From Podocnemis expansa (Eukaryota; Chordata; Testudines; Podocnemididae): DNA of 64,000 nt. Position numbers and translations under genes: made by a program. Each line of letters starts with the position of its first letter. Within the stretch, counting starts at the first letter, position 1. Shown in pieces: positions 1 to 64,000 of this stretch. The stretch is from NCBI GenBank assembly GCA_007922195.1, contig ML682005.1, forward strand, positions 24,297,632 through 24,361,631. The letters are read 5' to 3'. The notes under the pieces are model-generated. The model ran no database searches and was not told the DNA's origin. It saw only the letters and a program-made list of their open reading frames with translations.

Positions 1-547
1 CACATTCTCTGCAGATTGTGAATGGTGAGAAACCAAGGATATCTAATGGCTGTTATCATGAATGTTGACCAGATGCTCTTTTTCTTTGAATACCAGTGAG
101 GAAGTGGGTCTTCTCTTATACTACCATGATAGTTGAAGACCAGTACACAAGTGCCGCCATTTGTTGTTTATATGTACTTTCATGGCTCTCCAAATTCCAT
201 CAGAATCTATTTATCTTCACCATATCTGCTTGTGGGGCTGTTCAGTGACACTGAAGAAGTAAATTACAGCAGTCCCAAACATCTGGGGCATTGGAAAAGT
301 GGCCTGGATTATATGCAGTCTTCCCATTGCCTTTCTTGGACTCTGAATCAGCCTTTTTCAAAATTAGAAATGAACACAAAATGCAACATTTGGGTCTGAA
401 TTTAGATTTCAAACATAAGTGGGGTGTTCAGGTCTGGTGTCAATATGCAAAACAAATATTAAAATTATTATTATTACTATTACTTGTCTTGAAGAAATAA
501 ACAGTAATTGGTTAAGCTCAGAGCTATGACTGATTCTTTGGTCCTGC
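1..547. other. Unannotated AT-rich sequence
   Basis: No gene or recognisable repeat seen. The short open frames here are low-complexity or random-looking and have no domain signature. Confidence 0.5.
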
Positions 548-672
548 AAAAGAAGCAAGGAGTGCTGTGGCACTTAAAGACTAACAAATTTATTTATTGC
601 ATATGCTTTTGTGTGCAAAAATCCCATTTCGTCAGATGCTTTGAAGATGGGGCAACTTCCTGCAATTACTTT
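548..672 (+). repeat. Palindromic GTTAGTCT/GTGGCAC retroposon, body fragment
   Basis: The copy contains the family words GCAAGGAGT, GTGGCACTTAAAGACTAAC, AAATTTATTTATTGCAT and CGTCAGATGCTTTGAAGATG in the same order as about a dozen other copies in the window. The head (ggggtagccgtgttagtct type) is missing, so it is a partial copy. It is plus-oriented relative to the GTGGCAC reading. Confidence 0.75.
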
Positions 673-1559
673 TATGAATGCCTGTTTGGCATTGGCAATT
701 GATATTGTTTTATTTCTTGCTTTTCTTTACATACATTGCCTTCAATTACTTTATCTGAGCAGAACACTGTCTGCTGCTGTTTTCCCAGAGCAAAGGACCC
801 AGTGGAGGGCTGGAATTTAATTGCTGGATAATTTCAAAGAGATGTTGAATAGATGATAATTCCAAATAAATTGGCTGTTTTGTTGAGTTTTTATTACTTC
901 TCTTTTCTTTTAAAAAAAATTGAGACACAAGCAGGAGGAGACTCAGAGACTTCATTGACTTATTTTCTTTTCATAGATGAGTTTGTGTTTCTCCATTTGG
1001 TGTCTGCATTAGAAAATGTTGCTAATAACTGTAAATAACTCTTTGCTTATTTTACTACAGGCTTGGTCTGCACCACTGGCCAGTGCTGATTTTACCACTG
1101 GTATCAGTGGAGGCAGGATCATGCCTCATATGAGAGTGGGGAGTGTTAAGTGGCCTGGTACTGTACAGTCCTGAAAAACTTACTGGCACTAATCACATAT
1201 CTAAGTGCACCTTTCCCAACCGCTGCTTGCCCTTTAGGTTATGTCCACACTTAGGCAGTTAACATGGCTGGGTCAAGAGGTTGTGGCGCCCTGAGCCAAA
1301 TTTTGCTTTGGTGCCCTCCCATCCTCATTCACATAAGCTTAAAAGGATTTTCTGAATTGTATTTGCAACCTAAAAATCAAATAGCAAGATAAATTCATTC
1401 CTTTAATCTAAGTACAAAAATAAAAAGTAATACTTGTTAATTAAATTTAAATTCATCAGTAACATTTATCATGTTCATACTTATACTTTGAAGCTGAAAT
1501 TTTACTAACTTTTCAGGCTTTAACAACAGCAAATTGTTGTATCATTTCATCTGGATCTA
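673..1559. other. Unannotated sequence
   Basis: No gene seen. A fragment near 1237-1330 (starting gttatgtccacac) vaguely resembles the end of a Harbinger-like MITE, but no partner end was found. Confidence 0.4.
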
Positions 1560-1925
1560 AGTCCTTGGAGTGGATGAATGGGGTGAATGGGGAGCCTAGA
1601 ATGGGTGTTTTGGGGGCAAAGGGGTGGTTGGGGAAAGCTGTGATGGGTGTCCGGGGGTTGGGGTGAGGGCAGGGTTCATGTTTCTGCAGTAATGGGGTGA
1701 AAGGGGGAGGTTGGGGTGGGAGAGTTGGAGTTTTTAGTGGGGGGTTTGGGAAGGCTCAGGTGGATGGGGCTTGGCATGGGAGGTTGGTGTGGCTGTACAT
1801 GCAGGTAATGGGCTTGGTGGGGGAGGCTGGGATGGATATCTCTGGGCAGATGGGAGTGGGTGGCAGAGGCTAGTGTGGGTGTCTGTGGGAATGGAATTGG
1901 TGGGGGGCTACATGGGGTGAATCAC
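1560..1925 (+). repeat. G-rich strand-asymmetric tract
   Basis: About 360 bp in which the plus strand is dominated by runs of three to six G separated by short T/A-containing spacers (gggggcaaaggggtgg, gtccgggggttgggg, agtggggggtttggg). The complementary strand is correspondingly C-rich. It behaves like a degenerate minisatellite with no fixed period I can define, and has many potential G-quadruplex-forming runs. No coding content. Confidence 0.6.
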
Positions 1926-3018
1926 AGGATACCATGCTTTTTTTGGCTGAATTAGACTAACAGGGTTGCCCCTCTGATGCTTGGAAGTTTTGTTTTCACT
2001 CCTCACCTCTTTCTTTCTGGCAAAGGTGATTTTTTTTTTGTCTCCTCTGACCTACCTCAATCAGCATATCTTTGTAAAAACAAACAAGGAGTTCTGTGAA
2101 GGGTTACCAGATAACAAAGCATGGGAAGGAGGACATTGGAGGACATGGATAAAATGTAGTAGTAATATAATTGTCATTACTGTATTATGTTGTGGAAATG
2201 GGTAATGATTAATGAATGCTTGGCAGAATGAAAAAAATGGAGAACAAGTTGAACAACAGATATATTCTTAGGCACATTACCTGTAAAACAAGATGTATAA
2301 TACAAAACTGTAACAATAAAATGAGTATTGTTGTGAATATACAGTTTGTGTCAGCAATGTCACGGTAGCATTTAATTGACCAAATTATACCATTCAAAAT
2401 GGTAAACCCTATTCTTGATGTTTATCAGCTGAACCTGTTTTTGTCAATAGGCTATCATTGTCAAGAATATGAGTTAAATTCCTCACATGATGTCATTCAG
2501 ATTATACTGAATTAAAATAATGCCCTTCACAGATTCAACTGATAATTGATTCCTTTCCTGTCCACTGAGCATTGATAAGAAAGAAAACCCATACTACATT
2601 GGCATTATCTCCAGGAATGCTGGAAAAAAAAAATCCAGCAATTCTGTAAAGCAGCCCACATTATCAGTTTCATCCTACCCCCTGCCTGCCCTCCCCACCC
2701 CAGCTACTGCCCAGGCCTCCTTACTGGTTGGGAACACTGGGAACAAACAGTGGTGGATTAATCAATATCTTGCTTCAGAAAGAGCTGGGTGAAGAGGAAT
2801 CAGTAAGAAGTGTTATCTCAAAAGGGCTGCCGTCTACTGCAAAATGACTCAGTTTGTCTGTACACAAAGACTGTACAGCTTTATACTGGTGTAAAGCAAG
2901 ACAACCCTCACCAAGGCTTGTATGGGAGTCTAAAAGAAGAATTTAGCCCTCAAGAGGTATTTCCTATGTACTGGTATAACTATATCAGGGTGGCTAAAAG
3001 CGCTGACAATTTTACTGG

Positions 3019-3092
3019 TATAACAAAAACAACAAGAGTCCTGTGGCACCTGATAGACTAACAGATTTCTTCAGGCAAGCTTTTGTGAATAG
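3019..3092 (+). repeat. Palindromic retroposon fragment, GTGGCACCTGATAGACTAAC variant
   Basis: Fragment beginning acaagagtcctgtggcacc, with agactaacagatttcttc and caagcttttgtg. This is the cttcg/aagctttcg subfamily also seen at 13240-13456. It lies inside the 2099-4059 hAT-like element. Confidence 0.6.
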
Positions 3093-3325
3093 CAAAATAT
3101 CAAACAATGAATGTTGCTGAAGAGAAGGAGGAAAGAAACCTATTGTATTGTCACAGCACACAGAACTGCCCACACCACAACAAAAGTGAGAAAGTTACAG
3201 ATCATCTTTAAAATGCCCTGGTGAGAGATCATCTCTTGATATTGGAAAAAACAGTAAAATTGAAAGATGCTCAAAGAATAGCAACAAAAATATTAGATCG
3301 CTGTATAATAAATCATAAAATAATA

Positions 3326-3512
3326 ATGGGATCAAGTCATGTTACAGTATGCCATGTCTTGCATTCCCCTGCTTTTATTTTCATCCTATTCTGTAAGTTC
3401 CTCCATCTCTTCAAAGCCTCTGACAAAGTGGGATTTTTCTCCCACAAAAGCTCATGTGATAAATAAAATAGGTTACTCTTTATAGTGCCACTGGACCCCT
3501 TGCTTCTTTTGC
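3326..3512 (-). repeat. Palindromic retroposon copy, minus orientation
   Basis: Reads in reverse relative to the family: tgcattcccctgc, tttattttcatcc, ctgtaagttcctcc, ttcaaagcctctgacaaag, cccacaaaagctcatg, then tgccactggaccccttgctt. It is nested in the hAT-like element 2099-4059. Confidence 0.7.
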
Positions 3513-4059
3513 CATAGCCCAGGACATGTTTGCATTGCAATCCTGGGATGCATATGGTTGCAGTTTGGGTACCTAAACCCCAAGTATCTACTACTTCACA
3601 TTAGCTCTCAGGAGTCAGACAGTACATACCACACAAAAGCCAGGGGGCCTCTCAGCTTTAGGAGCAGGGTTGGGAAGGGACCTGCCAAGTAACTCACAGC
3701 CAGAGAGCCTGCCTGGCAGCCTGGGGTCAAAATGGAGGCTAAATGGCACTGGCCCCGGCAAGAGGGACACCCTCTGCATGCACCTCTGGGGCCAGTAGGG
3801 GAATAGCCCCCTCCCGGCCAGGTACTGTGTATGAGAGAGAGGGAAAGGGAAAGGGCGGAGAGAGGTAGCTGGGCTTGTTCCCTCCCACTGCAGCCCTCTG
3901 AGCCAGCTGGGAAAGCTATTTTTAAACTGCCATCCCATACTCCAGGCATCCGGCAAAAAGCCAGGCAAAATGCAATTTTTCTTGAATGCCTAGAGGATGG
4001 AGGATGGCAGGGCTAAAAGGAGGACATGTCCTCCTTTTGCTGGATGTCTGGTGACCCTA

Positions 4060-4275
4060 GTTCTGTGTCACTTAAAGACTAACAAATTTATTTATTCCAT
4101 GAGTTTCTCCCACTTTGTCAGATGCTTTGAAGATGAGGGAAATTACAGTATTCTGTAATTTCCCTCAACTTCAAAGAGTTTGACGAAGTGGGATTTTCTC
4201 CCACAAACTTCATGCAATAAATAAATGTTTTAGTCTTTAAAAATGCCACAGGACTCCTTATTTGTTTTTAGTGAA
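4060..4275. repeat. Palindromic retroposon with both arms, left tip displaced by the hAT insertion
   Basis: The left arm (cacttaaagactaacaaat, catgagtt, cactttgtcagatgctttg) is followed after a short centre by its reverse complement (cttcaaagagtttgacgaag, cacaaacttcatgcaata, tagtctttaaaaatgccac, aggactccttatt). The first 18 bases of the copy lie at 2081-2098, on the far side of the hAT element. The copy is therefore an approximately 230-bp inverted repeat that predates the hAT insertion. Confidence 0.75.
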
Positions 4276-5411
4276 CTAAATTAACCTGGTTATTATGTAG
4301 TTGTGTGTGTCAGGTTTGGTGGTTTGTTTTTTTTTTCCATTTACAAATAAATGTGGTCTATTGCCTTGTCCCCTGAAGAGATCCTGCAGCTAGTATTGTG
4401 AGGGAGTGGTATAGCCACACTCAGGGCCCCCCCCCTGTGATGCCACCTGGGCTTGGGGGGGAGGGAGAAGAGGGGAGAGACCCCAGCCACACTGTCTGGG
4501 CTATGTTGGGAGAGCCCTCCTCAGCAACCTTTTGCATAGTGCATTGAGATGAAGAATGCTATAAGGGCTAAATCTACAAGGAGTGAGGGATTATTTCAGT
4601 GTCTATTTAGCGATTTTTCAGCTGTAGATCTCAAAGCACTTTTCAAAGGGAGGTAAGCCTCATCACCCTTTTTATTTTGCAAGTGAGGAAACTGAGCCCC
4701 AGGAAGGAAAAGTGACTTTCCCAAGCAGCTCAGGGCAGAGCCAGAAAGAGACCTTTGATCTCCCAAGTGCCAAGCCAAGTGTCCTAGGAAATGCTGTCTT
4801 TCTGTGTAGAGTTTCTTTTCTTTTTTTTTGAACTAGAGACATGTCATTAGTTTTAAACCAGATCATATTACTGTAAGCAAGCCCTGGTATTCTCTCCCTC
4901 ACACCCCCACCCCAACAGCCACCAAGAGGAGCTAGATGAGTTTTCCTGGGAGAAAATCCCACTTTGTCAGATGCTTTGAAGATGGGGGGAAACACACTTC
5001 TAATAAGCCTGTGCCCCTTGCTTTCTCTGTTGTCCTTCTTTCCCTGCTGACCTGGCCCTGAAACAACAGTCCAAAGAACGCCTCTGAATTCACTGTCCTG
5101 GGTGCCATTTCAAGAAACAGGTGGCTCTCACCTCGGCTCCTCCTGGTTCCCCAGGAAACACAGGTGCTTGGGCTCAGTGCAAGGGAAGGTACAAGAGAGG
5201 AGAGAACCGCAGCCAGACTGTTTGAGTTTGAGGCGGAGTGGGGAGTGTTTGAACTTCATGCAATTCCCAGACCATGTCACCTGGGACTAGAGCTTCCTAC
5301 AGTCCCCAATGGCTACTGTCCACCCCACTCCCCACCCAACCCTGCTTACCTATTGTTTTTCTCTCCTGGACTATGAGTCATTGTAAATGTATGCATTCCA
5401 TTAAACCTACA
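4276..5411. other. Unannotated sequence with two old repeat fragments
   Basis: No gene. At 4655-4790 there is an old MIR/L2-like segment (gaggaaactgagccccagg, gtgactttcccaagcagctc). At 4938-4990 there is a short palindromic-retroposon fragment (gagaaaatcccactttgtc, agatgctttgaagatgg). Confidence 0.5.
4655..4790 (+). repeat. Old MIR/L2-like repeat fragment
   Basis: The order gaggaaactgag, aagtgactttccc, agcagctcagggcagagcc, gatctcccaagtgcc matches the widespread amniote MIR/L2-type 3' sequence. It is diverged, and I identify it by word order only. Confidence 0.5.
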
Positions 5412-6654
5412 GGGTGTGTCCACATGAGAGTTTTATTTCAAAACAACACCAGTCGTTTCAAAATAAACCTTGCCAGGTCCAGATGACATTTCCTTATCTC
5501 AAAATAAGGAGCTTCCTTATTTCGAAATAAGGAAAGTCATTTCAATATAATAAAACCTAGCTATATAGGAAGGCCCCCCACCTCAGCACCCGGGCCAGGG
5601 AGCCCTCAGCACTCTGGCCAGGGTGTAGAGGGGAGGTGCAGAGGTGCACATCAGGCAGCCCCTGTCAGGGGGCCAGAGCCGCCGTGACTCACCCCACGCC
5701 CGGCTCTGGGGGGCTGCAGCCCCGGCAGGGTGGCCAGAGCCACTGCAGCTCATCTTGCACCCGGCTCTGGGGGGCTGCAGCCCCGGCGGGGTGGCCAGAG
5801 CCACCGTGGCTCACCCCCTGCCCGGCTCTGGGGGGCTGCAGCCCCCACAGGGTAGCTGGAGCCGTGGTTGCTCACTCCCCGCCCAGCTTTGGGGGGGCTG
5901 TGGCCCTCTAGAGCTGGTGGCAGGGTGAGCTGCAGTGGCTGTGGCCACCCTGGTGGGGCTGCAGCACCCCCAAGCCGGCGAGGGTCAGAGCCAGAAGCCA
6001 GGCTTCCCCGACTGCTCTCCCCCCCCAGGTGGTGGGGTAGTCGGTGGGTCAGTGGCTCCTAGTAGCCGAGCCCCAGGGCACTGGGGAGCCAGGTCTGGAC
6101 CAGCTCCCCACGGCTGCAGCTGCTCAGCCCTGGGGCACTGGGGAGCTGGTCAGACAGGCTCCCTGCTACTGCTGGGGTGCCCCAGGGCCCCTGCCTTGCT
6201 GCCAGAGCTGGGTCCCAACTGGCTCCCTGTGGCTGCGGCTGCTCAGCCCCCAGGGTGCTGGGGAGCCGGTCAGACTGCTCCCCACTGGTGCTGGGGTGCC
6301 CCAGGGCTCTTGCCCCGTTGCGCCCAGCAGGAGCGGAGACGCAGGGCAGGGAGATCCCTTCCCTGGGGGCTGTTATTCCCTGCCTGGCTCTCCAGGGGAG
6401 AGCCAGGCAGGGGATTGGGTGGCAAGATGACCCACCAGGGCCCATGTTGCCAGACCTTCTAGGGTGCCCCTCTCAGGGAATCGAAATAGCATGTCCATAC
6501 ACAGGGCATGCTGTTTTGATTGGAGGGGCTTGACTTATTTCGAATTAATTTTTTTAAATTTGAAATAAGTCATTTCAAATTAAGAGTTTTATTTTGAAAT
6601 ATGTCATTTCGAAATGACATATTTCAAAATAAAACTGTGTGTGTGGACATAGCC
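5412..6654. mobile_element. PIF/Harbinger-like non-autonomous element with GC-rich minisatellite core, 1.24 kb
   Basis: The ends form an inverted pair, gggtgtgtccacat on the left and gtgtggacatagcc on the right. They are flanked by a 3-bp ACA at 5409-5411 and 6655-6657. Subterminal zones are rich in TTTCGAAAT-like palindromes. The middle (about 5600-6460) is GC-rich. From 5690 to 5930 it has four or five imperfect copies of a 60-65 bp unit containing gctctggggggctgcagccc and gtggccagagcc. Several frames of 90-175 codons run across this core on both strands; they are a by-product of its composition. The 3-bp duplication and ggctatgtccacac ends suggest PIF/Harbinger, which is inference. Confidence 0.7.
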
Positions 6655-6839
6655 ACAGTGTCTGTCTGCAGAGGGATTTAAAGTGCACTCTGTGTACATG
6701 ACTTAAGCTATAGGTTGACTAACAGTGCCTGAGCTGCTAGGAAAGATTTAAAGAGGTGGGAGCCAGCCTGATCTTCAGGGGGACTAGACGCCCCTAAGAA
6801 CTGTCAAATGAAGCTATGTGTGTCTCTTGCCTCATAGCA

Positions 6840-7290
6840 GAGCCGGTGCTGGCAGTTAAATTGATTTAAGTTAAATCAATTTAAGTTAAATCAATTTAAC
6901 ATGTCCCCACTAAAACCCTAATTGAACTATCATGTCCATTGACAGGAATTGCTAGTTCACTTTGGGAGGTGTGGCAAGATGGCCCCCTAGAAGGGCCTTG
7001 CCCCCACCCAATATATGGAAAAAGGAAATCATCCTAGATAGGAGAAGAGCAAAAAGCGTTAAATAAAAACAACAGTTAAATCGAAATAACACAGCCACAC
7101 AGTGTTGTTTTGAAATAAGTTTCGATTTAACCATCATTTTGATATTATATCTAAATGATTTTGCTTATTGCAAAACAAGGGAGCTCCTTATTTTGATATA
7201 AAGAAATGTAGTGTGAACCTGCAATCTTTTAAATCAAAATAATCAGCATTATTTCAATTTAAAGACTGTGTATGGACATACTCTTAGAGG
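6840..7290. mobile_element. Harbinger-like MITE remnants (TTAAATCAATTTAA-rich)
   Basis: 6855-6899 is a short array of taagttaaatcaattt units. 6930-7285 carries tcgaaataacac and tttcgatttaacc palindromic words and ends in gtgtatggacatactc, like the terminal word of the family at 5412-6654. The piece around 6962-7020 (ccccacccaatatatgg) matches, in reverse, an internal piece of the copy at 56951-57395 (tatattgggtggggg). Boundaries are uncertain. Confidence 0.5.
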
Positions 7291-8175
7291 CAAAAGGTAG
7301 CTGTGGATATAAAAGAGAAGGTGGACAGTATAAGAGCATAAAATCATGTCCACAAAATTTAGTGCTGATGATGCAGTGAGGGAGAAAGTTGGTAAACTTA
7401 GTGCTGGCGATGCAGGAAGGGGGAAGCAGATGTTATTTCCAAGATGGCACCTATAGCCATGACCCTTTCAGAGAATTTTTGAGTTTCGTCTAGTGAGATG
7501 ACTGGGGTTCAATGTATTAAGTCTGGCTTGACGTACAGACCATATATGGTGGTGATACAGTAAATAGTATCATGGTATATTTACTAAATGCAGTTTCCAC
7601 ATCAACTTCACTGCAAGAACACACATTAGGCCTGGTTCTCATTAACACTAAGATCCCTTTGCATCACTCTGGAACTGTAAAGGAGCCCTAATTTACAAAG
7701 TCTCTTGACTGGCTGTCATGTTCTTTCTATCTTTAAATCTTTATATCTTTATCTCTCTGCTTCTTAATATACCTCTACTTCAGTAGCTTCCTAAAGAGAT
7801 TAAGGATGGTATCAGTAGGAAAATGAGTAGCCCAGATTTCACAGAGAGAATACCAGAAGAAGAGCCAAGATACACTGTTGGGTCTAAATGTCAGTTGAGA
7901 AAAGTACGGACGTAAACTGCAGCCGAAAGCTTTCTCATACAACGGTCCAGACTGTGTAATGAACTCCCATGGGAATGAAGGGCCATCTCAGACCTCACTA
8001 TCTTCCACTCCTAGTATGGAGGAAAGTCAAAGAAATGTGTCTTATCTAACATAAATCATACCTATGGGTACATTTATAAATTAAAAAAATCCTATCAAAC
8101 AAGACATGCCACTGCACCTGTCTCTCCTGGGGAGAGGATGATTGGATAAATGACATGTGACAATGTTAGTTGTAA
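7291..8175. other. Unannotated sequence
   Basis: No gene, RNA or clear repeat recognised. Confidence 0.4.
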
Positions 8176-8303
8176 TGCAAAGAAGGAGTCTGGTGGCACT
8201 TTAAAAACTAACAAATTTATTTATCACATGAGCTTTCATGGGAGAGAATCTAATGAAATGGGATTCTCTCCTGTGAAAGCTCACGCGATAAATACATTCT
8301 GAA
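8176..8303. repeat. Short palindromic retroposon copy
   Basis: aaggagtctggtggcactt, aaaactaacaaatttattta and catgagctttcatgggagag are followed at once by the inverted arm gggattctctcctgtgaaag, ctcacgcgataaata. The centre is deleted, leaving two arms almost back to back. Confidence 0.75.
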
Positions 8304-10542
8304 AACTTGACCCTCTGTGCCTGCCTACCTTGAGCTGGAAACTGCTCTCATTACCTTGAGCATATCTCCTCCTTCATTATCCAATTTACAACACTGGTGT
8401 CAACTGAGATCACAATGTAGCAAACTGAATGAAGTTTTCATGTCCTCGTTTACTGATAGTAGCTGTGAGTCTCCTCTCATTTAGCCTGTTGTATAATAGG
8501 AGTAACTTCACTAACCTCCTGAGAGTCACACCTGTGTAAAACTGTTGGGAGAGTTACAGCTGGGTTTAAATAAGTTCTAATTAGACCTGCCAGGAACATA
8601 AGGAAATGAAAGTTTATGGGCAGAAGGTGCCCTTTTGACTCTGTGCAAAGTATGTAGATTGTCTTTTAACCACGTGGAAAGTAGGAGTCAGTTACATTCA
8701 CAGAGGAATTTCTGGCCTTTCCTTCCTCTTCTAGATGTTGTAGAGCACTACCAGGTGATCCACATGGGACCACCTGAATCCAGTGGAGTTAAAGGTAGTG
8801 AAACACAGAGGGAAGCTCTATTTGCTTTTCTGGGCAATCTTCTTTGGTGAAGACCCTTCCCCCTCTTAAGTGAGGGTCTAAGAAACAGATACTGGTTGGG
8901 AAGTCCTGGGTAAGATTTTTTCGGTAGAGCTGGGGGAAATCTACAAGGTTGTGGGCCAAACCTTTATGTTCCTCTCCAGAAACAGATTCCCTTCTCAGCA
9001 GGAGAATGGAGAGGGAACTCCTCGTGTGAAACTTCAGATTGTTTCCTGGCCTGTGTTCAGTCTAGCTTTGTGTGATTGATTGCTGCTTCATATTCTTACC
9101 TTCAGTCTCTGTGTGTGTGTGTGTATATAATATGTATCTCTTACATTTCTTCATTTGAAAGTGTGAATTGTGCTCCATCCCATAAATATGGGTAAAATAA
9201 AAGCACAACTGAAATCCCAAATATTCAGGGGGAGATCTTATCTTTTGTTACTTGGAAAGACATCTTCAGTCTGGTTCCAGTTTAAAAAAAAAAAAACAAA
9301 CTTAAAAGGCAGAAAAATAAGCAGCAGAACATCAGCTCTCACTTTAGTGTGTAAACTTTGGAAAGGCCACCTGTCAGATCCCTGCTGGAAACCAGCATTT
9401 TGTCTGGCATCTGGCTGATTGCCATGATGAAATGTTGAAGTGTTTGGAAACTTGTGGGACTTTCTTCAAAAGCCATCCTTCCCCTCCCCCTTCTTCAAAT
9501 AATTTAATTTTAAATGTGCTGACTTGCAGTTATGAAAAGATAAGGCATAACTGCAGGATTCTTTCCGATACACTAGCTAATAGCGTGTGGGTTTTAAACT
9601 ATTCATTTTTGCTTTCTCATATAAAATACAAAAGAGATTACATCAATTTCACCTGATGTCTGTTCATCACAAGAAATTACCCTAATAAAAAGCCTGAATC
9701 TGACCTTAGTTGCACAAGTAAATCTGAAGAAACGCTAATAAAATCTGAAAAAACTTCAGTGAGTGCGTGTAGTTACCCCAGTGTCAAAGCAGTGTAGGCA
9801 TCTGACTGATCTTCCTAACACCAGTTTAACCCTGTTATAACTCTAATGATTCAGTACAGTGATTCCAGATTTCAGTAACTCAGTGGAGCTTCTCTAGATA
9901 TACATATTGCTGAACGCAGAATTTAGCCCTACAACTTAACTAAAATTCTTTTTATATTTCAGTGTGAGAAGGTATCTCAGTCAAGTTTATTTGTTTAGCA
10001 GGTGTGTTTTGCACCTCTAGTTCATTTAGATTATTTCCTCCAGCATTACATTATGTTTCAGTGTGCTGCTGGGAACAAGTTACCTCATGACTTTAGTCCT
10101 TTAATGAATGCAAATCTTCAGATTAATACCATCTGTTGTATGACGATAAAAGAGAGGGCATTGATATCAAGCTGTCTTTATGAGGGTGACTCTTTAAGTA
10201 GCAGGTGCCAAGTGAGCTTAATCCAGCCCTATCATTCATGTGCAGGGTTCCAAACAAAGCCAAAGAGAGTCACAAGTGCACTTCTGAGGACAGTTGGGCC
10301 CAGCATTTGATGCTCTCTTACAAAATGAGACCCCATCATTCCCTCTTTCTAATGCATTAGCCAGTAAAGCTGAGTCAAGAAGGCAGGGGAAGGGCTCTAT
10401 ACCAAGCATAGGAGCAAGGAGCTACCAGGAACTAGATGGTGATTCTCTGACTTCCTGGTCTGCTTCTGGCCAGGACATATGCTGGGCCTTACTCAGGACT
10501 TGTGGCAAAGCCACAGTTGAACTTAATGGGAGTTTTGCTTTT
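8304..10542. other. Unannotated sequence with a short (TG)n
   Basis: No gene recognised. A short (TG)n/(TA)n run lies at about 9110-9130. 9790-9900 has diverged words such as caccagtttaacc that recall old amniote repeats, too weak to classify. Confidence 0.4.
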
Positions 10543-11357
10543 AGAGCTGTAGAAACTGGAAGGAACCATGAGAGGTCATTGAGTCTAGTTCCCTCCACTC
10601 ATGGGAGGACTAAGTACCATCTCAAACCATCTCTGATAGGGCCTTGTCTAACCTGCTCTTAAAGGGTATGTTCACACACACTTCTTATTTTGAAACAACA
10701 GGGCACCTGTGGGTGCCTGCAATCCCCTCCCCAAGCGAAATAGCAGGTCCACACTGTGGATCTGCTATTTTGCTCCCTTATTTCGAGGACAAAGTTTTTG
10801 TCCTTTGAAATAAGGTGTTTTGAAATAAAAAGTTATTTCGAAACAGCTTGTTTCGAAACAAGCCTGCCCTGTGTGAACATAGCCAGATACTTCCAATGAT
10901 GAAGACTACATAACCCACCCACCTAGGTAACTTATTTCAGTGGTTAATCAACCTGATAGTTAGGATCTTTTTTCCTAATGTCCAACCTAAACCTCCCTTG
11001 CTATAATTTAAGCCCATTGCTTCTCGTCCTATCATTGGCGGTTAAGAAGAACAATTTGTCTCCTTCCTCCTTGTTACAACCTCTTAGGTACTTGAAAACT
11101 GTTATCATGTCTCCTCTCAGTCTCCTCTTTTCCAGACTAAACAAACCCAGCTCTTTCAATCTTCCCTCACAAATCAAGTAGTCCAGACCTTTAATCATTC
11201 TTATTGTTCTTCTCTGGAATTTCTCCAATTTGGCCACATCTTTCCTGAAATGAGAAACCCAGAACTGGACACAATACTCCAGCTGAAGCCTAATCAGGGC
11301 TGAATAGAGTGGAAGAATTACTTCTCCTGTCTTACAATACTCCTATTAATACATCCT
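10543..11357 (-). mobile_element. CR1 LINE 3' end, truncated, split by a MITE
   Basis: Read on the minus strand, 11237-11001 encodes the last part of a CR1 ORF2 protein. It has the family hallmarks GLFSLEKRRLRGDMI, FKYLRG and DRTRSNGLKL. This is followed towards 10543 by the CR1 3' untranslated region (ggttccttccag, correct order for that family). It is 5'-truncated at about 11357, as expected for this family. A 221-bp Harbinger-like MITE (10664-10884) interrupts the 3' UTR. The reverse transcriptase core is absent, so the copy is dead. The terminal CR1 microsatellite at the left end is poorly preserved. Confidence 0.88.
10664..10884. mobile_element. PIF/Harbinger-like MITE, 221 bp, inside CR1
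   Basis: The left end gggtatgttcacac and right end gtgtgaacatagcc are inverted repeats. Internal palindromes include tttcgaaacaagc. The flanking triplets are AAA (10661-10663) and AGA (10885-10887). CR1 sequence continues on both sides, so the MITE is younger than the CR1 copy. Confidence 0.75.
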
Positions 11358-11789
11358 AGTGTCGCCAGTTAGACAAATTCCTGTTGAAAACTGTAATGTA
11401 TAGGTTGGTTATCCTCAGATAATGAGGAGGCAGCATACTAAGGACTTAATACTGAGCCTTTATTGAAGAGAAATTGAAAGCAGAGGGAACCAGACAGACA
11501 GGTTCTCCTAGCACAAAAAATGACTCTCCCATCTATCACTATGGCATCCCTAACGACCAAGGTAACTCAAAACACCACAGAAACCTTCCTAGTTTCCTGC
11601 CAGTGCCCCTGTCTGGCACCATGACAGCCAGAATGGAGAGCTTCTGGGGAGCCCGGGTTTCCAAGCTCCCAGCAATTTGGCAAGCTTCCTGGTAGGCTGA
11701 CAAGAAGTTGTGATGTTGAAAATCCTGAAAATGATATCAGGCACCACAGAGCTTGAGTGGTGGTGCTTCCAGGTTCCTGGATCCCTTTT
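11358..11789. other. Unclassified repeat-like segment
   Basis: This lies between the truncated end of CR1 and the DIRS-like gag fragment. On the minus strand it contains ttcaataaaggctcag, which resembles a polyadenylation signal of an LTR-type element. I found no second copy and no clear ends. No gene recognised. Confidence 0.35.
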
Positions 11790-12513
11790 TAACCCATCTG
11801 TCAGAATGCATCCCAGGTAGACATCGGTGCATCTTTGGAGGCCAAGGCCCCTTCTTCAACCATCGCCTCATAACCTCTGAGGCAGTCCTTGGCAATAAGG
11901 TCGCAAAACCCCTCCATGGCTCTCCAGAGGTTGAAGATGTATCTCACCATAAGGGCTTGGTGATTTGAGATACGCAGCTATAGACCTGCGGTGGCATAGA
12001 CCTTTCCGCCTAGCGAGTCGAGTATTTTGGCTTCTTTATTCTTGGGAATAGAGCCTGGTTGGCCCTGTCTCTCTTTCTGATTAACTGTGTCCACCACCAG
12101 GGATCCCAGTGTAGGGTGTTGGAAAAGGAATACAAACTTTTCCAAGGGGACACAATACTTGCGATCCACCGCTTTTGACACTTGAAGACAATTGAAGATT
12201 GACAATTGAAGGCCTCTGCCTTGGGGTTTGCTGCAGGAAAGAGAGTCTAGACCAGTGCAAATGTTGATAAAATTGCAGGAATGGAGTCCGGTTTATGTTT
12301 GCCTGTAGTGGAGTCATTTTGGAATACATTTTCCACTTGCACACCCTTTTTGAACTCTGAAGGGGGTGACTGGGCCATGGTCCAAAGAAATCAGGAGTAT
12401 GGGTTTTTTTAAAATCAAAAATGGCATAGCCTCTTTTTTTCTTTGACAAGTCATTCTGGTAAGTTTTCAGCATGCTATCAAAAAAGACCTTGTACATCTT
12501 TTCTAAGGCCATA
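11790..12513 (-). pseudogene. DIRS-1-like retrotransposon gag fragment (LAP2-alpha-type domain)
   Basis: On the minus strand, two overlapping broken frames (12512-12081 and 12205-11978, continuing to about 11790) carry words of the DIRS-1-like Gag domain that vertebrates also have in LAP2-alpha. These are PTLGSLVVDTVNQKERQ, then KNKEAKILDSLGGKVYATAGL, then a LQLRIANHQALL-type stretch downstream. In the family this follows the pattern LVVDA-NQ ... D--GRKVYSSA-LQ-RIANYQALL. The upstream part begins MALEKMYKVFF and has no other match I can name. Frameshifts and stops separate the parts, so it is a decayed fragment. Neither a reverse transcriptase nor a tyrosine recombinase was seen nearby. Confidence 0.72.
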
Positions 12514-13228
12514 CTTTTGACTTAGTACTAATAAGAGAGAGCATAAAGGCCATCATAAATTGAAATATAGAACCTGCCTGTTAGCTAACCAAGGCATAGG
12601 TTTCTAAAAATGAAGTGAAGCAGCACAAAATAAATCTCAGAAGATGATTTTGGACTGGTTCATAATGATCTGTACATGCTTGTTATTAGCCTGAGTACTT
12701 GCAAGTATTTTATGACCTTTCTGAGATAGCACTTTGCTAAGATTAGTAATCGTTTTCCTTAAAGCTTCATTTTAACTTTTCAATTTAAGTATGTACTAAT
12801 TACACAATTAAAAAGGCATATTCTCATCACAGGATGAGATCTCATCACAAGATGCAGGAATTTATACATACCAGAGTGCAGCATGACTTGAAATTCATAA
12901 TTAGCATTTCTAGATTTGCCAGTGCTGTGTTAGAATGCGCACATCCAACTCTCAGTATGGATAACTGGACCCTAATAAGGAAAGATGACTTAACTTTCAC
13001 ATTTTGGGGGAGCAATGGAGTTATGCATTACCATGCCCTCATGACTCTGGTGGAGAGCTTATACTGAAACTCAAACAGTAACATCAAAGCCACCAGACAA
13101 AGGGATTTGAATATCCAAGTCCAATGAATCTTAATGAGCACATGGCCTCCAGATCCCTTAGACAGCTTTGAAATTCCCACTCTCTCTCTCTATGGAGTAA
13201 ATATAATGATATTAGCTGAAGTGTTACC
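12514..13228. other. Unannotated sequence
   Basis: No gene or clear repeat recognised. Confidence 0.4.
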
Positions 13229-13239
13229 ATACCATAATA

Positions 13240-13456
13240 AAAGCTGTGAAAGTCCTGTGGCACCTTATAGACTAACGGATTTCTTCGATCATAAGCTTTC
13301 GTGGGCTACAACCCACTTCGTCAGTTGCGTCTGACAAAGTGGGTTGTAGCCCACAAAAGCTTATGCTCGAAGAAATCTGTTAGTCTATAAGGTGCCACGG
13401 GTCTCTCACTGCTTTTGCTATACACAGAGTAACACAGCTACCCCTCTAGCAAATTC
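13240..13456 (-). repeat. Palindromic retroposon with 11-bp target duplication
   Basis: The arms ccttatagactaacggattt ... gctttcgtgggctacaaccc and gggttgtagcccacaaaagc ... ctgttagtctataagg pair almost perfectly around a centre near 13325-13335. The head on the right reads, on the minus strand, gaggggtagctgtgttactc. An 11-bp duplication, ataccataata, flanks the copy (13229-13239 and 13457-13467). The long duplication and the non-palindromic head point to retroposition or another mechanism with a duplication near 11 bp, rather than to hAT. Confidence 0.8.
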
Positions 13457-13639
13457 ATACCATAATACAAGTTCAAAACTAGATGATGCACCAGAGATTG
13501 TCTTTCATGCAAGGGGAGAGTGAAGATTTGCTGGGGCAGAATTTATCTATGTAATCTATTTTAGATACTAAAATGTTCCACATTACTGAGGTGCTCAGAC
13601 ACTACACAATCTTTAATGTATTTATCCTTGCACCACTAG

Positions 13640-13751
13640 CAAGACAGGGAAAGAATATTATAGATGGGGAACTGAGGTACAGGAGACTAGGTTTTTAAAA
13701 GTATATAGGTGACTAGTAGGATCTTCAAAAATACCTGGACACCTGATTTCC
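13640..13751 (+). repeat. Old MIR/L2-like repeat, left part, plus palindromic MITE arm
   Basis: gatggggaactgaggtacag is the MIR/L2-like word, and gtcatacaggaactctg-type sequence resumes at 14870-14900. Between them lies one arm of a second, palindromic MITE (gatcttcaaaaatacctgg ... ccattgatttcaa), whose other arm starts at 14791. The 1 kb foldback element sits at the centre of that palindrome. Confidence 0.5.
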
Positions 13752-13762
13752 ATTGATTTCAA

Positions 13763-14779
13763 GTTCTAGAGGGTTAGGTATGTTAGTCTATTTCAGCAAA
13801 ACATACAAGGAGTTCTGTGGCATTTTTCAAAACTAATAAATTTATCGCATGAGTTTTCATAGCCACAATCCCACTTCATCAGATGAATGAAATGGAAAAT
13901 ATAGCATGTAGGCTATAAATATAAAGATACAGAGAAGGGTGGGGTCACAGGGTTAATTCAAACAGATCAAGAGGGAGCGAATGATAGCCTGTCTCTTTAA
14001 AGTAAATAAGGTATTTGAATTCAAACTGCAGAAGAGGAAGGCTGGAGCTAAGAAAGGTGATTTAAGGGAAATTAGCTGTTGTAATGACCCAGCCATTCAA
14101 GAGGTTTATTCAAACCCAGTGTGAAGGTATCTAGCTTACATATGAATTCCAGTTCTGCAGTTTGATGTTCCAGTCTATTTTTGAAAGGTTTTTGCCTAAG
14201 TACTATAACTAGCATGTTTTTTTACAGAATGTCCAGGTAGATTGAAAAGCTCCTTTACTGGTTTTTGAATGTTACCATTCTTGACATGTGATTTGGGTCA
14301 TTTATTCTTTTGTGCAGAGACTGTCCAGTTGGCCAGTGTATATTACAGAGAGGCATTGTTGGCACATGATGGCATATATCACATTGATAGTTACAATACT
14401 TCAGCAGAAAAACTTCAGAAACAGATTGGAACATGAAACTGCAGAATTGGATTTCATATGTAAACTGGATACCTTCATGCTAGGTTTGAATAAAACTCTT
14501 GAATGGCGGGGTCATTACAAAATGTAATTACCCTTAAATTCTCAGCTCCAGCCTCCCTATACTATAGTTTTAATCCAAACATCTTTATTTACTTTAGAGA
14601 GAGAGGCTAGCAATCAATTAACCTTGCAACCCACCCTTTTCTGTATATGCATATTTGCAGCCTACATGCTATATTTTCTACTTCATTCATCTGATGATGT
14701 GGGATTGTGCCTATGAAAGCTCATGTGACAAATAAATTTGTTAGTCTTTAAAAGTGCTACAAAATTACTTGCTTGTTTT
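13763..14779 (+). mobile_element. Long foldback element, 1.02 kb, with 11-bp target duplication
   Basis: A perfect 11-bp duplication, attgatttcaa, lies at 13752-13762 and 14780-14790. The element starts with the family head (gttctagagggttaggtatg, ttagtct) and then has two arms of about 400 bp in inverted orientation (roughly 13798-14215 and 14385-14770). Matching words include caatcccacttcatcagatg against catctgatgatgtgggattg, and gtaatgacccagccattcaa against ttgaatggcggggtcattac. The 170-bp spacer contains gcattgttggcacatgatgg. Its outer arms are the same sequence as the short palindromic copies elsewhere, so it looks like a longer member from which those derive by internal deletion. No protein is encoded. 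Confidence 0.8.
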
Positions 14780-14790
14780 ATTGATTTCAA

Positions 14791-15528
14791 TGGGTATTAA
14801 GCACCCAAGTGATTCTGAAGATCTGAGTAGATTCCGATATACCTTTAAACAGCTGGCCCAGTTAAGTGATTTGCCCAAGGTCATACAGGAACTCTGTTGA
14901 ATTGAATGCCCCCAATGCTTTCTCAACTAACCCTTTCCATGACCTGTACCTTCAAGGCCCAGATGTCCCCTAGGTAAAAACTTCAGTAGCTCTATAGTGG
15001 ATATTAAGGAGAATTATTGTGACACAACTTGCGGCACTTCTCTTATGCATTATTTACATTATATGACAGCCTATATCAATTTGCTGGATTAATATTTGCT
15101 TTGATGGGTTCAGGCAGTGGTGCCATTCCACTTTCTCTGTCTAGAAGTATTATCCATTCCTCCCTTATTTTCTTTTTCATTGTATTTATTTTTATTTTTT
15201 TACTTTGAAGTGTATCTCATTGTTGCACGAGCTGTTTTTGTCCTCATCTCTGTTCTGTTGATGTATGAACTGGTAACACACGCAAGACAGCTATACTGAC
15301 AGCCTCAACCTCTCTGGATGTGCTTGGCACATTGTCCTTCTTTTGACATTTTGTTCTTGAGTTGTTTCAATTTCTTGTCTCAGAAGTGTTTAGTTGTTTA
15401 TTGATTGTGAAATGATTTTGTGTTTGTGCTTAAATAACTCCCTCTCCCCTTCTTTGGATCCAATCTGGTAGTGTTCACACAAGCAAAACAACAAGGATTA
15501 AGCCAGGAGGCTTAAGGAGGGTCACTAA
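14791..15528. other. Palindromic MITE arm, old MIR/L2-like end, then unannotated sequence
   Basis: 14791-14860 is the right arm of the palindrome interrupted by the foldback element (tgggtattaagcacccaag, attctgaagatc). 14860-14930 continues the MIR/L2-like word order (agtgatttgcccaagg, tcatacagg). Nothing is recognised after that. Confidence 0.45.
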
Positions 15529-15911
15529 GGCTGTCTACATCTACAAATTTAGTTCCAACTTGCTAGTTCAAATTAAGTCGTGGGGAAGTCCGAGGTTACT
15601 CTGAACTAACCTCAGGCTAGTTCGAACTAACCCAGACTTTTTAGTTTGAACTAGAATGTGCAGCTAGTTCGAACTAACCAACTAATTTGAAATTCTTTAG
15701 TCTGAACTAACCATTACTTCAAGTCTTGCCCATACTTAGTTGGGAAGTCCATACTAACCGCCGGGTCTTACTAGTTTGGGCTAAGCTTTGCCTAGTCTGA
15801 ACTTGGAAATTTCTTAGTCTGGACTAGGGCAAAGCCTAGTGTGGCCATGGGCCAAATTAGTCAGGACTAAGCTTCCTTAGTCCAGAATAGTTTGGCAGTG
15901 TAGACATAGCC
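15529..15911. mobile_element. PIF/Harbinger-like MITE, 383 bp, with TAA duplication
   Basis: The left end ggctgtctacat and right end gtagacatagcc are inverted. The flanking triplet TAA is present on both sides (15526-15528 and 15912-15914), matching the TWA preference of PIF/Harbinger. The interior is packed with agttcgaactaac, tagtttgaactag and tagtcaggactaag palindromic words. Confidence 0.78.
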
Positions 15912-15957
15912 TAAAAGCCTGGTCCTGCAAAGTGCTGAATACCTTCCATCCCAGTGA

Positions 15958-16130
15958 AACAAACAAGGAGTCCTGTGGCTCTTTTAAAGACTAACAAATT
16001 TATTTATTGCTTGAGCTGTCATGGGAGAAAATCACAGTTTGTCAGATGCTTTGAAGATAAGGAACTTACAGAATGGGAGGAAAATAAATGCAGGGAAGTA
16101 TAAGTTATAGGATCAGGTCAGAATGCTCCA
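15958..16130 (+). repeat. Palindromic retroposon, left half
   Basis: acaaggagtcctgtggctc, aaagactaacaaatttattt, gtcagatgctttgaagat and gaaaataaatgcaggg follow in family order. No inverted second arm is present. Confidence 0.75.
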
Positions 16131-17111
16131 GGAAATCAGTGCAGTAGTTTTTATTCACATCCCAGTGAAGACAATGGGATCTAAAGGTGCTCAGTGCCTC
16201 AGGTCAGCCATCAGAAATATCTAGGCGTGTGTTAAACCCTGATCATGAACAAAAGCAATGTTACATTAGCGATACATAAGCAAAGGCATGTATGACTTTG
16301 TATACCGGAACTGACTGATCCTCCATTTAGATCTGTATTCTTCAACTTGAAAGTGGCCTGTCAAACATGCTTCAGATTCAGAAACCAAAATCTTGTGAGG
16401 CACCCAGTAAACCTTGCTATGCAGTATTTTAACATGGTGAAGGAAATTTTCCTTATCCCAGCTAGTGATCAGCTTATGCCCTGAAGCATGAAAATTGATG
16501 GCTCTCTCCCTTATAGTTTTTAGCCTGACCAGCATAAACGCAGATGATATTCTTATTCTTTTAAGTGTCTAATGACTAATTATGTCAATTAAGGCTAACG
16601 TATGTGACTTCTCTATATCCTAAAGCAGGATATTAATTTGACTTTCTTACACATTGGTATAGCTTCTATTTGCATACATCATTTCACCCCCTTCCCCCTC
16701 TGCAAAAATCATAACATGGTAATAGGAAAACAGGAGATTGATTTTATTTTCAAAAAAGCACTGGAAACCTTTTTCACTCAGGTGGTACCATCTATTTTAG
16801 CAGCTAAATATAAACAACTATATTGAGACACATTTTCATCCTGTCAATGACAGAAAATTGAATGCAGCTTTGAAAAGACTGGAAAAGGAAAGGTAAATGT
16901 GAGAGAATTCTTAAGGAAAAATACTAATGTCCTTCCTCCCCTTGCTCCTGTCCATGGTGGTTCTGTGCCATCTTGATTAGCTCTGAGGATGGATGCATTA
17001 GGATACAGAGCAGTTCCTCAACTACTCCACTGTACAGACCTGTGAGCTTAGGGCTGGGGAACTCATGCAAATATACTCCCTGACCTTCCACTGGCAGGAG
17101 GTTCCACTTCA
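16131..17111. other. Unannotated sequence
   Basis: No gene recognised. An 89-codon minus-strand frame (16266-16535) has no domain I recognise. Confidence 0.4.
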
Positions 17112-17119
17112 TACTGGGA

Positions 17120-19174
17120 TAGGGTTACCAGATATCAAAGCATGGAAAGGAGGACAGGGAAGTACAAAAAGGAGGACATTGGAGGACACAAATATCCGGG
17201 GCCCCGCCGAGGCCCCCTTCATCCACCCCGCCACTGCCCCCCCCCCAAATGCTTGCCCTATTGATCATCCAACTCCAAAGAAATCTGTCTCGTCCCTAGT
17301 TACTGTGTGAGATGAATTGGAAGAACAGCAGCTCAGGAATATCAAATGAATGGCTTAAGTGGTTTTTCACCTTCACATTAAAGTAACCATAAAGCCAGCC
17401 ACTTTAAGGCATCACAAAATTAAGTATTTAATATTTATATCAAGGTGCAAGGAGAATCACACTGCAGAACTCCTATCCAGATTGATATTTTTACATTATG
17501 AGTTGCAAATGGAAGCAAACCTCCAATAAATTTAATGTAGTAATTATGGACAAGATTAAAATCAGTTTTAAGACTGAGTTCTTTACAGAATTCACTCTCA
17601 TTGTTTAACACATGGAGGGGCAGGCCCTTGATTCCATGAAGTCTAGCTGAATTTGAGATGTTGGCTTCTCAAGGAAAAGTGATCTCTGTTGGCAGTATTC
17701 TCCCCAACACATGAAATTAGCGGGGTACATGAGGAGATTTAGGGGGTGTAGGGGGTGCTCATTGATTTGGTATAATACTGTTACTAGCTGACAACTGGCG
17801 GGGGTGCAGGAGGGGTGTAGGGAAATCCCCATCTAGCCTCAGTTTTGAGCCTCACTGTGCAGTATTTAAAAAAAAATAAAATCTCAGATAAGCTGTTTAA
17901 GTTTTACACACACAGGCAAGGAGAAATCAGAAGTGAGAGCTGCTGGTTTTTATGTGCAAACCTGCCTGAAAGAAACTTTTACATAAAATGCAAATTTCTA
18001 GACATCATATCCTACTATGTCCACCATAAACCATAGATGGAGATGTATCTCTTTTATGACAGTTGACATTTTCTGTTTGCTTTTATGTGAAATACATGTA
18101 AATGTGTGTGGGGGGGGAGTAGAATTAGGTGTTTTTGACTATCAAATACTCCACACAAGACAACAGCACCTATTCTTAGATGCCATGATCAGTTTTTTCC
18201 TAAATATACCAAAAGAAACGCTCTCCCTAAAAGTAAAATAAAAAGCATAGAATATATAAGCAAAAGGCAAAACCAAGCTGCTTGTTTTCTGTGATTTGAT
18301 AAACTACTAACAAAGGGACAAATATTGAAATCCTTGCTCAGTCAATTTCTCACTGACTTCATTTAAACTACACAATCTGGCCCAGCTCAGCACCTACTTT
18401 AGCATGTATAATACTCGCACATTGGTGCATCTTAATAAAATTTAAGGATACATCTATAGTGGACTAATCTCATCTTGGAAAGGAGAAGCAAACTGAGAAA
18501 AGGAAAATCATATGCATTCAAGCCTCCTCACAATCCAAAGTGAACTTTCCTTGACTTATAAACAAAAGATTTCTTACAAAAAGCCAATCTTCATTAGGAG
18601 GAAGAAAGATATGGCTTAGCTGAGCCATTAGAGAAAGAAACCTCCCCAGAAACTTTCAGCCAAGCAGGGTAGCAAAGCAGAAGGTGAAGCAGCAGCCACA
18701 GGGCACCACAGAGACCCCATCAAACTGTAGAAGAGCCCCAGCCCCTCTGAAAAATAAGATCAAGCCTTCCCCAAAATCCAGGGGATGGGAGGTGAGCAGA
18801 CCTGAGCTGGAGCCTGGAAAGATGCCAGGGGTGAGGAGCAGAAGCAAGGAGGCAAAACGAAGCCAGATCCCTGGCTGCAGCCATCCCCACCCCTGGCCAG
18901 CCAGCCCTCTTCACTGCCTATTAACATGCAGGGGCCAGCAAGGGAGCATCTCCAAATTCCCAACCCCACCAGGCACTGCCGCTGCTGGGCTGAGCAGCAG
19001 GGGAACACGTTTGGCAGCTGCAGGCTGGTACAACCTTGTATTTTTACAGTGCTGCCCCAGGCATCCGGCAAAAAGCTGGACAAATAGCACTTTTTCTGAA
19101 ATACCTGGAGGACGGAGGACAGCAGGGCAAAAAGGAAGACATGTCCTCCTTTTGCCAGACGTCTGGTAACCCTA
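17120..19174. mobile_element. Non-autonomous hAT-like element with TAGGGTTACCAG ends, 2.06 kb
   Basis: The left end tagggttaccag and right end ctggtaaccctа-type sequence (ctggtaaccct followed by a) are exact inverted repeats. They are flanked by a perfect 8-bp duplication, tactggga (17112-17119 and 19175-19182). Subterminal gcatggaaaggaggacag and ggaggacattggaggacac on the left and gacatgtcctccttttgcc on the right recur in the copies at 2099-4059 and 56082-56367. The 3' part (19040-19174) aligns with 3940-4059, including caggcatccggcaaaaagc. The interior has no recognisable transposase. Confidence 0.85.
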
Positions 19175-19182
19175 TACTGGGA

Positions 19183-21104
19183 CCATGCAGAGATTTGGCT
19201 GTACAAGTCTCATGGAACCACAGATAGGAGAACCTGAAGGCCTTGGACAGAGGGGCTCAGTCAGATACTACCCATCATTTTGGATTGTGAGGAAAACAGC
19301 TCCTTGCCTAACATTTGTCCTGGCAGGAAGTGTCTTTAAAGCTGATGTGCATGCAGCTGACAGCCCTTGCAGGACCATCACCAGACTTCAGCATCCAGAG
19401 GGCGGAGGGTGGCTCAGTTTCTTCAAAATCCTTCTGGTTCTAAGTCAGCTGAGGAGAGTCAGCACAGCCCCGATGCCATAACGTTGAGGCCCATTGTCAC
19501 AGAGGGCCTGGCTATGGAGTCTCTCATTGTCCATCATGGAAGTGGGCAGGACTGGGGCAGTTCTATGGCTGTTTGTTTGGTTGCAAAGCACAGCTGGTGC
19601 CAGGATGACTTGCATTGTCTGTGCTGTGACTGGAATCTGGTCCAATGGGAGATTTATCTGAGTAAGAACTGACTTAAAATGGAGCAAGGATTTCAGAATT
19701 TGGCCCATGTTTTGTCAGATAGCCTTAGAAACCATTGACAAAGATAGCTATCAGCATGCAGTGGGCTAAAGAAGCAGTAGCGTAAGTCTTGTTCTGGAAG
19801 CACACCAAAGATGATTTTAGGAACCAGAGAACCATTGTGCTAAGTGATCAAAGCTCTAAAAGACAAGATTTATAAGGAAGAAGGGTAGACTACAGAAACA
19901 CAGGATCCAGGCTATCTGTTCCAAACCTCCCACGTTCTGTACTTTAATTGCCTTATATGGTGCTACCCTAGATTCTTCTATCTTGGCACTTCCCCAGCAA
20001 GAAACCTCCTCTTCATTTCCTCATAATCTGGAGTTTCTCGCTTTCTTCCCATCCAGCTGTCACAAAGAATTAGATAATGTAAAAATTTATTTGGAGTTTT
20101 TATGGCAAGTAAATAAACTCTTACAAAATAAGAACCTGAACCTGCTGTCTTCATTCAAAGAAGTCCCTTTGACTTGAATGTGGATTTGGACTTTTAACAA
20201 ACGTTCAGAATTTATGAGTTCAAATATATTCAAATTATCTCTGTTAAATATAATGAAACGTGCAATTTTAAGAAAATTGCACATCTAATTCTGCATTGCT
20301 TAAAAGACAGAGCCAACATCACTTTATTTTCAGATCCCATAATGATGAATTCTCTTCCCGAAAGCTAACCTCTTTAAAATACTTCTAATATTTGTCCATA
20401 TTTTTTTCATTTCTTTTCATACTGCAGTATTTCCACCTATCTTTTCCTTTATTGACTGTCTAGTTTTGTTTGTTTCCTCCTACTTATTTTCCCTTTTTCT
20501 AGTCCTTCACTTCTCTGCAAAGTGTGCTGATACTGTAAAATAAAAGAACTAATTACTGTAGTTGACTTTTGTTTTTGTGAACTTAATACTCATGCAGAGT
20601 GCTGGATTGCCATACACCAAGAGACCAAAGTTGTTATAATACACAAACATGCAGTACAAGCAGCAATTTTCGCTCAATACTCAGTCACTGTGGCTCAAGG
20701 ACACTTCTAGGAGTGAGAATGTAATTCATTCTCCTTGCTTATTCAGACGTTGGCTTTTACTGAAGCCAAAAGTAAGTGTGCCAGTTATGGCATAAACCTT
20801 TGGGAAATGAATTTAGACCATAATCTACTTTCAAGAAGGACACCAAACTGCCATTAGATTGTAATATTAATAACTGAATGTTATTATTGTAGATGGAGTT
20901 GGCACCATTGTTTATTTTTAAAGTTGCCTAACACTTCCCATTATAAGACTCAGTTGTCAGTTGTTTATATCTTTGCCAAACGTTAACTATTAGCCAAAGT
21001 TGCATGGGAAACTTTAATTCTGGCATTTCTTACTTTTGATTTTGCAATGTTAACTTTTTTAACATACCGTTTTGGATGTAATGTCACACGTTTACATTGC
21101 AGTA
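19183..21104. other. Unannotated sequence
   Basis: No gene or clear repeat recognised. Confidence 0.4.
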
Positions 21105-21235
21105 GGACCTAAACGCTTCAGTTAAATTAGGTGTTATTGTACTAAGTGCTCTACAGAGCTTTAATAAATGACTGTACCTCCCCCAAAGAGCTCACAATCT
21201 AAAAGACAAAATGTGAGAGGTGACTGAAACAAATA
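21105..21235 (+). repeat. Old dispersed repeat (gcagtagga... ccaaagagctcacaatctaa)
   Basis: gcagtaggacctaaa, ttgtactaagtgctctacag and cccccaaagagctcacaatc follow the same order as 27110-27200 (gcagtagcatctagagg, ttgtgctagggcattgtac, tgccccaaaaagctta). I recognise it as a common old amniote repeat but cannot name it securely. Confidence 0.5.
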
Positions 21236-23017
21236 AGCATGATAAGCTTGGCAAAAGATGGTAATAAATACACAATATGATGCACACAATTCTTTGCTAG
21301 TCACTAGTTGTGATCACAGCTTATTACACCCATAGCCAGAATTAGCTTGTAGTCTATTGTGTACAATACATTATGGAAGGGTGAGTTTTGAGCAGAGTCT
21401 TAAAGGAGGATGAAGTGATGGCTTTATGGATTTTGTGTGGAAGTTCCCCCCAGTCATAAAAGGCAACATGGGAAGAAGTATGAAAGTCTTTGCAGACAAT
21501 TGAATTTGTCATGACTGGTGGAGAAAAGGCAGGAATTGACTTCATAATATGCTATCAGGTCAGATAGGGGAGAGTGAGACTAAACAGCAGAGGTCTTTCT
21601 TTCAGTGTCAGTTAAAGACAGCTATGTTGGATGCATTGGAAGGAGACCCAATGAGGCAGAACCTAGAGGTGAAAAGCTCTGTAGTCCATTCCCATCTGCA
21701 AGACTATCCTGAACCAGTACACAATTTGCTCTATGTTATGATGCTAGCTATAAAATTGAAGCCAGCATAAAACTATTGGGCTGGTTGGCTATACATGCTA
21801 GCATTTATGATCCATATTCCGATTTCACTTGCACTGGTATAAATCAAAAGTAACTACATTACCTTCAGTGGCCTGATGCTGATTTAAGAGTTTGACCCAG
21901 CTCCATTAAAGTGAATGAGTTTTTCCATTGACTTGAATGGGAGCAAGATCAAGCCCTAAAAGAGATCAGAATCTGGACCTGTTTTGTGTTAAAAGTTATT
22001 GAGGACACTTAGAATACCTAGGAAAACTAAAATAAATTTTTCTATGTGATTTGGAAAGGTGACATTTAAACTTACAAACTAATAGAACACCTGTCTGAGG
22101 AAATTTACCTTTCTAATTGTAGTCTAAAAAAGAGAATTTTGATTCTGTTCTGTTTCTGAGGGGAATGCTTGAAGGAAATGCTTGCTATTATCCCCTGGTT
22201 TGCTTGCTTCAGACCAGGTTTTGGCATCTTTGCAAATGTTGAGTATCACTGTCCAGTGGGGCTGCTCATGGTGTATTGCACCATTCCATAGTCAGATTGT
22301 TGGCTCTGCCATAGTTGCTTGTGCCACACTAACAGCACAAAGCAGCCCCAATACCATGGAGTCTAGAGAAATCCAGCTTTTTCTAGACACTGCATTGACT
22401 TGACACCACCCACCATGACTGGTGCCTGAGTAAGACCCATTGCCAGATTGCCCCGGCATTCCATCTGCCCCTTTAGCACTTTGGCCAGCTATTTTCTCTA
22501 GTTTATTCTGGGGACTGGACTAACACTGGGCCATCCCTAAGACTGGAAGATATGAAGGAGGCTTAAAGTAAGCTTTGCTGCTGTTTCTACTCCTGCACTG
22601 TGTTGGATACCATCCAGGATTGTGGCCAACATAAGCAAGGGGGACAAAATCTGATGCAATGTAAATGAAGATGAACTGTAACTGTGCATATGGGGATGTT
22701 TATGTAGTACCAAATAGCTTGATAATTGTAATAGAGGCATTTGTTGATTTATCTAATACATTTTACAAGCAACAAAGTGCTGTACGGAACTACACCCTAC
22801 ATACATGTAGGCTTTGATTTTTACCTGTAATGTGTGTAATTCTTGAATATGCTTTTCCTTATAACTTTTGTCCTTTATAGCCATTGTGAACAGTGCAGAA
22901 TGAGTCAATCTAGCTTTGTTTCATATACTTCCATATTTACATATCACTATCATTAATGATGTCAGCAAAGCTCTGGGAAGAGAATGATCTCTGTGCAAGC
23001 TCCATGGTTGTCTCTCT
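21236..23017. other. Unannotated sequence
   Basis: No gene or clear repeat recognised. Confidence 0.4.
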
Positions 23018-23207
23018 AGAGCAGGGCTGTAAGTAGGGCGGGGTGACCAGGGGTTTTGCCCAGGGTGGCCTGAAACAAGTCCATTTTGCTGCTCCATCAT
23101 AGGATGCATTCCACACTGCTTGCTCCAGGTGCTGCTCAGTCTAAGGGCATGTTCCACTCCGGTCACATCCTGGGTGCTGAAATACCTAGTTTTGGCGCTG
23201 CTCTAGA

Positions 23208-23388
23208 GGAGTGGTTTTCAACCAATATGTCAAGACACATTACTATGTCATCACACAGTGGTAAGTGTGTCTCAGAGATCTGGGGCGATGGCTGGATTTG
23301 GCCTGGGGGCGGGGGTCGGCTGGTGTGTCCCGTAGGGTTATGATATGCCACCAAGTGTGTTGCAACCTTCAAAAAGCTGAGAACCACT
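23208..23388. mobile_element. hAT-like MITE, about 180 bp
   Basis: The ends gagtggttttcaacc and gctgagaaccact are the inverted pair typical of Charlie-like hAT elements. The flanking 8-mers gctctaga (23200-23207) and gctttaca (23389-23396) agree at six of eight positions. Immediately upstream (about 23018-23207) another possible element has ends agagcagggctg and a reverse-complementary gcgctgctct, less certain. Confidence 0.65.
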
Positions 23389-23739
23389 GCTTTACAGTAT
23401 AGCCACTACCACAACTGATCAGTTCCCCTAGTCTAATGTCTTGCCTCTAGCAGTTGCTATAACAGGTGCCCCAGGAGAACAGGAAAGACACCATAAAACA
23501 CCTACCAAATCTGTGCAATGCTGTGGGAGGGGGAAGATCTTCCTAATCTACATGGGTGATCAGTTTATATACTACAGAGTGATCTGAGCAAAAGTATCAT
23601 ATGAGGCTTTAAAAAATGTCTTTGTGCCACAATGATAGATTTGACCATATTCAAGAAACATTCCAGAGCAGATTATAACAATCCTAAAGCAGTCAGTTTT
23701 GGGATATAAAGTATGTGGCAATGTGCCTTTAAAGTAAAA

Positions 23740-23780
23740 TATATATATATATATATATATTTATTTATTTATTTATAAAC
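23740..23780. repeat. (TA)n followed by (TTTA)n microsatellite
   Basis: An alternating TA run passes into tttatttatttatttata. It abuts the left arm of the perfect inverted repeat that follows. Confidence 0.9.
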
Positions 23781-23929
23781 TCAACCATGAAGTCTTTACA
23801 CAGTTCAGGGTTCAAATGCTATGGTGAAAAGAACATTCAAGACCTGTGTAATATATAAGTCCACTGGTCTTGAATGTTCTTTTCACCATAGCATTTGAAC
23901 CCTGAACTGTGTAAAGACTTCATGGTTGA
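23781..23929. repeat. Perfect 64-bp inverted repeat with 21-bp loop
   Basis: 23781-23844 and 23866-23929 are exact reverse complements over all 64 positions, separated by 21 bp. The match extends outward: the next nine bases pair with one mismatch (tttataaac against ctttataaa). The arm contains cagttcagggttcaaatgc. I found no other copy of the arm in the window and no target duplication, so it does not look like one of the MITE families here. It could be a young palindrome made by template switching next to the TA repeat, or a hairpin RNA locus. Confidence 0.9.
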
Positions 23930-24672
23930 CTTTATAAATGAAAAGCTCATCCTTTGAAGCTCTTATACAGAGGTGAAATCTTGCAGGTTGTCTTACTATT
24001 TGTAGGAAGAAATCACCAACACTGACTGATTTTCTTATTGCAACATTACAGCCTACCCAGTGGTTAGCAGAAAAGCATCAGTGGGATGTTGGAGGCAGGG
24101 GAAGAAAGGACAAGAAAGAGGAGAGAGAGATTTAAGTATTCAGTACTCCTAAAAAGGTAATATAAAGGAAGCACCCTCATATGTGAGATCTGAACTACTC
24201 TGTCCTGTAATGGAAGACATAAAGTGAAGATTTTTGTTAGGTGCTAAATGAGAAACAAATGTGCCATTTTAAACTCCCCCCCCCATCTGGTACTAGATAA
24301 AACATACCACTCTTTCTCCTCACCACATATAATAAACTACATCTAACTCTTTACTTTTACAAACTTGTATTCGTGCCAGAAAGAAATAAAGTGATGAGGC
24401 CTATATGCATTGATGATATACATCATTCTTATGTTCAGTTTTCACATAAATTACACCAAAGAGATTGCAGCTTTCACCTTTCTTGCTATTTTAACATTGA
24501 ACTGGGATTTATCAACATGAATTGTTTGAGTGCAACAGAGGATGCTTGTCCATTACTATGTCAGGAGGATAGGGCTACTGGGAATAATATAGCCCAAAAA
24601 AGTGAATAGATGATAAGATGATATGAAAACCATTAAACAAACACTTTTTCATGAATAAACACACACACAAAA
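23930..24672. other. Unannotated sequence
   Basis: No gene or clear repeat recognised. Confidence 0.4.
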
Positions 24673-24765
24673 CCATCTGATGAAGTGGGTTGCAGCCCAC
24701 GAAAGCTTATACTTGGAGAGATTTGTTACTTTCTAAGGAGCCACAGGACTTTCGTTAATTTTACA
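24673..24765 (-). repeat. Palindromic retroposon fragment, aagctttcg subfamily
   Basis: catctgatgaagtgggttgc, agcccacgaaagcttatac and gccacaggactttcg match the reverse reading of the copy at 13240-13456. Confidence 0.7.
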
Positions 24766-24814
24766 CAAAGCCATGGAATCTTTTCACAAAAGTTCAGCTA
24801 CAGTTAATTTTGCT

Positions 24815-25055
24815 GGCTATGTCTACAGTGGCCAATTAGTCCGGACTAATGAAGGCTTTGCCTTGTCCAAACTGAGAAATTTCTTAGTTTGAACTAGGCA
24901 AAGCTTAGTCCAAACTAGTGAGACCCAGCACTAGTCCGAACTTACTCGCTTAGTTTGAACTTTAGTTTGAACTAAGCACGTGCAATACGCAAACTAAGGC
25001 TTAGTTGGAACTTCAAAAGTTCAAACTAGCCATGTGTTCTAGTTCGAACTAAAAT
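24815..25055. mobile_element. PIF/Harbinger-like MITE, right end lost
   Basis: The left end ggctatgtctacag matches the family ends. The interior holds ttagtccggactaatg, agtttgaactagg and agttcgaactaa palindromic words, as in 15529-15911. No matching right end was found before the adjoining palindromic retroposon begins near 25066. Confidence 0.6.
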
Positions 25056-25065
25056 GTTAGCTGTT

Positions 25066-25272
25066 GCAGTATGACCTGATTCCATGTCTTACACTCCCTT
25101 GCATTTATTTTCATCCAGTTCTGTAAGTTCTCCCTCTTCAAAGCGTCTGATGAAGTGTGATATTCTCCCACAAAAGCTCATGCGATAAATCAGTCTGTTA
25201 GTCTTTAATTGCCACAAGACTCCTTGTTTCTTTTTGCTTTACTAGACTAACATGGCTGCCCCTTTGGAACTT
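25066..25272 (-). repeat. Palindromic retroposon, minus orientation, with head
   Basis: atgtcttacactcccttgc, atttattttcatccagttc, gcgtctgatgaagtg, gccacaagactccttg, then tagactaacatggctgcccc. The last is the head in reverse. This is one of the more complete single-arm copies. Confidence 0.75.
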
Positions 25273-27050
25273 CTGTGGAATGTAGCTGAATTTCATCTTC
25301 TTTCCAAGTAAGGATTTTGAAGTCACATTTTGTTCAGAGTTCACACCTAACAGAGCAAGAATCTTGCTTCTGGAAAGTGGGATCTAGGACTCATTCCCGA
25401 AATGTAAGTGCAATGATTCCAGCATCAGAGGACACTAAGACTGTAGCTTTGTGATGAGCAGGGAATTAGCAACAAAGAACAGATACAAACTGTTTTGAAG
25501 TAATACTCTTGCATAACACACAAACGTTAATACAAATACACGGAAGCTATTTACAGGTTGGGAGGTACAGAAAAGAGTGTTCTTTAAATATGAGGGCTTT
25601 CCCTTTCATTTGTTGTTAGTAATAATACATTTTAATCTATAGGCACCCTGACCAAAAAGAAAGTATAATAAACATGCAAAAATTCCAAAAGACAACCAAT
25701 AAGCCCAACAAAAGCCCCACAAACAACAGAGAGAGTCTGATTCTTGGCATAAAGGGGCCTGAAATGCAAATAAATATAATTTATTTCTTCTGTAAAGGCC
25801 CTTTATCTGGAGGTATAGTGTAAAAGGGGCTTTGGTATAAATGTGAATCAGGCTCAAAGTCCTCAGCCTTGCCCAGAAGGTAGTGGGGTTATGTCTTTTC
25901 TGGCATAGATGAAGGAATACAAGGTGTTTCCTTTACACTTGGGCTTAAATGTTGTATATCAAGTACACACCCAGAGGCAAACCACATCTAGACTGTGTTG
26001 TGTTACTGTGTGCATTTGTTGCAAATGCATACCTTGCAGACATAGTGCCTATTCCCAAAGAGAATTCATATAAACTTGAAGATGCAACTCTCAAAAGGGG
26101 ATAGGAAGGACTAGTGGATGAAGCTCCACATAGGCAATTTTATTTTATTTTTTTGTTAAAATCAACCCTTTGCAGATGAAATACGACTTTTTGGCCAAGT
26201 AAATTAAGATTGGAATTCAAAGAATTCAACAAAATGTAGGTAGCTCTTGGAGAATCTTATTGACTTACAGCATTAGCATCTGTCCTGTACAGCAGTGATG
26301 TACATCATTAACCACCACTCAATCCTGAAACTATTTTTTCGGGTCATAGCTATATGTCCTGTCACAATAACAGTTATGTTGCTCAAACAATGTACTATGC
26401 ATCTCCCATTAAAAAAAATAAAAAAGTCCAACAGATATTTATATAGGCCATTGTAATTATTGTGCACAATTAATGAGCTTTGTCCTCTCCTTTTGGCTGG
26501 AAGAACACAAAATCCCACTAAAAGGAAACAGATGTAGTTGTTTTAAGCGTTTCCAAAGGAAACTGCAGTGAAGTATAAAACAGCACTATATAAAAGCCTT
26601 ATGTGTCATGGAGATGTTCTGATATTGTTTTCATTTGCCAGCTGTGTGTAAAGTAGGGGCTTATGCCTGTGACCAATAGGTCTTCCCACATCAGAGTATT
26701 AACAACAACAAAGCTATGGAAGTATTAAGAAAATGCTAACTTTACCTCCAAATGCACTTGATTTTCCTAAACAAGGAACATGCATTAGGAACCAGTCCAA
26801 AGAAGAACAGACCAGATTTACAGCGCTTTATTGGAAAAGACAATAATAGGAAGACGAAAACATTAGTAAAGTGACCCAGTGTGCAGTCATCCTGGTCAAT
26901 GAGCAAGATATCAGCATCTTACTGCTGCTGGTCAGCCTGTTCTGCCAGGCATTGCTAACCTCACCCTTCTCTATAGAAAACACAAACTAGTTTCAGCTGG
27001 GCTAAGAAGATGCTATGCAATCCAGTGGAGGCTTCACGGCACTGGAATTC
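25273..27050. other. Unannotated sequence
   Basis: No gene recognised. An 83-codon minus-strand frame (25606-25857) is not supported by any domain. Confidence 0.4.
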
Positions 27051-27260
27051 AAATCATCTGGGTTCTGTTACTGGCTCTCCCATTGGCTTGGGGTAAATTA
27101 TATCTATTTGCATTGCAGTAGCATCTAGAGGCCAGAGCCCCATTGTGCTAGGGCATTGTACAAATAATAGACACAGTTCCTGCCCCAAAAAGCTTAAGTA
27201 ACTCAACTGCTGTGTGACCCAGTTTCCCTATCTGTAAAAGGAGGGCAAGTTCTACTTAAC
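27050..27260 (+). repeat. MIR-like SINE split by an older dispersed repeat
   Basis: attcaaatcatctgggttc and tactggctctcccattgg form the left part, and tgctgtgtgacccagtttcc, ctatctgtaaaaggag the right part, of a MIR-type sequence. The middle (about 27105-27205) is the same repeat as 21105-21235. Confidence 0.55.
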
Positions 27261-27353
27261 CAAAAGTTTGGACTGCTTTTGTTAGGACTTTGGATTATGT
27301 TTTATCTTAAAACTGATATTCCCTTTGCAGCCTATTACGCCAATACTCCCTAA

Positions 27354-27634
27354 GGGTACGTTTAAACAGGGATAAAAGCTCTGTCGTCTGTGGCTCAGCC
27401 ATCACTGGTTCAGGTCAACTGACTTGAGCTTATGGAACTCACTTTATGGGGCTAAAATTTGCTATGTAGATGTTTGGTCTTGGGCTGGAGTCTGAGCGCT
27501 GAGACCCTCCACCATTATGAGGTGCCAGAGCTTGCGCTTTAGGCAGTGTTCAGTCCTAGAGCCCAACCCTGCAAGCCCAAGTCATCTAACCCAGACCAGC
27601 TGTGGGGTTTTTTAATCCTCATGTAGATGTAGCC
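27354..27634. mobile_element. PIF/Harbinger-like MITE, 281 bp
   Basis: The left end gggtacgtttaaac and right end catgtagatgtagcc are imperfect inverted repeats of the ggctatgtctacac type. The flanking triplets are TAA (27351-27353) and TGA (27635-27637). Confidence 0.55.
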
Positions 27635-27637
27635 TGA

Positions 27638-29409
27638 GGCAACACAAATTTATAAGGAAAAGTGTCATCTGCTAAATTATAAAACACGTTTGTTTTTCTT
27701 GCATGCTCTCCTCTACCTTATTCAAGCAGTGACCTGATCCAGCCTTACCTTTTTGGAGAGATCAGATGAGAGCCCAGACTAAGGTAATCTGGCTGCTAGC
27801 TGTTAACAGTCACATAAAAAAAAATTCTAGGGATCTATCAAGGTTCTTTAAAAATGTCTTTGACCATACAATTGCACAATGCAATGTAATGTTTTAGAAA
27901 TTAATTTTTTAATAAAGGAAAAACAGAACTTTTGATAGGGAAAGGTATTAACTATAAGAAGACAGGGTAACAAATATAAGGGAATACACTACAGTTGAGG
28001 GAGTAAATACAATGAACTAAAATGAGCATACACATTGTTATTATAAACGTTCCGGCTGTGACGGTCAAAGGGAAAGTCAACAGGAATTATCCCCCAGCTA
28101 CACTGATGCTTTATTTTGTATCTGTTCATTCCACTTAGCCCACTTCTCAGTCAGTTGTTAATCTGATACAGAGAGTAATTCCATTCATTCCATTTCTCTT
28201 AATTCTTTCACTCTGGTCACTTGATGCAGGAGATATTTCAAGGCAACCTTAGCACTATGCTGTTAGAAAAATGTCTTGATTTTCTGAAATAAAACAATGT
28301 CACTTTTTAAAATGAATACTTGGGGAAGGAATGTCTGGAAGGAAACTTCTAGTAACCCAACAAAGAAAATAGTCCCAAACAATGACCCTTTCAGAAGACA
28401 GACAGGTTCATTAAACACATATCCTGTTCATCAAAATCCATCTGCAGTGTTAATAAAATGCAGAAGGCCTGTTAAAACTTACCCATTAAGGATTACCTCT
28501 GTAAAGGGGGCTTTTGTTTAATGCAACGTTGTTTTGCCTTTAACAGGTTTAGACATGTGGGGGGAAGTGAAGAGAAAGGGGGAAAAAATCATTGTCTTTT
28601 TGTTTTCTTGAACTATTTTGTACACAGCCAATGTACCTCAAAGGAGATCAACCACTGTGTTATAGAAACCATTGATATTTTCCCTCAGATCTTTGAAAGC
28701 AAGAGGTGTGAAATGAGGAAAGCGGATTGGCAGTGGGAGACATGCCAAGCTCCTCTCCCTACAATGGATGTGTCAGCACACAGAGTGAAAGAAAAAAAAT
28801 TAGCTCTGATTATTCTCCATCCTTAAAGTAAATATATCATAGGCGATGACATTTGTTGCTTATAATAAGGAACATTTAAAGCAGCCCTGAGATAAAATAA
28901 CTGCTGAACAAACATTCTATAATGTATCACTAATGGAAAACAAAACAAAACAAAAAAAGATATGTTAGCACTGTTGTATTTTCTTTGTTTCACTATAAAG
29001 CAGTTTCTTCCTGGAATTCTCAGTCCAAATTCACCTTACTTCATCCTGTTGTTACTCTGTGCAACATTTGCTCTTGTGTAGCATTACTAAGCTTTTTAGG
29101 CCCCAAAACGCAACATGATCAATCATACACATTTTACAGGGGACAGTACTGTAGTCTGTGCAGGAATATATTTCCTCAGTCATTTCACAGGTTCTGATAT
29201 CATTTTTATGGCTGTCACTTATAATACATAAAGGAAAGAACTCAAATCTGACAATAATTATAATTCACTATATAATGTTTTACACAGATATTTTTTTCAT
29301 CAGCACTCTTAGTACTGTACTTGGATATTCAGGACCAAATTCTTGGATCCATCTCAGCATGCTTTATGCTGTGTTAACAGCAAAAAGTAGGCAGAAAATT
29401 GCCCTAATG
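27638..29409. other. Unannotated sequence
   Basis: No gene or clear repeat recognised. Frames of 74 to 101 codons (for example 28521-28826) have no domain. Confidence 0.4.
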
Positions 29410-29597
29410 CAGGGGTCTCAAACACATGGCCTGAGGGCGCATGTGGCTTCTAAAGCTATTTCCTGCAGCCTGCAATGACACTATTGCTACCGATATTTGC
29501 AGTATTGTTGAATGAAAAGGTTTCAGTGGTGTGGCCCTCAGGCTAATGTACTAGTCTTCATGAGGCCCTCATGGTGATTTGGGTTTGAGACCCCCTG
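29410..29597. mobile_element. hAT-like MITE, 188 bp
   Basis: The ends caggggtctcaaac and gtttgagaccccctg are inverted repeats. The flanking 8-mers ccctaatg (29402-29409) and ccctaacg (29598-29605) agree at seven of eight positions. Confidence 0.85.
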
Positions 29598-29620
29598 CCC
29601 TAACGAGACAAGAGAGGTAG

Positions 29621-29740
29621 AGCTCTGCATGGATACAAATATGTGGATCCATATCCGATCTGTATCCATAAGAAATGGTTCATGGATATGTGCAGGTGTG
29701 GATATAATGTCCATGGATATCCACATATTTGCAGGGCTCT
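29621..29740. mobile_element. Short inverted-repeat MITE
   Basis: agctctgcatggatacaaat and gtggatccatatcc on the left pair with ggatatccacatatttgc, agggctct on the right. The target duplication is unclear. The element is dense in ggatatcc-like words. Confidence 0.55.
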
Positions 29741-32579
29741 AGCCCTGCAGATATAAAAATATGTAGACCTGTATTTGAGTCACATGCACAAGAAATTCCT
29801 TTGATTGCCATCTCTGTATCAACCGTTATTTACACCTATGTTTAAGATGTATATCAGGGGCAGAAAGTGATTCTTGGCCAGTGTAGTGATGCCTCTGGGG
29901 CTCCTGCAGCCATCCTCAGGCTGTTGTGTTTCCCAGCTGGCTCAGGATCAGAGGAGCAGAAAGGCTTCTGTTGTCCTTAATTGTTCTAAGTGGAAATTTG
30001 TTATAGGTAAGAATCTGAGCCTCAGTTTCTAGTGTAATACTTAAGTTTTAATCTGGTAACATGTCACACCTCTGTTCCCTTTGCACATAATGCTTGACAG
30101 GTTGCAGATGGCTTGATGTTAAAGCACTAGATAGAGTTTGAGGAAATTTGGATTCAATTCCAATGTTTCCCACAGATTTCCACAGAAGCAGCCATGGAAA
30201 TCTCTTTGTTCAACCTCTGTAAAATTTGAGTAACAATGCTTCCCTGTCTAACAGTGGTATTCTAAGGAAAAATTAATTAATGACTGTGAGGATCTTATCA
30301 GAGTGATGAAGTCGCATAAATTCATAGATAAAACTCTAGAGACTAGAGAGGAGGTACAAGATGAGCAACACATACTTCTTTCATTCCATCCCACAGACCA
30401 GGAGATGATATTGCCAGAGACAAGAGGTTGGATCCTCTACATGCCTCCAAGTTGTCAGGTAGCAAAGACTTTTGGTCGCTACCAATCTGAACTGGATTCA
30501 CCGAGAGAGAAAAAAGCTGTTGTCTTAGAATAGCACTGGATGAATGCCTTGGCTTAATCTTGCTGATGTGAGATATGACCCTCAGTGTATTATGTGGTGA
30601 ACAAATGATAGAGTAATTTTCCCATCACAACCATGCCTTGAAAGTGTGTGTGTGTGTAAGGAAAGATATACAAGGATTCTCGTAAATGTGGGTGGACTAC
30701 TGAAAGTACTGTAGAACTGAATAGCCCACCACAGTATTGACACTAGTGTCTTGGATAGGTATGTCTTCAGTATGGCATGCCTCCCCTTGCCTTGTGTCAC
30801 AATGACTACGCTCTGTTAGCTCAATCAGAAGTAGCATGGCTATGTCTCCTTGAGGTAGAATTTACACATTCCAGCTTTATTGAAGACCTACCCTAAAAAG
30901 GGACAGAATTTGTGACAAGCAATGAGGGTCAAAGTCTGTCACATTTTGCACGATGATTATTCTATAAACAGTTCAATGGAAATTAAAGAAAATGCTAACA
31001 GAGGCACTACTCAATATGAGTAAGCATAGCAGAACCTGGCTTTTAATGGAGTTTTTTATTAGCTTAATGACCTCTCAAGATTTACCTTTTCCGCACTGGT
31101 CAATTTAATTGACTTCTCCTTAACACTCTATTAAGGAGTTGAAGATGAAATAAAGGCTGAATTCATTTCCTTGCACTCAACTCAAAGTCATTATTTATAG
31201 CAATCAGTTTTGTCCTTGTCCCTCCAGACACATGTTTCTGGTCAGAGAAGCACATAGTACACTATCAGGGCTTTGATATTATCTCTTTTTTCCATTACAC
31301 TTACCAGGTGAATGTGCTTTTCATTTTGTGCTATTGAAGTTTTTAATGGACACACAGCAAGTTTTCTTTTCCTACAGCATTCCATGGCATTTCTTTTTCT
31401 GTAAGACTTTAAGATTCTGTTGTTTTGTGAAAAATGTTCTATATGTTCCATTTTATTCTGCATTAGTCTATCGAGTTTAGTGTGGTAAATTCTTTATCTG
31501 CTGATAGCCTAGAACTGACCAAGGCCAATCAAACAGAGTATGGAACACGAGATGTGGAGACTTCTTGTGCTCCCTTCCCTGCTCAGATGATGTGAGCACC
31601 ACTGAAGGATAGCTCTATGTCCATCCATATCTGATGGCTGAGAAAGAGGAGGACAGAGAAGTAAATGGGGAGGACTTTAAATTGGAGTTAGGGACTAAAT
31701 ACCTTGGAGGATCTGGGCCTAGGAGTTCAATGCTGGTGTAAGAAAAATGAAAGTAGTCTTATGGGAACTGAAATGGGATATGATGACAGGACATTTGAGT
31801 AGGGAAATAAGGGGGATTGTAAATCTGGTTGAAAAGAGCAGGATTTGTTACTGATGCTGCTGAGGGACCTGCAGTCTGCAGCTGATGGAAGGTTTGCAGC
31901 TGACGAGTTAAAAGAAAGGTTGCACAGGAACAGTTTTGTATGAAGAGTGGTATCCAGAAGGTAATGGAGGTGCCAAATCTGGGAAGCTGAGACTGTAGGA
32001 AGTGCTTGAAAGTAAAGAACGTGAGTCAGCTGATGAATTATTTACTCCAAGGAGGAACAAAAGACAGTTACCTAGGCATACATCTGCAACACAGCATCCT
32101 CCTCTCCATAATGCACCTCCCCCTGCCAGACCCACTTACTTTCCTCTCTACAGCCAGTGAGGCAGAAGATGAGTGAAGTGGCCTTCACATTGCTCCTCAG
32201 CAGGAGCAGAATGCTACCCAGCTGAAGGATATGCTCAGAATTTCCATTGCTTGAAGACTTCCCATATAACAGAATGTGCCAGAAGTATGCTGTTGCTGTG
32301 TAAAATGTCAGCTGCTTTGAGAATTCCCAGCAGAGTTCCAGAGAGCATAATAGAGATGAGTTAGGTGATAACATGGTTGCCCTTTAATTAAAAATATCAA
32401 TAATAGGCTAGAAACCTGATTATTTGAATCACTTGGGCCACAACAACTGTGTTTGTATAACCAGGAGTTAATGGACAAATATTCAGCAGAATGAGAAGAC
32501 ACAAGGAAAGTTCCAAAGACGAAGAGACTGAGCTAAAAGAGGAATTGGGTAATGAGGATTCCATTGTACTAATATTCAC
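29741..32579. other. Unannotated sequence
   Basis: No gene or clear repeat recognised. A short (TG)n is present at about 30645. Confidence 0.4.
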
Positions 32580-32587
32580 ATAGCACA

Positions 32588-32918
32588 GTATTTCTCAACC
32601 ACTGTTTTGTGGAACACCAGTGATCCTCAGACATAGTGCAGGTGTTCTGTGACCCACCCTGACCCCTCCTCATTGGGGTTGTTGGGGGGGCTGAGTGGGG
32701 CTGGGGAAGGAGCAATTTAATGCCCAGTCACAGCAAAGCTTCCAGGCGCCTGGTAGTGGATACTGACATACACCTGGAAGCTTTGTTGTGACTGGGGCAT
32801 TAAATTGCTCCTGTTACCACTGTTACCACCTTTTTAGAGAATGTTTTCATCAGGTGCACTGCATAAAGTAATTAATACCTTTTGTTCCCTGGTCCACCAA
32901 TTGTTGAGGAACATTGAA
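32588..32918. mobile_element. hAT-like MITE, 331 bp, with internal hairpin
   Basis: The ends are gtatttctcaacc on the left and ttgttgaggaacattgaa on the right, a hAT-type pair. A perfect 8-bp duplication, atagcaca, lies at 32580-32587 and 32919-32926. Inside, 32709-32746 and 32773-32811 are near-perfect inverted arms (ggagcaatttaatgccc, gcttccagg) around a 26-bp loop. Confidence 0.88.
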
Positions 32919-32926
32919 ATAGCACA

Positions 32927-35900
32927 TACCACAAAATAATCCTAGGTGGTGTACAAGTAATTACAGATTAAGTTATTTTAAACATCTGAGATTAAAGATT
33001 ACCCTGGGATTTCCCTGTGTTTAGGATTAGTTTGTTTTCCTTGTATTTCTTTTTATATGTCGTGCTAAGCTCTATTCAAGAGAATTTTTATTTTATTTTC
33101 TATTCTTTTAAAGTAAAAAGTGTATTATACAAAAGCGTGATAAAAATGGGCCAAATGTTACATTCATTTACATCTTGCACAACTATATTGACTTCAAAAG
33201 GTTGACACAGAGTGGAAGCCAGTACAGGGCTTTCCCCATTATATACAACAAACAGAGCCAAATTCTGGCCTGATGTGCATGCTCCAGAAAACTAAGACAT
33301 ATAAATCTGTGCTGTAGCAACAATGCACTATAGAAGGTGCTCCAAAATGCCCAGTTCTGGCTTTGCTGAAAATCACTTGGACACCAGCTGTGATTGGGCA
33401 TCTCCAAAGTGCTGGGGTGTGATTAGAATTGTTGTATGTGCAGGTGTGGATGAATGTGTAGGAAGCCTGACAAAGTCAAAATTCCTACATGAAGACTCCA
33501 TGCAATTTAATGCTGTACAGAGAGTTTCTGTCTGGGCAGAAGGCCAGTGCAAGTCAAATGAATCATTTATATCCACTTAAGCCCTTGAGGGTTTAAATGT
33601 AACTTAAGTGGTACAGAGGCCATGAAGGCTTAAGTGGGTTTTAGTGGTACATAGGCCACGTGTTGGCATTAGGGTCAATTTCACATCCAGAAAACAGAAT
33701 GTAGACAGGGCTTTTTTTCAAATTGTCCAAAGCCAGCTAGAATATGTCTGCATATTAAGCATGGTTTTGCATCTTGTGTACATGCTGGGAGAGGAGATTG
33801 CCTGTTTACAATGCTAAGCCAGAATATGGTTCATAGAACATAGTCTAATTCTAATTCATACTGTGCTAATACAATGCTAAACTTCTAAGTACCATCACAG
33901 TGTTTCTCAGTAGCTAAGGATATATCATCTTTCATACACAGCCAGTTCTGAGGGCTTCCTTTTCTGGTTCTAAAAATCTCTAGCCTGAATTTGGCATGCA
34001 AGGTTTCAAACCAAAAGGGAATTTCTTTTTTAATTTCAAAAAAAGATAAATGAGAGTATACTTCTTTTAAGGGCACTATTTTTTTCTTTCCTTCTTTTTT
34101 AAAGATGCCTAGTTTCTAATGCAGCACTCGTTAGAAAGTTTCATCTGCATTATCGGGTTTTATTTAAGTCCTTTAAAAACCCTTAAGGGGCAGGGTTCTG
34201 CTGGCTTGCTAAAGTTTATAAGGATATTTTTAGCAAGGGAGAAACTAACTTACTGGCTATATGGGGAGACAGTGCAACTTGATTGTGCTGTCAGCGGCAT
34301 AAATTAAACTAGAAAAAAAGAGAAATAATTGTTTTACTAACTTCTTTCCGTTCAAAATTGCAAGGGACTGTAAGTAACAATAGTAGGTGTAAAATTTCCA
34401 GACAGAAATTTGATTTATAACTTAACCATGTAGGTATGTGCTCCACATGGGAACGCTCAGCCATTGTGTATGAGGCTTCAGGAATTGTCCAAGTCCAAGG
34501 AGGGAAAGCCCTTGTGCAATGACTTATGCAACCTGGCCTATAGGTCTTATATTTTATCCTCTTCTAGGATATTCTTTCTACCACAAGATTCTGCCCAAGG
34601 CCATCACTGTACTGCTTGACCTTATTTCCCATTTCCACTACTGCTCAGCCTGAAATATTCATCACATTGGCTGGACAAAGAGTTACTCAATCTATCTGCC
34701 TCAAACTCCATCTCCACTTGTTAGCCTAACTAAGCAAAACTCAGTACTCAAATAGAATTTTGGATCCAAGATGTGGGTTGAAAATCCTTTAAATATCTAT
34801 CTACCACACCACATCTTTGAGCTCCACAAATTTCACATCTCTGTTATGTCACAGAATTGCTTTTCCCTTAATCTTTCCTCTTTGCAGGGACATAGCAAAT
34901 ATTAAATAATAAAATAGCAGAAAAAAATCCTCCCCGGGCTGTTTTCAGTTCCAGCATAGTTTGTCTCCTTCTGATTTGCTGAAGCTGACATCAAAAGATG
35001 GTAAGACAGTGCCAAGTTATTTGTGGTTCCTCAAAATGGTCTGTGATTGTACATCTGGCTGTTTTATATGCATCCTACATTTGCGACATGGATTTATTTA
35101 GCAAACTCACAGTTGTACTACAGTAACAGGCTTACTTTCTTTTTAGACTCTTAGGACACTCATCTGAAAAAAATACTGAGATCCTAGGGAGGGGCCATTG
35201 GAGCTGAGTGCAACACCCAAGTGGGCAGTGTCAGAGGCAGTATATACATAAACATCTGGGAGCAAAATTTGGTTGCAACTCATCATTTTGCCCAGGACTG
35301 ACATGAACTTGGAGCTCCCACTAAAGATCAGAGATAATCTTGAATCAAAACCCTTATCCAAACACTTCTGATTTCTGGGAAAATTTGCATCCAAATCTCA
35401 GTCAGAACTTGCAGTTCATGCCCTATCTTTGTAATCTACTGAATGGAAACCCCACACCAAAATAGCATTAAACTTGGCAGAAATTTTGTTCTTATCCCAG
35501 ATCAAAACTCTGGGGCTTGAGCCCATCTCTATTAATGACCACAGCCCTGCTATTCTCTTCCTTTGAGTGTATAGCTAGAATTTTTCCAACAGCACCAGTG
35601 ACTATAAATAAAAGATAACCCACTTGCCAAGCAAAGCATGTGAAAAGCATAACAAATTAATTTTTTTCTTGCTCATTAGCTGCACCTTCCAGCACTGACC
35701 TGAATGACAATGTTAGTACTTCCTTCAGTAATATATTATGACCTTTTTTCACTAACTGAAGTTGTTTAAGGGGAAGAAAAAAAGTTAATATCATTAATCA
35801 TAATTAATAATTCCTACCCAATCAACTGATTTTTTTCAAAAGGAAACAAGAGGCTGTGAGATAATAATCTGCACTAATAACTGCAATCCAGAAAGCTTGT

Positions 35901-36924
35901 GGTTATAAGATTTCCTTCCCAAATGGTCTGTAAATTAATATATGAGTTATTTCAATGAAGCTTTATACTTCTTTACAAAAGAATACCTCTGTAGAAAACA
36001 ATTTATAGTGAACTCTTTCTGAAACCAGCAGCCCAATACAATTGCCTAACAGAGGTGGTTTTAAGGCCAAACAAAGTACACTTGAACCTTGGTGATGCTT
36101 AACAGATGGAATTGCCTAATGGTAATAGGCAGGTACTAATTTGTTTTTAATGTAGTTTCCATCGTATTGGCATACTTTTCTCTTAAAATGTAAGTTCAAA
36201 AACCTGTGTATAATTATTCATGCTGAAAGTAACTTTGTTTTTGTCTTCAGTTTTGTTTTTGAACATTATACCTTCACCACATGGATGCATCCAACTTTTT
36301 TTCAAGTTGGTGGGTTCTAGAGAGCATTGCAAAAAGACTGTGCATTGTATTCACCTTGTGTCCCTTTTCTGCATGAAGACACTTTTTCTTTCCTATGGCT
36401 GAAATTGCAGGTCAAGATTTCTACTTGGCAGAAAGTCATGAGAAGGTGAACAAATATGGACAGCTTACCAGATCTGCTGTTCCTGGAAAACAGAGTTCAG
36501 AGGCATAAGCTGAAGCATGACTTGTAAAATTCTGTGCCTCCAATTAGGTAATTTCTTTGATGGGTAAGTAAATGTGATTTGCTTTTCATTATCATCATCA
36601 TGGTAAAAGTTGAGCAAGTAAATGTTCAGCCTAGCTGGTACATTTTTACGACAATTACTGTTTATTACATATATTGCAGTAGTTTCCAAAGGCACCAGTC
36701 AGGTTCAGGACCTATTTTATTTGGGACTGTACAAAAATAAGGGAAGGTGCAGTTCCCACCCCTGCTTACAGTCTGAGACTGCAAGGCTGGATTAACACAT
36801 ATCCCTTAAACCCTAATTGTATCTGACAAGCGACAACCAAAACAATTTGGAAATATCCTCTTCTTCTGGGTACTTCCTTAACTGTTTCTGTTTCCATAAC
36901 AGTAAAACAGGGAAAAATTTAAAA
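32927..36924. other. Unannotated sequence
   Basis: 4 kb with no gene, RNA or repeat I can name. All open frames are below 90 codons and no domain is visible. Confidence 0.4.
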
Positions 36925-37215
36925 AGCAAGGAGACTTGTGGCACTTAAAAGACTAACAGATTTATTTATCTCATGAGCCTTCATGGGAGAATATCCCACT
37001 TCGTCAGATGCTTTGAAGAGGGAGAACTTACAGAACTGGATGAAAATAAATGCAGGGGTGTATAAGACATGGGATCAAGTCATACTGCAACAGCAAATCA
37101 GAGCATTTGTAAGGATTCAAACTTTAGGAAACAGCATACAGAGGGAGAGTGAAAGCAAATTAGCTGTTATATTGTGAAAAGAATCCATAGTCACAATTCA
37201 GCTCTGCTTTCATGA
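36925..37215 (+). repeat. Palindromic retroposon family, long single-arm copy
   Basis: gcaaggagacttgtggcac, agactaacagatttattta, gcttcatggg-type sequence, cccacttcgtcagatgc and gaaaataaatgcaggggtg are followed by ggatcaagtcatactgc and ccatagtcacaattcagc. The last portion matches, in reverse, the copy inside the retrovirus at 48960-49295. This shows that the full unit is near 290 bp. Confidence 0.75.
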
Positions 37216-38135
37216 ATAATCCTGCTGACATAAGACAGCTGCCATAATTGTGATAGCTAAAATCTGGGGAAAAGCGATTTTATAAAGGATGCTGAATCAA
37301 ATGTGAACAGTAAAAATAGTAACTTCACATTTCTTTTGTGAAGTTTTTACTGGCCTGACTGAACCAGCTCTTGCACATTTTATTCCAAAACTTCTGTTAT
37401 CACCTTGCCATTTTTAAAATGCAAAACGTTAATAGCCAAAGCAGCAGTTCTGTATGAAAGGATCTCATGATTCCGAGCTGTAGTACAAAGAGAGCATATT
37501 GGTTTTGTTTGGTACTACTCTGGACTTTTCCAAGTACATGTTCACATTGCACCCTCTTGTGTTTGCTGGAGTTCATTGCAATACCTTTAATGAAAATAGA
37601 AAGCCATTTTATTGATTCAGTAAATGATTCACGGGGGGGGGGGGAAGTTCAGAAGTGACCTTTATGATCATCCTCTTTGATTTTCTCCTCTTCTGTAACA
37701 CAGGCCATAGAATTTCATCTTGTAATTTCTGCATCAGACCCAAAACTGATTGAGCTAAAGCATATCTTTCAGAAAGATATCCAGTCTTGATCAAAAGACT
37801 CAAGTGGCTAAATACCCTGATTTAAAAAAAAAATTGTGACTTATTTCCAGTCTGAATTTGTCTAGCTTCAAAATCTAGCCACTGGTTCTTATTATGCCAT
37901 TATGTATCAAATTAAAGGGGTCTCTGGCATTAAAAATCTTCTCCTTGTGAAATTATTTATAGACTCTTTGTGCTTAGCAGGCGTCAAAGGTGCTCTCTGA
38001 CAATTATAAACTGGGTGCTATGTGCCTCCTAAACTGACATTTCCATGCAATATTTTTCCATCCTACAACTCTAGGGTGGGATTTCCTAAAGTGCCAGCAC
38101 AACTTAGGAGCACATGTTCCACTTAATGCCACTTA
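37216..38135. other. Unannotated sequence
   Basis: No gene recognised. A run of 12 or more G lies at about 37632. Confidence 0.4.
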
Positions 38136-38990
38136 GGCTGTGTTCACACGCACAGGGTTATTTCGAAACAAGTNNNNNNNNNNNNNNNNNNNNNNNNNNN
38201 NNNNNNNNNNNNNNNNNNNNNNNNNNNNNNNNNNNNNNNNNNNNNNNNNNNNNNNNNNNNNNNNNNNNNNNNNNNNNNNNNNNNNNNNNNNNNNNNNNNN
38301 NNNNNNNNNNNNNNNNNNNNNNNNNNNNNNNNNNNNNNNNNNNNNNNNNNNNNNNNNNNNNNNNNNNNNNNNNNNNNNNNNNNNNNNNNNNNNNNNNNNN
38401 NNNNNNNNNNNNNNNNNNNNNNNNNNNNNNNNNNNNNNNNNNNNNNNNNNNNNNNNNNNNNNNNNNNNNNNNNNNNNNNNNNNNNNNNNNNNNNNNNNNN
38501 NNNNNNNNNNNNNNNNNNNNNNNNNNNNNNNNNNNNNNNNNNNNNNNNNNNNNNNNNNNNNNNNNNNNNNNNNGGGGAGCAGCCCGGGCTGCAGGCTCAG
38601 CCCCCGGCAGTGTTCGGGGGCAGCTCTGGCGGGGGGCTGAGCCGCCCTGCAGCAGCTCACCCCCCTCCCCGCTGGGGGCTGCAGCCCCCTTTCTGGGGCT
38701 GAGGGACAGCCCTCAGCACCCTGGCCAAGGTCCTGAGGGTTCCCTGGCCAGGGTGCTGAGGATCCACTGTTGTTTCGGAACACTTTGTTCCGAAACAACA
38801 TGTTCACACGCCTTGTTTCGAAACAAGGGTTTCGAAACAAGTTTGTTTCGTCCCCAAATGGGGTTTAACTTGTTTCGAAACAACACAGTTTCCCCTTGTT
38901 TCAAAACAACTGTGCGTCGTGTGAACATGGTTTTTTTTGTTTCGAAACAACGAGGTTGTTTCGAAACAAAAGTGCCGTGTGAACACAGCC
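38136..38990. mobile_element. PIF/Harbinger-like element with GC-rich core and assembly gap
   Basis: The left end ggctgtgttcacac and right end gtgtgaacacagcc are perfect inverted repeats flanked by TTA (38133-38135 and 38991-38993). Subterminal zones carry many tttcgaaacaa words. The core near 38574-38760 is GC-rich (gctgggggctgcagccccc), like the element at 5412-6654. A 400-N gap fills 38174-38573. Long frames on either strand through this region exist only because the gap has no stops. Confidence 0.82.
38174..38573. other. Assembly gap (400 N)
   Basis: Unknown bases; the true length is not known from the sequence. Confidence 1.
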
Positions 38991-38993
38991 TTA

Positions 38994-41900
38994 TACTTCT
39001 ATGTCATGAAAGTTTTTTTGAAAATCATACCCACAATGTACAGCACAATGACTTAATAAACACATAAGGAAAGGTTTTATTACAGGGGATTTGACGACAC
39101 AATTCCCCGCTGACTTTGTTGGCAACCAACAGGCTACATCTCTGCATGTGCATCTTTGTGCTGTTCAGGAAAAGATTCAATTTCTCAGATTTTTGACCCT
39201 GCCATATCTCTTACTGGGTTATTGAGAGTGAGGATGAAAACCAGAACTTAAGCATCAACAATTCTTTTATTTTAGGTGAAGCATGTATAACGGGAAGCTA
39301 GGGATGTAGACATGAACAGGCAAAAGTTACCCCAGTCTTCAGAAACAATTTAGAACACTGAAGTTAGGATGGCACTGGAGGTGAACTCCAGATTCCACTA
39401 GCCTTCTAACTTTACCTATGTGCCACACACAATTGCTTGGATTTAGTTGTTCTTATCTCCTTCTGGGAGACCTGGTGGTGATTCCTCCTGATAGTCTGGG
39501 GAAGAAGCTATAAGAAACCCAGGTAAGGCTGCCATTTATTGCCATAATACACAACATTTTAAGTTGGTGAAATGTATGACTTACTCACAACTTAACACTA
39601 TCCATTTTGATGTTGCCAGCAAAGAGAATATCATTTTTAACAAGCAACTTCAGTTTATCCACTTTGATATTTTGCCATCATGGCTTTCAGATAAGAACAT
39701 GAATTTAAGTGAGAAAACAGTCCTGTTTTTAACATAGTTTCTTTTCTTATGGTAACTGTGGCACAAGTTGTGACATGTGCTTAAATTAAGTGCTGCAGTG
39801 ATGCCATTACCAAGTCTAACTACTTATCTGGGGTGGAAATGTCCAAACAATAGCTGATTTGGTCTGCCAGATTATTCTCACATACTATTTAATGTCTTCC
39901 ATTACTGAGACACCCACAGCCCCTCCTCTACATGCAGACTTGTAATCAGTCATGCGTTCCATATATTAAACTGTATTGTAGTAAAGCCAAGCTACTTATT
40001 TCATCAATATAAGTGAAAAAGAAAGGAAAGGTGGTTTACATGACTATCTGTCACTATAAATATTAGTTTTATGAGGCTAATGTAAAATTAAAAACTTCAA
40101 CTAAACCAAAGGAAAAAATGGTTAAATAAATATTATAGGGAAGGAAATGTAGCATGTTTGCTAAAGCTTTATCTGTAGTTCCAAAGGATGCACAGTGATG
40201 TCACAACTTATTATTCTGAAGGATTGAAAGTGGTTATTCTCTTTTAACTGCTGGTCATCAAGTCTAAGAAATTACTTATGATATACTGATAGTTTATCAC
40301 TATCGTGCCAGAGAGTGTGCCAGCCTTCAAATTCTTGAATGTTGTTAATAAATTCCTGTATCTTAATAAACAAAAATGTGCTTCATGATCAAGAATATGC
40401 CCATAAGACACAAACTAAGAGATATTCACTTTACTGCCAGAGCTGTTAAGTTCTTAGAATCCATGCACTACAAATGTTCAAATTGGCAGCTGATGCAAAC
40501 TCAATAGATTTCATGGACCAACCAGGCATTCCAGAGCTAGGTCACTTAATCTTCCATATAAAATATTCCCCTTTCATTTAAAATATTCCTGTTCTCTATT
40601 TCATTCATTCATAAAATATTCCCCTTCTCTACTTCATTATGGCATATGACTGTGTGCATCAACAAGCTTTAATGCTGATGAAAACTGCAAGGTCTCATTC
40701 CTTTGCCTCTGATATTGGGATGTACAGCAAGACAGACCAGCCTTGAGTCAACCTAATTGTCCATTGCACCAATACTAAATTTAGTCCATGAACTGCTGTC
40801 TGCACAGCCTACCACCATTCCAAAATATTTTTTTCCTCGCAGTTGTAGGAATATAGCAGATTTCAGACAGCTGCCACATTGTTTGTGATCATTCATAAGA
40901 CTCCTCTCCTTTATAAAAGCTTTCAGTGATTGTAATGAGCATAATTCAGTCTGTTGTGAACACATCCTGCAATTATGAAGTAATGATGCATTATGTATTC
41001 AATGGTTTAGAGAATGTTTAGAGAGTAATTGCATGGAGTCATTGAACATTGGACATTTTAAGTATTTTAAATCCACTGCAGTCTCTACATTGCCTAGTTT
41101 GTGGACAGAAATGCTCCTGTTTGTCACTCATATAATACAAGATGACACAAAGTGGAACTCATGTCATTATGTTAAGCTGCATGACTAAAAATAAATGAGT
41201 TAGTTCCATGTGCGTATTATCCCAAGGAGTTAAAAGTTCCATCTGAATGGATTGCAGCAAGACTGTAAATGGTAAGTTTGAGCTGTGTGAACAGTTAACA
41301 AATGAAATGAGCACAAGAAGTTGCTGACAAAGGCACAAATATAAAGCAAAAACATTAAGCATTTTCTTCATCAACCAAAAGCATGGAATCAGAAGAGAGT
41401 TTCTATCCAAGACCTTCTTGGCTCAGAAGCAAACAGCTAAATGACAATAAAACAGCTACACAAAGCGTTGTTGAACAAATTATGCTGATGAACACCAATG
41501 GAACCAGTTCTGACAAAGTTAAAGCTAAAAAAATTCTGTGATCATTCATCTGACAGTCCTGCATGGGCAGTGCAAGACTGAAGTTGATGAGATACATGAC
41601 TGAAAGCATATAAAACTCATTGATTTCAAAGGATTTTGTACAGATCTTTTTGGAGAGAAAACTTAGATTTCTGTTTTCTCATGAATATGGAGAATGCATT
41701 GGCATCTGGAGGAGCCATTCATTGCCCAGCTTGCCAACCTGTACGTGCAGATAATCAAGATTCCTAATTTGGAAAAACCTTTGTTTTACTTGCATCTATT
41801 TCAGGATCCATTTCAAGCATTATTCATTTTGAGACCCTTGTAAGAGTTTGAGGTTTATGTCTGTGCCAACTTACAAATTCTGTTTTGGCTTTGTAAATGC

Positions 41901-42261
41901 CATGTTATATATCAAACTCTGTTTTCAGTATAACTTTTAGTATGGCTTAAAGCTTTGTTGTGGCAGGAACTTGACATCTAGTGGAGAAATGATGTCTAGA
42001 AAGCTGAGACAATTATCAATGACTGGCTCTACCACAATGGAAAATGGGTTTGCTGCTAGCAGGGCCACTGACTTTGACTAAATATGTGCTGCGAAGCTTA
42101 TGGAAGTAGGGGGTGATGATACCTAAAAACTCCTCAGTGGAAGCACAGGGATAGAAAAGATGTCAGAGGCATTTAAAAGAGATATTCTCTCCATGCTAAG
42201 AAGTTGTTTCACAACCTAAAACAGAAGACCTTGCTGGAGTGGACTTGGTGTTCCTAAGGAT
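38994..42261. other. Unannotated sequence
   Basis: No gene or named repeat recognised in 3.3 kb upstream of the retrovirus leader. Part of a 5' LTR may lie towards its right end, but I could not show it. Confidence 0.35.
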
Positions 42262-42446
42262 TCTGACCAAACCCAGGGGTAACCAGAGATTTTTGTCCCA
42301 CGCTCATTTTAAACACCAGAGTCAAAATAGCAAAAGGCATATTTATTTATTGTATTAATTAGATTCTATGAATATTGGTTTAGATTATATGAATATTAAT
42401 GAGAATTTATTAATATTAATGAGCACTCATGAACATTAATTAGGAT

Positions 42447-43136
42447 TTATGGATATACATTAATCTGGTGTATCTTGATGTTTTTAAATGAAAAATCCCT
42501 AAAATCCTGATTTTTAAGGTTATTTAGTTGAAATGTTGAGGTGTTAAGGTGGTTTAGTGGAGTGTTATATAGGAAGGTGAGCTGTAAGGCTTTTGGGAAA
42601 GGGTTAGCCAAACTGTGACGAAAATAGCAGTTTGGTATCCAATGTTGGGTGTCTTTTAAAAAAACATTGCAATAGAAGTAGGTTGGGGTGCTGTAAACAG
42701 CCACCCAACAGTCTAGCCTGGCGTTTTTAGAGCACTTTTTAAGGATGGCCGGAAGGTGTGATCTAGTTATATGACACTGTTCAGTATGAAGAAGGAATAG
42801 CACTTCACGTAGGCACATGCATTTAATAGCTTTGCAGGGGAAGTGCCCTGAAGTTTGAAAATTGTGAAGAGCTGCAGCTTCACAATTATTGCTCGCTGGA
42901 GGAGGTGTCCAGCCCTGTTGGTGCTTTAAGCATGGTAGCAGGTGACAGTCCTGGCAGAGACAGTGTCTAACCCTGCTGTTGCTTAAGCAAGATAGCAGGT
43001 AATTTTCCCACTGGAAAAGGTGTCCCGTATTGCTGATCAGCAGAGTTTTACAGAATTTAGAACGAGTACTCAGAAAAGAAACAATAGGCTGAGAAAGCAG
43101 AAGCAGGAGCCTAAGTAGGCTAGCAATCCTGACACA
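42447..43136 (+). promoter_or_regulatory. Retroviral 5' leader or LTR-like segment
   Basis: AT-rich sequence with repeated words such as gaatattaatgag and gttaagg, ending at the first gag ATG (43137). I saw no matching LTR copy downstream and no certain primer-binding site. A 260-codon frame on the opposite strand (43229-42447) spans the segment. Confidence 0.4.
42896..43045 (+). repeat. Imperfect tandem repeat, about 55-60 bp period, in the retroviral leader
   Basis: Three units start at about 42896, 42951 and 43011. Each begins ctgg-a/c followed by a gtgtc word, then (a)cccTG-TGxTG, and units 1 and 2 share gcttaagca/gctttaagca and tagcaggt. Tandem repeats at this place are common as enhancers or leader structures in retroviruses; the role here is inference. 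Confidence 0.6.
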
Positions 43137-45018
43137 ATGTTGGGAGATAATTTGAAAGATTTTGTGCAAAAAATAAAAGGAGGTCCATGGAAGGAGGATG
43201 CATTCAAAGGACCTGGAGCTTTTCAACAACTAAGCAATGGGATCAGTGGATTCACACAGAAAAGAAAGGAATTTTTAAGGGAAAACCTACCAAAAAGGAA
43301 AGAAAACAGGTTGCAATGCAGGAATTATTTTTAGTGGCATCTATTATGGATAGAGAAGTAGGAAGACTAATTGTAGAAAAACAGAAACTGCAAGAAGAAA
43401 AGGAGAAAACTAGCAAGTTACTGAAGAACTTAGACGCTGAAGCACATAATTTAAGAACTGTGATGCTTACTCAATCTACTCAACTGAGAATGTTTCAACA
43501 AGAAATCAAAGAAAGAAAAGAAGAAACAGAGAGGTCAGTTAAAGAAAATGAGAAATTGAGAAACATGGCTACAGATAACCAAGCTGCTGTGAGAGTAATG
43601 CTTTCAGATGCACAAGAAAAAGGGAAGGTCAATCATGCAGCTTTCTTGAAGCAAATAGAAGCTCTGAAGAAAGAACTAGCAACTAGTAAAGGAATAACTT
43701 CAGCAGTAAAGAATAATGATCATCTTTGGGATGAGGAAGATATAGACATAGATGATGGATGGGAAGATATCCAGGATGATTTTAGGATCACGGTGGTGAA
43801 GGAATCTCCCTGTAGTGCCCTATCAGAAGAACTGGAAGAACTTAAGAGACCACTTCCAGTAGCACCAGTAATAACCACTCAGGTATCCAAAAAAAAACTA
43901 GAGCTGGCAGAATAACAGGAACTGAAATACATATGGAAGAAAAACCGTATACTCCAGAACAAATAAAAACATTGGGAAAATCTTTAGGTCCTCTAAATAG
44001 AGATTCAGTTATCAAATGGTTAACTAGGGTAGCAAGAATATCAAAGTTAACAGCAAGGGATGTGTCTGCAGTAATAAAAGAATGCATAGGAATGGAAGAG
44101 TTAATAGGGCTTCCCTATATTATACAAAATGTAAAAGAACAAAATAAGGACATAATAGAACTTGAAGTTTTAAAATTCTTCTTTCCTGGTGAAGACCCAG
44201 TTATATGGTTTCATAAGGAAAAACAACAACCAGGAGAGAGACCTGAAACATATATAGCTAGGAAGAAGTTAGTGTTCAAGCATACAGGATTAGCAAGGGA
44301 TGAAATTGAACAAGAAAATGATGATCCGGATCTTATAGACCAGGAGTGGCCAAACTTATGGAACTCAAGAACCACACAAGTTGATTATTAAACCTTCAAG
44401 AGCTACACTGAGGCATATATCCATATACTTTTACCTACTAAAAAGATTTGCTGACGTTCTTCCACGAGCCACACTTTTTCATTCAAGAGCCACATATGGC
44501 TCCCAAGCCACGATTTGGCCACACCTGCTATAGGCTATGATGTACTTCCATTTAAGAAAGCTTGATTGCTTGGATTCAATCCCAATATAAGGACAGCCAT
44601 GGTTGTGTTTAATCCAGAGCTCACATCTTTAAGATGTATAGAAGAAAGGGTGAAAGCATTATATGAGATTCAAAGAGAAACCGCTCCTGTTCTGAAAAGA
44701 AGTTTTGATAAGGTTGCAATGGTGACCTTTTCAAATAATGGCTCACAGAAGAAATAGAAATCAGCAAGCAAACAAACAAAGAAGCTGCAAAATGAAGAAA
44801 TGAATAAGAATAAGGAAAAGAAAAATTCCGATTTTCATCAGGATGGCCCTTCTTCAGGAAGACCCAATTCAATAAGAACATGGGCTTGGAAAAAATTGTC
44901 ACAATATGAATCATGGGATAAAATTGATGGATTGTCTACTGGAGCACTCCTGAGGAGGTTGGCCAATCATGAAAGTCCAGCTCCTTCTGCCTTTCCTCTA
45001 CCAAAAGATCAACAATAG
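43137..45018 (+). pseudogene. gag: Endogenous retroviral gag, broken
   Basis: Three or more pieces in different frames. 43137-43334 starts MLGDNLKDFVQ and shifts to the frame 43187-43915, which has a long heptad-rich coiled coil (roughly residues 45-170: REVGRLIVEKQKLQEEKEKT, then further K/E-rich helices) and an acidic stretch (DEEDIDIDDGWEDIQDD). 43933-44391 looks capsid-like (GPLNRDSVIKWLTRVARISK, RPETYIARKK). It is cut at 44341 by a hAT MITE. 44566-44757 resumes with NPNIRTAMV and IEERVKALYEIQRE, a capsid C-terminal pattern. 44800-45018 ends in a polar linker. No zinc knuckle (CCHC) is visible. An N-terminal coiled coil without a recognisable matrix domain is unusual. Confidence 0.75.
44341..44527. 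mobile_element. hAT-like MITE inserted in gag, 187 bp
   Basis: The ends caggagtggccaaac and tttggccacacctg are inverted repeats. The flanking 8-mers ttatagac (44333-44340) and ctataggc (44528-44535) agree at six of eight. It contains agagccacatatggctc. It inserted into the capsid-like part of gag and so postdates the provirus. Confidence 0.82.
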
Positions 45019-45045
45019 GGAAGCCAAGCGCCCCCCATCTCCCTA

Positions 45046-45440
45046 ATGTCAGACAAGGAGTATGCTGACCCAGTGGCACATTTAGATCAAGATAAGTGGG
45101 GGATACCTATAGTATATGTAGAATTTAATAAGGGAGCATTCAGACAAAATATGTTAGTTGATACAGGTGCCACTTTTTCCTTGATCAGTACTAAGAAACA
45201 GAATTTATTTGGATCTCCAGTAGCAATACGAAATTTGCAGGGTTCAATGAAGCAGAAAGTAGAGTGCCATTTAGTCGTTTAATAAACTTTAAATTATGAA
45301 ACAATTACGGAAAAGGGCAATTTGGCCTAATTAATTAAGATGGTAATGGAATACTAGGCATGGACATTTTAAAAAGTTTTAAGGTGATAATAGATTTGGT
45401 AAATAACATATTATGGAATATACCTTCAGACGGTACAGGC
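45046..45440 (+). pseudogene. pro: Retroviral aspartic protease (retropepsin), broken
   Basis: The frame 45046-45282 has the active-site motif LVDTGATFSLIS with the catalytic Asp at residue 39 (codon at 45160). A stop at 45280-45282 ends the frame before the flap. After a disrupted stretch, the C-terminal signature GMDILKSFKVIIDL appears in the frame from 45360. It is the ancestral copy for comparison with the extra retropepsin-like domains at 49449 and 50067. Confidence 0.8.
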
Positions 45441-47466
45441 ATCTCCATAGAACCTGTAATAATAGAAGCAGGATATAGAATGGCTGCTCTTAAGGCAGTG
45501 GAAGAAATAAAATGGCCTTATTTGTCCAAAGAAATTTTAGAAATAGCTCTAAAGCATAAAGAAGTATGGGTAAAGAATAAAGCAAAATGTGGAAAGATAG
45601 ATGCTGAGATCTAGATTACTGGACCTGATCTTCCACCTCAAAAGCAGTACAGGTACCCTAAGGAAGCAGAGGAAAGTTTAGCAAAAACTATCCAGGAACT
45701 ATTAAATCAAGGAGTTTTAGTAGAACAGCAAAGTATAAACAGTGCTGCTGTTTGGCCCATTTAAAGAACAGATGGAAAAATATGGAGAATAACTATTGAT
45801 TTTAGGCCTTTGAATAAAGTAACTCCCATGACTGCTCCAGTAGTAGCCAAATATCCTGAAATAATGGCTTCTATAATAGAAGGAGCTAAATGATTTACAG
45901 TTTTAGACTCGACAAACACCTTCTTTTCTATACCACTGCATCCAGATTGTTGATATAAATTTGCGTTTACCTTTCAAGGTAGACAGTTATGTTTTCACAG
46001 AACTCCACAAGGATTTCATTTGTCACCTACTATATGCCATATGCATGTAATCAAAATGTGGGATAATATGCCCAGTAAAGATAGCATAATATCCTATGTG
46101 GATGACGTATTGATCAGTACAAAAACTAACGAAGAAAATTTGGAGATCTTAGACCAGATATTGCACAAAATAAAAGAGACAGGTTTTAAGATCAGCCCTG
46201 AAAAGGCTCAGATATGTCTACAGCAAGTAAATTACTTAGGAGTCACTTTAGGACAAGGAAGACCTTCACCAGATAAACAGAGAGTGGAACTATTATAGAA
46301 ATTACCAGCTCCAACAGATATTTCCACTCTCAGGTCATTCTTAGGGATGACCAATTTCTCCAGAGACTTTGTGGAAAATTATGCTGAAAAAGCTGCTCCG
46401 TTATATAAATTATTAAGGAAAGGTATTAAATGGGAATGGGGCTCAGATCAGCAGAAAGCTTCTATTGCATTAAAACAAGCATTGGCCCAAGCTCCAGCTT
46501 TGGCCTATCTAAAGTTAGGACAACCTTATGTGCTTCAGTTAGCTACCACAAATACTGGAATGAGTGCAGTACTTAGTCAAGATCATGGTACTGGATTAAG
46601 ACCTGTAGCTTATGCCTCTAGAAATCTTAATGGAATAGAACAAGGTTTCACTTCATGTGAAAAGGAGGTATTAGCATTAGTATGGGCTTTATAACATTGG
46701 GAGTATCTAGTGGGATTATCTCCAGTTCTATTAAAAAACTTCACATTCCCCTGTAAAGTATGTATTAATTAATGATGGCCACGTCTCCAGCCCTCGATTG
46801 GCTAAATAGACACTAGCTTTGCTAAACAAAAATGTAAGCATGGAGAAAGTTCCAGCTTTATCCCCAGTCCTGTATGGACTTGTAATAGAAGAAGAACAGC
46901 ATGAGCATCCTTTACTAGAAATCCTTCCAGAAGGTCCTGTATTGTTCCAAGGAGAAGCAATACTGCAGATAGTAAAAGAAGTAGATGAGATCTGGTTTGT
47001 AGAGGGGTCTAGTTATCACAGAGAAGGATGGCCTCACACTGGATATGCAGCAATCAAAATTGCTGATGAAGCAGTTTTAAAAGAACAGTGCTTACCCCAT
47101 TCCTGTCAAGTAGCTGAGATAGTAGCTGTGACTGTGGTATTAGAGAATGTCCCAGAACAAAAGGAAGTTGCCATCTTCACACATTCTGGCTGGGTGCTAA
47201 GAGCCATAGTGGATCGGATGCCTCAATGGCAAAAGAGGGGAATGAAATCAGCAGACAATAAGCCTATAGCTCATTCCAAAAAGTTAATATTTTTATGGAA
47301 TTTAGCCCAAAGAAGGCTTCAACCATTATTAATAGGAAAAACGAAAGCTCATAAAAAGAAAACAGAAGAGGCTCAATGGAAGAATAAGGGAGATGAACAA
47401 GCTAAATTAGGAGCCCTGGAGGGACGCTGTGGGAACCCAAAATGTAGTTTGAAACATCTCCAGTAG
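45441..47466 (+). pseudogene. pol: Retroviral reverse transcriptase and RNase H, broken
   Basis: RT motifs appear in order: an FRPLNKVT word near 45805, a FTVLDSTNTFFSIPLH block near 45900, RTPQGFHLSP near 46005, and the catalytic YVDDV at about 46095-46110 (frame 46020-46298). Several in-frame stops lie between them (for example after 45612, near 45764 and 45892). A connection/tether region (46347-46694, LQLATTNTGMSAVLSQ and RPVAYASRNLN) is followed by RNase H in 46819-47466. There the first catalytic block reads VEGSS where the family normally has an Asp (VDGS/TDGS); the substitution would be expected to abolish activity. The RNase H tail has an NKGDEQAK word. Confidence 0.85.
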
Positions 47467-48677
47467 CCAGTGTAGGAAAAGAACTAACAGAACAAATTAA
47501 TCTAGTAGCATTACAAAAAAGGGATCCTGAAATAAAGAAATCAGTGGAAAAAGGTAGCTGTCAAGGCTGGAATGTTAAACAGCATGAAACAGGATTAGCG
47601 TTAGCCACAAAAACAAAAGATGACATGCCTGTGTGGGTGGTGCATTTGAACTTAGAACGGAAATAATAGCTTTGGCACATAATCATGGACATTTAGGCAT
47701 TGATAAAACTCTTGATAGATTGCAAATAGCAGGATGGTGACCTAGTATGAGAGCAGATGTAGAACAATATGTAAATAATTGTCTCCCTTGTGCAGCTAAC
47801 AATGCAGATAATAAAATAGTGGAGGGAACATTAGGACACCAGAGACTTGAATTGAAGGTCCATGGTCCAGATTACAGATTGATTATATTGGTCCACTTGC
47901 ACAAATGACCAAGAGAAACAAATATTGCTTAGTAATAGTGGACCCTTTTACTAAATAGGTAGAAGCAATTCCCACTAAAAATAATACAGCCCTAACCATT
48001 GCAAAAGTATTGGTAGATCAAATTATTTCAAGATGGGAATCCTGAAGGAAACAGATTCAGATCAAGGTCCACATTTTGTAAGTGAAATAATAAAAGGGTT
48101 GTGCCAGGCATTTAGAATTAAACAAAGGCTGCATATAGTGGGATATCCTCAATAAAAACAGCATTGAGAAAGGTAGTAAATCTACACGGTAAAGACTGGG
48201 ATCAGAAATTACCTTTAATATTGATGGCTATATAAAGGAACAGTAGCATCTCATGGAGTAACTCCATTCAAAGCTATGACTAGAAGGAACATGAGATTGC
48301 CAGAACAATGGTGGATAGCTGGAAATCCTCCAGATGAGATGCAACCTAAAATACTAACTGATCAAGGGATGCAACAGCTTTTAAAATATGTTTCCAAGGC
48401 TCACAAACAATTAGCCATAGCATTACAAGTAAAAGCTCAACAGATGGATCAAAAACTAGGACCAATCTTACACCGACAAAAATGGCAAATAGGTAATAGA
48501 GTCATGCATAGACAGTGTAAAGAAAAGGATCATGTTTTGTGTCCCATATGGGAAGGACCAGTGAAAATAATTAATAAAGCTAGCCCTACTGTACATTTGT
48601 TAGAAGTTAAGCAGGGGAAAAGGAAGGTCCTAAAATGGTTCCATTCTTCACAAATGAAGAAATGGAAAGGAGATTGA
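47467..48677 (+). pseudogene. pol: Retroviral integrase, broken
   Basis: The N-terminal zinc-binding pattern is visible as HNHGHLGIDKT (H-x3-H spacing) near 47675-47710 and NCLPCAAN (C-x2-C) near 47775-47800. The core shows IDYIGPLAQM near 47880 with the first catalytic Asp, and SDQGPHF near 48055 with the second. The glutamate region near 48150 is damaged. The last frame, 48276-48677, ends with a GPY/F-type module: WQIGNRVMHR, PIWEGPVKIINKASPTVH and LKWFHSSQMKKW. Stops and shifts separate these parts. Confidence 0.8.
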
Positions 48678-48801
48678 GTTTTAAAACAATGTGATGTATT
48701 GAGGTAAAATAAAGTAAAATAAATAGTTAATAAAAGTAAATAAATAAAATAGTATAAGGTTGTAGAGTGATTAGGAAAGTTCTTCTGATGTAGATGTAAG
48801 A

Positions 48802-49802
48802 ATGGCATAACGCATTGAAGAAGATATACTCATAGAGGATGAAATGCTATGAATATTGGAACAAGAAGGAGGAAAACTTCCAGAAATTAGTCTTAAGGAA
48901 ATTGAAGAGTTCTTGATGTCCCGGGACATCAAGACCCCAAAGAGAAACAGCTGAACTCAAATTAATATGCAAGCTAAATTCTGTGAAAGCAGGACTCAGT
49001 CGAGACTATGGGTTCTTTTCCCATTACAAAGGGTAATTTGACTTCAGGCTTCCCATTCTTTGAGCCTGTAAACTGCTCTGATTTGCTGTTACTTTATGAG
49101 CTGATCCTATGTTTTACACCCCCTTGCATTTAGTTTCATTCCTTTCTGTAAGTTCACCCATCTTCGAAGCATCTGAGGACGTGGGATCTTCTCCCACGAA
49201 AGCTCATGCAAAAAATAAATCTGTTAGTCTTAAAGTGCCACACAACTGCTTGTTGTTTTTTTACTGGACTAGACTAACACGGCTATCCCTTTGGAAATTG
49301 ACAGGAACCAAAAACTCAATTCACACAAAGGGTTAATGAAATAGACAGCTTACTCGAAGAGTTCCAGTATGATATACTTAAATCTATAGAGGAAAAAGCC
49401 GCTCAAACAGAAAATCAATTGGAACCAACAACTCCTATTTAATACAGTATGAATATCATAGCTCCACTATTAAAAGACAACCAGAATGAATTGCTAGTAA
49501 TGATGTATGTAAATTTTGACAATGAAGAAATTGGACAAATCTTCTACATAGATCCAAGATCCACACATTCAGTTTTGAATGTAACAACGCTGCCAAGAAT
49601 TCTCCTCCATAGATCACATAAAATGATTAGTATACTAGGAATACCAGGAAAAGTAAAGACAACAATTCCTCTAACCATAAGAGTTGGAAAGAGGAAGATT
49701 CTGAATGTGGAGTTTGGTCTAAGGAAAATAGAGGAAGATGCATATGGAATAATAGGGATTAAAATTCTTAAAGATCTGAGGTGTTCCATTGATTTCAGCT
49801 GA
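48802..49802 (+). pseudogene. Accessory cassette 1: acidic segment plus degenerate retropepsin-like domain
   Basis: It begins with an ATGGCA start and a short glutamate-rich segment (EEDILIEDE, LPEISLKEIEEF) with stops. A palindromic retroposon (about 48960-49295) interrupts it. The frame 49449-49802 (117 codons) then has the retropepsin outline: a beta-rich N-terminus, IDPRSTHSVLN at residues 34-44 where DTGA would stand (Asp kept, Gly lost), and a C-terminal GIIGIKILKDLRCSIDFS, the counterpart of the ILGxDxL...IDL element of retropepsins. The missing DT/SG signature makes it probably inactive even before decay. No RT or integrase follows it. Confidence 0.65.
48960..49295 (-). repeat. Palindromic retroposon family copy inside the retrovirus
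   Basis: Minus-oriented, near full length. It shows ttacacccccttgcatttag, gcatctgaggacgtggg, ctcccacgaaagctcatgc, tctgttagtcttaaagtgcc and, at the head end, tagactaacacggctatccc. The distal part (48960-49080) matches 37110-37215 in reverse. It splits accessory cassette 1, so it inserted after the provirus. Confidence 0.78.
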
Positions 49803-50066
49803 GGCATCCTGTTCCAGTTATTGTGAATAACACATTGATGTAGTAGTAAGGTAAAATAGGGGTTAAGGTAGTGTAAGGTAGGGAGCTAAAATAGTAATAA
49901 AGAATAGGAAATAGTTAAACTCAATAAAATATGTAAAACAATTAAAAAAAGAAGATAGTAATAAAGTGATTTTTTTATATATATGTTTAGTAACAGAGAA
50001 ATGAGGGAGAGTTTAGTAACATACTCAATATTATCATTCTTTTAGTATAATCTGAATAGGTGGAAG

Positions 50067-50480
50067 ATGGAATGTGAAAATGTAGTGAAAACATACGTAG
50101 AGATCCAGGAATTGCCAGTACAGAGAGACAAATTTTTTCATTTGGCAGTAAATGGAAGAATTCACAGTGGGACATTTCAATTTCCACAAATTTTTGTAAT
50201 AGATACTGGAGCAGCGCTTACTATGTTGTATGCAAAGAATAATCCTTGGATGTATGCTCTAACTGATCATAGAAGGTCAATGACTGGGTTCGAGATGACT
50301 GCATATTAAGTATGGGTGACTGCTCCAATAAATATTCTAATTGTAGATAGACTAATTTGTGGAATAAGGGTTGGAGTGAAAGAACTGGATGAAAGTGGTA
50401 ATGGATATTTGGGAATAGATGCTTTAAGTGTATTACGGTGCCAAATTGATCTTAAAAGGATGACATTAAGATTTTCATAA
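50067..50480 (+). pseudogene. Accessory cassette 2: retropepsin-like domain with intact DTGA
   Basis: The frame from 50067 carries FVIDTGAALTML with the catalytic Asp at residue 46 (codon 50202-50204), the canonical signature. It stops at 50307-50309. The same frame continues with a retropepsin C-terminus, GNGYLGIDALSVLRCQIDL, followed by a stop near 50480. Only one stop separates the halves. The preceding N-terminal stretch (KFFHLAVNGRIHSGTF) parallels that of the true protease at 45046 (IPIVYVEFNKGAFRQN). It lies about 1.4 kb downstream of integrase, so it is a second copy of the domain, not the pol-linked one. The acidic N-terminal segment of the other cassettes is absent. Confidence 0.75.
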
Positions 50481-50656
50481 AAATACAGTGTTTAGATGTC
50501 TGTTTTTCATAATACACATGGCTAAGTAAAAAATATTATATATGCATATGTAAAGTTTGAATATTCTTTCTTATTCTAAGGTAAAAGATAGTATTGAGTA
50601 TAAATAGTAAAGATTTGTTTTTATTACAAATAGTTTGTAAGTAGAATAACAAAGAG

Positions 50657-51190
50657 ATGGCTCATCTTGAAGAATTTGAAAAGGTTAGAAATGAGGAACA
50701 TCAGGATGAAAACAATGTGGTTATGGAAGAACTTGAAATAAATGAAAGACAATTGGAAATAGGAGAAGATTTGGAAAGACTGCAAACAGCAAGAAGAAAA
50801 TATGATAAAGAGAGGGGATCCAAATCGGCCCATTGCTCTATTGGGGAGGGATCTCATTGCTCATTCTATTATACTCCCTGCCATGATTAAATATGAAGAT
50901 ACGGTAGATATACAGTGTTATAATTTAAATCTGGATTAAATATCTATTGTAAATATTTATGAGTTAAATCCACCACCTCCTGTATCTGATGCAGCAGCTT
51001 ATACTAATAATTACAGTATATATATTTCATTAAGTAAACCCATATTTGCAAGAATAGGACGGAAAGGTACTAACCACATATCTGGATTATTAAATCTGGG
51101 TAGCAATAAATGTGAAATTATAGGAACTGATGTTCTAAATGAGGCAATATTATTGACCTAAAGGAAATGATAATCAAAGAAAGTGTATAA
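50657..51190 (+). pseudogene. Accessory cassette 3: acidic helical segment plus weak retropepsin-like C-terminus
   Basis: It starts ATGGCT, with 55-60 residues rich in Glu (EEFEKVRNEEHQDENNVV, EELEINERQLEIGEDLERL), probably helical. The frame stops at 50888-50890. Downstream words include NPPPPVSDAAA, ARIGRKGTNHISG and CEIIGTDVLNEA, the last resembling the retropepsin C-terminal element. Cassette 4 has the same NPPPP and GRKGTNH words, so the two are tandem duplicates. No DTGA is visible. Confidence 0.55.
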
Positions 51191-51386
51191 ATAAGTTAGA
51201 GTATACTACATTTAAAATAAAAATGTTACTATGTTATATTCAAATCGTTAGTGACACGTATATTCTTTATTGTTTCAAGAATATTTGTTAAGAAACTAAT
51301 AATGATATTTGTTATACATTATAGGTAGTAAGGTGTATTATTTTTACTGATAGAGTCAGAACAGATTGAGAGTAGATAAAAAGGAA

Positions 51387-52003
51387 ATGGCTAACTTCAA
51401 TGAAGAATTAGAAATAGGAGCAGAGGAGATAGTGGAATGGGATGTCATGGAGGAAGAAGAGATTGTAGAGGAAGGAGGAGCATTTAGAGAGGAAGAGGAA
51501 TGGAACAAAGAATGGGATGAGGATAGTGAGGAGATGGATGAAAATGAACAGAGAGAGAGAGGGAAAGACTTATGGAACTATGGAGAGGAACTAGAGAAGA
51601 AGATGAAAATTGGGATGAGGAATTAGAGAAAGAGACGAAGAATTTTAAGAAAAACCTATTATAAAATTAACTAGAGATTATTTTACGCATCATCTTGTAG
51701 TCCCAATAGAAATCAAGTATCTAGCTAAAGTTAATATTCAATTTTGTCAACTTATTCTAAATTCTATATCCATAATCAATGTATACAATCTGAATCCTCC
51801 TCCACCTGCATCCAATAAATATGAAATAATTGATAATTAATAAGGTTGTATTTATTAAAATGGGAAGGAAAGGAACCAACCACCATATCAGTTTTAAACA
51901 TTTTGGTTCCAGAGGTTATGGAGTTATTGGGGAAGATATCCTAAGAAAAACTGAAGGAACATGAATTGATTTAAAAGAGGTGGTGATTTGGGAAGAAGAA
52001 TAA
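51387..52003 (+). pseudogene. Accessory cassette 4: duplicate of cassette 3
   Basis: It starts ATGGCT and encodes a highly acidic region (NEELEIGAEEIVEWD, MEEEEIVEEGG, EWDEDSEEMDENEQ) up to a stop at 51624-51626. This is followed by NLNPPPPAS, then a GRKGTNH word and a short GEDILRK-type end in shifted frames. It shares the N-terminal acidic design and two central words with cassette 3. The aspartic protease character is weak here and rests on similarity of the C-terminal end. Confidence 0.5.
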
Positions 52004-52210
52004 GATTAGAAACAAACATAAGAAAAGAAAAAAGAATATATGTAATATAGTAAAGCAAAAGTTTGTTAGTAGAAATATTGTTAAGAAAATTAAGTGAAAA
52101 TAGAAGTTAAAGACACTAAATATGTTTGTAAGTTTAATGGAATGAATTTGTTGCCAATAGAAAAAAATAATATAAATAAAGAGAGAGTTTAGTTAAAGGA
52201 AAGGAAGGGA

Positions 52211-52233
52211 CTCTTGCCTTTATTTCTTTTCAG
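52211..52233 (+). promoter_or_regulatory. Probable env splice acceptor
   Basis: A pyrimidine-rich tract (gccttt, atttctttt) ends in cag at 52231-52233, 18 bases before the first env ATG (52251). This matches the usual position of the acceptor for spliced retroviral env mRNA. Confidence 0.6.
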
Positions 52234-52250
52234 ATTCCAATTAATGGAAG

Positions 52251-55250
52251 ATGAAGTGGTATTTGTGCTTGTCTTTTTGGGTCTTTGCATACTTGTTCTA
52301 CTGCTATGGTGCTGCAAATGAGACAGCCCTGACTGCAACTGTTAAACTGTGACTGCACAATTAGAAGATTACATCAGACCATCATACCAACCATCAGCAT
52401 TAAGATACATACAAAATGCAGCAAAAGTATCAGTGAGGGAAAAATAGGAAAAAGATACCACAATTCAATTAATCAAATCCAAAGTGCCTTGGAAAATAAA
52501 TAATGTTCAAGGGTATGAATTTACATTACAGAAAATAGATAGACAGGGAGCTATAAATAAAAGGAGTGTCTTTATTATAATGATAGGTATGTTAGAGGCT
52601 ATTACACAAAGAAATACTATAAGAAGTATAGCGACACAATATTTGCATAAATGTTCTCTAAAATTCAATTCTGTAGAACAAGGAAGAGTTGAAACTCATC
52701 CACAATATTACTCAGCCCCTAAACCACCTATATATGGATGTGATAATAACTTGAATAAGGGTAAAATATATGGAAAAATAGCAATACCAGGTAATTGGCA
52801 ATGTGCTATTATAGAAGGACCAAATGTGAATGTGTGATCAGATGCTGAAGCAGTAGAATCAGGAAACGAGTCTTGATGCGGTATCTTTGTATGGAATATT
52901 GGATTATGGAGCAACATTAATACAACAAACATACATGCACAATGGTTCCATAATAAATATCTTGGAACAAGATATAAGTTAACCATTGAAGACCCAAAAG
53001 GAGGTCTCAGTAAACATACATTTAAATGTAAAACACAGATATGCATTATCACTAGAAAGGATATATCATTAATGAAAAAGTATGTAATATATGATATGGA
53101 AAACAAGTAATGTTTTATAATCATTATGAAATAGATGACACCATTACAAGACAGCGTGAAAGTGGAAAATGGAAAATCTTTACTGAGGATTTTAGTTATA
53201 CTTTTCCTTTCACTTGGGTGTCAAAACCAATAATAATGAATATTGGCCCATATGTGGTTAAAACAGACATTAAAAAGCAATTCATGATAGATGCCACATA
53301 TTCAGCAAAAAGGATTATGGTAAATCTAAGACCACTTTCTTCACTAAAACCACAGTGTTGGAATTATACAAAACCTTTAGATCAGGGATGGAAAAGATGG
53401 ATATACACTCAGGTGTTTCCAGAGACTGCAAAGAATAGGAAGAAAAGAAATATAATTGACACTGCTTTAGGAGGCACAGGAACCAGATTAGGAATTCTTA
53501 ATAGTATAGATGTAGAGATATTAGCAAATAAATCAAGTATGATAGGTAAACAGTTGAGAAGCTTGGCTAAACTGTTAAAAACTTCTTTAACAGAAATGAG
53601 TTCAAGCGAACATATAACAGCAAATTTACTTCCAGAATGGGAAAAGTTTCAAAGAACAGATCATTCTAGATGGAGTGGAAATGTTACAAAGTAATTTATC
53701 TTTAGCTTTAGCTTTTATGCAAGCACAAGTATGGGTAAATGATATAGTAAAAGCTATTATTAGAGATGGTATGAGTGGAATTTTACCTTTAGAAATAAGA
53801 AGTGTAATGTGGAAATGTATCTAAACTGGAAACGGGTTTACAGGGGTGGTGGAAAATGATCAGTTTTACTTACAATCCACAGGATGATCAGATTATTGTG
53901 TATGTAGTCACTATTTCTAAGGCTCAAGTAGAATGGATATCTCCAGTAATCGCATTAGGAATAAATGTAAATTCTAGTGTAATGCAACCAACTGGATATA
54001 GGTTATGGGCAATAAGACAACATGATACTTGCAGAACTGCAGAACTTGAAGCTTGTAATGAGGAATTAGGTATTGGATATGTTTGTAATAGTAGTGCTAT
54101 CCAATCATGTGATCTTTGTCTAAACAGAGATAAAGGAGAGTGTTATTGTCGTTTAGAACCATGTTCCTCAAATGAATCATTTATTATATATGTTGGAAAA
54201 ACTTGTGTATGTATCAGAAGTCGGTGCACATTGTTTAAAGTGAAATATGTATATGATGTTGTTCATGATCCTTTTGAGAATCAATGTTTATATAACGTTA
54301 TGTCTTTAGTACAGTGTGACGTTAAATACACTTTACCCCTAACAGTTTATAAAGAAATTAGAGACCAATATCAATTATATGAACAAATAAGCCCAATTCC
54401 ATTATGCATAAATGTCACTTTAGTTAAAGAATCAATAAAACATCCTAATTTACAGGAACAGGTAGAAAACGTAAAGGAAACTGCACGAAATGAATTCATT
54501 ATGGTGCAGCATTCCGCAAGGCAAATTGAACAGGTAATGGAATGAATTAGAGGAATTTCAAAACATAGCTGGTGGAGAATATTCTTAGGACTATCTCCTA
54601 CAACCAGTAAATATTTAAATATTTTGTTCCACCCCATTGTAATGCTATTAATAGCACAGAGTGCCTTAGCTATCACACTTATGGTGTTGATGTTCTGGGT
54701 AAAAAGAAAGATTAACAAAATAAAGTTCATGTTCCTCCTCCAAAGTGGTAGAATGTACAATAATTCCCTAGTAAATACAATCCATAAAGAATCCATGTAC
54801 GAGGACTTGTGCCAGTACGAAGATATGCAGGGGTGTTGCTGGCGTTGGGCATTCCGGGGCACGTGCCCCAAACCCTAGCGCCAGTGCCCCAGATCTCTAG
54901 CCCAATCGGGCCACAGATCTGGGGCCCAGCTGCCTGCGGCTGCACCAGTCCCCTCCCCGCGTGGGGATGTGGGGCCTGGCCACCCACGGTGGCGCCTGGG
55001 CCTGGCCCTGGCCAGGGGGCATGGCCTGCAGGCTGGGGGCAGGGGCGGGGCCTAGGCCCATGCCCCAGGTCCCTCCCCCAGCCAGCGATGCCCCTGAAGA
55101 TATGACAGCTTGGTTTCCTAGCAAAGAAAACCTTGAGCTCAAACTGAACAAGAAACTTGAAAAATGGATCACAAGTGAGAACTTGTGCCAGTGTGAAGAT
55201 CTAATTGCTCTGTCTCCCTGTGTAAGGTTTCTTTTATTTTTACTTTCATT
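52251..55250 (+). pseudogene. env: Endogenous retroviral envelope gene, broken
   Basis: The ATG at 52251 opens a hydrophobic signal-peptide-like segment of about 20 residues. It is stopped by TGA at 52350-52352. Surface-subunit-like sequence follows in 52484-52837 and 53110-53694. A basic NRKKRN cleavage-type site lies near 53432-53450, followed by GGTGTRLGILNSIDVE and a helical stretch. After a frame change, 53856-54545 carries a cysteine-rich domain (clusters of Cys at about 54040-54230) and potential N-glycosylation sites. A stop (54543-54545) precedes a membrane span (about 54630-54700, LLIAQSALAITLMVLMFW) followed by a basic KRK anchor. The cytoplasmic tail is split by a GC-rich element at 54828-55096. 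At least two stops, one frame change and one insertion make it non-functional. Confidence 0.8.
54828..55096. mobile_element. GC-rich hAT-like MITE, copy 1, in the env tail
   Basis: The ends caggggtgttgctgg and ccagcgatgcccctg are inverted repeats. A perfect 8-bp duplication, aagatatg, lies at 54820-54827 and 55097-55104. 269 bp, very GC-rich in an AT-rich setting. Confidence 0.92.
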
Positions 55251-55316
55251 ATTTTAAGAAGCTTTAAATTAGTATTAATGCAGGTGTTAACTTAGTCATT
55301 AAGTAATAGTTAAAGT

Positions 55317-55748
55317 CAGGAGTGTTGCTGCCCCAAGGAGGGACCCAGGGCACCAGCCCAGGCCCTGCCCCTGGCCTGCAGGCCCTGTCCCCAGCCCGCA
55401 GACCACACCCCCTTGCAGGGGACAGGGCCGGAAGCCACTGTGTGCCGCCATGGGTGGCTGGGCCCTGCATCCCCGGCTGGGGCCAGGGCCGGAAGTGGCT
55501 GTGGGCGGGTGGCTGGGCACAGCATCCCTGGCCAGGGATGGGGCTGGGAGCAGCTGTGGGTGGCTGGGCCCCGGATCCCCAGCCAGGGATGAGGCCAGAG
55601 TGGCTGCCACTGCTGCAGGCGGCTGAGCCCCGGATCTCCGGCCCGATCAGGCCAGAGACCGGGAGACGTGGGACCTCGCCCGACCCAGGGCACTAGTGCC
55701 AGGATTTGGGGCATGGGCCCCGTGTGCCTGGCGCCAGCGACGCCCCTG
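55317..55748. mobile_element. GC-rich hAT-like MITE, copy 2
   Basis: The ends caggagtgttgct and agcgacgcccctg are inverted repeats, with a perfect 8-bp duplication, gttaaagt, at 55309-55316 and 55749-55756. 432 bp. The core has repeated ccagccagggatg/gatccccagcc words. Frames of 68-132 codons on both strands across it are composition artefacts. Confidence 0.92.
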
Positions 55749-56081
55749 GTTAAAGTTAGGAAGTGTTTAATTATAAGTTAGGATACTTTTAGATAAGTAT
55801 GGCAAATATAGCATTCAGCAAAAGGTTCAGTGACCAGCCTCCATTTTGTGAAAACAGTAGCATTATAAAGGAGCATGCCCTGACATGTCTTCCACTTTTT
55901 AGAATGCAGCCCCTCCTTTAACAGCGTCAGCCTCACCCTAGAACTCATTGGAACCACTCCTTAACACAGCCTCTCTAATGGAGAAAATTTTTGAAGGTTC
56001 ATACAGCTCTTCCTCTGCGAATATCTCTGAAAATAGAAGTATCATGGGTTTGTTACGTAGCTGACAAAAGCTGATTATGGA
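55749..56081 (+). other. Retroviral 3' non-coding sequence
   Basis: AT-rich sequence in the same style as the 5' leader (aagttaggaag, ataagttagg). It may be part of the 3' LTR. No matching 5' copy was found by eye. Confidence 0.35.
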
Positions 56082-56367
56082 TAGGGTTATCAGATGTTAG
56101 GCAAAAGGAGGATATGTCCTCCTTTTTACCTTCACATCCTCTGTCTGGCAGGCATTTTAAAATACATGATTTTGTCTGGCTTTTTACTTACGGGGTTAAA
56201 GTATGCTGGAATCCCCTGGAATACCTTAATTTTAGGGGAAAGCATTCCAGGTCCCCCTAAAAACAGAAGACTTACATTAATACTACATTTTCTCCATGTG
56301 TCCTCCAATGTCCTCCTTTTTGTACTTTCATGTCCTCCTTTCCAGGCTTTGGTATCTGGTAGCTCTA
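56082..56367. mobile_element. hAT-like MITE with TAGGGTTATCAG ends, 286 bp
   Basis: The ends tagggttatcag and ctggtagctcta are inverted repeats. The flanking 8-mers attatgga (56074-56081) and attgtgga (56368-56375) agree at seven of eight. The interior has ggatatgtcctcctttt and catgtcctcctttccagg, shared with the 2 kb copies at 2099 and 17120, so this is a short deletion derivative. Confidence 0.85.
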
Positions 56368-56375
56368 ATTGTGGA

Positions 56376-56950
56376 TAACCAGTTCTTTGTATGTTTTGAA
56401 TATGTTTGTGTTATTTGGCTTGTTCATATAAGCTGTGAAATCTTTATTATGCTACTCCCCAGCTGTAAGCAACAAGGTCTTCTCAGTTTAGTGTGTTCAC
56501 TTAAGATAAGTATAATTGCTTTGTGAATATGAACAGTGTAACTACTGCAGAATGGAGTTTGGCAGCCTGTCAACTGGCAGCAGTCTGCTTGGAGACAGGG
56601 ACTGTCAGCAGGCTGACCCAGACTCTTTGAGAAGATTCCTCACAGTAGTCTATGGGGAGAAAAGCATGTGAAAAAAAAGGATGCGCAAGGGGGCCATCCA
56701 GTTGGTTAGGTACTCCAATACTTATAGAGGGCTCCAGCTAAGGCATGCACACCCCGCTATGCTCTGCACAAGGGTTAGATGACTGTGTGGTGGCCTCCCC
56801 TCAGAAATGAAACTGGACTGAGACTGAACTAGGCCTCAGACAGGGATCAGGACTGTGCCTGCCTGATAATCTGATTCCTGGAACCAGAGTGTCAGACACT
56901 GATCCCTCAGGCTGAGAGAAAGTGAAGAGGATTTGCCCCTTCAATAAGAA
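56376..56950 (+). other. Retroviral 3' non-coding or flanking sequence
   Basis: No gene. LTR-like in composition but without an identified partner copy. Confidence 0.35.
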
Positions 56951-57395
56951 GAGGTGTATGTCCACACGTATCTTTTAAATCGAAATAACACTGGTTATTT
57001 TGATTTTTAAAAGATTGGGTCCGCACAACGTTTTCTTATTTCGAAATGACAAGCTCTGTCATTTTGAAACGAGAGATGTTATTTTGAAATAGCTTAAACC
57101 TACTTTAATTCAAATTGTCTGTTATTTCAAAGTGGTTATTTTGAAATAATGCCATTTGGACATGTTATTTCAAAATAACCATTATTTCAAAATAACACTT
57201 TTGCCCTTCTCCTTCCCAGGTTGCCTTCCTTTTTGTATATATTGGGTGGGGGCATAGCCCAGTGAGGGAGCCATGTTGCCACTCCTTCCATGGTGCCCCT
57301 CTCCTGATTCGAAATAGCAAGTCCTGGGTCTGGACTTGCTATTTTGATTTGAGGTTTTTGCTTATTTCAATTTAGTTGAGTGCGTGCAGCTCGAG
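56951..57395. mobile_element. PIF/Harbinger-like MITE, right end missing
   Basis: The left end ggtgtatgtccacacg matches the family. The interior has tcgaaataacac, tttcaaaataacc and tatattgggtgggggc, the last shared with 6962-7020 in reverse. The right terminal repeat was not found. Confidence 0.6.
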
Positions 57396-57510
57396 TGGAA
57401 TTGCCTTCCTTCACCCATTCAACAAGTGCCTGATCACCATTTGTTGAATGCTATAGTTGGTATTTTTATAGTTTTAAGTATTAAAGCTGTTAAATATTTC
57501 TATAGTTTTT

Positions 57511-57806
57511 AGTTCCAAAGGGGCATCTGTGTTAGTCTAGTAAAGCAAAAAAAGCAAGGAGTCTTGTGGCACTTAAGGACTAACAGATTTATTTATCGCA
57601 TGAGCTTTCATGGGAGAATATCCCACTTTGTCAGACGCTTTGAAGAAGGAGAACTTACAGAATTGGATGAAAATAAATGCAGGGGAGTGTAGATCCCATT
57701 TCTTACACTCTCCTGCATTTATTTTCATCCAGTTCTGTAAGTTCTCCCTCTTCAAAGCATCTGTTAGTCTTTCAATGCCACAAGACTCCTTGCTTTTATA
57801 GTAGTT
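57511..57806. repeat. Palindromic retroposon with head and two arms
   Basis: The head is ccaaaggggcatctgtgttag. Left arm: gtcttgtggcacttaagg, actaacagatttatttatcg, tcagacgctttgaagaagg, tacagaattggatgaaaata. It is followed by the reversed arm: cactctcctgcatttatt, ttcatccagttctgtaagtt, cttcaaagcatctg, tagtctttcaatgcc, aagactccttgctttt. Flanks show an imperfect tatagt...tagtt duplication. It is the clearest two-armed copy of ordinary length. Confidence 0.82.
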
Positions 57807-57848
57807 AGGTATTTTTGTAATTGTTAAGGATTATTATAGGTGTTAAGC

Positions 57849-58980
57849 AATGTTCCCTCTAAGCTGCACCAGTGAGGCACAACAACCCCTGACCCCAGCA
57901 CAGGTCTAGCAGCCACAAGCCATGCCTGGCCCCAGAAACATTTCTCCTGGGCGCCAGGAAGCCTGGGGTGGGGCTGGCAGGGAGCAGAAGCAGAAGCGGA
58001 GGAGCCAGGGGATTGGGGCTGGTGGGGAGCGGAAGAGCCGGGCAATCAGGGCTGGTGTGGAGAAGAGGAGCCGGGGGATTGGGGCTAGCGGGGAGTGGAA
58101 GAGCCGGAGGATTGGGGCTGGTGGGGAGCGGAGGATCGGGGCTGGCGGGGAGTGGAAGAGCCGGGCGATCAGGGCTGGTGTGGAGCGGAGGAGCTGGACC
58201 ATTGGGGCTGGCGGGGAGTAGAGGAGCCAGAGAATCAGGGCTGGTGGGGAGTGGAGGATTGGGGCTGGAGGGGAGCAGAGGAGCTGGACGATCGGGGCTG
58301 GCGGGGAGCGGAGGAGCCAGAGGATCGGGACTGGTGGGGAGCAGAAGATGGGGAGTGGAGGAGCCGGGGTGGGGGCTCCCGCGCTGGGGGCAGGTTAGAA
58401 GCGGGGGTAAGCTCATGCCATGTGGGGGGGAGGGGAATGTTGATGTGTAAGGAAACGTATTGTTTCCTTTTCAAGTCACCACTGCAATTGTCTTGCACCA
58501 AACTGTTGGCTGTACGCTTTGTCATTTTGTGTTATGAATTTGTGAAGCTGCTTTGTGGGATGGCTTGATGTCAAGAAATATAAAGGTATTGGAAGTTTTA
58601 AGATGGCATGGCTAAATGAATTAATTACAACTGAGACTATGGAATCTGGAGAGGTGCAGCATGTCAAATCGGGTCAGCTATTTTCTTACTCTGAGGACAA
58701 TGGCGTATTATGCTTGTCATGTGCAGAAGCCAAGACAAGCTGTGATTTTGCTAAAGGAAAGACATGGAGTTCATGGAAGATTGACTATTCGGAGAGGCAT
58801 CTCAATCAGAAAATCTATACAATGTTCCCTCTCTAAGCTGGTGACACAACTGAGCAAGTTATGGATGCACTTGGGGAGCCAATGGGCAGTGAGTGGCTGA
58901 GGGGCCCGGCCCGGGCCCAGGAACTTGCTCAGCTGCATCCATAAGTTGCTCAGCTGCATCATCGGCTTAGAGGGAACACT
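57849..58980 (+). mobile_element. hAT-like element, 1.13 kb, with minisatellite and transposase remnant
   Basis: The ends caatgttccctctaagctg and gcttagagggaacactg are inverted repeats. A gttaag word flanks both sides, and the exact 8-bp duplication is not certain. 57960-58370 is a GC-rich minisatellite with units of 36 bp and shorter (ggggctggtggggagcgga, agagccgg), all multiples of three, so frames stay open on both strands. 58555-58836 contains the transposase-like remnant listed separately. A second left-end-like word (caatgttccctctctaagctg) sits at 58813, suggesting a partial internal duplication. Confidence 0.7.
58555..58836 (+). pseudogene. Remnant of a hAT-type transposase zinc finger (ZNF862/TTF-like N-terminus)
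   Basis: A 93-codon frame. GSFKMAWLNELITT (about residues 13-26) is followed by SEDNGVLCLSCAEAKTSCDF (about 46-65) and AKGKTWSSWKIDYSERHLNQ. This matches the pattern of the zinc finger at the N-terminus of hAT transposases and of host proteins derived from them: -K-F---WL-E---, then NGV-C--C--A-----F--G---W-----  -RH. C-x2-C and the following His are present. The DDE catalytic and dimerisation parts are absent. It lies inside an element with hAT-like ends, which supports the assignment. Function as a host exon is possible but nothing in the sequence requires it. Confidence 0.6.
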
Positions 58981-59560
58981 GTTAAGGATTTTAGGATCTT
59001 TGTAACCTCAAATGTAATTGTTAAGTCATTTTTATAGTCAGCGTTAGGTATTTAGGTCATTGTTAGGATTTGTATGATTTTTTCTGCATTTTACTTAAAC
59101 TATTAGAATTCACTGTTAAGTTTGTACTTGAGTTTAGAAATCTTCACATACTGTAACAAAGGAAAGTCTTCAAATCTTCAAATACTGTAACAAAGGAAAG
59201 TTAACTGTCAATTTATATTGTGCTTGCTGTAATTAATCATTTAGTTAATTGGATACTTTAATTACTAAATTGAATATTGTTAATTAATCAGTAAATATTG
59301 TTAGTTAGCTAATTGAACATTTTCAGTTCTGTAATCCCATTGTATTCTAGAAAATTCTGTAAAATAAATGTTAACTCCTGTTTTCAAAGAGTTCATTTCT
59401 CTAAGTCTGTTCTTGATCGGCGGGCTGTAGCCATACTTTCCACTAGGGCGTTTTACCCATTTTTAGCAAGAGAACCACATTTTATCCCACAATACAGAGG
59501 TTTCAGTTTCAGTCTCAATTTCCCTTTCAGGTGAACAAAAAGAATCGCCTTAACAGCCGA
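58981..59560 (+). other. Retroviral 3' non-coding sequence, possible LTR end
   Basis: AT-rich, with gttaagg/ttaggta words like the segment before 57849. An aaataaa at about 59361 could be a polyadenylation signal. 59138-59167 and 59172-59201 are a 30-bp direct duplication (29 of 30 identical) containing tactgtaacaaaggaaag. No 5' LTR partner was found. Confidence 0.35.
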
Positions 59561-60836
59561 AAGATTGAGGCAGATTTAAATTTTGAGGTAACACAGGGAC
59601 ACACAAAGTTAGGTAGATCAGTGAGGGGACAGACATTCAGGAGTGTGATGTTTTCCATGTGTTTGTAATTCCCTTATGTTGTTCCAGAGTAAATTCTGGT
59701 GCTTAAGAAATTGTTTTGCTATGCCATGGTTTACTGTTACACTGTCCCTGAAGAGCGTTTTAGGAAACCAGAGCTCCCATGGTCAGGTGGATTGAGGAGT
59801 TGGGGGGCAGAGGCACTGATTCGAGGATCTAGGCATCTGGACTGTGGGGTCCCACTGCACAGGTGTGTCCGACACAAAGTCTGTATCTGAGGGCATCTGT
59901 GCCGCAATAAAACATGCAGCTAGCTTGGGCTTCTGGAGTCAGGATGCAGGAATATAAAACTGCAGCATACACAACCAGGCTCAAGCTGGTCCCAGCCCCC
60001 AAACTCCAGCCTGAGCCTGAATATCTACACTGCAATTTTATAATCTCACAGCACAAGCCTGAAGCTATGACTACACAGAAGGCTATGCCTATGCTACATT
60101 ACTACAGCTACCCTGCTGTAAGATTGCAGTGTAGCTGCTCTAAGCCAACAAAAGAGAATACTCTTGTTGACTAAATCAATCCATCCACAATGGGCAATGG
60201 CAGGTATGTTGGCAGGGGAGCAAAATCACACTCTGAAGTGTCCCTCCCCTCTGTTGCCAGAAGCTGGGAATAGATGACAGGGGATGGACCATTTGCTGTT
60301 ACCTGTTCTGTTAATTCCTTGTGAAGCTTCTGGCATCAGCTACTGTTGGAAGACAGGATACTGGGCTAGATGTACCATTGGTCTGATCCAGTGTGGTTGT
60401 CCTTATGTCAGCGTAGGTGTAGTGTACCCATATCATGATGCAACTGACATGGGTCAGGCTCTGGTGCTTTTTTGGAGTGTGGATATTCACTGATCAACCC
60501 AGAGATAGGAACAATGACCAGTCACTACCAAGACCCAGTGGAGCTAAGGAGTACAAGGGTTCAAAGATTAGATGCAATTATTATAGACTGGTGTCCGATC
60601 AGAGAATAGGACTGGATCCGTTTGTGCCCTTCACGTCCAATTGGAAAGAGAGTTAGGCATGCAACAAATTTTACTTTTGTAGTAGTGACAGCGTTCTACA
60701 GAGAATAAGATTAATAATGCCTACATTGTTAAATGGAATATGTGAGATTAATTGCACAAGTTTGTTATTCCCTAATAGTATTACAATAGTGTACATGTTT
60801 TCACAGACTACCTGGCCATTGTTAAGTAAGTTAATA
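59561..60836. other. Unannotated sequence
   Basis: No gene recognised. Words near 60060-60140 (tatgactacacag, gcagtgtagctgc) recall a degraded Harbinger-like MITE, too weak to bound. Confidence 0.35.
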
Positions 60837-60844
60837 ATGTGCGG

Positions 60845-61280
60845 CAGTGGTTCCCAACCTTTTCAGCAACACAGCGCACTTCAATGAGACAAATAATTCC
60901 ATGGCACACCCATTTTTTTCAGCTAATTGATTGGCCATAAACATAACATTTATTTACATTTACTATGGTTAAGATCTTACTAGACTAGTTTGCAACATAA
61001 TGTATGCATTTGCAACAAGCTAAAAAGGATCAAATGCATTAATGTTTAAAATCTACTGAAAAAAATGCATATCTCAATTTTGCCCTTTGGCCACCTGCAT
61101 TTAGAATATTCATGTTTTAGAATCAAATGACTGACACCTTGCTTTTAATTTAATGATTAATTTTCACAAGTTTTATGAGTTGTACATTTAGGTTGGATAG
61201 AATATTGTTTAAGATGAAACAATACTTGTTTTACATTGCTTTTCATTACCTTTGTCCAAAATGGCAGCTGAAAACCACTG
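60845..61280. mobile_element. hAT-like MITE, 436 bp
   Basis: The left end cagtggttcccaacc and right end gctgaaaaccactg are inverted repeats of the Charlie type. The flanking 8-mers atgtgcgg (60837-60844) and atgtatgg (61281-61288) agree at six of eight. Confidence 0.8.
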
Positions 61281-61288
61281 ATGTATGG

Positions 61289-63012
61289 GATCACCATAAG
61301 AGATTGTAATATGTGCCTTCCCAGATGTAAAATCCATTGAGAAGCATAAGTTCCATATTATAGCTAGTTGGTCTATGCAATGACAGTTACCCAGGGATAT
61401 CCTATTTCATTAAATACTATCTTTAGAAATCTTTAGCTTGGTCATTCCAGTAATTCTTAACCAGACAGTACACATATATAATTTCCTTTGGGATTAAACA
61501 GATGTTATAAAGTAAAAACACAATAGTGTTGGAAAACTAAGGAAAAAAAGTATTGGGTGCTTCAAAAGAATTTACTATGGTTATTTTATGCCTATAAAGC
61601 AGCAGCTCTGTGATTTCTCATTTCTATTAATTCATTTCCTTACAAACAGAAACATTTCTTGAAAGACACGGGAACTAGGTTAGGTCATACTTTTAGATTC
61701 AAAATTTGCCCTGGCTGTCACACCTAGGGAGAAGAGATGTTTCTTGGGTCATTCTTTGCTATAGAAATCTTGTCACCCAGCTGCTCTCAACTAGTGCTTT
61801 TAAGAAACTCCCTAAACAACCCTCTTGCTGATGATGTGTGCAGACTGGCTTACTAGCTGGGTGTTTCTTTTAGTGCTCTCTTTCTTGAGCGCTCTGCTGC
61901 AAACAGTCTGCTCTTGTAAGCGGAAGTCTTTGTATCCTCCTGCCCTTGTGTTCCCATGTAGTTGTGGTTAGGATTTAACCCTTAATATAACAAACATTAC
62001 TACAGTCAGTGGATTCTGAGTCCTATAATACATCTGGACATTCATTGACCCCTATCATGTGATGGGACATTTTGAATCCTCACCTATTTTTTGCTTTGTT
62101 GCCAGCTAGGTTTTGTCTCCTGTTTTTCTGTAGACTTGAGACAGCAGTGGTCCAGGTGCAGATATGGAGAGTGACAATCTCTCTGGCCCCTTCCACCTGG
62201 CTCCATCGTTTCTTTTTCCTTTACTCTAGCTTTTATTTTATCTGTCTTAGAGGAAAGAGTTGGTTGGGTAAAAAGGGGAATGAGTATGTACAGCACTGGC
62301 AAGAAGTAAAGACCTCACTGGGGCCTGGCAGGGATACCACGTAGCTTTGCTCTCTATCTACTAACTAACACTAAGGCAGAAATGCTGAGGCAGCACCTGG
62401 CTTTCTCAAGTCACCCCAGTACGGAAAAACATGCCAAGGCTAGATACTCGAAAGAGATGTGGCCACACTCCCAACTGCAGGGGGGCAGAGGGGCATTCAG
62501 ATCTTGTCTTCTTGGCAAAAGCCCAATGACATTTAAAACACAATGAAGAAGTGGAAAGTCACATTTTCTAAATGTTAATGAGGCAGGTGTTGTCATTAGC
62601 TTTGTGTCCTTCTCTGCTACGCCAGGCCTCTGTGGAGTGGACAAGGTACCAGAAACCTGGCTGCTTCTCTGCCTGCCCTGAAAGGGTAAATGAGAGTCCA
62701 GGCAGAATCAGCACGAGGCCAGCCTCCTCTTGGATTCACCTGCAGCCAACTTGCCTCACTGCGTTTCTTGGAGGCAGTGCTTAATTTGAAATGGAATCAA
62801 TGCCTGGACTTGAGTAATTATTTGTTTCATAAATGAGCCAGCAACCCCCCAGGTGCCAGTGGTATGAATTGTCAAGCTTTGTGGTGCTGGGGCTCAGCCT
62901 TTGAACAAATTAAGCACCACTTTCAGCCATCAGCGCTTGTCCTGCTGGGCAGCCAGGAGGTCTGCTCCAACTAACAGAAGCCCCCTGGCAGAAAGGGGCT
63001 TGAGAAAGGGTG
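61289..63012. other. Unannotated sequence
   Basis: No gene or clear repeat recognised. Frames up to 90 codons have no domain. Confidence 0.4.
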
Positions 63013-63020
63013 GCCAAGGG

Positions 63021-63783
63021 CAGGGGCGTCGCTGGGGCGGGGAAAGACCCGGGGCACGGGCCCGCCCCCGGAGGACAGGCCCCGCCCCCAGCCAAAAGGC
63101 CACACACCCCTGGCCCAGGATAGGGCCAAGGGGAGGCCGCGCTGCAGCGCGGCTCAGCCTAGCCTGGCCCGGCCCGGTGCGGCTGGAAGCGGCCGCTGGA
63201 GGCTGGGCCCACGGCCACAGCCCTGGATCCCCGGCCGGGGACGGGGCTGCCGCGGCCGCAGCCAGGCCCCGGATCCCCAGCGGGGGACGGGGCCGCTGCA
63301 GCCGNNNNNNNNNNNNNNNNNNNNNNNNNNNNNNNNNNNNNNNNNNNNNNNNNNNNNNNNNNNNNNNNNNNNNNNNNNNNNNNNNNNNNNNNNNNNNNNN
63401 NNNNCCCGGATCCCCGGCCTGGCCGCCGGTGGCTGCGGCGACCCCGTCCCCCGCTGGGGATCCAGGGCTGCGGCCGCGGGCCCGGCCTCCAACGGCCGCT
63501 TCTGGCTGCACCGGGCCAGGCTAGGCTGAGCTGCGCCGCACGGCAGCGAGGGCTAGCTGGCGGCGGCGGCGTGGCCACCCCTTGCCCTATCCCAGGCCAG
63601 GGGGTGGGGCCTGCCAGGGAGCCAGATAGGCCCCGGATCCCTGGCCGGAGACGCGGCCACCGTGGCCACGGCCCGCCAGGGATCGGGCCCCGGATCCCCG
63701 GCCCGATCGGGCCGGAGAACTGGGGCACCAGCGTTGGGACCCGGGGCACGTGCCCCGTGTGCCCAGCGCTAGCGACGCCACTG
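63021..63783. mobile_element. GC-rich hAT-like element, copy 3, with assembly gap
   Basis: The ends caggggcgtcgct and agcgacgccactg are inverted repeats. A perfect 8-bp duplication, gccaaggg, lies at 63013-63020 and 63784-63791. The core is almost pure G+C, with repeated ggatccccggccgggg words. A 100-N gap fills 63305-63404. The near-terminal ggggcacgtgccc word recurs in copy 1. Long frames on both strands are artefacts of composition and of the gap. Confidence 0.92.
63305..63404. other. Assembly gap (100 N)
   Basis: Unknown bases. A round 100 usually marks a gap of unknown size. Confidence 1.
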
Positions 63784-63871
63784 GCCAAGGGAGCATGCTC
63801 ACTCAGAAGGTCTGGGTTCCAGTGGCTGTGGGGCACACAGGCTGTGGCCATAAAAGATAAAGGGGCTAGGG

Positions 63872-64000
63872 CAGAGGTCGGTAACCCAACAGAACAGAAG
63901 AGCCACCCCCCCCCCCCACAGCAACCGCATGAGCCTGAGCCAGCCCAGCAGCTGCACTGCAGCCCGGCTCTCCCAAAAGCAGCCGGCAGAGAGCTGCAGC
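63872..64000. mobile_element. Left end of a hAT-like element, cut by the window edge
   Basis: cagaggtcggtaaccc is a hAT-type terminal word, followed by a GC-rich interior (gagccagcccagcagctgc). The other end lies outside the window. Confidence 0.5.

What the first reader, a model, noticed from the sequence alone, without database searches (positions are those of the whole stretch)
48802..52003. Four tandem accessory cassettes with extra retropepsin-like domains between pol and env of a retrovirus
Downstream of integrase and upstream of env there are four successive cassettes separated by similar AT-rich spacers. Cassette 2 has an intact IDTGA active-site motif and a retropepsin C-terminal element. 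Cassette 1 keeps the fold outline with IDPRS in place of DTGA. Cassettes 3 and 4 share NPPPP and GRKGTNH words and an acidic N-terminus. Retroviruses normally have one protease, between gag and RT. Repeated capture and divergence of the protease into accessory genes would be a novel strategy, for example inactive decoys, dimer partners or regulators. I have an unverified recollection that the avian endogenous retrovirus Ovex1 also has an extra protease domain; if so, this may be an expanded relative.
Basis: partly seen in the sequence, partly recalled or inferred. Interest (0 to 1): 0.88.

Follow-up and report, generated by a model that had tools for sequence, protein, structure and literature searches.

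The report
Retrovirus with tandem pseudo-protease accessory genes
An old retrovirus in this animal genome belongs to a family that copied its own protease several times into a row of small extra genes between pol and env, most of which lost the cutting residues yet were kept by selection.

Summary
The window carries a decayed provirus with four retropepsin-like cassettes between integrase and env. It is not a one-copy oddity: the same genome holds 125 matches to cassette 1, and 50 of the 51 next-best integrase relatives have a cassette downstream. The copy on contig C1242 carries five cassettes in a row, all intact ORFs (A 162, B 208, C 173, D 170, E 168 aa), besides its ordinary protease. A and B are homologous to the virus's own protease and to solved retropepsins; C, D and E are tied in through A and B. 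In-frame dN/dS is 0.21-0.29 for A-C, against 0.73-1.40 out of frame. Catalysis looks lost: class A has Asn for the catalytic Asp in 12 of 12, B lacks TG in 13 of 13, C/D/E lack the Asp in 15 of 15. Class X (window cassette 2) keeps DTG in the three copies read. Best reading: the viral protease was serially duplicated into mostly non-catalytic, acidic-tailed accessory proteins; partners unknown. The Ovex1 recollection is not supported.

The parts
45019..45279 (+). ordinary protease, N-terminal piece with DTGA (gag-pol position)
   Evidence: PF13650 E=0.0022, PF13975 0.0038, below cut-offs
45339..45434 (+). ordinary protease, C-terminal piece
   Evidence: same lineage as P0002 and many genome copies
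48225..48677 (+). integrase C-terminal part, directly upstream of the cassettes
   Evidence: 150 genome matches; SH3_Tf2-1 E=0.0088, below cut-off
48802..49802 (+). cassette 1, class B; retropepsin-like domain 49443-49799 with IDPRS; N-part broken
   Evidence: class B match E=3e-58; 125 genome matches
48984..49299 (.). dispersed repeat inserted in cassette 1 (not part of the gene)
   Evidence: 74-82% matches elsewhere in the window
50067..50480 (+). cassette 2, class X; DTGA kept; in-frame stop at 50307
   Evidence: matches classes B 5e-11 and A 4e-7; 27 genome matches of its N piece
50657..51161 (+). cassette 3, C/D/E type; frame-broken
   Evidence: class D match 7e-12, C 7e-7
51387..51994 (+). 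cassette 4, C/D/E type; frame-broken
   Evidence: class D match 3e-9, C 7e-9; DNA repeat of cassette 3
52448..54875 (+). env pieces downstream of the cassettes
   Evidence: position and matches in L070, L072, L074-L076; no Pfam match in the four pieces scanned

Best explanation
A lineage of retroviruses duplicated its own aspartic protease (retropepsin) into the region between pol and env, and that copy was duplicated again, giving a row of up to about five small accessory genes, each an acidic N-terminal part followed by a retropepsin-like domain. Shown by sequence: homology, order, intact ORFs in many copies, selection on the protein, and loss of the catalytic residues in classes A-E. Inferred: the source was the virus's own protease; each cassette is made as a separate protein from its own mRNA; the domain still folds and pairs like a retropepsin but does not cut; it works as a binding module (adaptor or decoy for host or viral proteins), as accessory proteins of complex retroviruses commonly do. 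Class X, with DTG, may be a less changed copy, still active or lately active. Confidence: protease-derived accessory gene array about 0.95; non-catalytic binding as the main mode about 0.6.
For: Many copies with intact ORFs; 50 of 51 close integrase relatives carry a cassette; own protease kept besides; protease vs A 8.5e-8, vs B 1.1e-7, vs A+B 1.7e-11, A+B vs C+D+E 2.9e-14 as single profile comparisons, shuffles far lower for A, B, A+B; cassette-only A+B profile finds DDI2 2.6e-5 and DDI1 7.8e-5 in PDB; L020 class B passes PF13650's cut-off; own proteases score 34-39 bits against 27.5 for DDI2; dN/dS 0.21-0.29 in frame against 0.73-1.40 out of frame; catalytic residues lost; acidic N-part in all five classes.
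Against: C, D and E match the protease only weakly (5e-4 together; C alone 0.14, below its reversed control) and are tied in through A and B. A, C and D of L020 match no Pfam family. Two AlphaFold jobs on window cassette 1 failed (pLDDT 37 and 33), so there is no structural support. Acceptor-like sites are not seen before every cassette. No expression or binding data exist here. The margin of own protease over DDI2 is modest.
Confidence: 0.72

Rival explanations
1. The cassettes regulate the virus's own protease: an inactive copy, above all class A with Asn, pairs with a genuine protease monomer into a dead heterodimer and so delays Gag-Pol cleavage.
For: Asn for Asp with the neighbouring T-G mostly kept in class A, 12 of 12 Asn; D25N is used to inactivate HIV-1 protease and still yields a folded protease-sized fragment (PMC13411501, passages).
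Against: Five diverged classes are more than one inhibitor needs; C, D and E have lost the whole motif; no pairing data.
Confidence: 0.2
2. Some cassettes are extra working proteases with other targets, above all class X (window cassette 2).
For: X keeps DTG in the window, L070 and L072.
Confidence: 0.1
3. The first cassette was captured from a host retropepsin such as DDI1/DDI2 or ASPRV1, or from another retrovirus, not from this virus's protease.
For: The best PDB matches of the A+B profile are DDI2 and DDI1; retroviral capture of host genes between pol and env is known (PMC4299795, passages).
Against: The lineage's own proteases score higher with the same profile, 34-39 against 27.5 bits. 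The difference is modest, other ERV proteases of this genome were not scored, and the deep order of the tree is unresolved.
Confidence: 0.08
4. The cassettes are dUTPases, which were once called pseudoproteases in retroviruses.
For: Historical precedent (PMC4531489, passages); a dUTPase lies downstream of integrase in some ERV3 (PMC4299795, passages).
Against: No dUTPase family at E<=1 for the window pieces or L020 A-D; profile matches run along the retropepsin domain.
Confidence: 0.01
5. Chance resemblance, or an insertion in this copy only.
For: Single-copy Pfam and PDB matches are weak.
Against: In-window ranking, the multi-copy family, selection in frame.
Confidence: 0.01

Closest known systems
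Retroviral protease (retropepsin; PF00077, PF13650, PF13975)
   Same: Domain homology along the whole profile for classes A and B
   Different: Separate genes after integrase, several per virus, catalytic residues lost in A-E
Foamy-like ERVs of ray-finned fish, acc3/acc4 between pol and env and paralogous acc1a/acc1b (PMC5512871, passages)
   Same: Accessory ORFs between pol and env; tandem duplication of an accessory gene
   Different: Those have no known domain according to the paper; I could not compare sequences
Bovine immunodeficiency virus dUTPase-related gene (PMC4261571, search listing only)
   Same: By its title and abstract start, a retroviral enzyme-derived gene needed for replication though its activity is lost
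   Different: dUTPase, a single gene
CrocERV29 with captured KIT-ligand between pol and env (PMC4299795, passages)
   Same: Extra gene in the same place
   Different: Host gene, single, not a protease
Ovex1 and its relatives SpeV and CrocERV37-39 (PMC2717909, PMC4299795, passages)
   Same: By eye, a similar word at the integrase C-terminus (W.GPV) and protease word (M.(V/I)DTGA)
   Different: Ovex1: one protease, no obvious accessory ORFs, per the paper; no tree with it was made here

Membership tests
Retropepsin superfamily (by descent) | Sequence homology along the domain | tested here: met
   A and B: (B only). C, D, E only through A and B
Retropepsin superfamily (by descent) | Common retropepsin fold and dimer | tested here: inconclusive
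   Two low-confidence AlphaFold models of cassette 1; dimer not testable
Active aspartic protease | Catalytic D-T/S-G | tested here: not met
   A-E: 0 of 40 intact ORFs. Class X: present in 3 copies read
Accessory genes of complex retroviruses | ORFs outside gag, pro, pol and env shared by related proviruses | tested here: met
   50 of 51 close relatives
Accessory genes of complex retroviruses | Selection on the protein | tested here: met
   dN/dS 0.21-0.29 in frame, 0.73-1.40 out of frame for A-C; D two pairs only; E not tested
Accessory genes of complex retroviruses | Expression from spliced mRNA | tested here: inconclusive
   Acceptor-like scan mixed: env p about 0.03, C 0.075-0.31, D 0.04-0.37, A 0.03-0.87, B 0.21-0.96; no RNA data
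Ovex1 lineage | RT phylogeny with Ovex1, SpeV, CrocERV37-39 | not tested
   No reference sequences at hand
Ovex1 lineage | Single protease, no accessory ORFs | tested here: not met
   against PMC2717909 passages
Retroviral dUTPase | dUTPase family match | tested here: not met
   None at E<=1 for window cassette pieces or L020 A-D

The most novel reading that the evidence does not exclude
This retrovirus lineage runs a protease-paralog system: five or more pseudo-proteases and, in one branch, a second protease with DTG. They pair with one another and with the genuine protease through the retropepsin dimer surface, so that different pairs regulate maturation and hold host proteins without cutting them.
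Probability: 0.25. Interest if true: 0.95.

Novelty: new variant of a known kind. Interest (0 to 1): 0.85.

Why it matters
Accessory genes are where retroviruses meet host defences, and the origins of many are obscure (general knowledge). Here an origin can be read off: a protease, very likely the virus's own, duplicated in steps, with recognisable stages (DTG, NTG, DP, none) in one genome. It offers a natural set of dead retropepsins kept by selection, a testable case of enzyme-to-binder evolution, and a reason to look again at unassigned ORFs between pol and env of other ERVs. I saw no description of protease-derived accessory genes in the listings of nine searches of the open-access library, nor in the passages read of seven papers (PMC4299795 twice, so six distinct papers); subscription papers and repeat databases were not searched.

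Tried and rejected
Led nowhere: viral-contig scans with integrase, RT and class B found no relatives. The protein search with cassette 1 and with the A-E alignment found none; the one with protease plus cassettes found P0001 (4e-4) and P0002 (9e-4), which I read as close protease relatives of this ERV, and P0003/P0004, not significant. PDB phmmer with single pieces gave unrelated proteins or nothing. AlphaFold failed twice; no fold search was run. No LTR pair for the window copy; the one strong hit overlaps the dispersed repeat. A lineage word pattern that I guessed matched 0 of 5 proteases and was dropped. My protease extraction found nothing and was redone. One search gave impossible scores (131-133) among its shuffles for A+B and C+D+E; I did not establish the cause, and a rerun that removes the old output file first did not repeat them. 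In one search class C scored 14.7 against the protease but 21.7 reversed.

Considered and rejected: chance or one-copy insertion; dUTPase.

Dropped or chosen rows: one search used hand-chosen ORFs that are naturally stop-free, and pairs with dS defined and above 0.02 (class D kept 2 pairs of 21). One search used 11 A, 11 B and 7 C copies for the frame test, and 13 distinct stop-free integrase copies from 29 loci. One search used coordinates typed from lists: the best 55 integrase rows other than the window's own (51 after dropping twin contigs), 41 E rows, and the rows I judged to be C/D class. Its script found 43 of 51; seven more were added by eye; C35:21509544 has no cassette in those lists. 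The tree used a chosen 31 rows.
Full report
Setting. On the + strand is an old provirus: gag pieces from about 43.15 kb, protease 45019-45434 in two pieces, RT, RNase H and integrase to 48677, the four cassettes, then env pieces to 54875. RT and RNase H are identified by Pfam; gag and env by position and, for env, by matches in relatives. No LTR pair was found.

The cassettes in the window. Cassette 1 runs from an ATG at 48802 to 49802, split by a dispersed repeat (48984-49299). Cassette 2 runs from 50067 to 50480 with one in-frame stop; cassettes 3 (50657-51161) and 4 (51387-51994) are frame-broken. In a search of 2043 six-frame ORFs of 20 aa or more, the protease C-terminal piece finds c2, c1 and c4 as its best non-self matches (47, 44, 35; the next, unrelated, 34); c1 finds c2 at 4e-6, and c3 and c4 find each other at about 1e-6. 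By themselves the decayed pieces are weak: Pfam gives 0.038 for c2 and no retropepsin match for the others; PDB profiles without protease rows found none. The profile with protease rows listed 13 entries at E<=10: DDI1-type proteins, XMRV-type p14, retroviral-like aspartic protease 1, and two deposited as UBA-domain or ubiquitin-family proteins; best 0.022.

The family in the genome. A search with cassette 1 gave 125 matches (150 of 281 candidates scored). Many copies are far less decayed. In L020 (contig C1242) four ORFs follow integrase: A 693-1181, B 1252-1878, C 2022-2543, D 2726-3238; L076, further along the same contig, adds E at 1651-2157, before env. The 40 ORFs used below (12 A, 13 B, 7 C, 7 D, 1 E) were picked as intact: all start with Met and have no stop. 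This copy keeps its ordinary protease at C1242:4367-4768. Window c1 is class B (3e-58); c3 and c4 are of the C/D/E type; c2 is a further class, X. L070, of the window's kind, has the order B, A, X, two C/D-type cassettes, env; L069 and L072 begin B, A, X likewise. No separate A match lies between c1 and c2 of the window, so I infer that this copy lost A. L074 has A (split) and B and then env, without C-E matches, so the number of cassettes varies.

Generality. Of the 55 best integrase matches other than the window's own (63-80% identity), 51 remain after removing twin contigs; 43 have a match to the cassette-1 query within 2.6 kb downstream. Reading by eye adds seven, so 50 of 51; the exception is C35:21509544. 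In 32 loci a B is followed by an E within 4.5 kb, in 18 of them with at least two C/D-class matches between (rows typed from capped lists, so lower bounds). Two copies of a deeper branch (integrase about 50%: L077, L078) still have B matches, and L078 also an A-like domain with ALNTGASFSIV. Some long-frame integrase relatives at 43-46% (C1:33132764, C78:12182742, C67:1354598) show no cassette match nearby, but decayed ones at similar identity do (C57:11892176, C156:192316, C31:10041719); the DNA of the former could not be fetched, so the time of gain is open.

Homology to protease. Between classes, single phmmer comparisons give A-B 5e-12, A-D 7e-13, B-D 1e-7, C-D 5e-27, but B-C 0.002 and A-C 0.02. 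Profile-profile comparison gives protease vs A 8.5e-8, vs B 1.1e-7, vs A+B 1.7e-11; A+B vs C+D+E 2.9e-14; but protease vs C+D+E only 5e-4, vs D 8e-4, vs E 0.004, vs C 0.14. Shuffled columns (40 per class) reached score 22.3 at most, against 50.7, 51.0 and 71.1 for A, B and A+B, and 30.6 and 28.4 for D and C+D+E; class C alone scores below its reversed control. From outside, the A+B profile without protease rows matches five PDB sequences at E<=10: DDI2 2.6e-5, DDI1 7.8e-5, two deposited as UBA-domain and ubiquitin-family proteins (5e-4, 0.006), and XMRV-type protease 0.47. The class B protein of L020 just passes PF13650's cut-off (24.6 against 24.3 bits) and reaches PF13975 at 7e-6, below cut-off; A, C and D of L020 match no Pfam family. 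The same A+B profile gives five proteases of the lineage 34-39 bits and DDI2 27.5. A tree recovers protease, A, B, C, D and the X C-halves each as one group and C+D+E together (99/98); the deeper order is unresolved and the tool warns of long branches.

Active site. In a joint alignment, protease 5 of 5 DTGA; A, Asn for Asp in 12 of 12; B, Asp kept but TG replaced in 13 of 13; C, D, E, no Asp in 15 of 15, though the alignment is least sure for C-E. In five further A copies read by eye the residue is N in L069, L072, L073 and L078 and I in L070. X keeps DTG in the window, L070 and L072; L069 lacks the stretch.

Selection. With intact ORFs as they stand, median pairwise dN/dS is 0.29 for A (12 copies), 0.22 for B (13), 0.23 for C (7); D gives two usable pairs, 0.08 and 0.12. 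On the subset used for the frame test the values are 0.29, 0.21 and 0.23, and the other two frames give 0.73-1.40; integrase gives 0.10. So the frames evolved as protein-coding genes, under weaker constraint than integrase. Pairs share history and are not independent; choosing stop-free copies favours the better kept ones.

How it may work. The five classes each have an acidic N-part (25-33% Asp+Glu) and a domain that is near neutral (A) or basic (B-E). Loss of catalysis with the domain kept, divergence into several classes, and the place between pol and env fit accessory proteins that bind rather than cut; this is inference. The Asn of class A is the same change as D25N, used to inactivate HIV-1 protease, where a folded protease-sized fragment still forms (PMC13411501, passages). 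Regulation of the genuine protease by mixed dimers is therefore a live rival, mainly for A. Splicing is open: acceptor-like sites stand before env, before C and D in several copies and before A in two of four, not before B. Structure prediction failed.

Comparison. Accessory ORFs between pol and env, and paralogous accessory genes, are known in fish foamy-like ERVs (PMC5512871, passages). Capture of a host gene there is known in a crocodilian ERV (PMC4299795, passages). Retroviral dUTPases were once called pseudoproteases (PMC4531489, passages). None of these, as seen in those passages, is a duplicated protease. Ovex1 has one protease and no obvious accessory ORFs (PMC2717909, passages).

Noticed in passing
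L014:664-1881 (G000:C155:2025833-2029186): A 406-aa open frame joins C2H2 zinc fingers in frame to a whole class B cassette with an A-like piece downstream; a candidate host-virus fusion gene.
   Followed up: partly
48984-49299: Dispersed repeat, family not identified, inserted in cassette 1, with at least eight further matches in the window on both strands.
   Followed up: partly
55410-55612 and 57977-58378: GC-rich repeats after env and a 33-nt-step tandem array.
   Followed up: no
G000:C1:33132764, C67:1354598, C78:12182742: Integrase relatives at 43-46% identity with long open frames and no cassette match nearby: a possible sister lineage from before the gain, not fetched.
   Followed up: no
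contigs C1207/C1242, C903/C904, C1166/C1190: Pairs of contigs hold the same copy at the same coordinates, probably two assemblies of one locus; C38/C39 and C1324/C1325 look alike.
   Followed up: partly
P0001, P0002: Protease relatives of this ERV from short contigs of another public source, host not given.
   Followed up: partly
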